45,568 bases of DNA from an uncultured Clostridia bacterium (GTDB lineage Bacteria; Bacillota; Clostridia; Christensenellales; CAG-314). Position numbers and translations under genes: made by a program. Below the pieces are notes generated by a model that was not told the DNA's origin, did not search any database, and was given only the letters and a program-made list of their open reading frames with translations. Within the stretch, counting starts at the first letter, position 1. Each line of letters opens with the position of its first letter. Positions 1 through 45,568 of the stretch are shown piece by piece. The stretch spans positions 1 to 45,568 of the forward strand of contig CANQPI010000014.1 in assembly GCA_947625725.1 (NCBI GenBank), in the 5' to 3' direction.

Positions 1-24
1 TATACGACATCCGAGGGCGACTAA
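1..24 (+). CDS. C-terminal tail of an upstream gene (partial)
   Basis: The first reading frame from base 1 runs seven codons (YTTSEGD) to a TAA at 22-24, and a strong intrinsic terminator follows at 67-101. The arrangement fits the end of a gene whose body lies outside the window. Too little remains to identify it, and an open frame this short could be chance. Confidence 0.3.
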   Translation, partial: YTTSEGD

Positions 25-66
25 ATAGTGGTCGATAAAAATTAAAACACAATATATTGTGGTTTA

Positions 67-101
67 GGGCTTATTTCTTAACGAGATAAGCCCTTTTCTT
101 T
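67..101 (+). terminator. Intrinsic terminator
   Basis: GGGCTTAT (67-74) pairs perfectly with ATAAGCCC (86-93) and is followed by a T-rich run. It would end transcription of whatever gene enters from the left and insulates the island genes that follow. Confidence 0.75.
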
Positions 102-208
102 TGCTTCTAAAAGGGTTAAAAAAACGAAAAAAATATTTCTTTCCACACAAGTTGAACACTTGATTTATCTAAAAAAAAGTGCTAAAATATAGACATTAGG
201 AGAGAGCA

Positions 209-760
209 ATGACGAATTACAGAGCCATTTTGCAATATCATTATCAGGGTAATACGACAACGCAGGTTGCCGTTATTTGTCAATGCTCTCGTACTACCGT
301 ATTAAAGACTATAAAAAGAGCAAAAGAACTCAATCTAACACTGCCTATATCTGATTCAATCTCTGATTACGATCTTTATTTGATGCTCTATCCGAAAAGA
401 GGAAGAAAAAAGGAGTACTATTTACCGAATTGGTATGAATTAGATACGGATAAGATTAAACGTAGTTTTACTAAATTTCGTGCTTGGCAGAAATATTGCC
501 GAGTTGCAAAGAAACTCGGCTTAAAGGCTTATGGAAAATCACGATTTTATAAGCTATATAAAGACTATTATTGTGTTTTTGAGAAGCCAAAAGCAAAATT
601 GGGTAAAATCCTCAAAAAAATCCGCTACTATACGCTTGGAATAGTTACAATTGCAGAAAGATTTGGCATGGAAAGCAAACTATATCACGACTTTGAAAGC
701 GAAAGAGATGAGTGGTGTAGGCGATTGCGCTTAGATAAAAATAGAATTTGGGCAGTCTAA
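209..760 (+). pseudogene. IS21-family transposase (IstA-like) N-terminal remnant
   Basis: The 183-residue product begins MTNYRAILQYHYQG and has a helix-turn-helix (about residues 15-37) followed by the SDYDLYLMLYP and FYKLYKDYY segments. These resemble the N-terminal DNA-binding part of IS21 IstA transposases. IstA is normally about 400-500 residues with a DDE catalytic domain; none is present, and residues after about 125 match nothing I recognise. No IstB ATPase follows. A good ribosome site (AGGAGAG) precedes the ATG, so a short DNA-binding protein could still be made. It could be a decayed transposase or a domesticated regulator. The low-GC codon use differs from the core genes to the right and fits acquired DNA. 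Confidence 0.55.
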
Positions 761-841
761 GTTCTTTTCAAACATAATTGAATTATTAGTTCCTATGACG
801 GAAGATTGTATAATAAAAAAGAGCTTGATAGAAATGAAGCT

Positions 842-1405
842 CTATGGTTTTATAATTATTATCTTCAATCCTCGCTCTTTTGCAAGTAATATGGTTTTTT
901 CTGTGCCGCCTGATTGACCGTTGAATAGGGCAATTAAGAGGGTGGAATTTTTGATCATATAGGAATTACGTTCGAACATACACTCTGCACCGATATATTT
1001 ATTGTAGATACAACGGATTCCATCTAATTGTTTCAAAAGTTCTTTATAGCGTTTTTTGTCTTTGGCTGACCATAGCTTATCTTGATCCTTGCAAGGAATA
1101 GCACCAATGAGTTTTATGTCAGGATAGATTCTTTTGAGATCTAAAACGGTTTCGGCGCATATTGTATCAAAGCCAATCGCCATTCCGCATAGGAATGTTT
1201 TATAGCCGTCTTGTATTGCCGTTTCAATGGTTTTTCTCAATTTGATTTTCATAGCAAGACAGCGTTCATCGTTTTCATTAAAGCCCCACGGCAGTTTTTG
1301 ACTTCTATGTCCTGTGAAGCAGGCAGTTACCGAGTTAAGATGTTCTACTATCTCACTAATTTCTCGTTTTGCGTTTTCAAGAACACTCTCTTCATCAGGC
1401 AACAT
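842..1405 (-). CDS. SLOG-domain protein, DUF1273/YpsA-like
   Basis: This 187-residue protein has a Rossmann-like fold typical of the SLOG superfamily. Visible are the TACFTGHRSQ motif (about residues 27-36), GFDTICAE (about 78-85) and a C-terminal NGQSGGTEKT segment that would close over a nucleotide or nucleotide-derived ligand. YpsA-like proteins have no settled biochemical role. The wider SLOG superfamily is linked to binding of nucleotide-derived ligands and often travels with mobile or defence genes, which fits this island. The chosen ATG has GGAG just upstream. It is divergent from the XRE regulator at 1549, with a shared 143-bp control region, so repression by that regulator is a reasonable inference. 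Confidence 0.75.
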   Translation of the reverse strand: MLPDEESVLENAKREISEIVEHLNSVTACFTGHRSQKLPWGFNENDERCLAMKIKLRKTIETAIQDGYKTFLCGMAIGFDTICAETVLDLKRIYPDIKLIGAIPCKDQDKLWSAKDKKRYKELLKQLDGIRCIYNKYIGAECMFERNSYMIKNSTLLIALFNGQSGGTEKTILLAKERGLKIIIIKP

Positions 1406-1497
1406 AAAATCTCCATTCGTACCATTCTGCCCTGTATTATAGCATACACAATCAAAAAAACAAACCGTTTGCCCACTCTATCGTACATATTTTTTCT

Positions 1498-1535
1498 TGT
1501 CCGTATGATATTATATACATAGTATGAAACGGACA
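1498..1535. promoter_or_regulatory. Divergent promoter with inverted-repeat operator
   Basis: TGTCCGT (1498-1504) is repeated in inverted orientation as ACGGACA (1529-1535). On the plus strand TTGTCC (1497-1502) and TAGTAT (1520-1525), 17 bp apart, could be the -35 and -10 for the XRE gene. On the minus strand a perfect TATAAT (1510-1515 complement) could serve the SLOG gene. The operator arms overlap these elements, as expected for autorepression by a small XRE protein. Confidence 0.5.
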
Positions 1536-1548
1536 GGGTACAATTAAA

Positions 1549-1791
1549 ATGACGATAAATCAAGCATTTGCGATCAGAGTACGGGAAATTCTAAAAGAGA
1601 AGAAGATGACACAGTACAAGTTGGAGCAGGCAACGGGGATTTGGCATAGTACAATGACCTCGATACTCAACAACAGGACAAAAGCCTCTAACTTTAAGAG
1701 TATGGCACTTATCATCAGAGAACTTGGTTATACCGTGTCCGAATTTTTCAACAGCCCTGTTTTTGACCTTGACAACCTTGAAATAGATTAA
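1549..1791 (+). CDS. XRE/Cro-type helix-turn-helix regulator
   Basis: This 80-residue single-domain protein has the five-helix Cro/CI fold. The recognition region is MTQYKLEQATGIWHSTMTSI (about residues 20-39), followed by a NNRTKAS loop and a conserved LGYTVSEFF tail. Proteins of this size usually act as dimeric repressors of mobile-element or toxin-antitoxin promoters. It lies 143 bp from the divergent SLOG gene, with an inverted repeat between them that is the obvious binding site. A strong terminator follows at 1819, so it is likely a monocistronic unit. No membrane, metal or enzyme domain is present. The target assignment is inferred from position only. Confidence 0.8.
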   Translation: MTINQAFAIRVREILKEKKMTQYKLEQATGIWHSTMTSILNNRTKASNFKSMALIIRELGYTVSEFFNSPVFDLDNLEID

Positions 1792-1818
1792 AACTTGAAG
1801 AACAATATAAGAGCAGTT

Positions 1819-1856
1819 AAAGAAGCAATCTCAATAAAGAGGTTGCTTCTTTAATT
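1819..1856 (+). terminator. Intrinsic terminator after the XRE gene
   Basis: A 14-bp stem (1819-1832 with 1839-1852, one T-G pair) with a six-base loop is followed by TAATTTT. It separates the regulator from the recombinase gene. Confidence 0.8.
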
Positions 1857-1958
1857 TTGCAAAAATTTTTTTAAAGTACCCCGAATTTTAGGCAAGAAGT
1901 GTCCTATATAGGCGAGGATGTTTAATCCGACAATAAAACAATCCAAAGGAGAACGTAA

Positions 1959-2708
1959 ATGAAGTATAATGATTGGTTAGAAGAATGGTTGGCATCGTGT
2001 GTTAAACCATTAATGAAAGACAGAACGTTTATTAAGTATTCGTGGATAGCGAGGGAGAAGATAATCCCGCTATTAGGCGACTATGAAATGAAAGATTTGG
2101 AAGCATCTGTCTTACAGCGGTTCGTATCCGGTCTAATTGAACAACATGCGGCTGGAACTGTTAGAGGTATTATGACCGTATTAAAGGCTTCATTAAAAGC
2201 CGCAGTTAGGATGAACTTGATCGAACATCAATATACCGACTGCATTGATGGCCCGAAAGTGGAGGAGAAAGCAGTTGAATGCTTTTCAAAAGAAGAACAG
2301 AAAAAGATAGAAGAATACGTTATTCAGCGGACACGGAAAAGTAAGCTGATAGGAATTCTTATTTGCTTATATACGGGAATAAGGATAGGAGAACTTTTTG
2401 CTCTTGAGTGGAAAGATGTTGACCTAAAAGTTGGAACGTTGTCCATTAGTAAGTCTTGCCACGACGGATGGGGAGAGGGTGGTTATCATAAAATCATAGA
2501 GCCGCCTAAAACAAAGACTTCCAAAAGATTGATACCAATACTGAAGCAGTTATTACCATATATGAATAGGTTGAGAAAGGATTCGACAGGGAGCTATGTG
2601 ATCTATGGGCAGGAAAAGCCAATATCGGTCAGATCGTATACTCAAACAGTTATTTCGCAACTAAAAATTTCAATAGAGGAAGCGGAAAAAAATTCTTGCG
2701 ATTGGTAG
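1959..2708 (+). pseudogene. Tyrosine recombinase (integrase), C-terminally truncated
   Basis: The 249-residue product has a SAM-like core-binding domain (about 1-100) and the start of the phage-integrase catalytic domain. The first catalytic Arg is visible in TGIRIGEL (about 139-146) and the catalytic Lys region in PPKTKTSKRLIPI (about 182-194). The frame ends soon after ISVRSYTQTV, so the HxxR box, the second His and the nucleophilic Tyr are all missing; functional relatives run a further 80-120 residues. It starts with a strong AAAGGAG site. It is almost certainly catalytically dead. Integrases of this type typically target tRNA 3' ends, which fits the tRNA-Glu array about 400 bp downstream, but a different, lost enzyme could have built that array. 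Confidence 0.8.
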
Positions 2709-2850
2709 TAAATATTTCCAATTAACAATCGTAGGGAAAAGTGATGAAAATTCCTTTGAATATTGTTCCTTTGATGACTGCGGTAAACTCTATGTTAGTG
2801 ACATAAAAATTTCAATGCGCCCTTGTAACTATCCTCAATACATACCATAA
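2677..2850 (+). pseudogene. Unidentified coding fragment overlapping the integrase end
   Basis: After a TAG at 2674, a protein-like frame runs to TAA at 2850, including KYFQLTIVGKSDEN and DCGKLYVSDIKI. It has no start codon with a ribosome site and lies one frame off the integrase, joined at an A7 run (2686-2692). It does not read like the missing integrase C-terminus. Most likely it is debris of another gene brought in by rearrangement. A 13-bp direct repeat (2662-2674 and 2804-2816) brackets this stretch. Confidence 0.3.
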
Positions 2851-3013
2851 TATTATCTGAGAATGTTCGGATAATGGCATTCCAGTTTTTCTCCGTGCTG
2901 CGTCGAAATAACTCCTTTATTGCATATAAAAACCCTTTTTCATCCGAAAAAATTTTATTACGATATTCCAATACATCAAAATATAAAATATAATAAGAGT
3001 TCAATTTGCGCAT
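2795..3013 (-). pseudogene. Truncated hypothetical protein (minus strand)
   Basis: A near-perfect ribosome site (AAAGGAGG, eight bases upstream) precedes an ATG that opens a 72-residue frame beginning MRKLNSYYILYFDVLEYRNK and containing RTFSDNIMVCIEDS. The strong start and protein-like sequence say the 5' end is a real gene. The frame collapses near 2800-2816, where the 13-bp direct repeat copy lies, so the 3' part has been lost. I do not recognise a function; similar FSDN-containing proteins are, from memory, uncharacterised and found near mobile elements. Confidence 0.5.
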
Positions 3014-3095
3014 ATTTTAACCTCCTTTTTTATCTGAAGTATACGATAAAAGCGAAACCGTATCCTAATGGAAACGGGTTCGCCTTTACTTTGCT

Positions 3096-3429
3096 TGGTG
3101 ACTCCAATGGGACTCGAACGGAAAATGTTAATGCGTTCTCGTCCCTCGTCACCAAACTCAAAAAGGAACTTGCTTTCGCAAATTCCAAATGATTGCCCAA
3201 AATGATAGGATAAACATGCGCGCAAACGGAAAATAACATTGAGGAACACACGGAGCGCTACGTTCTTAGCCAAGCACGAAGTGCGACCGCCACGGAGTAC
3301 GGAACGTACGGAGTATTTCGACATCACATTGGAAGGAAAGAAGAGCGCGGCAAGCAAACAAAAGCAATGGAAAAAGACGTGCGACTTGCACGTCTTTTCC
3401 GTTGCGTAACCAAGCGCCGCCGCGCGTAG
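3096..3429 (-). repeat. Long cassette copy 1 of the tRNA-Glu array
   Basis: This 334-bp unit begins with 24 bases of tRNA-Glu 3' end and the terminator hairpin, then adds about 235 bp absent from the 97-bp units. The extra part holds three perfect hairpins: GCAC-GAA-GTGC near 3274, GTACG-GAA-CGTAC near 3297, and an 11-bp stem AAAAGACGTGC/GCACGTCTTTT at 3372-3398 that would terminate transcription in both directions. No open frame with a ribosome site is present. Confidence 0.75.
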
Positions 3430-3526
3430 TGGTGACTCCAATGGGACTCGATTTGAAAAGTTAATGGGTTCTCGTCGTCACCAAACTCAAAAAGGAACTT
3501 GCTTCCGCAAATTCCTTTTCTCGTAA

Positions 3527-3706
3527 TGGTGACTCCAATGGGACTCGTCCCCAAGAAGTGGGGTAAGCGAAGTGCAACGGAGCGCTACATCATTTCGACA
3601 TCACATTGGAAAGAAAGAAAAGCGCGGCAAGCAAACAAAAGCAATGGAAAAAGACGTGCGAGTTGCACGTCTTTCCCGTTGCGTAACCAAGCGCCGCCGC
3701 GCGTAA
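3527..3706 (-). repeat. Deleted long-cassette variant of the tRNA-Glu array
   Basis: This 180-bp unit has the tRNA 3' end, then a short unique stretch, then rejoins the long-cassette sequence at the TTTCGACATCACATTGG segment and keeps a slightly shortened terminator hairpin (3650-3674). It lacks the tRNA-type terminator and the first half of the long insert. It looks like an internal deletion of a long cassette. Confidence 0.65.
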
Positions 3707-4038
3707 TGGTGACTCCAATGGGACTCGAACGGAAGATGTTAATGGGTTCTCGTCGTCACCAAACTCAAAAAGGAACTTGCTCCCGCAAATTCCAAATGAT
3801 TGCCCCCAAATGATAGGGTAAACGTGCGCGCAAACGGAAAATAACATTGAGGAACAGACGGAGCGCTACGTTCTTAGCCAAGCACGAAGTGCGCCCGCCA
3901 CGGAGTACGGAACGTACGGAGTATTTCGACATCACATTGGAAAGAAAGAAAAGCGCGGCAAGCAAACAAAAGCAATGGAAAAAAGACGTGCGACTTGCAC
4001 GTCTTTTCCGTTGCGTAACCAAGCGCCGCCGCGCGTAG
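3707..4038 (-). repeat. Long cassette copy 2 of the tRNA-Glu array
   Basis: This 332-bp unit is nearly identical to 3096-3429, with the same order of tRNA 3' end, tRNA-type hairpin, two small GAA-loop hairpins and bidirectional terminator stem (3981-4007). The few differences are scattered substitutions and small indels, which implies a recent duplication. Confidence 0.75.
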
Positions 4039-4194
4039 TGGTGACTCCAATGGGACTCGATTTGAAAAGTTAATGGGTTCTCGTCGTCCCCAAACTCAAA
4101 AAGGAACTTGCTTTCGCAAATTCCTTTTCTCGTAATGGTGACTCCAATGGGACTCGATTTGAAATGTTAATGGGTTCTCGTCGTCACCAAACTC

Positions 4195-4221
4195 AAAAAG
4201 GAACTTGCTCCCGCAAATTCC
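4195..4221 (-). terminator. Terminator of tRNA-Glu
   Basis: Read on the minus strand, GGAATTTGC, a four-base loop and GCAAGTTCC (one G-U pair) are followed by TTTTT. It begins 12 bases past the CCA end and is the template of the hairpins repeated through the array. Confidence 0.8.
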
Positions 4222-4232
4222 TTTTCTCGTAA

Positions 4233-4308
4233 TGGTGACTCCAATGGGACTCGAACCCATGTTATCGGCGTGAGAGGCCAACGTCCTAGGCCGCTAGACT
4301 ATGGAGCC
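4233..4308 (-). tRNA. tRNA-Glu (anticodon CUC), CCA encoded
   Basis: On the minus strand the 76-nt sequence folds as a canonical tRNA. The acceptor arm GGCTCCA pairs with TGGAGTC (one G-T pair), followed by a D-arm, the anticodon stem GTTGGC with loop CTCTCAC (anticodon CTC), a GGGTTCGAGTCCC T-arm, and a genomically encoded CCA. The discriminator and loop bases match bacterial tRNA-Glu. It reads codon GAG. It lies immediately beside the array of its own 3'-end copies, so it is the bacterial side of the attachment locus, and the gene has been kept intact by the duplication. Confidence 0.93.
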
Positions 4309-4323
4309 GTATTCAGCCTGTTT

Positions 4324-4352
4324 AGTATAGCACAAGTTTGACTTTTGCGCAA
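4324..4352 (-). promoter_or_regulatory. Promoter of tRNA-Glu
   Basis: On the minus strand TTGCGC and TATACT are separated by 17 bp, with TGC before the -10. Transcription would start about 9 bases before the tRNA. Confidence 0.7.
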
Positions 4353-4411
4353 CTGTTTGACGGCAAGTAATCTAACCTTTTTCCTTTCGGGCGGCGGGGT
4401 CGTTCGGTCGC

Positions 4412-4966
4412 TCATCGGCAGGGAGTTTGCCGCAAATCTATTTCGTTGGGCAAACGGATAAAATTTTTCGCAAATTCGCCGTCGTACAAAAAGTTCGCCA
4501 CGTCGGTTTTGTTCAGCAATAGCGGCATTCGGCTGTGAACGCGACCCGCGTTGGCAGTGGCGGGCTTGGTAAGTATTACAAAGCGTCGTTCGTCCTGCGT
4601 TTTGCAAAATCCGCCCAGATACAGCGCGCCCCCGTCGGAGCGATCAAACAAAATTTTGTTCTTGTCGTCGTCCCATTCGAAAAACCCGCTGCAAGGTATC
4701 GCGCAACGGTTGCGAACAAAGTCCTTTGCAAAAAAAGGCTTTTCCGCGACAGTTTCCGCGCGCGCGTTTATCAACAGTTGTTTGCCGTGAGGTCCGTCAA
4801 AGCCCCATTTGCAAAACAGGGGCAAATTGCTCTCGGCGGTATAAATCGGCGCGTGTTGCGACGGAAAAACTTCCCACCGCAACAGCGGCGGAACGTCCTC
4901 TTGGAGATTTCGGTAAATTTCCGCTATCTCCGCGTGTCCCATATTCATTACATATCTTCCGCACAT
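4412..4966 (-). CDS. SOS response-associated peptidase (SRAP/HMCES-YedK family)
   Basis: SRAP proteins form a thiazolidine cross-link with abasic sites in single-stranded DNA through their N-terminal Cys and so shield damaged replication forks. The start is set at MCGRYVMN so that Cys2 becomes the N-terminal residue; an upstream TTG would bury it. Other hallmarks are the NARAET motif (active-site Asn), the CSGFFEW segment (active-site Glu) and VHSRMP (His). The product is 184 residues, somewhat shorter than E. coli YedK (about 220), mainly through a short C-terminus. A TTGACG-17-TATATT promoter lies upstream at 5068-5096. It stands alone, divergent from the 6S RNA and com genes. Confidence 0.88.
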   Translation of the reverse strand: MCGRYVMNMGHAEIAEIYRNLQEDVPPLLRWEVFPSQHAPIYTAESNLPLFCKWGFDGPHGKQLLINARAETVAEKPFFAKDFVRNRCAIPCSGFFEWDDDKNKILFDRSDGGALYLGGFCKTQDERRFVILTKPATANAGRVHSRMPLLLNKTDVANFLYDGEFAKNFIRLPNEIDLRQTPCR

Positions 4967-5067
4967 GCCGATAGTTTGGGCAATATTCGTTTCGGTATGC
5001 GGCAAAAGGTTTCGGCACGGTTTCGTTCCGCTCAAAAAGTCGGCGAGCGGAGAGTTGCAAAAGCATA

Positions 5068-5096
5068 AATATAATTTACTTTGGAAAGCCCGTCAA
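5068..5096 (-). promoter_or_regulatory. Promoter of the SRAP gene
   Basis: On the minus strand TTGACG (complement of 5091-5096) and TATATT (complement of 5068-5073) are 17 bp apart. It predicts a leader of about 95 bases. No LexA-type box was recognised. Confidence 0.6.
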
Positions 5097-5151
5097 ATTA
5101 AGCAAAAATAAAAAATTTTTCTGCGCAATGCCGAAATTTTGCGTTTATTTG

Positions 5152-5234
5152 TTGAAAAGCGAACAAAACTATGCTAAAATCATTTTATTGCCGTGTTAGA
5201 AGCTTATGCAATACAAAATCTTTCATTGTATTGC
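5152..5234 (+). promoter_or_regulatory. Promoter and hairpin in the leader region before the 6S-like RNA
   Basis: TTGAAA (5152-5157) and TAAAAT (5175-5180, with TGC before it) are 17 bp apart. A perfect 9-bp hairpin, GCAATACAA/TTGTATTGC (5208-5234), lies just downstream of the predicted start. No convincing gene lies between here and 5400, so this may be a distal promoter for the 6S-like RNA or the com operon. Nothing else recognisable was found in 5097-5367. Confidence 0.5.
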
Positions 5235-5367
5235 CAAACTTCGCAGATTAGCGCGAACGCCGCCGCAATTATACGGTTTTGTTTGCCTTTTATTTGGCGC
5301 AAAAGGGTTTTCAAAGTATATTCGGGCGCAGGCGGGGCATACTTTCGGTACAGGATGGAAATAGCGT

Positions 5368-5396
5368 TTGCATTTTTGTCCAACCTGTGCTAAACT
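5368..5396 (+). promoter_or_regulatory. Probable promoter of the 6S-like RNA
   Basis: TTGCAT (5368-5373) and TAAACT (5391-5396) are 17 bp apart with an extended TGC. Start is predicted near 5403, exactly where the terminal helix of the RNA begins. Confidence 0.5.
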
Positions 5397-5402
5397 GAAA
5401 TT

Positions 5403-5609
5403 GACCCTGCCTTGTCCGACAGTTTTACATTTTGCGTCAACTACAGTTCGTAAAAGGGAATTGCGTCCGAGCGCCGATGTCAGGTTACTACGGCTTCCGT
5501 GTGGAGTCAAAGAGTTCGCTCCGGTAAAAGACTGATAGCCCTTGGCAGATTACCCACCCTATTTTGATAGGTTGAACGTCAGTAAAACACGGCTATGGCG
5601 GGGCTTTTT
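5403..5609 (+). ncRNA. ssrS: Probable 6S RNA
   Basis: A transcript of about 205 nt would fold into a long rod. CCCTGCC (5405-5411) pairs with GGCGGGG (5597-5603), CCG (5416-5418) with CGG (5590-5592), and GTTTTAC (5422-5428) with GTAAAAC (5582-5588). GCCG-TGT and ACA-CGGC arms can also form near 5473 and 5587. The middle has small hairpins and an unpaired central region, and the closing helix is followed by CTTTTT. Length, rod shape, internal bubble and terminator-like closing stem are those of 6S RNA, which binds sigma-70 RNA polymerase by mimicking an open promoter. The call rests on shape plus resemblance to remembered Clostridia 6S sequences; a covariance-model search would settle it. Confidence 0.6.
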
Positions 5610-5615
5610 GTACCA

Positions 5616-6146
5616 ATGAAAAGGCGGTCGGCGACAATTGCCGTTATTTTTTTGATATTTGCCGCTCTTTGTCTGCTATGCGGTTGCGGAGTGGACGTCA
5701 TGCCCTTCGAGGACGTGACGATCGATAGCGACGTTACGCCCACGGTATATACTTTGTACGTAAGCGGCGCGGTGGAGCGCGACGGCTTTTACCAAGCGGA
5801 GGCGGGCGTAAGTTATGACGAAATCTTTCAAAAAGCGGGTCTGTTGCCGCAGAGCGTTTTGCCCGTCTATTCCGCCGCGGTGGACGGCAGTATCTCAGCC
5901 ATAGTGATCGACTACTACGACGGAGGAAAAGTTTGTTCCTGTATCAACGCCAACAGCGAAATTGTCGCGTTGCGTTTTCCCGTTGACGGAGTTTCTCAAC
6001 AGGCGGTGGAGCGCATAGCCGACTATTTGGAACAGCACGGCAAAATTCACAATAAATTTCAATTGAAAATCGCGTTGGGCGACCTGTACGACGAGTGCGG
6101 CTACAAGTTTTTTGTCGCAATGGAGGACTATGAAGCGGCTGATTAA
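5616..6146 (+). CDS. ComEA-like competence lipoprotein (SLBB plus helix-hairpin-helix)
   Basis: The product (176 residues from the ATG at 5616) opens with a lipoprotein-type signal ending LLCGC. An SLBB-like segment (YTLYVSGAVERDGFY, about residues 46-60) follows, then a degenerate helix-hairpin-helix region (VERIADYLEQHGKIHNKFQL) that aligns with the DNA-binding end of ComEA. ComEA receives incoming DNA at the membrane and hands it to ComEC, whose gene overlaps this one by 17 bp. An in-frame ATG at 5595 exists but lies inside the closing helix of the 6S-like RNA and lacks a ribosome site, so 5616 is preferred. The HhH glycine hairpins are poorly conserved, so DNA binding may be weak. Confidence 0.65.
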   Translation: MKRRSATIAVIFLIFAALCLLCGCGVDVMPFEDVTIDSDVTPTVYTLYVSGAVERDGFYQAEAGVSYDEIFQKAGLLPQSVLPVYSAAVDGSISAIVIDYYDGGKVCSCINANSEIVALRFPVDGVSQQAVERIADYLEQHGKIHNKFQLKIALGDLYDECGYKFFVAMEDYEAAD

Positions 6147-8268
6147 CTTGCGCCTGTCGCTTGTTTGCGCGATATGTTTTGTTTTGGGTATTTTTGCCTT
6201 TTACGAATTGCTTTTCGCCGATTTTTGGGTGGGAGTTGCAATCGCGGTTGTTTTGACCGTATCGATAATCGTTTTTGCATGCAAGCGCAACAAGTATCTG
6301 TATGTATGCCTGCTCGCGCTTGTTTTTTTGCTTTTGGGCTTTGGCAGGAGTTATCTCTGCTACGACAATATCAACGGAAACGAAGTGTGCGAGCGTTCCG
6401 TCGTGCTGTACGGCAGAGTTACCGATTTGGGACGAAACGGCAACGAAAACGGTGTTGTTTACTTGGACGGCTGTACCGACGGCGAGGGCGCAAAGTACGA
6501 CGGCGTGGTGAGGGTGCGCTGTCCTGCCGACGAGTCGCTCGATACGGGCGACTATGTTTCGTTCAACGGCGTTTTGTCCTCCGTTTACCCCGTAAAAAAC
6601 AGCGTCGATTCCTACTGTATTCGCAACAACGTACGCTACGAATTGCGTGACGCCGCTTTGATCGAGCGCGCTTCGGGCGCACTCAAAACGGACGAAAAAA
6701 TTCGCCGATACATCTACGAAGTCACTCAAAACTACATGCCCGACAACGGCGGCGTGATGTACGCTTTGCTTACGGGCGATAGGAGCGCGCTGAGCGAGGG
6801 CGTCGAGTTTTCCTTTGCCCGCGCGGGAATATTGCACTTGTTGGCGGTCAGCGGTCTGCACGTGGGATTTGTGGCGGCGGCGGTGTGCTTTGCGCTGCGC
6901 CGTTTCAAACTTCATCCCGCCGTCGAATGTGCGATAGTTTTGGTGCCGCTCGTTTTTTATGCCTATGTTTGCAACTTTTCGCCGTCGGTACTGCGCGCGA
7001 TAATAATGCTTGCGTGCAGTTACGTCGCGCGTATGCTTTACAGTCGCTACGATATGCTTACGTCAATTGCGTGGGCGGCTGTCGCAACGTTGTGCATTTG
7101 CCCGTTTTATCTGTTTGACGCGGGGTTTCAGTTGTCGTTTTTGTCCGTCTACGGTATTGCCACGGTATATGCCGCCGTTCACCGCCGACTTGTTCGCACC
7201 AAACTCAACAAATGTCTGATTGGGCTTGTAGATACCGTATGCGTATCGCTTGCCTGCGTTGCGTCCACGTCCTTTGTTATGGCGACAAACGGAATGGAAA
7301 TCGCGCTTTTCGGTTTTGCGGTAAATATCGTCGCCGTACCTTTGGTATCGGTGGCGTTTGCGTTGGGTGTGTTCGGCATGATACCGTGGGTATTTCACTA
7401 TCTTACCGTTGCCGCCGACGCGGTGTTGCAATTTGTCGTGCGCTGTTCGCAAGCCGTCGCGCAACTGAGTTTTGCCGCCGTTTCGATATCGGCGTTGTCC
7501 GTTTCGGTTGTGGTCGCTTGCATTATTATGTACGCTGTCGGCGGTTTTGTCGATCTCAACAAACTCGGCAAGCGAATTTTCTACCCCATTAGCGCATTTT
7601 TGCTTGTTTTGTGCTTTGTTTTTGCGGTTGTACCCACCCAAAGAGGCGGCAAGAGTTTTGTCTGTCAAACGGATAGCGACAGTATCGTCGTTGCCGTTTC
7701 GTCAAGCGGCGAGGCCGCTATGGTCGGCGACTTTGCCGACTACTATGCCACGCTGGACGCCGTGCGATTTTTGTCCGAACAGCGGTACGACGGCGTTACG
7801 CTTTATATCGCGCGCTATTCCGACGCGCTTCCCGCTTCGATCCGACTTGTTTTCGACGAACTCCGCGTAGACAAGGTATATTTGATGGGGACGGATTCCA
7901 ACCTCGGCGTGGACGAATATTTTTCGGATAACGGAACTATCCCCGTGCGGCAGTACCCCAACGCGCAGACGGGCGACAAGGTAAAGGTGCGTTCGCTTTG
8001 CGACGCGGGGTTGATAGGCGCGGTCGTGGATTGCGACGGTATCAGGATATGCGTCGCCTACGGCGAAAGGGGCGCGCGCCAAATATACGAATTGGGCTTC
8101 GGCGCGGATTTGTACCTGTTGCCCGCCGCCGAAACATGCTATTCCGACGCGGGAGCGACGACGTTGACAGCCTATCAAAGCGATTTGCCTCACAATTACG
8201 GCGCAAATAAGTACGGGAACTTTACAATACGGCAAAAAAGTGGTAATATAATACTAAGTTTCAGATGA
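6130..8268 (+). CDS. comEC: ComEC/Rec2-type DNA uptake channel
   Basis: ComEC forms the inner-membrane channel for single-stranded DNA in transformation. The 712-residue product has an N-terminal pair of membrane helices plus a DUF4131-like soluble domain (about 60-190). The Competence domain follows, with the family signature HLLAVSGLHVGF (about 238-249) and roughly eight further membrane helices to about residue 500. The last 200 residues occupy the place of the metallo-beta-lactamase-like domain, but the HxHxDH metal motif is absent, so nuclease activity there is unlikely. The start is ATG 6130, three bases after GGAGG, rather than the upstream in-frame ATG at 6112. It is translationally coupled to the ComEA-like gene and 9 bp from holA. 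Confidence 0.88.
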   Translation: MKRLINLRLSLVCAICFVLGIFAFYELLFADFWVGVAIAVVLTVSIIVFACKRNKYLYVCLLALVFLLLGFGRSYLCYDNINGNEVCERSVVLYGRVTDLGRNGNENGVVYLDGCTDGEGAKYDGVVRVRCPADESLDTGDYVSFNGVLSSVYPVKNSVDSYCIRNNVRYELRDAALIERASGALKTDEKIRRYIYEVTQNYMPDNGGVMYALLTGDRSALSEGVEFSFARAGILHLLAVSGLHVGFVAAAVCFALRRFKLHPAVECAIVLVPLVFYAYVCNFSPSVLRAIIMLACSYVARMLYSRYDMLTSIAWAAVATLCICPFYLFDAGFQLSFLSVYGIATVYAAVHRRLVRTKLNKCLIGLVDTVCVSLACVASTSFVMATNGMEIALFGFAVNIVAVPLVSVAFALGVFGMIPWVFHYLTVAADAVLQFVVRCSQAVAQLSFAAVSISALSVSVVVACIIMYAVGGFVDLNKLGKRIFYPISAFLLVLCFVFAVVPTQRGGKSFVCQTDSDSIVVAVSSSGEAAMVGDFADYYATLDAVRFLSEQRYDGVTLYIARYSDALPASIRLVFDELRVDKVYLMGTDSNLGVDEYFSDNGTIPVRQYPNAQTGDKVKVRSLCDAGLIGAVVDCDGIRICVAYGERGARQIYELGFGADLYLLPAAETCYSDAGATTLTAYQSDLPHNYGANKYGNFTIRQKSGNIILSFR

Positions 8269-8277
8269 GGTGCAAAC

Positions 8278-9237
8278 TTGATCAAGTTTCTTGACGTCAA
8301 AAACAGACTTCAAACCGAGCGATATGCCGCTCTGTGTTTGTTCGGCAACGACTCTTGGGTAAAGCGTCGCGCGTTGGACAACGTGTGTCAGGCATATCGG
8401 GTGGAGGACGACGGCTTCGGCGTGGACAGGTTGGAATCTCCTTCCTGGGAGGATATCACTCTCGCCTGTCTTACTCCGTCCATGTTCAGTCCCGTCAAGT
8501 TGGTGGTGTGCGACGGTTTTGTTTTGCCCGACGCCCCCGCCAGACTTGCCGATTTCAAAAAACGCCTTGCCGATTTGTTGCGACAGTCGGACGGCAGTTT
8601 CTGCTTGGTTTTTCTCGCCGATTCGGACAAGCAGTTTGCGGGTATCGACGGGTTGGAAACGGTAGACTGCAACCGTCTTGACAAGTCCGACGTAGTCAAG
8701 TGGATAATTGCCTTTGCCAAACGTCAGGGAGTGACTGTGGACGCGGTTTGCGCGGAGCGAATAGCCGCCTACTGTCTTGCGGATATGTCCCGCGTCGCCG
8801 TCGAAACGCAAAAACTAATCGACTACGGCAACGTCACTTTGGAGGCGATCGACGCGTTGGTTCACAGGGACGCGGAGTACGCGATCTACGATTTGTCCTC
8901 TGCCGTCGCCGCCAAAAATGCCTCCAAAGCAATGGAAATTTACCGAGGACTTGTCGCTCGCGGCGAAGATCCGCGCGCGCTGTTCGGGTTGATATACAAT
9001 TTTTATCGGCGAGTATATTACGTAAAAACGTCGGGTTTTTCCGGCGAGGAGATAGCAAGTTACTTGGGCGTAAAGCCGGGCGCGGTCAACTTTGCGCGAG
9101 AAACCGCCTCTCGTTACAAACCCATGCAACTCAAACGCGCGTTGGATTGTCTTTCGCAGGCGGACGCTCGCCTCAAAGCGTTTGTGGACGAAAACGAAGT
9201 GATGAATATTTTGATATTGCAGTTGATTTCGCTGTAA
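8278..9237 (+). CDS. holA: DNA polymerase III delta subunit
   Basis: HolA opens the beta sliding clamp during loading on primed DNA. The 319-residue product fits the Bacillota HolA family: an N-terminal AAA+-like domain beginning CLFGNDSWVKRRALD, a middle lid domain with the DMSRVAVETQKLIDYG segment (about 168-183), and a helical C-terminal collar domain. It starts at TTG 8278, seven bases after GAGG. The comEC-holA pairing is standard in Bacillota and supports the identity. As is normal for delta, no catalytic Walker A is present. Confidence 0.9.
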   Translation: MIKFLDVKNRLQTERYAALCLFGNDSWVKRRALDNVCQAYRVEDDGFGVDRLESPSWEDITLACLTPSMFSPVKLVVCDGFVLPDAPARLADFKKRLADLLRQSDGSFCLVFLADSDKQFAGIDGLETVDCNRLDKSDVVKWIIAFAKRQGVTVDAVCAERIAAYCLADMSRVAVETQKLIDYGNVTLEAIDALVHRDAEYAIYDLSSAVAAKNASKAMEIYRGLVARGEDPRALFGLIYNFYRRVYYVKTSGFSGEEIASYLGVKPGAVNFARETASRYKPMQLKRALDCLSQADARLKAFVDENEVMNILILQLISL

Positions 9238-9251
9238 AGTGAGGTGACGGA

Positions 9252-9788
9252 ATGTTTTCCAAACTCAGACAAAATTACCGACTTTCCAATATATTGATAC
9301 GCATTGCGTTTGTGCTTGCGTATGTGCTTTATTCCTGGCAAACGTGGCTCGCTTCGGCGCAACTTGTCAAGATGCAATTCGGCTCGGCAATGTTTTTGTC
9401 CGATTCGATGCTTGTCGCCATCGCGTTGACGTCGTCGGCATTGGTTGGCGTTGCGTTGATGTTTTTGTTGCCGCTGTTTGTCAACCTGTTTCTCAACGTT
9501 TCCAAATTTCACAATGTGCCGCGCGCCGAGTTCACGCTGTTGGTACATCTGTTTTTTGTGCTGTTCTACTTTGTTTGCGGTTCGTTGGAACTGTTTAACT
9601 TGCTCACGCCGTTGCTTATCAATTGGGGCGGGAGATTGTTCGAATTGCTCGTTTCGGCGGGGTGCGTTATTTGGTTTTACGACGTCACGTCCAAACTCTA
9701 TTTCAACGACGTTACCAATCCCTACTATTTCCGTAATTTGGCGATAGTGTACCTAGCGTGCGCGTTCTTGTTCGGGGTGTTGCTATGA
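9252..9788 (+). CDS. Hypothetical multi-pass membrane protein
   Basis: The 178-residue protein has four to six hydrophobic segments at about residues 14-34, 50-83 (possibly two), 93-123, 127-147 and 162-178. No motif or family is recognisable. GTGAGGTG precedes the ATG with good spacing. The stop overlaps the ATG of the M28 peptidase (ATGA), so the two are translationally coupled and may act together at the membrane. A partner or stabiliser for the peptidase is possible but unsupported beyond the overlap. Confidence 0.75.
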   Translation: MFSKLRQNYRLSNILIRIAFVLAYVLYSWQTWLASAQLVKMQFGSAMFLSDSMLVAIALTSSALVGVALMFLLPLFVNLFLNVSKFHNVPRAEFTLLVHLFFVLFYFVCGSLELFNLLTPLLINWGGRLFELLVSAGCVIWFYDVTSKLYFNDVTNPYYFRNLAIVYLACAFLFGVLL

Positions 9789-11038
9789 AAAAGTTTGTTT
9801 TGATTCTTTTGACGGCGCTGCTGATATCGACGTGCGCGTTGAGTTGCGTTGCCTTTGCAAGCGAGGGCGATACGCAAAACGCAACCGAGCAGACTCCCCC
9901 GTCGCAAGGGCTGGCTGAGTTTTTGCAGGCTCTTTGCGAAAACAGCGGTTCCGCTCGGCGCGAATTTATCGCGGAGCAATTCGGTTCGGCGTTGAGGGAA
10001 CAAGGCGTTCCCGACACCGTCGTCAAACGTCCCGCTACCGTTCAAAACGGCGAAACGCTCCTGTACGTATGCAATATCGAGGCTTTTTTGGACAACGGCG
10101 ACGATTCGGACGACTGCATTGTGATAGGCGCGCACTACGACAGCGTGGGCGAGGGCGCAAACGACAACGCCTCGGGCGTGACCGCAATGTACGGCGTACT
10201 CCAAAGGCTTGCCGCCCACGTTTCCGATTTGCCCTTTGACGTTTTGTTCGTCGCTTTCGACGGCGAAGAACAGGGACTTGTCGGTTCGAGCGTGTACGTA
10301 GACAGTCAAATCGCCGCCCCCGTAGACGACGTGCACAACGGCGTTTCGTTGGATAGCGTCAAGGTGATGTTCAATATCGACAGTATCGCGTTGGGACAAA
10401 ATTTGTACCTCGCTTGCGAAAACAAGTCCACCGACCTCGCCGACCTCATTTGCGCTCAATCGTCCGCGCTGAGGGAAAAGCCCTACGGCTTGGGCGTGTA
10501 TGCGGGCATAGACTTTTACGGCTACGGATACTACGAGTATGTGCAAAACTCCGACCACACGCCTTTCCGCGTGGCGGGCGTGCCCACCGCGGCGATATTC
10601 TCAGGCAGTTACAACGCGTTGGGCTACGTTGACGACAGCGGCGTGCAAAACACTTCCGACGACACCTTTGCAAATCTTGGCAACGACTCTCTCGGCAAGA
10701 TCGCGACCGTCGCCGACGTAATAACTCGTTCCGTCACGGACGAAAACTTTTACGACGTGGCTCAAAACGCGCGCAGACAGTTGGTAAATCTCAACGGCGT
10801 TTACAACGGTTTGTGGGTTTCGCTTGCGGTGGCGTTTGTATTGATACTGCTGGTAGTATTTGCTTGGCTGTACTACCGCAAGTTGCAAAAGCGCGCCATT
10901 CTCGGTACTGCCGAGGTCAAAACGAACAGCGTGTTCTCCAAGCCCGCAGTCGAGGAAATATTTACGTTTCAAGACGCGTCCGAACAAAGCAAACCCTCCG
11001 ACGATAATGCGGACGACATTTTCACTTTCAAAAAATAA
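9785..11038 (+). CDS. Membrane-anchored M28-family metallopeptidase
   Basis: M28 enzymes are di-zinc aminopeptidases or carboxypeptidases. All five metal or catalytic landmarks are in order: GAHYDS (His, about 117), DNASG (bridging Asp, about 126), GEEQG (general-base Glu and zinc Glu, about 160), FNIDSI (Asp, about 198) and NSDHTPF (His, about 257). The 417-residue product has an N-terminal signal (MKKFVLILLTALLISTC) and one transmembrane helix near 345-370, followed by a cytoplasmic acidic tail. The active domain should therefore face outside while tethered to the membrane. The start at 9785 overlaps the preceding stop. Substrate is unknown; scavenging peptides or trimming lipoprotein and signal-peptide products beside lspA are guesses. 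Confidence 0.82.
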   Translation: MKKFVLILLTALLISTCALSCVAFASEGDTQNATEQTPPSQGLAEFLQALCENSGSARREFIAEQFGSALREQGVPDTVVKRPATVQNGETLLYVCNIEAFLDNGDDSDDCIVIGAHYDSVGEGANDNASGVTAMYGVLQRLAAHVSDLPFDVLFVAFDGEEQGLVGSSVYVDSQIAAPVDDVHNGVSLDSVKVMFNIDSIALGQNLYLACENKSTDLADLICAQSSALREKPYGLGVYAGIDFYGYGYYEYVQNSDHTPFRVAGVPTAAIFSGSYNALGYVDDSGVQNTSDDTFANLGNDSLGKIATVADVITRSVTDENFYDVAQNARRQLVNLNGVYNGLWVSLAVAFVLILLVVFAWLYYRKLQKRAILGTAEVKTNSVFSKPAVEEIFTFQDASEQSKPSDDNADDIFTFKK

Positions 11039-11051
11039 GTTGAAGGAACCT

Positions 11052-11795
11052 ATGGCAAAAGAAACAAAACAACGAAAAATACTTCCCGTTTGGCTGTATC
11101 TACTGATATATGCGGGCGTGGCGGGCGTGTGTATCGCGCTGGATCAGATCACCAAGCATTTCATGGAGTTGCACGCCCTGAACGGCGGCGGAGATATACC
11201 CATTATCGGCGATTGGCTCGTAATGCACTTCACTCGCAATCCCGGCGCGACGGGCAGTCTGTTCGAGGATCTGTCCTGGCGTAATTGGCTGTTTTTCGTC
11301 ATGACGGTAGTGGGGCTGCCCGTATTCGGTTGGTTGCTGTGGCGTAGCCGTACCCGCAGTGTGTGGGGACAAGTGGCGTATTCCTTTATTATCGGCGGCA
11401 CCGTCGGCAACGCGATAGACAGGTTGGTTTTCGCCGAGGAGGGATTCTTCACGGGCTATGTCAGAGATTTCATTCAAGTAAAGCACTTTTTCGGCATATT
11501 CAATATAGCGGACAGTTGTCTGGTGGTGGGCGTAATAATGGCGTTGCTTGCCATTGTCTTTTTCGACCGCGATTCGTTGCTTCAAAGCGTTTTGAACGAC
11601 CGCAAGACCAAACAGTCGGCGCAAACGGCTTTGAACGGCGACGAGGCAAAGGACGCCGTAACGTCGGAGCAAAACGGCGAGCCCGACGGCGGCTTGCGGG
11701 ACGCTTCCGCGCAAGGCGAACAGAACGTTGCGGAACAGGAGTCGGCGACCGACCCCGACGGCGACCGATCGGAGCATACCGATGAGAACGATTGA
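11052..11795 (+). CDS. lspA: Lipoprotein signal peptidase (signal peptidase II)
   Basis: LspA cleaves diacylglyceryl-modified prolipoproteins before the lipidated Cys. The first 165 residues carry four membrane helices and the family landmarks LDQITKHFM (about 29-37), TRNPGATGSL (NxGA motif), GGTVGNAIDRL with the first catalytic Asp, and FNIADSCLV with the second. The ATG at 11052 follows AAGGA. The protein is 247 residues, whereas the family is usually 150-180. The extra 80 residues are hydrophilic, rich in Asp, Glu, Gln and Ser, and cytoplasmic by topology. The end overlaps rluD by 14 bp, so the tail may be kept partly for coupling. Lipoprotein substrates nearby include the ComEA-like and BspA-like proteins. 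Confidence 0.9.
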   Translation: MAKETKQRKILPVWLYLLIYAGVAGVCIALDQITKHFMELHALNGGGDIPIIGDWLVMHFTRNPGATGSLFEDLSWRNWLFFVMTVVGLPVFGWLLWRSRTRSVWGQVAYSFIIGGTVGNAIDRLVFAEEGFFTGYVRDFIQVKHFFGIFNIADSCLVVGVIMALLAIVFFDRDSLLQSVLNDRKTKQSAQTALNGDEAKDAVTSEQNGEPDGGLRDASAQGEQNVAEQESATDPDGDRSEHTDEND

Positions 11796-12690
11796 ACTGC
11801 TTTGCGAAAACGGCGCGCGCCGTCTGGACGTTTTTTTGACGGAAAACACAAACCTCACGCGCAATCACGTTCAAAAGTTGATAGAACAAGGCGCGGTAAA
11901 AGTGCAGGGCAAGCCCGTTACAAAGGCGTCGTTCGCCGTCAAAGCGGATAGCGAGGTCAGCGTTCTGTTGCCGCAAGATATTCCGTTGAATATTCTTGCG
12001 GAAGATATTCCTTTGAATATCGTTTATCAGGATAGCGACCTTGCCGTCATCAACAAGCCGCAGGGAATGACGGTTCACCCCGCAAACGGAGTTTTTTCGG
12101 GAACGCTTGTCAACGCTTTGCTGTTTCACGTCAAGGATCTGTCCGGTATCAACGGCGTTTTGCGCCCGGGGATAGTTCACCGATTGGACAAAGATACCAG
12201 CGGGCTGTTGGTCGTCGCCAAGAACGACCGCGCCCACGTGGAATTGCAACGGCAAATTCGGCAAAAGGAATGTCGCAGGATTTATGTCGCGTTGCTCTAC
12301 GGCAAACTCAAACAGGATTCGGGCAGCGTGGAGCAACCTATCGGGCGTTCACACGCCGATCGCAAAAAGATGGACGTGGTGGCTGACGGGCGCAACGCTC
12401 TCACGTACTACACGGTGTTGGAACGTTTCGACAACTACACTTTGGCGCAATTCGAACTCAAAACGGGGCGCACGCATCAGATACGCGTGCATGCAAAGTT
12501 TTTGGGACACCCTGTCGTGGGCGACAAAACCTACGGCTATGCCAAATGTCCGTTCGATCTCAAAGGGCAACTTTTGCACGCGCAACGGTTGGAGTTTACT
12601 CACCCGACTACGGGCGAAAAAATGAACTTTTACGCGCCGTTGCCCGACTACTTCGAACGAGTTTTGAACGTACTGCGCAGCAGAAACTGA
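11782..12690 (+). CDS. rluD: Pseudouridine synthase, RluD family
   Basis: This enzyme isomerises uridines in 23S rRNA (family RluA/C/D). The 302-residue product has an N-terminal S4 RNA-binding domain (RRLDVFLTENTNLTRNHVQK, from about residue 12) and the catalytic HRLDKDTSGLLVVAK motif with the nucleophilic Asp (about residue 135), then the family GRTHQIRVH motif. The start ATG 11782 follows GGAG inside the end of lspA. The lspA-rluD order is conserved in Bacillota. RluD is preferred over RluC by the S4 domain and context, but which uridines are modified cannot be read from sequence. Confidence 0.9.
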   Translation: MRTIELLCENGARRLDVFLTENTNLTRNHVQKLIEQGAVKVQGKPVTKASFAVKADSEVSVLLPQDIPLNILAEDIPLNIVYQDSDLAVINKPQGMTVHPANGVFSGTLVNALLFHVKDLSGINGVLRPGIVHRLDKDTSGLLVVAKNDRAHVELQRQIRQKECRRIYVALLYGKLKQDSGSVEQPIGRSHADRKKMDVVADGRNALTYYTVLERFDNYTLAQFELKTGRTHQIRVHAKFLGHPVVGDKTYGYAKCPFDLKGQLLHAQRLEFTHPTTGEKMNFYAPLPDYFERVLNVLRSRN

Positions 12691-12697
12691 GGTAATT

Positions 12698-13531
12698 ATG
12701 AAAAATTTGCTCAATTTGACAAACTTTACGCGCAACGATTTGCAACAGATATTGGAAGTTGCAACTCAAATGCGGCGCATAGCGGTGGCCGACTACAAAA
12801 AAGGTCCTCAATTGATGGGACAGATGGTGTGCGGCGTGTGGAAAACTCCCTGTTTGTCATCGACGGCGTTTCAACTTGCCTCCGCGTACCTATCGGGCAA
12901 CTTTTGCCCCGTGTTCGGCATCGACGACGAGTATGCGCAATGTCTTACTTTTGACAACATGGGCGCAAACGTATTGGTGGTACGCTCCGACAACGACAAC
13001 ATGTTGCGCAATCTTGCCGAACAAACGCGCGCGGGCGTTATCAACGGCGGTTCCGCTCAATTCGACCCGATAGGAGTGCTGGCGGATCTAATGACGTTGC
13101 GCGTCAAGTTGGACGGACTCAACAACCTCAACGTGCTTGCCGTCGGCAATCGCGACGTCAACAAAATAGCGGAGTTGAACGGTTGCCTTCAACTTTTCGG
13201 CTCTGATTTGATTTGGTATTTGCCGCCCGACGACATCACCACCGTGCGGCGCGGGATAGTTTTGGACAACATTTCCGCGGCGTTTGCAGGCGCGGACGCC
13301 GTTGTGGATATCGGTTTGAGCAGTTATTCTTCTGCGGAAAAATACTACGGCTCGGCGGCGGGTATTCCGCGCGAACTGCTGGGTAAAGCCGCGTTGAACT
13401 GTCCTTTGTTGGGGTGCGGAACTTTTGTCGATCAAGTAGTCAAGGAGTATCCTCACAACGCCATTTCCCTGCGCGAAAGTTGTTACGTGGCGGTGGCGAT
13501 GGCGGTGTTGTATTTTCTACAACGCAGTTGA
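12698..13531 (+). CDS. Transcarbamylase-like protein with lost carbamoyl-phosphate motifs
   Basis: The 277-residue product has the two-domain layout of aspartate/ornithine carbamoyltransferases. The N-terminal LLNLTNFTRNDLQQIL start and the second-domain nucleotide-fold segment LNVLAVGNRDVNKIAEL (about 145-160) match that superfamily. The diagnostic carbamoyl-phosphate motif S-T-R-T is replaced by KTPCLSST (about 49-56), and the HPxQ motif by FDPIG (about 122-126). It is also shorter than typical enzymes (300-330). A normal transcarbamylase reaction is therefore unlikely. It may use another substrate, serve as a regulatory or structural partner, or be a decaying copy, though the frame is intact. 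It lies 7 bp after rluD with a GAGGT ribosome site, not among pyrimidine or arginine genes. Confidence 0.6.
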   Translation: MKNLLNLTNFTRNDLQQILEVATQMRRIAVADYKKGPQLMGQMVCGVWKTPCLSSTAFQLASAYLSGNFCPVFGIDDEYAQCLTFDNMGANVLVVRSDNDNMLRNLAEQTRAGVINGGSAQFDPIGVLADLMTLRVKLDGLNNLNVLAVGNRDVNKIAELNGCLQLFGSDLIWYLPPDDITTVRRGIVLDNISAAFAGADAVVDIGLSSYSSAEKYYGSAAGIPRELLGKAALNCPLLGCGTFVDQVVKEYPHNAISLRESCYVAVAMAVLYFLQRS

Positions 13532-13665
13532 AGCGTTGCAAACAAAGACAAAAATTTTTGCGCAAGGCGGGACAAAACCGCGTTGCAAGTGGTTGTAAAA
13601 GCGGACGTTCGGTTTCGGCGAAACCAAACCGTTAAAGTTACAAAAAGAGAACAGAGAGGTGAATT

Positions 13666-14013
13666 ATGAAATTTTGCGCTCATTGCGGCAGAGAATTGGT
13701 GGACGAAGCCGTTGTATGCCCCGGTTGCGGGTGCGCTTGCAACAATTCCGCCATCGGCAACGACAAATGGAACGGACTTGCCATTGCGGGTTTTGTAGTA
13801 TCCTTTTTTGCCGCGACAGTCGGCTTGATACTTTCCATTATCGGCTTCCGTCAATGCAAAAAAACAAACGAAAAAGGCAGATCGCTTGCGCTTGCGGGCA
13901 TTATCATCAGCAGCGTGGAACTCGGTATATACGCGCTTTCGTTATTGTTTTATTTTGTTATTTTTATGTTATACGCACTAGGGTTGGGCTACACGTTGTT
14001 GCCGCTTTTGTAA
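13666..14013 (+). CDS. Zinc-ribbon, DUF4190-type membrane protein
   Basis: The 115-residue product opens with a zinc ribbon (CAHCGRELVDEAVVCPGCG, residues 4-22, four Cys) joined to two or three membrane helices. The LAIAGFVVSFF and LALAGIIISSVEL segments are typical of DUF4190-like proteins. GAGAGGTG precedes the ATG. Such proteins are common in Bacillota, and their function is unknown. It is separated from the previous gene by 134 bp without a clear terminator, so it may be the last gene of the com-to-rluD transcript or have its own promoter. A bidirectional terminator follows. Confidence 0.8.
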   Translation: MKFCAHCGRELVDEAVVCPGCGCACNNSAIGNDKWNGLAIAGFVVSFFAATVGLILSIIGFRQCKKTNEKGRSLALAGIIISSVELGIYALSLLFYFVIFMLYALGLGYTLLPLL

Positions 14014-14020
14014 TGGTGTA

Positions 14021-14058
14021 AAAAAACTTCCTTCGAACGTTCTCGAAGGAAGTTTTTT
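14021..14058. terminator. Bidirectional terminator between convergent genes
   Basis: A perfect 16-bp stem (14021-14036 with 14043-14058), six-base loop, with A6 on one side and T7 on the other. It can stop transcription from the zinc-ribbon gene and from rqcH on the opposite strand. Confidence 0.9.
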
Positions 14059-14111
14059 TGACCCGGGTGGCGTTTTTTGCGTTGTTTTGGGCTGTTTCGA
14101 CGGGCAAACGA

Positions 14112-15800
14112 TCAGTCGCAGTCGGCGACGTGCCTGTCGGGATCGACGACGATCGTTTTGTAATCGTTGTAAACGACAAATCCGAGCGGGGCTTTTGAGG
14201 GTCTTTTGACGTTGGCGCGGGGCGTGTAGTCCACCGAGATCTTGCTTCCGTCGCGCGATTGCGAGTAGTACGCGCAAATTTCCGCCGCGGACAAAATCAC
14301 ATTGTCGGGGACGTCGCGTCCGTTTGTTACTATCACGACGTGCGAGGAGTGTATCTTTTGAGCGTGGAGCCACACGTCGTTTGCGCGCGCAAGTTTGAAT
14401 GTAACGTAATTGTTTTGCGCGTTGTTTTTGCCGACGTACACGTCAAATCCCGAAAGGACGTAGTGCAACGGTTTGAAAGACGTTTCTTCTTTTTTGGCGG
14501 TTTGCTTCTTTATCAAGCCCAAATCGATCAATTCGTTTCTTATTTGTTGCAGATCTTCCGTTTCGGTGCAGAAGCGCAAATTTTCCTTTATCGTGCAGAG
14601 GTAACTCAGCAGTTCGGTGTTCTGTTGCACCAACAGGGCGTTATGTTCCGCCGCCGAACGGAGTTTGCGATATTTTTTGTAGTAGGCTTGGGCGTTTTGT
14701 TGCGGAGTGAGTTGTCTGTCAAGGGGAATGGTCACGGTCGAGCCGTCGTAGTAGTTGACGCAGGTCAAACTGTCCGAATTGTTTGCGTTGTGCAAGTTGC
14801 AGAGTATCAGGTCGCCGTATTGTTTGTACGTTTCGCGCTGTTCTGCGTCCAACAGAGTTTGACGTTGCGCCGCCAACTTCTTTTCCGTGCGAGAAATGGC
14901 GTTCTTGACCACGGTCGATACCGATTTCGCCTTGTCGTTGAAGCGTTGCCGCTTGTCCAAAAGATAAAAATAATTGTCGTGCGCGCGGTTGAGCGTGTCG
15001 AAAAACAGTTTTTCGCCCTTTTGCGACCGATAGTCGAAGGGGCAAACGTCTGTCGGCGAACCGTTAGACAGCACGACGTTGGGCTTTTTTTGCGCAAGGT
15101 TTGCCTTGTACAGTGCAATTCTGTCCGCAACCGCGGCGTGATTGGCGACGCTGTGATCGTTTTCGTCAATGCCGTACAGCATTTCGTTCACCGTCGCTTG
15201 GGACACGCCGAGCAACGTTTCCGTCAACGTCTTGCGCAGCGGCAATTTGCAATCGGACAAAAATTCTCTTATACGCGGCAAATCAAAGGGCGCGATCTTG
15301 TTTTGCGGCTCGAAAAAGCGGTATTTTGCGCCCGCCATTATCACGCGGGTGCTGTTTATGTCCTGCGGCAGATGTTTGACGCTATCGAGTATCACGTAGT
15401 TGGCGTCGGTCAGCACGATATTGCTTGTTTTGCCCGTCAGTTCGAAAATGAGTTTCATTTCTTTTTTGTAGCCTAATTCGTCGTTGCCCGTCAGACAAAA
15501 TTCCAACACTCGCTCAAAGGGCATTTGGTTGACGGCGGTTACGGTGGAGTTGACGATGTATTTTCGAAGCAACATGCAAAACGACGGCGCGGTTTTGGGG
15601 TTGTCCGTAGGCATTTCCGTCAAGTGTATTCTGTTTACGTTTGCGTTCGCGGAAATGAGCAGTTTGAAAGTCTGCTTGTTGAACACAAACAGTACGATCT
15701 CGTCCTTTTCGGGTTGATAAACTTTTGTTATTTTGCCGCCCACCAAGAGGGAGTCGAATTCCTCTTTCAGTACCGACAGCGCAAGTGCGTCAAATGCCAT
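14112..15800 (-). CDS. rqcH: RqcH/NFACT ribosome quality-control protein
   Basis: RqcH binds stalled 50S subunits and recruits tRNA-Ala to add alanine tails that mark the nascent chain for degradation, in bacteria by ClpXP among others. The 562-residue product has the NFACT-N domain (MAFDALALSVLKEEF; PSFCMLLRKYI about 72-82), central coiled coils (about 280-430) and the C-terminal NFACT-R (DUF814) domain with ANDVWLHAQKIHSSHVVI (about 485-502). The ATG at 15800 has GGAG upstream; an earlier in-frame start would add 13 unconserved residues. It is divergent from tig-clpP-clpX, which is functionally apt. Older databases call this family fibronectin-binding protein. Confidence 0.92.
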   Translation of the reverse strand: MAFDALALSVLKEEFDSLLVGGKITKVYQPEKDEIVLFVFNKQTFKLLISANANVNRIHLTEMPTDNPKTAPSFCMLLRKYIVNSTVTAVNQMPFERVLEFCLTGNDELGYKKEMKLIFELTGKTSNIVLTDANYVILDSVKHLPQDINSTRVIMAGAKYRFFEPQNKIAPFDLPRIREFLSDCKLPLRKTLTETLLGVSQATVNEMLYGIDENDHSVANHAAVADRIALYKANLAQKKPNVVLSNGSPTDVCPFDYRSQKGEKLFFDTLNRAHDNYFYLLDKRQRFNDKAKSVSTVVKNAISRTEKKLAAQRQTLLDAEQRETYKQYGDLILCNLHNANNSDSLTCVNYYDGSTVTIPLDRQLTPQQNAQAYYKKYRKLRSAAEHNALLVQQNTELLSYLCTIKENLRFCTETEDLQQIRNELIDLGLIKKQTAKKEETSFKPLHYVLSGFDVYVGKNNAQNNYVTFKLARANDVWLHAQKIHSSHVVIVTNGRDVPDNVILSAAEICAYYSQSRDGSKISVDYTPRANVKRPSKAPLGFVVYNDYKTIVVDPDRHVADCD

Positions 15801-15828
15801 TTCGTATCTCCGCGGGTTTATACTACAA

Positions 15829-15856
15829 GTTTTATCCAAAACGGCTCAATTGTCAA
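15829..15856 (-). promoter_or_regulatory. Promoter of rqcH
   Basis: On the minus strand TTGACA (complement of 15851-15856) and TAAAAC (complement of 15829-15834) are 16 bp apart, 28 bases before the rqcH start. Confidence 0.6.
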
Positions 15857-15928
15857 GCAAAATTTTCGTTTTGTATCCGATATTCGATACTATTACACAT
15901 TACGACGAATTTTTGCCTTCAAAATCGA

Positions 15929-15957
15929 TTGCTAAAATTGTATATATATGATAAAAT
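15929..15957 (+). promoter_or_regulatory. Promoter of tig-clpP-clpX
   Basis: TTGCTA (15929-15934) and TAAAAT (15952-15957) are 17 bp apart in a very AT-rich stretch, with a leader of about 75 bases to tig. A second TAAAAT at 15933-15938 lacks a good -35. Confidence 0.55.
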
Positions 15958-16040
15958 AACTAACTGTCGGATTGTTCCGTGAGAGCATACTCACCGAAAA
16001 AATCCCCGCTTACCAAGCAAATTTATGTCGGAGGACAACT

Positions 16041-17333
16041 ATGAAATACACGCAAAAACGAGAGAAAAACACACTTACGATCACTTTCAAGGCAACGCCC
16101 GAGGAGTGGACGACGTTCGACAATCGCGCATACGAGCAGAGCAAGGGCAAGTACAACGTGCCCGGTTTCCGCAAAGGACACGTCCCCAAACACGTTTTGG
16201 AAAACAGATACGGCAAAGGTCTGTTTTTCGAGGACGCGCTTTATCTTTGCGCGCAAGAATATTACGGCGACTTTTTGGATAAAAATAAAGAAGCGGAACC
16301 CGTCGCCCGTCCCTCTATCGACGACAAGTCCATCAAATTGGACGACAAGGGCGTAACTTTCGCGGTGGTCGTCACCGTTCGCCCCGAGATTACTCTCGGA
16401 CAGTACAAGGGACTTACCGTTGCCAAGACCGTTCCTCAACAGGTTACGGACGCCGACGTTGACGCGGAATTATCCCAAGTGCGCGAACGCAACGCGCGTT
16501 TTATCGAAGTGACGGATCGCCCCGTGCAGGACGGCGATCAACTCCGCATAGATTACTGCGGCAAAATAAACGGAGTGGCGTTTGAGGGCGGCACGGCGAA
16601 AGATCAGCCTCTCACTATCGGCTCGCACAGTTTCATTCCCGGTTTCGAGGAGCAACTTGTCGGCTTCAACGTCGGCGAGGAAAAGGACATCAACGTCACT
16701 TTCCCCGAGGACTATCACGCCGAAAATCTTGCGGGAAAGCAAGCGGTGTTCACCGTCAAGGTCAATTCCATAACCGTCAAGGAAATTCCCGAAGCGGACG
16801 ACGAGTTCGCCAAGGACGTGAGCGAATTTTCCACTTTGGCAGAGTACCGCGCGGATATTGCCGCAAACGTTGCCGATCGCTACGCCAAGGACGCCGAGCG
16901 TCAGGACGAGAACAATTTGATCGAAACTGTCGTCAACAACACGTCCATAGACATTCCCCAAGAAATGATCGAGGAGGAAATAGATCGCTACATCGAAGAC
17001 TTGCGCTATCAATTGTCAAACAGCGGTCTAAATTTGGAAAATTATTTGAAGTACAGCGGTCAAACGCAGGAACAACTGCGCAAGGAATATACCGAGCGCG
17101 CGACCAAGGCGGTCCACACGCGTTTGGTGTTCGAGGAGATAGTCAAGGCGGAGAACATTATTGCCGACGACGCCGCGACGGAGGAGCAGATCAAGCAGTA
17201 CGCGGAGAGTATCGGTACTACCTACGACGAGTTTGCGGCAAAACTGCAACCCGCCGACAAATATTACTTCCAAAATCGCGTTATCACCGACAAACTTATC
17301 GCTCTGCTCAAACAGGAAAACACTATCGCTTGA
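16041..17333 (+). CDS. tig: Trigger factor
   Basis: Trigger factor is the ribosome-bound chaperone and prolyl isomerase that meets nascent chains at the exit tunnel. The 430-residue product has the ribosome-binding signature PGFRKGHVPKHV (about 42-53), a central FKBP-type isomerase domain (QLRIDYCGKINGVAFEGG to FNVGEEKDINVTFPEDYH, about 160-235) and a long helical C-terminal cradle. GGAGG precedes the ATG. It lies 19 bp from clpP and 5' of clpX, the classic tig-clpPX arrangement. Length and domain order are standard. Confidence 0.95.
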   Translation: MKYTQKREKNTLTITFKATPEEWTTFDNRAYEQSKGKYNVPGFRKGHVPKHVLENRYGKGLFFEDALYLCAQEYYGDFLDKNKEAEPVARPSIDDKSIKLDDKGVTFAVVVTVRPEITLGQYKGLTVAKTVPQQVTDADVDAELSQVRERNARFIEVTDRPVQDGDQLRIDYCGKINGVAFEGGTAKDQPLTIGSHSFIPGFEEQLVGFNVGEEKDINVTFPEDYHAENLAGKQAVFTVKVNSITVKEIPEADDEFAKDVSEFSTLAEYRADIAANVADRYAKDAERQDENNLIETVVNNTSIDIPQEMIEEEIDRYIEDLRYQLSNSGLNLENYLKYSGQTQEQLRKEYTERATKAVHTRLVFEEIVKAENIIADDAATEEQIKQYAESIGTTYDEFAAKLQPADKYYFQNRVITDKLIALLKQENTIA

Positions 17334-17352
17334 CAAGTAAAGGAGAACAACA

Positions 17353-17940
17353 ATGACGCTTATACCTATGGTTGTAGACCGTATGGACAACGGAGAGCGC
17401 AGTTACGACATATATTCGCGTTTGCTGGAAGACAGAGTGGTGTTTCTTTCCGGTCCTATCAACAGCGAACTTGCCAACCTTGTCGTGGCGCAACTCATCT
17501 TTTTGGAGAGCAAAGACCCCACCAAGGATATATCGCTGTATATCAACAGCCCCGGCGGCGAAGTGACGGCGGGCTTGGCGATTTACGACACAATGAAGTA
17601 CATTCGTTGCGACGTTTCCACCATTTGCATAGGAATGGCGGCAAGCATGGGCGCGTTTTTGCTTTCGAGCGGCACCAAAGGCAAACGGTTTGCTTTGCCC
17701 AACAGCGAAATAATGATCCATCAAGTGCTGGGCGGCAGTCAGGGACAGGCAAGCGACGTCGAGATACAAACGCGTCAACTGCTCAAAACCAAGCAAAAAC
17801 TCAACGAATTGCTCGCCGAGAACGTGGGCAAGTCCGTCGAAGAAGTGGAACGCGATACCGATCGCGACAATTACCTCACTGCGGAAGAAGCAATGCAGTA
17901 CGGTATCGTAGACAAAGTTTTCTACACGCGCAAGTCGTAG
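17353..17940 (+). CDS. clpP: ATP-dependent Clp protease proteolytic subunit
   Basis: ClpP forms the 14-subunit serine protease chamber fed by ClpX. The 195-residue product shows the full catalytic triad at the canonical spacing: Ser98 in GMAASMGAF, His123 in MIHQVLGG and Asp172 in DTDRDNYLT. The N-terminal TLIPMVVDR segment and the C-terminal hydrophobic cleft are normal. AAGGAGAACAACA precedes the ATG. No CtsR box was recognised upstream, so expression is likely from the tig promoter. No anomaly was seen. Confidence 0.97.
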
Positions 17941-18030
17941 AGCGTTGAAATTTTGTACTCAAAGTAACAACAAATCAACACATGGGGTAAGAAAAATTTA
18001 CTTTCTACCCTAGAATTTTTCGGAGAAACA

Positions 18031-19248
18031 ATGCAAGTTTGTACCTTTTGCGGAAAAAGTGAAGATCAAGTGCGCAAATTGCTTGCCTCGCCCAACGGCG
18101 CATGTATTTGCGACGAATGTATAGAACTGTGCCAAAACATTTTGGATGACGAAGCGTTGAGCGACGTTTCGGAAAACGCGCCCGTCAAATTGCCCAAGCC
18201 GGAAGAAATCAAAGCCGAGTTGGACAAATACGTGGTGGGACAGGACGCGGCAAAAAAGACTCTTGCCGTAGCCGTTTACAATCACTACAAGCGCGTATTC
18301 TATTCCGAGGCTTCGGGCGACGACGTGGAATTGGAAAAGAGCAACATTCTCATGCTGGGACCGACAGGTTGCGGCAAGACTTTGCTTGCCAAAACTCTTG
18401 CCAAAATTTTGGACGTTCCCTTTGCCGTGGCGGACGCAACTACCCTCACGGAAGCGGGCTATGTGGGCGACGACGTGGAGAACATTCTTCTCAAACTTAT
18501 TCAAGCCGCCGACTACGACATAGCCAAAGCGGAACACGGCATAATTTATATCGACGAAATAGACAAAATCGCCAAAAAGGGCGAAAACGTTTCGATAACG
18601 CGAGATGTTTCCGGCGAGGGAGTTCAACAGGCGTTGCTCAAAATTATCGAGAGTACGGTAGCCAACGTGCCTCCGCAAGGCGGCCGCAAGCACCCTCAGG
18701 CGGAGAGTATCGCAATCGATACGACCAACATTCTGTTCATTTGCGGCGGCGCATTCGTCGGTTTGGACAAAATCGCCGAAAAAAGGCAACAGGGCGCGGG
18801 TTTGGGCTTCGGCAACAAAATCAAGAGTATCGAGGAAATCGACTACGCCGAACTTGTCAAGAGTTTGCAACCGCAGGATTTTATTAAATACGGATTGATC
18901 CCCGAGTTTGTGGGAAGATTGCCCATTGTGGTGGGCTTGTCCCCGCTGGACGAAACGGCTCTCGTCAAGATCCTTACCGAACCGAAAAATTGCCTTGTCA
19001 AACAATACAAAAAGTTGTTCAAGTTGGACGGTATCGATTTGGAGTTCGACGAGGACGCGCTGTCCGCTATCGCGCAAAAATCCATTCGGCTCAAAACGGG
19101 CGCGAGAGGGTTGCGTTCCGTGTTGGAAAATCTCATGCTCAACTGTATGTACGAAGCGCCCTCCAAGGGGGACGTACAGCGCGTGCGTATCACCCGTCAA
19201 AGCGTCGAGAACGGCAGCGATCCGTTGGTTTTCCGTCGCGCCGTGTAA
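18031..19248 (+). CDS. clpX: ATP-dependent Clp protease ATP-binding subunit
   Basis: ClpX unfolds tagged substrates and threads them into ClpP. The 405-residue product has an N-terminal zinc-binding domain (Cys4, Cys7, Cys27, Cys30), a Walker A GPTGCGKT (about 111-118), the pore loop GYVGDD, the Walker B IIYIDEID, and an arginine-finger region near [11 protein letters not shown]. The 90-bp gap from clpP contains an imperfect GGGTA-type hairpin (about 17983-18013) followed by T-rich sequence, which might attenuate read-through. The next gene, lon, is displaced by about 630 bp of repeat DNA. Confidence 0.96.
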
Positions 19249-19271
19249 ATCAATATCAACCTCGTTTTACA

Positions 19272-19633
19272 CTCGGGTATTCCGACCAAACGCAAATCGG
19301 TACGGTCGACTTCGCGACCGACCCCTACGGGGCGCAAGTGCGCCGATTTGGTCGGACTACTAAGGAAGTCGCTACACGCGCCTTCTCTGATTTGAATTTG
19401 GCGGGGAGTTGCAACCCCGCCAACCCCCGCAAGGGTTGCAATCGCCGCGCAGGTCGTCGTAGCCCTCGTTAAGTAGCACCAACCGCACAAGCGCGGTCGG
19501 AACCGCTACCACTCGGCTACTCCTCTCCCACCCAAGTCTATTGGACTTGTGTGGGTACCCATTTGTGCAGACGGGATTTGAGTTTTGTCCGCTTGTGCGT
19601 TGTGTCCACACGCCCTGCGCTCACTCAAATCCC
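19272..19633 (-). repeat. Structured modular repeat R2, copy a (clpX-lon gap)
   Basis: On the minus strand the element begins with an 11-bp stem GGGATTTGAGT/ACTCAAATCCC (19573-19583 with 19623-19633), continues through several hairpins and ends with CCGACCAAA/TTTGGTCGG (19282-19290 with 19347-19355). A GGCGGGG/CCCCGCC stem lies at 19400-19421 and CGGTCG/CGACCG at 19303-19320. Related copies are at 37507-37766 and 23891-24268. An extra module (about 19443-19562) with a CCCACCCAAGTC-type hairpin and a tRNA-like D-arm is inserted in the loop of a stem that is intact in the 37.6-kb copy. No coding frame is credible. The rest of the gap (19634-19754) carries R1-like right-end sequence. Confidence 0.75.
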
Positions 19634-19754
19634 TGTTTTTTCGACTAATTATAATTGGCGCTCGGTGAACAAGGTCGGGACTTTGATTGTAACGCTTGTA
19701 CCGTAACAAGATAGAACCTATTTTTTTCAAGTATTTAACGTAAATAATTTTTTG

Positions 19755-19783
19755 TTGCAAATTGACGACAATTATTTTATAAT
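19755..19783 (+). promoter_or_regulatory. Promoter of lon
   Basis: TTGCAA (19755-19760) and a perfect TATAAT (19778-19783) are 17 bp apart, predicting a leader of about 90 bases. The repeat insertion has left lon with its own promoter. Confidence 0.7.
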
Positions 19784-19880
19784 ATACCCGAGTAACGACG
19801 GTTTGCCCGTCAAACGTCATATAAAATTTTCAAATACACAAACTACCGACAAAAGGTACAAAACACAAGAGGTAATCAAA

Positions 19881-22193
19881 GTGACAGTTTACAACAATGT
19901 TCCCGTATTGGCAATGAGGGGAAATTTCTTCTTTCCCAATATCCGCGCCAAGGTGGAGGTCGCGAGGGAAATTTCCCGCAACGCGCTCAAATACGCCTTG
20001 GAGAACGGCGGCAGATTTTTGATGGTGAGTCAGATCGACCCCTCCAAGAGCAATCCCGCGTCGCTCGCCGACGTTTACGCAACGGGCGTGATAGCGGAAA
20101 TAGCCTCCGTCGAGAGCGCAACCGTCGAAGCGACGACTGTTATGGTGCGCACGTTGGAGGCGGCGCAAATCATTCATTGGACGGATAGCGCAAACATAAT
20201 TTTCGCCGACGCGGAAACGTTGGATTTTACCTGCAAAAACGACGGCGAAACCGCCGCTCTGTATGCGCAAACGCTAAAACATATCGGCGTCCTGCGCGAA
20301 GCGAAAAACGACAAATCCAAGTTGGATTTTTCCGCAGTGACCGTCAACGGACAGGTAGATTACTTGGCGTTTACCAATATCGTCGGCAACGAGATAGTCA
20401 CCCGTTTGGACGAACGTCAGGCGTTGTTGGAGGAAACGGACGTCGAACGTCGCATGGAGCGCATTTGCGCCTATATCGTTGCGGAAATGGATTTTATCAG
20501 CGCCGAAAAGCGCATTGCCAATCGCGTCAAGCAACAGGTAGCCAGCGGACAAAAAGAGTACTATCTCCGCGAGCAGATGAAAGCCATCTCGGCGGAATTG
20601 GGCGACGACGCCAACGAAAAACAGGACTATCTGGACAAGATAAAATCCTGCGGCATGCCCGAAGAAGTCGCCAACAAAGCCACAAAGGAACTCAACCGCC
20701 TGTCCAAAATGTCCTCGACTTCACCCGACGCGGCGGTCATACGCAACTACCTCGATTGGTTGTGCGACGTGCCTTGGTCCAAGGAAACGGAGGACAACAA
20801 AGATCTCAAACTCGCGCGGGAAATTTTGGACGAAGATCACTACGGACTTACCAAAATCAAAGACCGTATCGTCGAGTATCTTGCCGTAATGCAACTTACG
20901 GGCAAGTTGAACGGTCCAATACTTTGTTTTGTCGGACCTCCGGGAGTGGGCAAAACTTCCATTGTCAAGAGCATTGCGCGCGCGCTCAACCGCAAGTATT
21001 TGCGCGTAAGTTTGGGCGGGGTGCGCGACGAAGCGGAAATACGCGGACACCGCCGCACGTACGTGGGCGCGATACCGGGCAAAATCATCTACATGATGAA
21101 GCAAGCCGAGTGCGTCAATCCCGTTTTGCTGTTGGACGAAATAGACAAAATGGGCAAGGACAACCGCGGCGATCCCGCCAGCGCAATGTTGGAAGTGTTG
21201 GACCCCGAACAAAATTTCAGTTTTACCGACCACTATCTGGAAGTTCCCTACGACCTGTCCAAGGTGCTGTTTGTGTGTACCGCCAACGCCACCGACGACA
21301 TTCCCGAACCGTTGTTGGATCGTATGGAAGTGATTGAACTCAGCGGCTACACCGAGTTGGAAAAAATAGCCATTGCCAACCGCTATTTGCTCAAAAAGAA
21401 CATGATTTTGCACGGCATACCCGACGGCGCGATAGAAATTCCCGACGTCACTTACGCCAAGATAATAGAGCGATACACAAGCGAATCGGGCGTGCGCAGT
21501 CTGGAAAGGCAAATTGCGGCAATTTGCCGCAAAGTCGCGTTAAAACTCGTCGAGAACCCCGATACCAAAGTGCTTGTCACGCCCGAAACGTTGCACGATT
21601 TTTTGGGAGCGGAGCGGCACAAGGACGAAATGGGGCTTGTCGGCGACACCGTCGGTACGGCGCGAGGGCTTGCCTGGACGCGCGTCGGCGGCGTAACGCT
21701 CAATGTGGACGCAACGTTGTTCGAGGGCAAGGGCGAAGTGTTGCTTACGGGTAACTTGGGCGACGTGATGAAAGAATCCGCTCGCACGGCGATTTCTTTG
21801 GTCAAGAGCCTTGCCGACGAGTACGGCATTGACAAAACCAAATTCGAAAAGACGGATATTCACATTCACGTGCCGGAGGGGGCTATCCCCAAGGACGGAC
21901 CAAGCGCGGGCGTGACCATGGCGACGGTGGTGATGTCGGCGTTCAGCGGCATACCCGTCAGCGGACAAGTGGCAATGACGGGCGAGATCACTCTGCGCGG
22001 CAAGGTGTTGCCGATAGGTGGACTGCGCGAAAAAGCGCTTGCCGCCTACCGTTTGGGAATAAAGAAAGTAATTATTCCCGCAGGTAACGCGCGCGATTTG
22101 GAGGAGATACCCCGCGAGGTCAAGGACAGCGTCGAATTTGTTTTGGCGGAGGAAATTCAAACGGTCTACGCCAACGCATTGGTACGCAACTAA
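19881..22193 (+). CDS. lon: ATP-dependent protease Lon
   Basis: Lon degrades damaged and regulatory proteins in an ATP-dependent way. The 770-residue product has the N-terminal LON substrate domain (from [14 protein letters not shown]), an AAA+ module with Walker [10 protein letters not shown] (about 353-361) and Walker [10 protein letters not shown], and the C-terminal protease domain with the catalytic Ser in KDGPSAGVT and catalytic Lys in [22 protein letters not shown] at 19881 preceded by AGAGG is chosen, because an upstream in-frame ATG at 19752 would add 43 unconserved residues and lies within the promoter. Next is engB 10 bp downstream, the usual lonA-ysxC pair of Bacillota. Confidence 0.95.
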
Positions 22194-22203
22194 CGGGTGA
22201 AAG

Positions 22204-22806
22204 ATGAAAGTAAAAAATGCTTCCTACGTAAAGGGCGCGTCGGACTATTCTCAATGTATCGTTTCGGAGTTGCCGCAAATAGCGGTAGCGGGCAAATCCA
22301 ACGTCGGCAAGAGCAGTTTTATCAACTATCTCGTGGGCGACGGCAAACTTGCCCGCACGTCAAAACTGCCCGGACGTACAAGGTTGATCAATTATTTTTT
22401 GATCAATGACGGCGACGAAAAAGAGTTTTTGCTTGTCGATTTGCCGGGGTACGGCTTTGCCAAAGTTTCCGACGCGGAAAAACTCAAATGGTCGGATCTG
22501 TTGGAAAATTATCTCGCCAACGAACGGCGTTTGGTGCAAGTGCTGTTTTTGGTGGACATACGCCACGATCCCACCAAGGACGACGCGGCAATGTACAACT
22601 ATATGTTCGTCAACAATGTGCCTTTTACCGTTGTCGCCACCAAAGCGGACAAACTTCCCAAAAGTCAGGTAAAAAACCGCTGTCGGGCGATAGCGAGTTA
22701 CTTCAAATTGGGCGAGGCGAACGTTCTCCCCGTCAGTTCTTCGGCGAAAACGGGTTTGGAAGCGGTGCTTTCCAAACTCGAACAGATACTTGCCGCCGAC
22801 AAATAG
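22204..22806 (+). CDS. engB: Ribosome-biogenesis GTPase EngB/YsxC
   Basis: EngB is a GTPase needed for late 50S subunit assembly. The 200-residue product shows G1 GKSNVGKSSF (about 33-42), the switch region TSKLPGRTRLIN, G3 LVDLPGYGFA, G4 TKADK and G5 SSSAKTG. Length and motif order are typical. The start ATG lies 10 bp after the lon stop, so it is co-transcribed with lon. Confidence 0.95.
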   Translation: MKVKNASYVKGASDYSQCIVSELPQIAVAGKSNVGKSSFINYLVGDGKLARTSKLPGRTRLINYFLINDGDEKEFLLVDLPGYGFAKVSDAEKLKWSDLLENYLANERRLVQVLFLVDIRHDPTKDDAAMYNYMFVNNVPFTVVATKADKLPKSQVKNRCRAIASYFKLGEANVLPVSSSAKTGLEAVLSKLEQILAADK

Positions 22807-23022
22807 CCGCGCAAGTCAAGTTTTTTGTAACCCATTTCGTTATTTTGCAATAAAATAAGTAGATCAATGCCCGAACGATTGCAACGACTGCGGAATATGC
22901 GCGACAAACCGAGCAAGAGTTCGGGTTTACTTGACGTCAGATTTGCGCCCGCCTACGGCGCGAATTATTCGACGGCAAAGTTTCTGCGCGGTCGTGCGGA
23001 AAAATTTTTTGCAGGGCGGCAA

Positions 23023-23074
23023 ACAAATATTACTTGCGCAAATATTTGTAATTTCCGTTGCAATGTGCTACAAT
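23023..23074 (+). promoter_or_regulatory. Promoter with overlapping inverted repeat before the S-component gene
   Basis: TTGTAA (23046-23051) and TACAAT (23069-23074, TGC-extended) are 17 bp apart. A perfect 9-bp inverted repeat, ACAAATATT/AATATTTGT (23023-23031 and 23041-23049), overlaps the -35 and could be a repressor site. The leader (about 23081-23171) holds a small ATATCTTTT/AAAAGATAT hairpin. No known riboswitch was recognised. Nothing else was found in 22807-23022. Confidence 0.5.
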
Positions 23075-23171
23075 ATGTGCAGGTCGCATCCAAGCGAGCG
23101 ATACTACGTTTTTTATATCTTTTACCAAAAAAAGATATTCGTACCCCGCGCGGGACGAAATTGGAGTTTTT

Positions 23172-23828
23172 ATGGTAAACAATAGCAAGGCTTTCAAATT
23201 GGCAAAGTACGCAATTATGTTTGCAACGATCTTCATTGCCATGATGATCGACAGGGGTATCAGCGCGGCTTTGCCTATTTCAATGGCGATATGCGTGTTG
23301 CTGGTAACGTTCGGTTTTTGTTTTATTCAAAACAGTTGGGCGGACGGCATAGCGGCTTTTACATGCTTCGGCATTGCGTCATTTATCAAGGCGTTCATTT
23401 TCCCCGACGGCATACAGTGGTATTACAAAATACTTGTGTACATAGTTCCGAGAGTGCTTGCGGGCGTAATGTGCTTTGGCGCATATAGGCTGATGTTGCT
23501 TGCAGTCGGTCGCGTGAAGAAACGTCGCGTGGCGCAAATTGCGGCTATGACGGTGGCGATAGCGGTAGGATTGGTTTCCAACACGGTGTTCTTTTTGTTG
23601 CCGTTCAGTTACCTGTCGGAGAACGGCAACGGCTTTGTGGCGGCGATCGAGGGACTTGTGTTCATCAACATTCTGCCCGAGTATCTGACGTCGTTGATCA
23701 TTGCACCGTGGGTGGTATTGGGCGTACGTCGCGGACTCAAATTGGGCGTTGACGGCAACAATTGGCGCACGCTCGCGGCAAAAGATACCGACAACTCGCA
23801 AGATCAGACTAACTCGCAAACGAATTAA
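23172..23828 (+). CDS. ECF transporter S component, possibly for pantothenate
   Basis: The 218-residue membrane protein has about six helices. The layout suggests an energy-coupling-factor S component: an N-terminal FKLAKYAIMFATIFIAM helix, a central WADGIAAFTCFGIASFIKAF segment, SNTVFFLLPF, and a C-terminal LPEYLTSLIIAPWVVLGVRRG segment resembling the LPE-IIAP end of vitamin S components. S components bind the vitamin and work with a shared EcfA/A'/T module encoded elsewhere. Pantothenate is suggested only because coaX, which phosphorylates it, is the next gene. The ATG at 23172 follows GGAG. The tail after about 200 is hydrophilic. Another vitamin is possible. Confidence 0.6.
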   Translation: MVNNSKAFKLAKYAIMFATIFIAMMIDRGISAALPISMAICVLLVTFGFCFIQNSWADGIAAFTCFGIASFIKAFIFPDGIQWYYKILVYIVPRVLAGVMCFGAYRLMLLAVGRVKKRRVAQIAAMTVAIAVGLVSNTVFFLLPFSYLSENGNGFVAAIEGLVFINILPEYLTSLIIAPWVVLGVRRGLKLGVDGNNWRTLAAKDTDNSQDQTNSQTN

Positions 23829-23833
23829 ACAGG

Positions 23834-23890
23834 CAAATACAAAACAAAGGGAGCGGCGAGTCTATTTAACCGCCGAACGTTTGGGCGAAA
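23834..23890 (+). repeat. 57-bp direct repeat, left copy
   Basis: It matches 24269-24325 at 56 of 57 positions. It starts 5 bp after the S-component stop and contains AAAGGGAG and a small CGGCG/CGCCG hairpin. The right copy abuts the coaX start, so this is a duplicate of the coaX upstream region. Confidence 0.9.
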
Positions 23891-24268
23891 CGAATCAAAC
23901 AATGAAAGAATTTGAGTGAGCGCAGTGTGCGTGGACACGGCACACAAGCGGAACAAACTCAAATTCTGCCCTGCAACCGCGGACATGCGCCGAGGTTGCA
24001 GACAATCTTGGGGCTGTTGGGGCAAGAACCCCAACTAAGTAAAATCCAAGAAGACGCGTGTAGCGGCTATATGTAAGAGGAGTAAACTCATACATTACAT
24101 AAAAATGGGTACCCGCCCAAGTCCAATAGACTTGGGTGGGAGAGGAACAGCCGACCGATAGCGGTACCGACCGAGCGTTATGTGAGGTTGGTACTATCAA
24201 GGGAGTGCTGTGACGACGGCGGAACGAAGTTCCCGCAGGGTAATAGCGAAACCGCCAAGCAATTACCA
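23891..24268 (+). repeat. Structured modular repeat R2, copy c (inserted before coaX)
   Basis: It shares the R2 module order on the plus strand: AGAATTTGAGT/ACTCAAATTCT (23907-23967), CTGCAACC/GGTTGCAG (23971-23978 with 23994-24001), GTTGGGG/CCCCAAC (24016-24022 with 24029-24035), then the GCGTGTAGCG motif. Both arms of each stem differ from the other copies in matching ways. A private hairpin (ATGTA-AGAG type, about 24069-24098) is followed by the CCCGCCCAAGTC/GACTTGGGTGGG hairpin (about 24115-24142), also seen in copy a but at a different place. The element is flanked by the 57-bp direct repeats. It contains no credible gene; the only start after the left repeat encodes MKEFE. Confidence 0.75.
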
Positions 24269-24325
24269 CAAATACAAAACAAAGGGAGCGGCGAGTCTAT
24301 TCAACCGCCGAACGTTTGGGCGAAA
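24269..24325 (+). repeat. 57-bp direct repeat, right copy (coaX leader)
   Basis: This is the partner of 23834-23890 and ends three bases before the coaX ATG. It supplies the translation-initiation region of coaX, although its ribosome site is weak (GGGCG). Before the insertion this was presumably the direct link from the S-component gene to coaX. Confidence 0.9.
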
Positions 24326-24328
24326 AAA

Positions 24329-25105
24329 ATGATAATTACAGTAGATATCGGCAACACTAACGTAAAAATAGGTTTGTTCGGCGAAAACGGCAAACTGAGC
24401 AACTCTTTCAAGATGTCCACCGACGTCAAACGCACCTCGGACGAGTATATCGCGTTGCTGTTGCAACTGCTCAGTTACAACGGTATCGACGTAAAATCCG
24501 TCAACGGCGCGATATTGTCGTCGGTCATTCCGCAACTAGACTACACCTTTACCAACGTGATACAGCACGTGTTCGGCGTAAAACCTTTGGTAATGGGCGT
24601 GGGAGTAAAAACGGGACTTGCCATTCGCTACGAATTTCCCAAGGAGTTGGGCAGCGACCGTATCATTACCTGCGTCGCCGCGGAAAAACTCTACGGCGCG
24701 CCCTTCATTCTGGTGGATTTCGGCACGGCGACTACTTTCAACATCGTCAACGAACGTCACGAGTTTTTGGGCGGGGCTATCACGTTGGGTATCAAAGTTA
24801 CAATGGAGAGCCTTGCGCGATGCACGGCAAAGTTGCCAAACGTCGAATTGGAAACTCCCTCCAAAGTCATTGCGCAATCCACGCGCAAAGCGATTCAGAG
24901 CGGCGTCATCTATGGCACGGTGGGGCAAATCAAGTACATGGTGGAGCGTATCCGCAAGGAAACGGGTTTGACCAACGCCAAGGTGATCGCCACGGGCGGC
25001 ATGGCTCAGTTGGTTGCCGACGTTGAACCGCTGTTCGACCATATCGACCGCGAGTTATCCATCAAGGGCTTGTACGAAATTTATCGCCTCAACGTCAACT
25101 CCTGA
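24329..25105 (+). CDS. coaX: Type III pantothenate kinase
   Basis: CoaX phosphorylates pantothenate in the first step of coenzyme A synthesis and belongs to the ASKHA fold. The 258-residue product has the N-terminal phosphate-binding DIGNTNVKIGLF (about 5-16), the catalytic-Asp region GSDRIITCVAA (about 107-117), VDFGTATTFN (about 129-138) and the C-terminal ATGGMAQLV. Length is typical. The ATG at 24329 is preferred because upstream in-frame starts would read through the 57-bp repeat and R2 element. coaE, the last CoA-pathway enzyme, is encoded 9 kb away in the same window. The inserted R2 element may have uncoupled coaX from its upstream gene. Confidence 0.93.
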   Translation: MIITVDIGNTNVKIGLFGENGKLSNSFKMSTDVKRTSDEYIALLLQLLSYNGIDVKSVNGAILSSVIPQLDYTFTNVIQHVFGVKPLVMGVGVKTGLAIRYEFPKELGSDRIITCVAAEKLYGAPFILVDFGTATTFNIVNERHEFLGGAITLGIKVTMESLARCTAKLPNVELETPSKVIAQSTRKAIQSGVIYGTVGQIKYMVERIRKETGLTNAKVIATGGMAQLVADVEPLFDHIDRELSIKGLYEIYRLNVNS

Positions 25106-25169
25106 CGTTGGGGCTTAATTCTTCCGTTGCGCAAAAATTGTTGACAAACAAACGCAATGGTCCTAAAAT
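25090..25169 (+). promoter_or_regulatory. Hairpin at the coaX end and promoter of uvrB
   Basis: CAACGTCA/TGACGTTG (25090-25110) forms a perfect 8-bp hairpin over the coaX stop, with only a weak T-run after it. TTGACA (25141-25146) and TAAAAT (25164-25169) are 17 bp apart and form a near-consensus promoter for uvrB. No SOS box was recognised. Confidence 0.75.
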
Positions 25170-25203
25170 ATAGTCGCAAACAAATGTTCTAATATTTGAA
25201 GGT

Positions 25204-27171
25204 ATGGAATTCAAACTGCACTCAAAATTCAAGCCGTGCGGAGATCAGCCGCAGGCAATAGCGCAACTCACGCAAGGCGTCAGGGACGGACTTGCAACGC
25301 AAGTGTTGCGCGGAGTGACCGGCAGCGGCAAAACGTTCACCATGGCGAACGTTATCGCCAACGTCAACCGCCCCGCGTTGGTCATTTGTCACAACAAAAC
25401 GCTTGCGGCGCAGTTGTGCAACGAGTTCAGAGAGTTCTTTCCCGAAAACCGCGTGGAATTTTTTGTTTCCTACTACGATTACTACATGCCCGAGAGTTAC
25501 ATTCCCTCGCGCGATCTGTACATCGAAAAGGAGATCGACATCAACGACGAGATCGACCGCTTGCGCCACAGCGCGACGTGCAGTCTGTTCGAGCGTCGCG
25601 ACACTATCGTGGTCGCCAGCGTAAGTTGCATTTACGGTTTGGGCGCGCCCGGCGAGTACTACAAGTTGAGTTTGAGTTTGCGCCCGGGGGACGAGGTCAG
25701 TCGCGAGGACGTAATAAAAAAACTCGTTTCCATTCAGTACGCGCGCAACGACATGGATTTTCACCGCGGCACGTTCCGCGTGCGCGGCGACACCTTGGAA
25801 GTTTACCCCGCAAGTTACTCCGAACACGCGATCCGCGTGCGGTTTTGGGGAGATGAGGTGGAAAAAATTCAGGAAATCGACGCTTTGACGGGCAACGTCA
25901 TAGCCAATTTGTTGCACACGATCATTTTCCCCGCAAGCCAATACGTAGTCGAGGGTATAACCATGGACAAGGCTCTGCGAGAAATACGCGAGGATATGGA
26001 AACGGAGGTGCAGGAATTTCTCGATACAAACAAGATCGTGGAGGGGCAACGGCTCAAACAGCGCGTCAGTTACGACATAGAGATGATGCAGGAGATGGGC
26101 TATTGCAGCGGTATCGAAAACTACTCCCGTTACTTTGACGGGCGCGACGTGGGACAACCGCCCTACACGTTGTTGGATTACTTTCCCGACGACTTTATCA
26201 CTTTCATAGATGAAAGTCACATGACTATTCCGCAAATACGCGGCATGTACAACGGCGACCGCGCTCGCAAAGTCAATTTGGTGGGGTACGGTTTCCGCTT
26301 GAAGTCCGCCTACGACAACCGACCTTTGACATTTGACGAGTTCGACTCTCGGCTGGGGCAACTCATTTGCGTGTCGGCAACGCCCGCCGACTACGAACTC
26401 AACCGCGCCGACAACGTGGTGGAACAACTCATTCGTCCTACGGGACTGTTGGATCCGTCGGTAGAGGTGCGCCCCGTCAACGGACAAATAGACGATTTGA
26501 TGGGAGAAATACACAAAACGGTGACGAGCGGCGGCAGAGTGCTTGTCACGACGCTCACCAAGCGCATGGCGGAGAGTTTGACGGACTTTCTTGCCAAGCA
26601 GGACGTGCGCGTGCGGTACATGCACTCCGAAATAGACACTCTCGAACGCGTGGAAATAGTGACCGCGCTCAAAAAGGGCGAGTTCGACGTGCTAGTGGGC
26701 ATAAACCTGCTCCGCGAGGGCTTGGATATGCCGCAGGTCAAACTCGTCGCAATATTGGACGCCGACAAGGAGGGCTTTTTGCGCAGCGACACCGCGCTCA
26801 TTCAGACGATAGGTCGCGCCGCCCGCAACGCCGAGGGACGAGTCATTATGTACGCCGACGTAGTAACCGACAGCATGCGCCGCGCCATTGACGAAACCAA
26901 TCGTCGCCGAACAGTTCAAAACGAGTACAACGTCCAACACCACATCACGCCCAAAACCGTCGAACACCAAGTGGAAAACACTTTGGAGATCACGCAAAAG
27001 GAAGATAGCGCAATGACCGTCGCCGAGTTGGAGCGCGAGATCGACAACGTTACCGCCCGAATGAAAACCGCCGCAAATCAACTTGACTTCGAAAAGGCGA
27101 TCATCTTGCGCGAGCAGGTGGTGCAGTTGACCAAAAAGTTGGAAAAAGCCAAACGCAAAAAGCGCGGTTGA
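25204..27171 (+). CDS. uvrB: Excinuclease ABC subunit B
   Basis: UvrB is the damage-verifying helicase-like core of nucleotide excision repair. The 655-residue product has Walker [10 protein letters not shown] (about 39-47), the beta-hairpin region [15 protein letters not shown] (about 93-107) that clamps DNA, the FIDESH motif II (about 338-343), the helicase motif [16 protein letters not shown], and a C-terminal UVR domain ([20 protein letters not shown]) that contacts UvrC. The order uvrB-uvrA is standard. Transcription starts from a near-consensus promoter 60 bp upstream. No anomaly was seen. Confidence 0.97.
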
Positions 27172-27274
27172 TCGTCTTGCCGACAGGCGCGCAAAGCACA
27201 ATATATCCTGCTTTTATTCCAAAATCATCAACAAAATATTTGCGCATACTAACGTTATGCGCTACGGCAGACCA

Positions 27275-30091
27275 ATGAAAGATATAGTAATAAAAAACGC
27301 CAAGGAAAACAATCTCAAAAGCGTCAACTTGACCATTCCGCGCGACAAACTCGTAGTGTTTACGGGTTTGTCGGGCAGCGGCAAGTCGTCGCTTGCTTTC
27401 GACACGATTTTTGCCGAGGGGCAACGCCGTTACGTGGAGAGCCTCAGCAGTTACGCTCGACAGTTTCTCGGGCAGATGGACAAACCCGACGTCGAGAGTA
27501 TCGAGGGATTATCCCCCGCCATTTCGATAGACCAAAAGACCACTTCGAGCAATCCGCGCAGTACCGTAGGCACGGTGACGGAAATTTACGACTATTTGCG
27601 CCTGCTGTTTGCGCGTATCGGCATTGCCTACTGTCCGCATTGCGGTTTGCCCATCAGCAAGACGACGGTAGACCAGATTTGCGACAGGGTGACGGCTTTG
27701 GGCGAGGGCGTCAAACTTATGATAATGGCTCCCGTCGTGCGCGGTCGCAAGGGGGAATATGCCAAACTGTTCGACCAACTCAAACGTCAGGGTTACGCCC
27801 GCGTAAACGTAGACGGCAACACCTACGCGTTGGACGAAGAAATCAAGTTGGAAAAGAACGTCAAACACAACATAAGCGTTGTGGTGGATCGATTGACCGT
27901 CAAGTCGGAAATGAACACACGTTTGAGCGACAGTATCGAAACGGCTTTGAAACTCGCCGACGGCTTGGTGACGGTATCGGCAAACGGCAAGGAAACGACC
28001 TATTCCGACAAGTTCGCCTGCCCCGAGTGCGGATTTACGATAGAGGAGTTGGAACCGCGTTCTTTCTCTTTCAACAGTCCGTTCGGAGCGTGTCCCGAGT
28101 GTTTGGGGTTGGGTTTCAAACAGGAGTTTGACGAAAATCTCATCATTCCCGACGATACCAAGTCGCTTCACGACGGCGCGGTAAAACTGCTCGGTTTCAA
28201 TTTGGGAGCCGCTAGTTGGATGCGCACGCTGTTTGACGCGCTTGCAGCCAAGTACGGTTTTAGTTGCGACGTACCCGTCAAAGATCTGCCCAAGTCCGCG
28301 TACAAAACGATAATGTACGGCAACGGCAACGAACAACTCGTATGCCGTCTGAGGGACGGTCGCACTTTCAACGCCACGTGGGAGGGCATCATTCCCATGA
28401 TGACGCGCCGTCACAACGAGTGCAAGAGCGATTGGACGCGTCAGGAATACGAAAAATTTATGGTGGACAAGCCCTGCCATCACTGCCACGGCAAACGCCT
28501 CAAAGAGGAGATACTTGCCGTCAAAGTGGGCGGACTCAACATTTGGGAAGTGGGCGAGTTGTCCATAACCAAAGCGTTGGAGTTCTTCGAAAATTTGCAA
28601 TTGGACGAAACGCGCGCCAAGATAGCCTACATGGTATTGCGCGAGGTCAACGCCCGACTCAAATTTCTTGTGGACGTGGGTTTGGGATATTTGACGCTCA
28701 ACCGTAGCGCGGGCACGCTTTCGGGCGGCGAGGCGCAACGCATACGTCTTGCCACGCAGATAGGCAGCGGTTTGACGGGCGTGCTGTACATTCTCGACGA
28801 GCCGTCGATAGGACTTCACCAACGCGACAACGCCAAGTTAATAGCCACTCTCACCCGCCTGCGCGATTTGGGCAACACGCTGATAGTCGTGGAGCATGAC
28901 GAGGATACCATACGTTCCGCCGATTTTGTGGTGGACGTCGGTCCCGGCGCGGGAGTACACGGCGGCGAGATAGTGTTTGCGGGCACCGTACCCGATTTGA
29001 TAAAATGCAAAAACTCCGTTACGGGCAAGTATCTCAGCGGAGAGATGTCCATTCCCGTACCCGCCGAGAGGCGTCAGGGCAACGGACATGTGCTTGCCGT
29101 CCGCGGCGCGTACAAAAACAACCTCAAACATATAGACGTCGATTTCAAACTCGGTTGCCTCAATCTCGTTACGGGAGTTTCGGGCAGCGGCAAGAGCAGT
29201 CTTGTCAACGAAGTGCTTTTGCCCTATTTGGAGCAACGCCTCAACCGCGCACGTCGCAACGACGCGGCTTGCGAGTTTATCGACGGTTTGCAGTATCTCG
29301 ACAAGGTAATTTCCATCGACCAAAGCGCAATAGGGCGCACTCCGCGTAGCAATCCCGCAACTTACACGGGCGTGTTTACCATGATACGCGACCTGTTTGC
29401 CGCCACTCCCGACGCAAAGGAACGCGGTTACGGCAGCGGACGATTCAGTTTCAACGTCAAGGGCGGGCGTTGCGACCATTGCGACGGCGACGGCATACTC
29501 AAAATTTCCATGAACTTTCTGCCCGACGTTTACGTCCCCTGCGAAGTGTGCCACGGCGCGCGCTACAATCGCGAAACGCTTGCCGTCAAGTACAAGGGCA
29601 AGTCGATAGCGGACGTGTTGGACATGACGATAGAAGAAGCGGTCGGTTTCTTCGAAAATATAACCTCTATCAAAAACAAAATTCAAACGCTCTACGACGT
29701 GGGTTTGGGCTACATGAAGTTGGGACAGCCAGCCACGACGCTTTCGGGCGGCGAGGCGCAACGCGTCAAGTTGGCAACGGAGTTGTCCAAACGCAGTACG
29801 GGCAAAACGCTGTACATTCTCGACGAGCCTACAACGGGTTTGCACACTCACGACGTGGCAAAACTCATTTCCATTTTGCAACGGCTTGTGGCGGGAGGCA
29901 ACACCGTGATAGTCATCGAACACAACCTCGACGTCGTCAAAGTGGCGGACTACATCGTGGATCTCGGTCCCGAGGGCGGCGACGAGGGCGGCACGGTGGT
30001 GGCTGTCGGCACTCCCGAACAAATTGCCGCCGATCCCGCGAGTTATACGGGTCGGTTTTTGGCTCCGATTTTGGAAAAAGCGCGTAGTTAG
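27275..30091 (+). CDS. uvrA: Excinuclease ABC subunit A
   Basis: UvrA is the dimeric ABC ATPase that first recognises DNA damage and loads UvrB. The 938-residue product has two ABC cassettes: Walker [10 protein letters not shown] (about 32-40) and GVSGSGKSS (about 635-643), with LSGGEAQR signatures near 486 and 825. It also has zinc-finger cysteines (CPECG...CPECLGLG about 249-280; CDHCDG...CEVCHG about 733-760). The ATG at 27275 gives [17 protein letters not shown], which matches the family start. An in-frame ATG at 27257 adds six residues; neither has a good ribosome site. A CATACT 6 bp before 27257 raises the possibility of a leaderless message. Confidence 0.96.
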
Positions 30092-30120
30092 TTACCGCTA
30101 AAAGAATATTTTGTTCGATT

Positions 30121-30153
30121 GCGCAAGGCAACAAAAGCCTTGCGCTTTTTTTT
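30121..30153 (+). terminator. Intrinsic terminator after uvrA
   Basis: GCGCAAGGC/GCCTTGCGC with a seven-base loop is followed by T8. A strong terminator that ends the uvrBA transcript. Confidence 0.95.
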
Positions 30154-30164
30154 GCGTCTATCCG

Positions 30165-30190
30165 TTGACAAATCGGGGGGGGGGTATACT
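30165..30190 (+). promoter_or_regulatory. Promoter with G10 tract in the spacer (candidate phase-variable switch)
   Basis: TTGACA (30165-30170) and TATACT (30185-30190) are separated by only 14 bp, ten of which are a G homopolymer (30175-30184). Slipped-strand change in the G tract would alter the spacer; three extra G would give the 17-bp optimum seen at other promoters in this window. The gene downstream encodes a surface lipoprotein, the typical target of such switches. Confidence 0.65.
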
Positions 30191-30224
30191 TGATATAACA
30201 AAAAAATTCAAAGGAGAAAAAACA

Positions 30225-32024
30225 ATGAACAAATCGAAGAAACTTTTGTTGATTTTGTTTGCGTTGGTATTTGCGGTCACGGCAATCGCGCTTGCCGCAT
30301 GCAAGCCCGACAAACCTGTCGATCCCGTACCGCCGCACACGCACACGTTCCAAGAGGGTTGGACGTTCGACAACGTAAACCATTGGCATGCCGCCACATG
30401 CGATCACGCTTCGGAAAAATCCGATATTGCGCCCCACATTTTGGACGAAAACGGCGCATGCACCGTGTGCGACTATGCCGAAGTGCAAGCCCAATTCGAG
30501 TTTGAACTGTTGGAGGACAACACCTATGCGCTTACGGGCGTCACCAATCCCGACGTAGCCACATTTGCCAACGTACCCGCCACCCACGAGGGCGCAAACG
30601 TCACCGTGATAGGACAAGAGGCATTTTGCTACGACGGTTGCGAAAATTTGGTGCATGTCAATCTTCCCTCAACGATAACCAAGTTGGAACAGCAAGCGTT
30701 TTGGGGAACGGTCGGACTCAAACAACTGATTTTGCCCGATTCCTTGCAGGAGATAGGCACCTATGCTCTCGGCGCAAGCGGCTTTGAGGAAATCGTCATT
30801 CCCGAGAACGTTATCGTGTTCGGTCAGGGTGCTTTTCAACAATCTGAGGTTTTGCGCAAGGTGACTTTCCGTTGCCACGAAGTGACGTTGAGTACGTACA
30901 TATTTTACGCCTGTCCCGCTCTTGAAGAAATTGTCTTTGACGAGGGCGTGGTGGGAGTTACGAGCATGACCTATCCTTTCTACGAGGACGAAGCGATAGA
31001 CAAAGTTTACGTTTCCTCCACGGTAACAAAACTGTTTTACGAAGAAGTTTACGGCAAAACGTACGAAAATCAGTTCGATCACTCCGAATTCAAATTTGCC
31101 CGTTACGAGGTCGCGCAGGGCAACAGCAAATATTCTTCCGACTCTAACGGCATTTTGTACAACGCCGACAAAACGGTTTTGTTGCACGCTCCGTTGAAAC
31201 TCACGGGCGAAATCACCCTCCCGCAGAGCGTACAAACTATTTGGAAAGGGGCGTTCTGCAACGTCGTCGGCGTTACCAAGGTTATTCTTCCCGAGGAACT
31301 TTCGGAAATTTGCAGCGCCGCGTTTAACAGTTCGGGTATCACCGAATTGGTCATTCCCGATACGGTAACAAAATTGGGACGCGAACCCGATATGCCCACC
31401 GACAGCATGTATCACGGCATTGTCAAAAATTGCAGTGACCTTACCAAACTGCATTTCGGCGCGGGCGTAACGGCAAAGTACATTGACGTCAAGAACGAGT
31501 TGCTGACTTTGCCCTCTTTGAAGGAAATTACCGTCAGCGAAAGCAGTTCCTCGCTTCGATCTCACAACAACGAGTTACTCAACAAGGAGGGAACTTACCT
31601 CTACTTTGGCAACGACGACGGAGAAATACCCGACGGAGTGGAGTCCATTGAGTACAATGCCTTTTTCGGCAACGAAAACCTTACGTCCGTAACTTTGCCG
31701 AGTTCCGTCACGATAATAGACAGTTACGCATTTGCCAAATGTACAAATCTTCAAAGCGTAACCCTGTCTGAAAATTTGCTATTTATCTGGGAAAACGCCT
31801 TTGAGGGCACTGCGATAGAGCAAATAACCATTCCCGCTTCCGCCAAGAACATAGGAGCCAACGCGTTCAAGGATTGCGCAAGTCTGCGTTCCGTCACATT
31901 TGACCGCGCCGACCGTTGGGAAGTGAACGACGAGATCCTCGACTTGTCCGATCCCGCGCGAAACGCCCAATACCTCACGGAAACTTATGTTGACGAGGGT
32001 TGGAGTTACAACATTTTCGCCTGA
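30225..32024 (+). CDS. BspA-like leucine-rich-repeat surface lipoprotein
   Basis: The 599-residue product starts with a lipoprotein signal ending ALAAC (Cys26), followed by a His/Cys-rich module (HTHTF to CTVCDY, about 38-85). At least ten LRR_5/BspA-type repeats follow, of the form LPSTITKLEQQAFWG, IPENVIVFGQGAF and LPSSVTIIDSYAF. Such proteins are exposed on the cell surface and in other genera bind host proteins or other microbes; the ligand here is unknown. The ATG at 30225 follows a strong AAAGGAG site. It is monocistronic between two strong terminators and preceded by a promoter with a G10 spacer. Lipidation would depend on LspA in this window. Confidence 0.85.
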   Translation: MNKSKKLLLILFALVFAVTAIALAACKPDKPVDPVPPHTHTFQEGWTFDNVNHWHAATCDHASEKSDIAPHILDENGACTVCDYAEVQAQFEFELLEDNTYALTGVTNPDVATFANVPATHEGANVTVIGQEAFCYDGCENLVHVNLPSTITKLEQQAFWGTVGLKQLILPDSLQEIGTYALGASGFEEIVIPENVIVFGQGAFQQSEVLRKVTFRCHEVTLSTYIFYACPALEEIVFDEGVVGVTSMTYPFYEDEAIDKVYVSSTVTKLFYEEVYGKTYENQFDHSEFKFARYEVAQGNSKYSSDSNGILYNADKTVLLHAPLKLTGEITLPQSVQTIWKGAFCNVVGVTKVILPEELSEICSAAFNSSGITELVIPDTVTKLGREPDMPTDSMYHGIVKNCSDLTKLHFGAGVTAKYIDVKNELLTLPSLKEITVSESSSSLRSHNNELLNKEGTYLYFGNDDGEIPDGVESIEYNAFFGNENLTSVTLPSSVTIIDSYAFAKCTNLQSVTLSENLLFIWENAFEGTAIEQITIPASAKNIGANAFKDCASLRSVTFDRADRWEVNDEILDLSDPARNAQYLTETYVDEGWSYNIFA

Positions 32025-32057
32025 AACGGCTAAGTAACCAAATTTTGTCGCAAACAC

Positions 32058-32087
32058 AACGCCGAGAGTCTTTTTCTCGGCGTTTTT
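32058..32087 (+). terminator. Intrinsic terminator after the LRR lipoprotein gene
   Basis: AACGCCGAGA pairs with TCTCGGCGTT (32058-32067 with 32075-32084) and is followed by a short T-run. Confidence 0.9.
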
Positions 32088-32150
32088 CGTTTGATTTGGC
32101 GTTTCAAAACCTTGCCGACAACGCCTCGCAGAAAAGTGCAAAGTTTAGAC

Positions 32151-32179
32151 TTGTAAAAATTTGCAAATTAGTGTACAAT
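32151..32179 (+). promoter_or_regulatory. Promoter of polA-coaE
   Basis: TTGTAA (32151-32156) and TACAAT (32174-32179) are 17 bp apart, 47 bp before polA. The same hexamer pair occurs upstream of the S-component gene at 23046. Confidence 0.65.
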
Positions 32180-32225
32180 ATCAATAACTTTACAATGCGG
32201 CAGTATACGCCGCAAAGGGAACGAT

Positions 32226-34754
32226 ATGTCCAAACAAAAGTTATTGTTGATAGACGGAAACAGTATTTTGAATCGCGCGTATTTTGCGTTGCCAATGATG
32301 AACGACGGTTTGGGGCGCAACGTCAACGCGGTGTACGGCTTTGTCAACATTTTGCTCAAAGCGCTTTCCGACTTTACTCCCGACAAACTGATAGTCGCTT
32401 TCGACAAGCACGGACACAATTTCCGCAAGGATATATACCCCGACTACAAAGCCAACCGTCACGGCATGCCCGACGATCTCGCGGCGCAGTTGCCCGTTTT
32501 GCACGAGTTGCTTGCGGCGATGCGCGTCGAGGTGGTGGAAGAAGCGGGCATAGAGGCGGACGACATTATCGGCACGATCTCCCTCGCTTTCGAGGGCGAC
32601 AGTTACATTGTGTCGGGCGACCGCGACATGTTGCAACTTGTCAGCGACAAAACCACCGTTTTGCTCACGAAAAAGGGCGTTACGGACGTGGAAGCGGTCG
32701 ATCCCGAAGTTTTGCGCGAAAACTACAACCTCACTCCCGAGCAGGTAATCGAGTTCAAAGCGTTGCGCGGCGACACTTCGGACAATATCCCCGGGGTCAA
32801 GGGCGTGGGCGAAAAGACGGCAATGACGTTGCTTGCCAGGTACGGCGACATTGACGCGCTGTTTGCGCACGTAGACGAGCAAAAAGGCGTGTTGCACGAC
32901 AAATTGGTAGAGGGGCGCGAAATGGCGTACGTCAGCAAAAAACTCGCGACTATCGTTACCGACGCCGCGATCGACTACGATTTGCAAACGGCTTCGTTGC
33001 CTGTTTACGGCGCGGAAGTCAAGCGCATGTTCGAACAACTGCAATTCCGTTCGATAATGAACCGTCTTACTTTTGACGAAAGCGAAGTCGCAAGCGACGT
33101 TGCGGTGCAAACGGTGCGGATCGAAACCGTCGAGCGACTCCGAGAAGTCGTTTCGTCCCTTGTCGGCAAGGAATGCGTCGCGTTTCACTTTGACGGCAAG
33201 ATCGTCTACCTTGCCGACAGCGCGACCGTTCAGTATTCCATTGCTCCTTCCGACAGTTTTTTGGACGAATTGACCTTTGACGTTGTTTGGCAAACGTTGC
33301 AAAAGTTGTTGGACGGCGACGTTCCCAAAGCCGTCTACGACAACAAGGCGCTTCGCCACCTGTTGGAGCAACACGGAGTTACTCTCAACAACGTGCGTTA
33401 CGACGTTTGTTTGATGCAGTATTTGTCGGACTATCGCGGGTACAAGGATCTGCACGAACTTGCCGCGGTACACGGCTACACGGATCCATGCGCGGCAATT
33501 TTCTTTTTGGCATACAAGTTGAACGAACAACTTTGCCAATATGGGGTAGAAAAACTCTACCGCGAAGTGGAATTGCCCTTGTCCGACCTGCTGTACCGCA
33601 TGGAAAAGGAAGGCGTCAAAGTGGACGTGGAATTGCTCAACAAAATGTCCGTCGAACTGCATGAACAGTTGGACGACGTCACGCGGGAAATCTACGAATT
33701 GGCGGGAGAAACTTTCAACATAAACAGCCCGATACAACTGCAAAAAATTCTTTTCGACAAGTTGGGACTTCCTCACGGCAAAAAAAATCATCGGGGTTAC
33801 TCCACAGGCAACGACGTTTTGGAAAAACTTGTTGACAAACACCCGATAGTGGGCAAAATTTTGTCTTTCAGACAAACGGCAAAACTGCTGTCCACCTATC
33901 TGGACGGGCTCAAACCGCTTGTAAAACGCGGATTGGTGCATACCACTTTCAATCAAACGCTGACTTCTACGGGCAGACTCAGCAGCAGCGACCCCAATTT
34001 GCAAAACATTCCCATTCGCAACGAAATGGGCAAGGAAATTCGCCGCCTGTTCGTTTCCAAGTACGGCGTATTTGTGGGCGCGGACTATTCGCAAATAGAA
34101 CTTCGACTGTTGGCGGCGTTCAGCAAGGACGAAAATTTGTTGGATTGTTTCCGCAACGGAGAGGATATTCACACCCGCGTCGCGAGCGAACTGCTGGGTA
34201 TTCCCGCCGAAATGGTCAGTTCGGATATGCGGCACATGGCGAAGGCCGTCAATTTCGGCATTATCTACGGTATCTCCGATTTCGGCTTGTCCCAAAACGT
34301 AAATTTGAGCCTTAAAAAAGCGCACGAGTACATCAAACTTTACTTCGAGCGTTTTCCGACCATCAAATCCTATCTCGACGGTTGCGTGGAGCAAGCCAAA
34401 CGCGACGGTTACGTAACGACGTTGACGGGTCGCCGCCGTCAGATACCCGAGTTGAAGAGCGGCAACTACAATTTGCGTACTTTCGGCGAACGCGCCGCCA
34501 TGAACATGCCTTTGCAAGGCACTGCCGCGGACATAATGAAAATCGCCATGCTCAAAGTGGATTCCGCTATGCGCCAAGCCAAACTCAAAAGCAAAATCGT
34601 ACTGCAAATCCACGACGAACTTATCGTGGATTGCTACCCCGACGAGGCGGAAACGGTCAAACGCATAGTAAAGGAACAAATGGAAAACGCCGTGACCCTC
34701 GCATGCCCTCTCACGGTGGAAACGGAACAAGGAGTCACCCTCTATGAAGCGTAG
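32226..34754 (+). CDS. polA: DNA polymerase I
   Basis: Pol I fills gaps in repair and removes RNA primers. The 842-residue product has an N-terminal 5' nuclease domain (LLIDGNSILNRAYFAL; DKHGHNFRKDIYPDYKANR; VSGDRDMLQLV), a middle segment at the position of the 3'-5' exonuclease, and a complete family A polymerase domain with motif A DYSQIELRLLA, motif B KAVNFGIIYG and motif C QIHDELIVD. The middle domain is short and lacks recognisable acidic exonuclease residues, so proofreading is probably absent, as in several Bacillota Pol I enzymes. AAGGGA precedes the ATG. The stop overlaps coaE by 11 bp. Confidence 0.96.
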   Translation: MSKQKLLLIDGNSILNRAYFALPMMNDGLGRNVNAVYGFVNILLKALSDFTPDKLIVAFDKHGHNFRKDIYPDYKANRHGMPDDLAAQLPVLHELLAAMRVEVVEEAGIEADDIIGTISLAFEGDSYIVSGDRDMLQLVSDKTTVLLTKKGVTDVEAVDPEVLRENYNLTPEQVIEFKALRGDTSDNIPGVKGVGEKTAMTLLARYGDIDALFAHVDEQKGVLHDKLVEGREMAYVSKKLATIVTDAAIDYDLQTASLPVYGAEVKRMFEQLQFRSIMNRLTFDESEVASDVAVQTVRIETVERLREVVSSLVGKECVAFHFDGKIVYLADSATVQYSIAPSDSFLDELTFDVVWQTLQKLLDGDVPKAVYDNKALRHLLEQHGVTLNNVRYDVCLMQYLSDYRGYKDLHELAAVHGYTDPCAAIFFLAYKLNEQLCQYGVEKLYREVELPLSDLLYRMEKEGVKVDVELLNKMSVELHEQLDDVTREIYELAGETFNINSPIQLQKILFDKLGLPHGKKNHRGYSTGNDVLEKLVDKHPIVGKILSFRQTAKLLSTYLDGLKPLVKRGLVHTTFNQTLTSTGRLSSSDPNLQNIPIRNEMGKEIRRLFVSKYGVFVGADYSQIELRLLAAFSKDENLLDCFRNGEDIHTRVASELLGIPAEMVSSDMRHMAKAVNFGIIYGISDFGLSQNVNLSLKKAHEYIKLYFERFPTIKSYLDGCVEQAKRDGYVTTLTGRRRQIPELKSGNYNLRTFGERAAMNMPLQGTAADIMKIAMLKVDSAMRQAKLKSKIVLQIHDELIVDCYPDEAETVKRIVKEQMENAVTLACPLTVETEQGVTLYEA

Positions 34755-35313
34755 AGTGATTGCGCTCACGGGGCAAATCGGCAGCGGCAAAAGTCAGGTT
34801 GCGCGCATTTTGCGCGATATGGGGTACAAAACCGTGGATTGCGACGCGATCGCGAGGGAGGTATCCGACGATCCGACCGTTGTCGAACGGGTTTCGCGGC
34901 TGTTGGGCGAACAGTATGTAGCGGACGGCAAACTAAATCGCAAACTTATCCGCGAGCGGGTATTTGCCGACGGCGAACTGCTGGAAAAATACCAAAATAT
35001 TTTTTTCGGCAAGATACGAGAGCGTTTGTTGCAGATAGTTTCGCAAGCGACCGAGCCGCTGTTTGTGGAAATTCCCGTATTTGACGCTTTCGACTTCGAT
35101 TGGGAGGAAATTTGGTTGGTTCGTTGCGACCGCGACAGATCGATACAACGCGTGCAAGCCCGCGACAACGTCAGCGCGGACAGCGTTCGATCCGTTTTGT
35201 CCCGACAAAAATATCCCGCCCCCACGCGCGTCATTCAAAACGACGGAACTCTGTCGCAGTTGGAACAAGCGGTGCGCAAAACGTTGCGCGCTTCGTCGTT
35301 GCAACGCGATTGA
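34744..35313 (+). CDS. coaE: Dephospho-CoA kinase
   Basis: CoaE phosphorylates dephospho-CoA in the final step of coenzyme A synthesis. The 189-residue product has Walker A GQIGSGKS (about 10-17), the substrate-side VDCDAIAREV (about 31-40), a helical lid (about 95-120) and the C-terminal LVRCDRDRSIQRVQARDN segment. It is slightly short for the family (about 195-205). It overlaps the end of polA, a common arrangement in Bacillota (polA, often mutM, coaE), and is presumably translationally coupled. Confidence 0.9.
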   Translation: MKRRVIALTGQIGSGKSQVARILRDMGYKTVDCDAIAREVSDDPTVVERVSRLLGEQYVADGKLNRKLIRERVFADGELLEKYQNIFFGKIRERLLQIVSQATEPLFVEIPVFDAFDFDWEEIWLVRCDRDRSIQRVQARDNVSADSVRSVLSRQKYPAPTRVIQNDGTLSQLEQAVRKTLRASSLQRD

Positions 35314-35399
35314 CGTCTTTTTGCGGCGTTGGATTTTGCTTCATAAGGTTTCAACGGGCAACGGCTGAAAAAAATTTCTTTTGCCGACCTCAAATTTAT

Positions 35400-35429
35400 T
35401 TGACAATTTTCGTAAAAAGGTACTAAAAT
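35400..35429 (+). promoter_or_regulatory. Promoter of the antiporter gene
   Basis: TTGACA (35400-35405) and TAAAAT (35424-35429) are 18 bp apart. The leader is about 100 bases, with AAAGGAG before the ATG at 35535. Confidence 0.7.
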
Positions 35430-35534
35430 ATACAGGGTTCAAGAGGCGACGCGCGTTTGCTCGCCTCGAATTGTTTGTCAATGGGGTACTGCGCACGTTT
35501 TGCGCCCAAACTTTTGCCCAAAGGAGTTTAGACT

Positions 35535-37022
35535 ATGACTTCCGTACTCAATTCGTTACTTGCCGAAGCGCCGCTCATTCCGGGCGGATATATCGGCAGT
35601 TTGCTTGCAATTGCAATCGCGCTTATTTTCGGTTTGCTGATCACACGATTGATGAAACTCATCGGACTCCCCAATGTTACGGGTTACTTGATTGTAGGTC
35701 TTATCATAGGTCCGCACGCGTTGGGACTTATCGGCGAAGAAGTACTTCCCGCTTCCGGAGGCGGTCTTGCCATTGTCAGTACCGTCGCGTTGGGCTTTAT
35801 CGGGTTCAGTATCGGCGTGGAGTTCAAACTTTCCCACATCAAGGAGATAGGCAAGAGCGCAATTACGATAACGTTCTTTCAGGCTTTGGCAGCAACCCTC
35901 TTGGTAGACGTCGGCTTGATCGCCATCAGTTTTGCAATGCCCAACGTAATGACGATTGCGGAAGCGCTTGTTCTCGGCGCGATAGCCACGGCGACTGCGC
36001 CCGCTGCCACGCTCATGGTGGTGCGGCAGTACAAAGCAAAGGGCGTCGTTACGGGTACGTTGTTGCCCGTTGTGGCGTTGGACGACGCTATCGGATTGAT
36101 AGTGTTTGCCATTTCCAACTCCATTGCGCTGTCGTTGGCAAGCGGCGAATCCATTACCGTAATGTCCATTGCCGTCATTCCGCTTTTGGAGATAATTTCC
36201 TCGTTGGTAGTTGGCATGGGTATCGGCGCATTGCTGTCCATTGTTCCGCGTTTCTTCAAATCGCGCGACAACCGCACGATAGCGACTATCATTTGCGTGT
36301 TTTTGGCGCTCGGTCTGTGCGAATTGGTCAAGGAATTGTTCGGTTTGTTGCCCGGCGACAACGAATGGCATTCCTTCTCTTTGTCCGATTTGCTTGTCTG
36401 CATGATGGCGGGCGCGACCTTTGTCAACATGCGCAAGGAAGCGGGCGTAATGATGGAAGGTACCGACCGTTGGACTCCCGTGGTGCTTATGCTGTTCTTT
36501 ATCCTTTCCGGCGCGGAATTGGACGTTATGATGTTTGCCGAAAATCCTCTTTTGTTGGTATGTATCGCCGCCTACATCATTTTGCGCTGTGCGGGCAAGT
36601 ATCTAGGCACAATGGCGGGCGCGGCTGTCACCAAGAGCGACAAAAAGGTGCGCAATTATCTGGGTATAACGCTTTTCCCGCAGGCGGGCGTGGCGATAGG
36701 TATGGCAACTATGTGCAACACCGAATTCAACAACGCGGGCATGCCCGAGATAGGCGCGAATATCGTTACCGTCACTATGTGCGCGGTGCTTATTTACGAA
36801 CTTATCGGTCCCGTCCTCACCAAGTGGGCGCTTTCCAAGGCGGGAGAAATTGCTCCCGAAAATTTGCGTAGCGGCAGACGTAAAGCGGCTTTGGCTACTC
36901 CCGTCGGCGTTGCGCCGAATACGGTTCAACCTGCCGAACAACCCTCCGCCGAACAAACGGTAACTCAACCCGACGATATCGACGCACCCGTTGCGGACGA
37001 CTCGACCGCGCCCAAGGAGTAA
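35535..37022 (+). CDS. CPA2-family cation/proton antiporter
   Basis: The 495-residue protein has about 12-13 membrane helices (residues 15-425) arranged as in Kef/NapA-type monovalent cation:proton antiporters. Landmarks are the LPNVTGYLIVGLIIGP segment (about 45-60) and the VVALDDAIGLIVF transport motif (about 178-190). The C-terminal 65 residues are hydrophilic and Pro/Glu-rich. No TrkA-N/RCK domain is present, so it is not a glutathione-gated Kef channel. It exports Na+ or K+ in exchange for H+, most plausibly linking to the ion gradient of the Rnf complex encoded downstream. Ion choice cannot be read from sequence. It has its own TTGACA-18-TAAAAT promoter. Confidence 0.85.
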   Translation: MTSVLNSLLAEAPLIPGGYIGSLLAIAIALIFGLLITRLMKLIGLPNVTGYLIVGLIIGPHALGLIGEEVLPASGGGLAIVSTVALGFIGFSIGVEFKLSHIKEIGKSAITITFFQALAATLLVDVGLIAISFAMPNVMTIAEALVLGAIATATAPAATLMVVRQYKAKGVVTGTLLPVVALDDAIGLIVFAISNSIALSLASGESITVMSIAVIPLLEIISSLVVGMGIGALLSIVPRFFKSRDNRTIATIICVFLALGLCELVKELFGLLPGDNEWHSFSLSDLLVCMMAGATFVNMRKEAGVMMEGTDRWTPVVLMLFFILSGAELDVMMFAENPLLLVCIAAYIILRCAGKYLGTMAGAAVTKSDKKVRNYLGITLFPQAGVAIGMATMCNTEFNNAGMPEIGANIVTVTMCAVLIYELIGPVLTKWALSKAGEIAPENLRSGRRKAALATPVGVAPNTVQPAEQPSAEQTVTQPDDIDAPVADDSTAPKE

Positions 37023-37023
37023 C

Positions 37024-37197
37024 ATGACCAAGAGTACAATGTACGAACTTATGCGCCAAAGCGAACTTATGGACGACGACGGCATGGACTTGGACGACGC
37101 CACAGCCGTTGACGCCCGTTCCGACGCGGAAAAGTTCAAACAACAGTACAAGGAGTTCTACACCGACGTCAAGTTGAGCGATAGGGAAGATTGGTAG
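37024..37197 (+). CDS. Small acidic hypothetical protein
   Basis: The 57-residue product (MTKSTMYELMRQSELMDDDG...) is strongly acidic and hydrophilic, without membrane helices or a known motif. AAGGAGTAAC places a strong ribosome site at the end of the antiporter gene and the ATG follows one base after that stop, so it is almost certainly co-translated with the antiporter. It may modulate the transporter, but that is only positional inference. Confidence 0.7.
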   Translation: MTKSTMYELMRQSELMDDDGMDLDDATAVDARSDAEKFKQQYKEFYTDVKLSDREDW

Positions 37198-37200
37198 GAG

Positions 37201-37350
37201 CGCTCGGGTATTGCCCGAAAAAAGGCTTCGCTTCAAACGCCACACATTTAGTAGGGGAGCAAAACCCACTTGTGTGGCGTTTTCGTTGCAGATTATTTTT
37301 CGGGCAACACCCTCGCGCCCATGTGAATAAGGTTGGAACATTTTTGAAAC
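37201..37350 (+). repeat. Nested-hairpin repeat R1, copy a
   Basis: The outer stem TTGCCCGAAAAA/TTTTTCGGGCAA (37211-37222 with 37296-37307) encloses the inner stem AAACGCCACACA/TGTGTGGCGTTT (37235-37246 with 37271-37282). The AGGCTTC and TTGCAGATTATT linkers are shared with the other copies. The right flank CGCGCCC-TGTGAAtAAGG continues to TTTTTGAAAC. It may double as the transcript end of the antiporter operon. Confidence 0.8.
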
Positions 37351-37502
37351 TGCGCTCGCATATCCCTCGCAAAAAGGCTTCATTCGCGCCGCACACGATT
37401 TGGTAAAGACAATTTCCCACTTGTGTGCGGCGCTCATTGCAGATTATTTTGCGAGGGATCCACTCGCGCCCGTGTGAACAAGGTTGGGGCATTTTTGAAA
37501 CT
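37351..37502 (+). repeat. Nested-hairpin repeat R1, copy b
   Basis: It has the same architecture as copy a but different stems: outer ATCCCTCGCAAAA/TTTTGCGAGGGAT (37362-37374 with 37447-37459) and inner GCGCCGCACAC/GTGTGCGGCGC (37386-37396 with 37423-37433), both perfect. The linkers and right flank are conserved. Both arms changed together relative to copy a. Confidence 0.8.
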
Positions 37503-37506
37503 GCGC

Positions 37507-37766
37507 TCGGGCATTCCGACCAAGCGCAAGTCGGTTCGGTTGACTAGGCAACCGAACCCTACGGGGCGCAAGCGCGCCGACTTGGTCGGACTACTAAGGA
37601 AGTCGCTACACGCGCCTTCTCTGATTTGAATTTCGGTGGGGAGTCGCAACCCCACCAACCCCCGCAAGGACTGCAATCTCGGTACACGCCCGTGATTGCA
37701 GACGGGATTTGAGTTATGTCCGCTTGTGCGTTGTATCCACACGCCCTGCGCTCACTCAAATCCCTA
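37507..37766 (-). repeat. Structured modular repeat R2, copy b
   Basis: On the minus strand the stems are GGGATTTGAGT/ACTCAAATCCC (37704-37714 with 37754-37764), CTGCAATC/GATTGCAG (37671-37678 with 37694-37701), GGTGGGG/CCCCACC (37635-37641 with 37650-37656), CCGACCAAG/CTTGGTCGG (37516-37524 with 37581-37589) and GGTTCGGTTG/CAACCGAACC (37533-37542 with 37549-37558). It is the most compact copy and lacks the module inserted in copy a. It sits directly beside R1 copy b. Confidence 0.8.
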
Positions 37767-37800
37767 TTTGTTTTCATTTCCGACCAGGCGCAAGTCGGTA

Positions 37801-38140
37801 CGGTGATGCGCTCGGGTATCCCCTGCAAAAAGGCTTCACACAGCACTTCGGGTGCTTGCACACAAAACGGCTTCACATAGTGCCTTGGGCATTGCTCGAA
37901 AAAAGGCTTCGCTTCAAACGCCACACATTTAGTAGGGGGACAAAACCCACTTGCGTGGCGTTTTCGTTGCAGATTATTTTTCGAGCAACACCCTCGGCAC
38001 TCCCCAAAAACAAGGATAATGCTTGTTGCAAATTGTTTTGTAGTGCAACACCCTCAGTGCCCCTTTTACAAGGGCAAGTGTGTTGCAGATTGTTTGTCAC
38101 GAAACACCCTCATACCTCGGTGGAACAAGGCTGTAACTTT
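37801..38140 (+). repeat. R1 copy c with flanking R1 fragments
   Basis: Copy c has the outer stem TTGCTCGAAAAA/TTTTTCGAGCAA (37892-37903 with 37977-37988) and an inner stem AAACGCCACAC with one mismatch. A left-half fragment lies at 37808-37845. Two right-half fragments with TTGCAAATTG or TTGCAGATTG followed by CACCCTC lie near 38023-38065 and 38080-38135. The fragments look like decayed or recombined R1 units. No gene is supported in this stretch. Confidence 0.65.
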
Positions 38141-38187
38141 GATTGGAATTGTTTGTTTTGAAAATAAAGTTTGCAACTGTTTTAACA

Positions 38188-38620
38188 AAAACTATGCTTT
38201 CCATTATAATGGGAAACAATTTCGGCGACTGCATTAAAAGCCTTCCCTTGGGGACGCAAGGGAAGGGGGACCGTCGTCAGACGGTGGATGAGTTTCGACA
38301 TTTAGTTTTGTGTGCGTTGCTAATTGCATATTATTTTGCGAGGGATACACTCGCGCCCGTGTGAACAAGGACGGGACTTTTATTGGAACACTAGCACCGT
38401 AACATATTCGGCAACTGTGAGATGGTTTTCTTTTCGAGAGGGGAAGTGGTATTCGCAATTCCACAAAACAATGCTTTCCATTATAATGGGAAACGAGGTT
38501 TGTTACTGTGAGATAGTATTCCTTTCGAGTGTGTGCTTTGTGCCTGTCATGCGCGAGGGTAGTGTTACATTGGTACTCGCTATTTCAACAAAACAGTGCT
38601 TTCCATTATAATGGGAAACA
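38188..38620 (+). repeat. Three promoter-like palindromic repeats upstream of the rnf operon
   Basis: The 12-bp palindrome CCATTATAATGG occurs at 38201-38212, 38478-38489 and 38603-38614, each within a shared core of about 30 bp (ACAAAA-C-tgcttt before it and GAAAC after it). The palindrome contains a perfect TATAAT. In the first copy TTAACA (38182-38187) lies exactly 17 bp upstream; the others have weaker -35 matches. Copies two and three are each preceded by a related CTGTGAGAT-type segment, so the unit is larger than the palindrome. An R1 right-half fragment lies at 38310-38375. Confidence 0.7.
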
Positions 38621-38769
38621 CTTTTTTTTTCGCTTATTGTTTTTTTGTGTGTGGCGCGGGGCGGCAAACGCGCGTTCGCAGTCGGGCGAGTCGCGTCAAA
38701 TAGTCATGGCTCTATCGGGGGCGCAACTCTAAATTAACGTTTTTATTTTGTAATCTTAGTTTATATTTA

Positions 38770-38798
38770 TTTACATTTTTTCGACACTGTGTTATACT
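38770..38798 (+). promoter_or_regulatory. Proximal promoter of the rnf operon
   Basis: TTTACA (38770-38775) and TATACT (38793-38798) are 17 bp apart. The predicted start near 38805 gives a short leader of about 44 bases with AAGGAG before rnfC. Confidence 0.75.
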
Positions 38799-38848
38799 AA
38801 CCGCGTATGGTGTTTTTTCACCAAAAACAAGACCAAGGAGTATCCTTT

Positions 38849-40174
38849 ATGAAAACATTCAGAGGTGGTTTTCATGTGCCGGATAACAAAGCGTTGACGG
38901 CGGAGGCAAGCGTGGAATTGATGCCCGTTGTCACCGACTACTACGTTTCGTTAGCCCAGCATATCGGAAAACCTGCGCAGCCTGTCGTAAACGTAGGGGA
39001 CGAAGTTGTCGAGGGACAACTTATCGCACAAGCGTCCTCGTTTGTTTCGGCAAACATTCACTCGCCTGTTTGCGGAGAGGTCGTGGAAATAGTCAAGCGC
39101 AAAAACGCCCAAGGCGGAGTTGCAGACTGCGTTCACATACGTTCCAACGGCAAACAGGACAAGTTTACTTTGCCCCCGTTGACGGATCCCACGCCGCAAC
39201 AGATAGTGGAACGCATTGCGGAAGCGGGCATTGTAGGTATGGGCGGAGCGGGATTTCCCACTGCCGTCAAGTTGCAACCCAAGGACGCGGTGGACACGTT
39301 GATCATCAACGCCGCGGAGTGCGAGCCCTATCTCAACTGCGACAATCGACTCATGATCGAGCGCACGCGGGAGTTTCTCGCGGGAGTGCGTCTGATAGCG
39401 CGAGCCATCAACGTAACCAACGTCTACATCGGTATCGAGGCGAACAAGCCCGAGGCGTACGCCAAACTGCTCGAACAGGACGGCGTTATACCCGATACCA
39501 AAGACGCGCTTGCCAACCGCCAAGACAACGACATTGTGGTGGTACTGCTCAAAAAGAAGTATCCGCAAGGCGCGGAAAAAACGCTCATCAAGGCGTGCGT
39601 CAACCGCGAAGTCCCCGTAGGCGGCTTGCCCGCGGCGGTAGGTTGCATTGTGGATAACGTCGGCACTGCCTATGCCGTCTGGGACGCCGTTGTCAACGGC
39701 AACACGTTGCACAAACGGCTCATGACCGTCAGCGGCAGAGGGATAAAAACTCCCAAAAACATCGAAGTAGCCGTCGGCACGCTGCTCTCGGCGATAGTTG
39801 AACTGTGCGGCGGGCTTGACGACAACGCCGTCAAACTTGTTTCAGGCGGTCCTATGATGGGTTTCAGCCTTATGGATTTGGACGTTTGCACAACCAAGAC
39901 GGACAGCGGATTTCTTGCTCTCACCGACAAGGAGGCTTCCACTGTGTTGCCCACCCCCTGTATCAATTGCGGACGTTGCGCTTCGGTTTGTCCCATGCGG
40001 CTAATGCCGATGTATATCGACTTTTACACAACCGTGGGCGACACGGAAAACGCCGTCAAGTACGGCGCGCTCAACTGTTTCGAGTGCGGCACGTGCGCGT
40101 ACGTTTGCCCCGCCAAACGCCCCATTGTGCAGAGCGTTCGTTTGACAAAACAAAAAGCGAAGGAGAAAAAATAA
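38849..40174 (+). CDS. rnfC: Rnf complex subunit C (NADH-binding, iron-sulfur)
   Basis: RnfC is the NADH-oxidising/NAD-reducing peripheral subunit of the ferredoxin:NAD+ oxidoreductase. The 441-residue product has an N-terminal barrel-type domain, the nucleotide/FMN-binding GMGGAGFPTAVK motif (about 130-141), and two 4Fe-4S binding motifs, CINCGRCASVCP (about 371-382) and CFECGTCAYVCP (about 410-421). The ATG at 38849 after AAGGAG is chosen over an upstream in-frame ATG at 38807 that lies at the transcription start. It is the first gene of the C-D-G-E-A-B operon, one base before rnfD. Confidence 0.95.
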   Translation: MKTFRGGFHVPDNKALTAEASVELMPVVTDYYVSLAQHIGKPAQPVVNVGDEVVEGQLIAQASSFVSANIHSPVCGEVVEIVKRKNAQGGVADCVHIRSNGKQDKFTLPPLTDPTPQQIVERIAEAGIVGMGGAGFPTAVKLQPKDAVDTLIINAAECEPYLNCDNRLMIERTREFLAGVRLIARAINVTNVYIGIEANKPEAYAKLLEQDGVIPDTKDALANRQDNDIVVVLLKKKYPQGAEKTLIKACVNREVPVGGLPAAVGCIVDNVGTAYAVWDAVVNGNTLHKRLMTVSGRGIKTPKNIEVAVGTLLSAIVELCGGLDDNAVKLVSGGPMMGFSLMDLDVCTTKTDSGFLALTDKEASTVLPTPCINCGRCASVCPMRLMPMYIDFYTTVGDTENAVKYGALNCFECGTCAYVCPAKRPIVQSVRLTKQKAKEKK

Positions 40175-40175
40175 T

Positions 40176-41300
40176 ATGGCAAATTACGTTTATTCCAGCT
40201 CTCCTCACATCAAATCTCCGCGCACAACGCGCAGGATAATGATAGACGTTTGCATAGCGTTGCTTCCTGCGTGCCTTGCCGGTTGCATACTGTACGGCAC
40301 GGCAAACGTTGCCTTTCCGCAGTATGGATGGTTGAGTTTTATGCATTTGGCAATTTGCTGCATATCGTCCGTTGCTTCCGAGTGGATCTTTTTGCTTTGT
40401 TGCAAAAAGCCTTTCAAGCAGATTTTGCGCGATTTCGACTTTACGTCGTTGGTAACGGGCTTGCTTATCGGCATGAACCTTTATCCCACTTCCAAGTGGT
40501 ATGTAGGCGTCTTGGCTAGCGTGTTTGCCGTGGTGGTGGTCAAAATGCTGTTCGGCGGCACGGGCAAAAACATTGTCAACCCCGCTATCGCAGGCAGAAT
40601 TTTTGCTTTTATCGCTTTCGGCGCGGCTTTCGGCGGATCTATGTACTATGTAAACATGGCAAGCGGCGCGTCGCAGGCGTTTCCGTCCCCCGTTACGGGC
40701 GGCGAAGTAATGGCGGGAGCAACTCCGTTGCAAGCGTTGTTCAACGCCAAATACACAAACACCCTCACCAATGTGGATCTGTTCCTCGGCACGGGCGTTC
40801 CTGGTACTATCGGCGAAACGTGCAAATTGGCGTTGATCGCGGGCGGTATTTATCTTGTCGTTCGCGGCGTACTCAATTTCCGTTGGCCCTTGGTGTACAT
40901 TGCGACAACGGGCGTCGTTTCCGTACTGATCGCGTTGATCGGCGGCGCAACGTTCGGCGAGGCGGTAAAAGTGTTTTTGCCCTCCATTCTCAGCGGCGGA
41001 CTGATCCTCGGTGCGATTTTCATGGCGACCGACTATGTGACCACTCCCAATACCAAATTAGGCAACTACATATATTTCGTTTTGTTGGGCGTGTTGACGG
41101 CGGTACTGCGCAAAGCGGTCAAAGGCGAGGCGGTATCGTTCGTCATCTTGCTGGGCAACTTGCTTGTGCCTCTGTTTGATTTGGCAATTCGCCGCAAGCC
41201 TTTCGGCTATGTCAAACCCGAGCGCAAACCCCGCCCCAAAAAAGTCAAGGGCGATCGCACCGTTTCCGACGAAAAGGTAATTGCAAAGGAGGGCGAGTGA
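40176..41300 (+). CDS. rnfD: Rnf complex subunit D
   Basis: RnfD is an integral membrane subunit carrying covalent FMN and forming part of the ion path. The 374-residue product has about ten membrane helices. The flavinylation motif is visible as MAGATPLQA (Thr about 187), and GGTGKNIVNPAIAGRIF matches the NqrB/RnfD family. The C-terminal tail is basic. It starts one base after rnfC with an AAGGAG ribosome site and ends one base before rnfG, so the operon is tightly coupled. Confidence 0.94.
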   Translation: MANYVYSSSPHIKSPRTTRRIMIDVCIALLPACLAGCILYGTANVAFPQYGWLSFMHLAICCISSVASEWIFLLCCKKPFKQILRDFDFTSLVTGLLIGMNLYPTSKWYVGVLASVFAVVVVKMLFGGTGKNIVNPAIAGRIFAFIAFGAAFGGSMYYVNMASGASQAFPSPVTGGEVMAGATPLQALFNAKYTNTLTNVDLFLGTGVPGTIGETCKLALIAGGIYLVVRGVLNFRWPLVYIATTGVVSVLIALIGGATFGEAVKVFLPSILSGGLILGAIFMATDYVTTPNTKLGNYIYFVLLGVLTAVLRKAVKGEAVSFVILLGNLLVPLFDLAIRRKPFGYVKPERKPRPKKVKGDRTVSDEKVIAKEGE

Positions 41301-41301
41301 T

Positions 41302-42822
41302 ATGATCGGTTTACTTTGTCTTAGTAAAGTCGGTTTCGGTTGGCTAGTAGCGGTTTTGTGCGTGATCATAGTTTTGCAATTGTCCTTTGTGATCGTTTTG
41401 ATACGCAAAGAACGTCGCGAAACGGCTGCGACCAAAGCCGACGGCGATCAAAAAGTCGCCAAAACAAAAAAGACGCGTACTTACAAACATCCCGCGCTTG
41501 TTTCCGCCGTCAAAGCGGTAGCGGTGCTTGTCTGCATTTGTTTGGTGTGCGTGGCATTGCTTGCGATATGCAACGACGTGCTGTACGTCAGCGACGAAGT
41601 GCGTCTTATCCGCAAGATGAAAGAGATCTACCCGAGTTACGGCGACGGCGACAAGGAGTGGAACCAAAACGTTGCTCCCTCGCTTGCCGATACTACCAAT
41701 AGTTACGGTACTGTTTCGGAGGTACACCGCGCCGAGGATGGAGCCTACGTCATCACGGCTGTCGGCAGCGGCGGTTACGGCGGCGACGTGTCCGTATATC
41801 TGGTGGTCAAGCAACAGGGCGAAGGCTCCTCGAAAGACGTCGTCATCATGGCGTGGACGTTTGCCGAGGCAGACGGCGAAACTTTGCTTACGCAGTTCGG
41901 CTCAACGCAGTTCAACTCTTGGTACAAGGGCAAGAGCATAACCGCCTACACGGATAGTTCTTTCGAACTGAACAACAACAAAGTCACGGGCGCAACGCTC
42001 ACAAGCACAGCCGTCAACAACGCGGTCAAAGCGGCTTGCGACTTTTGCGTAAACGTACTCAAACTTGTTTCCACTCCCGAGAGCGAAGCGCGCGAGGCAG
42101 TCAGCGCATTGTTGCCCGATTACACCTTTACAAACGTAACGGATAGCAACGGATTTGCCGAGTTTGCGGTAGGCGATCAAACCCTCGACTTCTATTACGA
42201 GGGCGTGGGCGGCGACGGTCAAGTAGAGGCGTACGTCTACGGCACGGACGAAAACCGTCAGATAGTGGTGGTAAAAGCAGGCTTGACCCACCAAGAACGT
42301 CTTGCGCAGGAAATAGTCGTCAAGAGCGACAACGCCGCCGACGAAGTGGTACAAAAGGTCAAGAGTCTGAGTTACTTCGAATACATGGTTCACACTTACG
42401 GCGCGCCCGCGTTTACATTTGACGACAAGCCTACGGTTGACCCCGCGGCGGGCAAGGACGACGCTTTCGGCACAGTAGACGCCGTTTACACTTCGTCCGA
42501 CGGCACGTTGGTAATTACGGCAACGGGTATCGGCGGATATGGTGACGGTACGGCGACGGTAAACGTAGTTATTGCTAACGGCGTTATCAAAGGTTGGTGG
42601 ATAGTATCCTACGACGCTTCGCAAACTTTCATGGCGAGCAACATTTTATCCAAGTGGGATACAGTCAAAGCATGGTTTGTAGGCGCATCCGTAAGTACGG
42701 TTCAAACGGTACCGACTCCCGACAATGGTCAAGGTCTGGGTACAGGCGCTACCTTCTCCGAGCGTTCTATCATCAACGCAGTCAATATGGCTTGCAAATA
42801 CGCAAGAAGCCTTGCGCAGTAA
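41302..42822 (+). CDS. rnfG: Rnf complex subunit G with duplicated FMN-binding domain
   Basis: RnfG normally has one membrane helix and one extracytoplasmic FMN-binding domain (about 190-220 residues in all) with FMN attached to a Thr in an S/T-GAT-x-S/T motif. This product is 506 residues. It has two N-terminal membrane segments (about 2-33 and 63-93) and two FMN-binding-type domains: the first ends in VTGATLTSTAVNNAV (about residue 228), the second in GTGATFSERSIINAV (about residue 481). Each is preceded by a GGYG-containing strand (GSGGYGGDV; GIGGYGDGT). Both domains keep the Thr, so two flavins could be attached. AAGGAGG precedes the ATG at 41302. Confidence 0.9.
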   Translation: MIGLLCLSKVGFGWLVAVLCVIIVLQLSFVIVLIRKERRETAATKADGDQKVAKTKKTRTYKHPALVSAVKAVAVLVCICLVCVALLAICNDVLYVSDEVRLIRKMKEIYPSYGDGDKEWNQNVAPSLADTTNSYGTVSEVHRAEDGAYVITAVGSGGYGGDVSVYLVVKQQGEGSSKDVVIMAWTFAEADGETLLTQFGSTQFNSWYKGKSITAYTDSSFELNNNKVTGATLTSTAVNNAVKAACDFCVNVLKLVSTPESEAREAVSALLPDYTFTNVTDSNGFAEFAVGDQTLDFYYEGVGGDGQVEAYVYGTDENRQIVVVKAGLTHQERLAQEIVVKSDNAADEVVQKVKSLSYFEYMVHTYGAPAFTFDDKPTVDPAAGKDDAFGTVDAVYTSSDGTLVITATGIGGYGDGTATVNVVIANGVIKGWWIVSYDASQTFMASNILSKWDTVKAWFVGASVSTVQTVPTPDNGQGLGTGATFSERSIINAVNMACKYARSLAQ

Positions 42823-42833
42823 GGAGGGCAATT

Positions 42834-43499
42834 ATGAAATTAAAGAGATTTAAGGAAATCGCTCTTGACGGAACGGTCCGTCAAAACCCGACTTTCCGTT
42901 TGGTATTGGGTACGTGTCCCACATTGGCGCTCACGACGGCGGCTATCAACTGTTTGGGCATGGGCTTGGCGGTAACGGTCGTGCTTGTTTGCAGCAACGT
43001 TATCATTTCTCTGTTGCGCAACGTCATTCCCGACAAAGTGCGCATACCCTGCTTTATCGTGATAATCGCCACGTTCGTCACGTTGATCCGCATGTTGTTG
43101 GAGGCTTACGTCTACACGCTCTACAACGCATTGGGCATCTTCCTGCCGTTGATAGTGGTCAACTGTATCATTTTGGGCAGGGCGGAGAGTTTTGCAAGTC
43201 ACAACCCCGTTGGAGAGTCCGCTCTCGACGGTCTGTTCATGGGTATCGGATTTACCGTTGCAATTACGCTGATGGCAATTGTACGCGAGGTACTCGGCAG
43301 CGGCAAACTGTTCGGAGTTACCCTGTGGGAAAACTTCAAAATAGAGTTCTTCACCAACCCTGCGGGCGCGTTCCTCACGTTTGGATTGTTCATAGCGATA
43401 TTCAACGTGTGCTACAACGCAGTGGAGCGCAAACTCAAAAAAGACGCTGCGCACAAAGCCGCAATTCAGACGGTTGACGGCGACAAACAGGAGGCATAA
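42834..43499 (+). CDS. rnfE: Rnf complex subunit E
   Basis: RnfE is a six-helix membrane subunit, homologous to NqrD and paired with RnfA around the membrane iron-sulfur site. The 221-residue product contains the family segments NPTFRLVLGTCPTLALT (about 17-33, with its conserved Cys) and PLIVVNCIILGRAESFAS (about 104-121). The hydrophilic C-terminal tail (about 195-221) is somewhat long. AAGGAGG precedes the ATG at 42834, 11 bp after rnfG. Confidence 0.94.
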   Translation: MKLKRFKEIALDGTVRQNPTFRLVLGTCPTLALTTAAINCLGMGLAVTVVLVCSNVIISLLRNVIPDKVRIPCFIVIIATFVTLIRMLLEAYVYTLYNALGIFLPLIVVNCIILGRAESFASHNPVGESALDGLFMGIGFTVAITLMAIVREVLGSGKLFGVTLWENFKIEFFTNPAGAFLTFGLFIAIFNVCYNAVERKLKKDAAHKAAIQTVDGDKQEA

Positions 43500-43501
43500 C
43501 A

Positions 43502-44143
43502 ATGGATGTATTCGGAATTATAATTGCGGCGCTTTTTTCTGATAACTTTGTCCTAGCCAAATTTTTGGGAATATGCCCCTTCTTGGGCGTGTCGAAAAAA
43601 ATCAGTTCTGCGGCGGGCATGGGTCTTGCGGTAACGGCGGTAATGGTAATAACCTGCGCCGTGTGCTACCCCATTTACGTATATTTGCTTGTACCTCTGG
43701 GCTTGGAATATTTGGAGATAATCGTATTCATTTTGGTGATCGCGTCGTTGGTGCAGATCCTCGAAATGGTTCTCAAACGTTTCAGCCCGGGACTGTACTC
43801 GGCAATGGGCATTTATCTGCCGTTAGTCACCACAAACTGCGCCATTTTGGGCGTTGCGGAGTTGGTCATCAAGACCGTCAAAGCAAACACAGAGGGCGCG
43901 TTCCACCTGCAAAACGTCATTTTCGGCAATTGGGTGGACAAATGGTTTGGACTCAGTTACGGCGGAGCCGTCTTTTCGGGACTGTTTTACGGTTTGGGCT
44001 TTACTCTCGCGATAGTGTTGCTTGCGGGTCTGCGTATCAAAACGGACAAATTGCAAGTTGCAAAGGCGATGAAAGGCTTCCCCATCACAATGATTGCCGC
44101 GTGCTTCATGGCAATGGCATTCTACGTGTTTACTTTGATCTAA
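43502..44143 (+). CDS. rnfA: Rnf complex subunit A
   Basis: RnfA is the second of the paired six-helix subunits, with inverted topology to RnfE and homologous to NqrE. The 213-residue product includes SDNFVLAKFLGICPFLGVS (about 14-32, with the conserved Cys) and LPLVTTNCAILGVAEL (about 103-118). It starts two bases after rnfE and is followed by AAGGAGG for rnfB. Confidence 0.95.
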   Translation: MDVFGIIIAALFSDNFVLAKFLGICPFLGVSKKISSAAGMGLAVTAVMVITCAVCYPIYVYLLVPLGLEYLEIIVFILVIASLVQILEMVLKRFSPGLYSAMGIYLPLVTTNCAILGVAELVIKTVKANTEGAFHLQNVIFGNWVDKWFGLSYGGAVFSGLFYGLGFTLAIVLLAGLRIKTDKLQVAKAMKGFPITMIAACFMAMAFYVFTLI

Positions 44144-44155
44144 GGAGGACGCAAT

Positions 44156-45052
44156 ATGACTGAATTGATTTTGTTTGCCGAGCAAATAGGCAGAGATATC
44201 AACTGGGCGTCATTCGGAATTGCGTTGGCAATTTTGGTTTTGGTGTCCCTTGTGTTGGGCGTGCTTATCCTTGTGATAAACAAGTTTACTCAAATCAAGG
44301 AAGACCCCCGTATCAAGGAAGTGCAGGATTGTCTTGCAGGCGCCAACTGCGGCGCATGCGGTTATCCCGGTTGCGCAGGTTTTGCCAAGGCTCTTGTGGA
44401 GGGCAAAGCAAGTTTGGACGCGTGCGGACAAACGCCCACCGACAAACGTATCGAGATCAGCAACATCTTGGGCGTTGAGTTCGGCGGCAACACCGAGCCG
44501 ACAATAGCGGTCGTGGGTTGCAACGGCGGCAATCAATGCGCGGACAAGTACTCTTATCAAGGCTACGGCGATTGCGTCAGCCAAAACCTGCTTGCGGGCG
44601 GTCGCAAAGCGTGCGAAGTCGGTTGTATGGGTTCGGGCAGTTGCGTAGACGCTTGCCCCTACAACTGTATCGAGTGCTACGACGGCTACGCGCATATCGA
44701 TCCCAATTTGTGCCGTAGTTGCGGTTTGTGTATTCAAACTTGCCCCAAGTCGCTCATCAAGCGCGTGCCCGTTTCCGCCAAGGTGTACGTGGCGTGTTCC
44801 ACGCAATGCCGCGGCAAGGACGTAATGACCAAGTGCAAGGCGGGTTGCATTGCCTGCGGCAAGTGCGAACGTAATTGTCCGACAGGCGCTATTCACCTTG
44901 TAAACAACGTTCCTATGATCGATTACAGCAAGTGTATTCACTGCTACAAGTGCTTGGAGGGTTGCCCCCGCAAATGTATCAAGTATGTGCATCCCGAGGA
45001 CGTTCCGCAAACTTCCGAGTCGGCTCAACCCGCTCAAAGCGAAACCAAGTAA
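44156..45052 (+). CDS. rnfB: Rnf complex subunit B (polyferredoxin)
   Basis: RnfB receives electrons from reduced ferredoxin and passes them to the membrane subunits. The 298-residue product has one N-terminal membrane helix (about 19-42), the 4Fe-4S domain CLAGANCGACGYPGCAGFA (about 59-77), a Cys-rich middle, and several ferredoxin motifs (CRSCGLCIQTCP, CIACGKCERNCP, CIHCYKCLEGCP). More motifs are present than in short proteobacterial RnfB, as is usual in Clostridia. It is the last gene of the operon, followed by a strong terminator 12 bp after its stop. Confidence 0.95.
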   Translation: MTELILFAEQIGRDINWASFGIALAILVLVSLVLGVLILVINKFTQIKEDPRIKEVQDCLAGANCGACGYPGCAGFAKALVEGKASLDACGQTPTDKRIEISNILGVEFGGNTEPTIAVVGCNGGNQCADKYSYQGYGDCVSQNLLAGGRKACEVGCMGSGSCVDACPYNCIECYDGYAHIDPNLCRSCGLCIQTCPKSLIKRVPVSAKVYVACSTQCRGKDVMTKCKAGCIACGKCERNCPTGAIHLVNNVPMIDYSKCIHCYKCLEGCPRKCIKYVHPEDVPQTSESAQPAQSETK

Positions 45053-45063
45053 CGCAAATACCG

Positions 45064-45093
45064 AAAGCAGCCGTTAAAGGACGGCTGCTTTTT
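45064..45093 (+). terminator. Terminator of the rnf operon
   Basis: AAAGCAGCCGT/ACGGCTGCTTT (45064-45074 with 45081-45091) with a six-base loop is followed by T residues. Confidence 0.92.
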
Positions 45094-45306
45094 GTAGTTT
45101 GCAAACAACGCGCACTGCGAACCGCAATGCTTTTGAACAGACGCTTACCGACCGACCTTGCAGACAAAGCAATGTATCGGTCTTTTTTTTTGCGCAAATT
45201 TTCGGTATCGGCGACAGATACAATGTCTGCTCGTCGCGGCAAGGAGTAGCGGCGAACGCGTGGGTGTTGACTAACGAGAGCGGCGGCGAAAGGACGAAGT
45301 GTATCT

Positions 45307-45356
45307 CCCCCCCCCCTTGCCTTGATAAAACGTTCGTACACGCGGGCGTTTTTTTT
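45307..45356 (+). terminator. C10 tract followed by a terminator-like hairpin
   Basis: A run of ten C (45307-45316) precedes AAACGTTCG/CGGGCGTTT (45328-45336 with 45343-45351, two T-G pairs) and T8. On the minus strand the tract would lie between a TTATCA and a GATACA 17 bp apart, a weak promoter. No gene is recognisable in 45094-45494. Confidence 0.5.
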
Positions 45357-45494
45357 GTGCAAATTTTGAACTTCGGCAAGGTTTTCTTCACTCTTGCTAT
45401 TGGGCGCATGTGGACAAGTTCCTGTGTGGTTTTCGGGCGGATTTGCCGCCCTAAGCGGCGGTAAAGGACAAATTTGTGCATTTTTGCCCTGGCG

Positions 45495-45558
45495 GTATAA
45501 CATAATTGCGGGTTTATGGGGCAAAAGTATAGCATAATTGCAATTTTATGGGGCAAAA
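45495..45558 (-). repeat. 32-bp tandem repeat with minus-strand -10-like elements
   Basis: Two 32-bp units (45495-45526 and 45527-45558) share CATAATTGC and TTTATGGGGCAAAA. Read on the minus strand they carry TTATGCTATACT and TTATGTTATACC, i.e. repeated -10-like elements. The region continues past the window, so the gene or operator they serve cannot be seen. Confidence 0.55.
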
Positions 45559-45568
45559 ATGCAACAAA

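Follow-up and report, generated by a model that had tools for sequence, protein, structure and literature searches.

Why does the 3' end of a tRNA gene recur several times in a row beside the intact gene? The question arises from the window, a stretch of 45,568 nt from an uncultured Clostridia bacterium, in which a tRNA-Glu(CTC) gene is followed by a series of short units, each terminated by a copy of the tRNA 3' end. The array is read here as a local stack of non-autonomous tRNA-end DNA cassettes that were inserted by a trans-acting site-specific recombinase and then amplified by recombination, a reading that we favor with slightly less than even confidence. The preliminary description had reported six same-orientation tRNA-Glu(CUC) 3'-end copies of 21 to 24 nt with spacings of 97, 180, or 332 to 334 bp, and a sequence search confirmed all of them (Table 1).

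Table 1. Features of the tRNA-Glu array and the adjoining recombinase gene; positions are those of the window.
Feature	Position	Strand	Basis
Tyrosine recombinase, 249 aa, C-terminal part missing	1959..2708	+	Phage_int_SAM_3 42.4 bits; Phage_integrase 33.7 bits
Native flank and terminator of tRNA-Glu, displaced by the array	3036..3095	-	Alignment to G018 flank
334-bp unit, 95% identity to the 332-bp unit; tRNA 3'-end copy 3096-3119 (24 nt)	3096..3429	-	
97-bp unit c; terminal tRNA 3'-end copy 3430-3451 (22 nt)	3430..3526	-	
Canonical 180-bp unit; tRNA 3'-end copy 3527-3547 (21 nt)	3527..3706	-	
Core motif CGAAATGATGTAGCGCTCC of the canonical unit	3579..3597	-	
5' arm CCAATGTGA of the canonical unit, near-complement to tRNA 3' end TCCCATTGG	3601..3609	-	Sequence and family test
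Terminator-like hairpin in the canonical 180-bp unit	3649..3674	-	Inverted repeats
332-bp unit, 180-type head with extra hairpin insert and 97-type tail; end copy 3707-3730 (24 nt)	3707..4038	-	
97-bp unit b; terminal tRNA 3'-end copy 4039-4060 (22 nt)	4039..4135	-	
97-bp unit a; terminal tRNA 3'-end copy 4136-4157 (22 nt)	4136..4232	-	
Intact tRNA-Glu(CTC), array anchor	4233..4308	-	ARAGORN; Rfam RF00005 61.1 bits

Part of the array is a recent tandem duplication. All six copies are exact over the lengths given in Table 1 and have the orientation of the gene, and from 3096 up to the gene the successive ends are 334, 97, 180, 332, 97, and 97 bp apart. In the reading direction of the tRNA, a unit begins immediately behind CCA and extends through the next copy of the tRNA end, which gives units of 97, 97, 332, 180, 97, and 334 bp. 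A genome-wide search with the 21-mer, allowing up to three mismatches, found only the gene and the six copies, all seven exact, and the reversed control found 0. The 97-bp units are 96-98% identical to each other, and the 332- and 334-bp units are fusions of a 180-type unit, carrying an extra hairpin inside its core, with a 97-type unit. A block of about 608 bp, composed of 97-, 332-, and 180-bp units, is present in tandem (99% identity over 177 nt and 96% over 180 nt, with unit pairs at 95-98%), and this period indicates the duplication. Recombination-driven amplification, one of the origins considered in the preliminary description, is supported for this block. An assembly artefact is an unlikely source of the array in this contig, because arrays of the same type are present in separately deposited genomes. 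Besides the tRNA, no family was found in an Rfam search of the array. Elsewhere in the same genome, near a contig end (C6:80014-80300, L064), there is a sequence 98% identical to part of the array (query 57-344) that has no exact tRNA-end copies. The window also has a weak 6S RNA match at 5401-5608 (+), with 34.3 bits against a gathering score of 46.4, between an SRAP gene and a competence gene.

The array belongs to a repeat family found behind many tRNAs; a search for such a family had been proposed in the preliminary description. In the window's genome (G000), copies of the tRNA's own end with up to four mismatches in 23 nt follow the Leu-CAG, Val-CAC, Gly-CCC, Trp, Gln-CTG, Met, and Leu-CAA tRNAs, and a degenerate copy follows Val-TAC. 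Across three genomes of the genus, end copies (up to three mismatches in 21 nt, within 2.6 kb) were found behind 33 of 68 single or cluster-final tRNAs, five of which have less than 300 bp of downstream sequence. They were found behind none of 19 tRNAs inside clusters, defined by a next tRNA less than 120 bp downstream; one match in this set was omitted, being the adjacent tRNA-Gly gene itself. The core CGAAATNAYGTAGCGCTCC, with one mismatch allowed, has 87 matches in 20 of the 25 genus genomes, and the reversed pattern has 0. A core scan of the window's family was positive for 21 of the 25 genus genomes versus 0 of 16 others, and in a sample of the order the exact core occurred in 17 of 396 genomes, which belong to one genus of 142.

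In gut genomes the core is tied to tRNAs. The 18-base core was compared with 84,980 species genomes and matched 74 stretches. Among 67 matches in gut metagenome-assembled genomes (MAGs), a tRNA lies on the same strand no more than 450 nt upstream in 55, a tRNA-end copy is present in 51, and at least one of the two in 65, versus 0 of 11 matches in unrelated taxa; this grouping was made post hoc by record title. The 67 comprise records titled Clostridia, Clostridiales, and Candidatus Fimimonas, and four titled Corallococcus sp. NALB. The NALB loci (L205, L223, L252, and L253) are mostly the same sequence as genus members G001 and G003, and the MAGs with the title Corallococcus sp. are these two genomes. 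Candidatus Fimimonas stands under Myxococcaceae at NCBI while its relatives are titled Clostridia; one of the genus genomes, G006, is Fimimonas merdipullorum, and the label (taxid 2840648) looks doubtful. A second group of five genomes, outside the 41 family genomes, has one to three cores each. Behind Val and Arg tRNAs these cores lie at a distance of 55-58 nt, and behind Cys tRNAs at 109-111 nt. Chance origin of the array and family was rejected on the reversed controls of 0 and the tRNA association of 65 of 67 against 0 of 11. Viral carriage of the core was also rejected: two patterns gave 0 matches in viral contigs, and among the matches listed for plasmids (best 10 of 20) and phages (9 of 9) the tRNA part alone was covered. 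No description of these units was recognized in the open-access PMC literature that was searched. Contigs C4, C8, C25, and C32 of the window's genome terminate near tRNAs or units, so draft assemblies probably under-count units. A THF riboswitch (46.5 bits) lies near the tRNA-Leu(CAG) array (L065, 4070-4164, -).

The units share a layout in which an inverted copy of the tRNA 3' end precedes the direct one. A typical unit of about 180 bp consists of a terminator, the inverted copy (the arm), a core with two hairpins, and the tRNA 3' end from C56. Anatomy was studied in 73 elements with a tRNA within 420 nt upstream, from loci picked for the core or for tRNA-Glu; one is from outside the genus. 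In 55 of the 73 the distance from CCA to the start of the core is 105-114 nt, and in 53 the best-matching tRNA-end copy differs at no more than two positions (one was not measurable). Compared with tRNA positions 61-72, the arm is better matched by the inverse complement than by the direct tRNA sequence in 66 of 73 elements. Tandem tRNA pseudogenes were rejected as an account of the main type on this result. The arm also fits its own tRNA better than others, with a mean score of 6.5 versus 4.1 and a permutation maximum of 4.8, and the own tRNA ranks in the top 5% for 34 of the 73. Ahead of the arm, a terminator-like hairpin is present in 52 of 56 units versus 2 of 56 after mononucleotide shuffling, which argues for a role at the DNA level; we consider action of the units as DNA likely.

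After the core comes a hairpin of the form GTAGCG...CGCTTAC with one bulged base. The stem of the second hairpin covaries, with 147 of 184 cells paired versus a shuffle mean of 125 and maximum of 134 (46 of 48 sequences used). In the main type the unit terminates with GA and then the 21-nt tRNA end from C56 to CCA, and the junction is GA-C-R-A. There are also a 97-bp type, a Trp type, and a Gly-CCC/Arg-CCT type with a 19-nt copy. The folding energy of the palindrome is lower on the non-tRNA strand in 41 of 48 cases, and this strand preference is gone after dinucleotide shuffling (22 of 48). Arm mismatches on the tRNA strand are A.C in 33 cases versus G.T in 12, which is suggestive of the other strand and is not independent evidence. 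Near-full tRNA copies with hairpin inserts in their loops were observed downstream of Gly-CCC, Thr-CGT, and Leu-CAA (L071, L072, and L081), and a similar insert is present in the core of the window's 332- and 334-bp units.

Comparison among relatives shows that the units occupy a defined insertion point behind tRNA-Glu. In the related genome G018 the terminator directly follows tRNA-Glu and there is no array, while in the window the native terminator is 1,137 bp from the gene. In G000 the G018 flank recurs behind the last end copy, with identity at 43 of 57 aligned bases, and a third genome, G008, shows the same arrangement (43 of 55); in each case 0 of 500 shuffles was as good. The flanks immediately behind tRNA-Glu in G000 and G008 aligned to the G018 flank no better than shuffles. 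Two different arrays therefore occupy one point between tRNA-Glu and its native flank, and the precise insertion is accompanied by duplication of the tRNA 3' end. Among the other tRNA types compared, the search for an empty site gave no clean case, and the flanks of most types fail to align between species. On our reading, the distal flank of tRNA-Gln looks common to G000 and G005, so some occupied sites are probably old. For tRNA-Glu there is good support for the units being insertions with tRNA-matched ends, and at other tRNAs this is likely. The earlier suggestion of tiny non-autonomous elements integrating at one tRNA stands as far as precise insertion at tRNA-Glu is concerned, but it had to be extended beyond a single tRNA, since members of the family follow many different tRNAs.

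Array length is not identical among relatives, a comparison the preliminary description had called for; both copy number and unit type vary between species. End copies of tRNA-Glu are found at +98, 196, 299, and 480 in G019, at +96, 192, and 547 in G005, and at +96 and 279 in G023. G008 has two units of about 163 bp, and G014, G002, G022, and G017 have one copy each. No copies within three mismatches were found in, for example, G012, G018, G020, and G004. Some of the contigs compared are short at this locus. For tRNA types whose 3' end is not the same in all genomes, the copy tracks its own genome in 32 of 35 elements and another genome in one, with two ties; elements with copies of more than six mismatches were left out. 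Unit bodies, in contrast, are shared: 102 pairs reach at least 78% identity over 65 nt or more, and of these 62 connect different tRNAs and 24 the same tRNA, with 16 unlabelled. Clustering of bodies by tRNA or by genome is nearly flat. The unit behind tRNA-Pro(CGG) in G000 (L073), also present in G004, has a Pro-like 5' arm and an end that is two and three mismatches from tRNA-Val(TAC).

Some intervals between tRNA ends contain restriction-modification genes, while most units contain no gene; at about 100-190 bp a unit is too short to fit one. Gene content was inspected in about 20 loci. In G023, about 4 kb between two tRNA-Ser(CGA) ends encodes an HNH protein and two D12 methyltransferases. 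G017 has a type IIG restriction-methylation protein, an IrrE-like peptidase, and a DUF4411/PIN protein, followed by a unit with a Val(GAC) end. In the window's genome, a zinc-ribbon protein is encoded inside the second Leu-CAG unit.

A tyrosine recombinase is the best guess for the enzyme that would move the units, because the duplicated end begins in the T-loop, a usual crossover region. Both this recombinase and the movement of the units itself are inferred from sequence comparison. The truncated recombinase gene in the window may be related to the array. Its Phage_integrase match spans positions 23-113 of the 172-position profile, and the protein has 45% identity to residues 1-239 of a 302-aa family in the genus. 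That family (E <= 1e-45, about 302 aa) is present in 16 of the 25 genus genomes, all 16 of which are core-positive with one mismatch allowed. Of the nine that lack it, four are core-free (G009, G015, G016, and G020) and five have cores, one of these with a gene fragment. With kinship ignored, four core-free genomes would by chance all be among nine of 25 with a probability of 126/12650, about 0.01, and the presence of the 302-aa family and that of the cores share ancestry. G015 has a more diverged core behind tRNA-Glu and is thus not truly core-free. The second group of five genomes yielded no more than a 95-residue fragment of the family. The 302-aa recombinase does not track the units strictly, being missing from the five core-bearing genus genomes, and was not accepted as the mover on this ground. 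Y1 transposases, which also do not track the units strictly, were not accepted either: PF01797 matches occur in 12 of the 25 genus genomes, and none was found in the draft genomes G023, G008, G014, and G006, which have 7, 7, 4, and 5 cores.

In the proposed mechanism, units would enter exactly between tRNA-Glu and its own terminator, and since each unit carries a copy of its tRNA's 3' end, the tRNA would stay whole. The palindrome formed by the inverted arm, the two hairpins, and the tRNA end would be a recombination site at the DNA level. A site-specific recombinase, most likely a tyrosine recombinase, would act on it in trans, exchanging strands within the T-loop/T-stem portion of the tRNA end. 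Units may then multiply and fuse by homologous recombination between identical tRNA ends. Exchange at a T-loop core would yield hybrid tRNAs whenever a unit passed from one tRNA to another, so the sharing of bodies between tRNAs needs an additional step such as gene conversion. Neither excision nor circular forms nor variation within one species were observed, which counts against the mechanism. A broader version, which we regard as unlikely, makes tRNA genes the platforms of a cassette-capture system. One trans-acting recombinase would read hairpin shape and not sequence and so serve nearly any tRNA, units including restriction-modification and toxin-antitoxin-like genes would be collected and exchanged, and E. 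coli rtT would be a relic of such a system.

The array could alternatively consist of passive repeats, old tRNA 3'-end duplications with a hairpin, kept by descent, made uniform with the tRNA by gene conversion, and expanded by unequal crossing over with no recombinase as mover. The 608-bp tandem duplication, three ends at exact 180-bp spacing at the tRNA-Arg of G013, the bodies common to different loci, and their weak grouping all fit such repeats, and conversion would make copies track their own tRNA as observed. However, a core that is found behind many tRNAs, both in the genus and in another group of genomes, must have spread, the tRNA-Glu site is occupied by unrelated unit types in G000 and G008, and tandem duplication does not make inverted arms fitted to each tRNA. 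We therefore consider purely passive repeats rather unlikely.

Two further readings assign the hairpins another role. The units may act in the tRNA transcript as a trailer, processing signal, or small RNA, as has been proposed for E. coli rtT RNA; the layout is that of rtT repeats, and PMC4986893 describes an RNA product freed from tRNA transcripts in connection with the stringent response. The compensated variation of the hairpins and the position of units behind the last tRNA of a cluster agree with this, but most units have a terminator-like hairpin ahead of the palindrome, bodies are strongly divergent among relatives, and no strand preference of the palindrome survives the control for composition. 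An RNA-level element thus seems improbable. Finally, the units may be hairpins of the REP/BIME kind that a Y1 transposase moves and that land preferentially at tRNA ends. They are palindromic with GTAG within the core, more hairpin inserts occur in loops of tRNA copies, PF01797 is present in the genus, and rtT-like elements are placed among the BIMEs in PMC2965389. Against this stand the four core-bearing drafts in which PF01797 was not matched and the location of nearly all core matches at tRNAs, which leave Y1-driven movement very improbable. Insertion of DNA cassettes by a recombinase acting in trans remains the reading that we prefer. The family suggests that not only large islands but also small exchangeable DNA units can use tRNA genes as platforms.

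The units resemble several known systems in part. Like integron attC arrays, they are tandem units bounded by palindromic sites with arms that are variable yet complementary, with a bulged base in one hairpin and some gene cargo. They differ in that the anchor is a tRNA gene and most units are gene-free. A GTT R box defines the attC crossover, and no such R box is found at the junction. Two recombinases of the window's genome score 39 and 52.8 bits with the IntI model (TIGR02249), against a cut-off of 265. The integron-like cassette system with a tyrosine recombinase put forward in the preliminary description is thus matched in palindromic sites, arrays, and some cargo, but neither the integrase nor the junction core qualifies the units as integron cassettes. 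The units possibly work like integron cassettes; attC sites recombine through the bottom strand according to PMC2727003.

Elements and islands that target tRNA genes offer a second comparison. Duplication of the tRNA 3' end with an intact tRNA is the usual outcome of tyrosine integrases and is seen here as well, and a truncated integrase adjoins the window's array. In contrast to such islands, the units are about 100-190 bp long, have no integrase of their own, are stacked, and contain an inverted copy of the end. They are short extragenic palindromes in many copies as are REP/BIME elements, but they are tied to tRNA 3' ends, and Y1 genes do not track them.

The closest likeness is to the rtT repeats of E. 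coli tyrT/tyrV (RF00391). To our knowledge the tyrT repeats have long been an unexplained oddity at one locus; a 1991 paper by Bosl and Kersten reportedly deals with them. They are 178-bp units directly behind the tRNA gene, each ending in the tRNA-Tyr 3' end, with a 10-base perfect inverted complement of the tRNA end about 59 nt behind CCA followed by hairpin-rich sequence. The 19-nt copies of the Gly-CCC and Arg-CCT types described above are a further likeness. Every rtT unit of E. coli K-12 (L339) also has AAGGTTCGA, a direct piece of the tRNA-Tyr T-arm, before the hairpins, positioned as it would be after insertion of a hairpin into the T-loop of a copied tRNA. The Rfam RtT model matches the K-12 locus and found nothing in element loci L034, L065, L258, and L227. 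The units described here differ in their core, sit behind many tRNAs, and have a terminator-like hairpin inside and occasional gene cargo. They nevertheless share the rtT-type features of a tRNA 3'-end copy with at most two mismatches (53 of 73) and an inverted complement (66 of 73), the latter taken as defining on our own reading of the E. coli units. The rtT layout thus occurs here as a genome-wide, quickly varying family with tRNA-matched ends, a readable insertion site, and occasional defence genes, which makes the nature of rtT repeats a testable question. We file the units under the rtT kind of repeat, as a new form.
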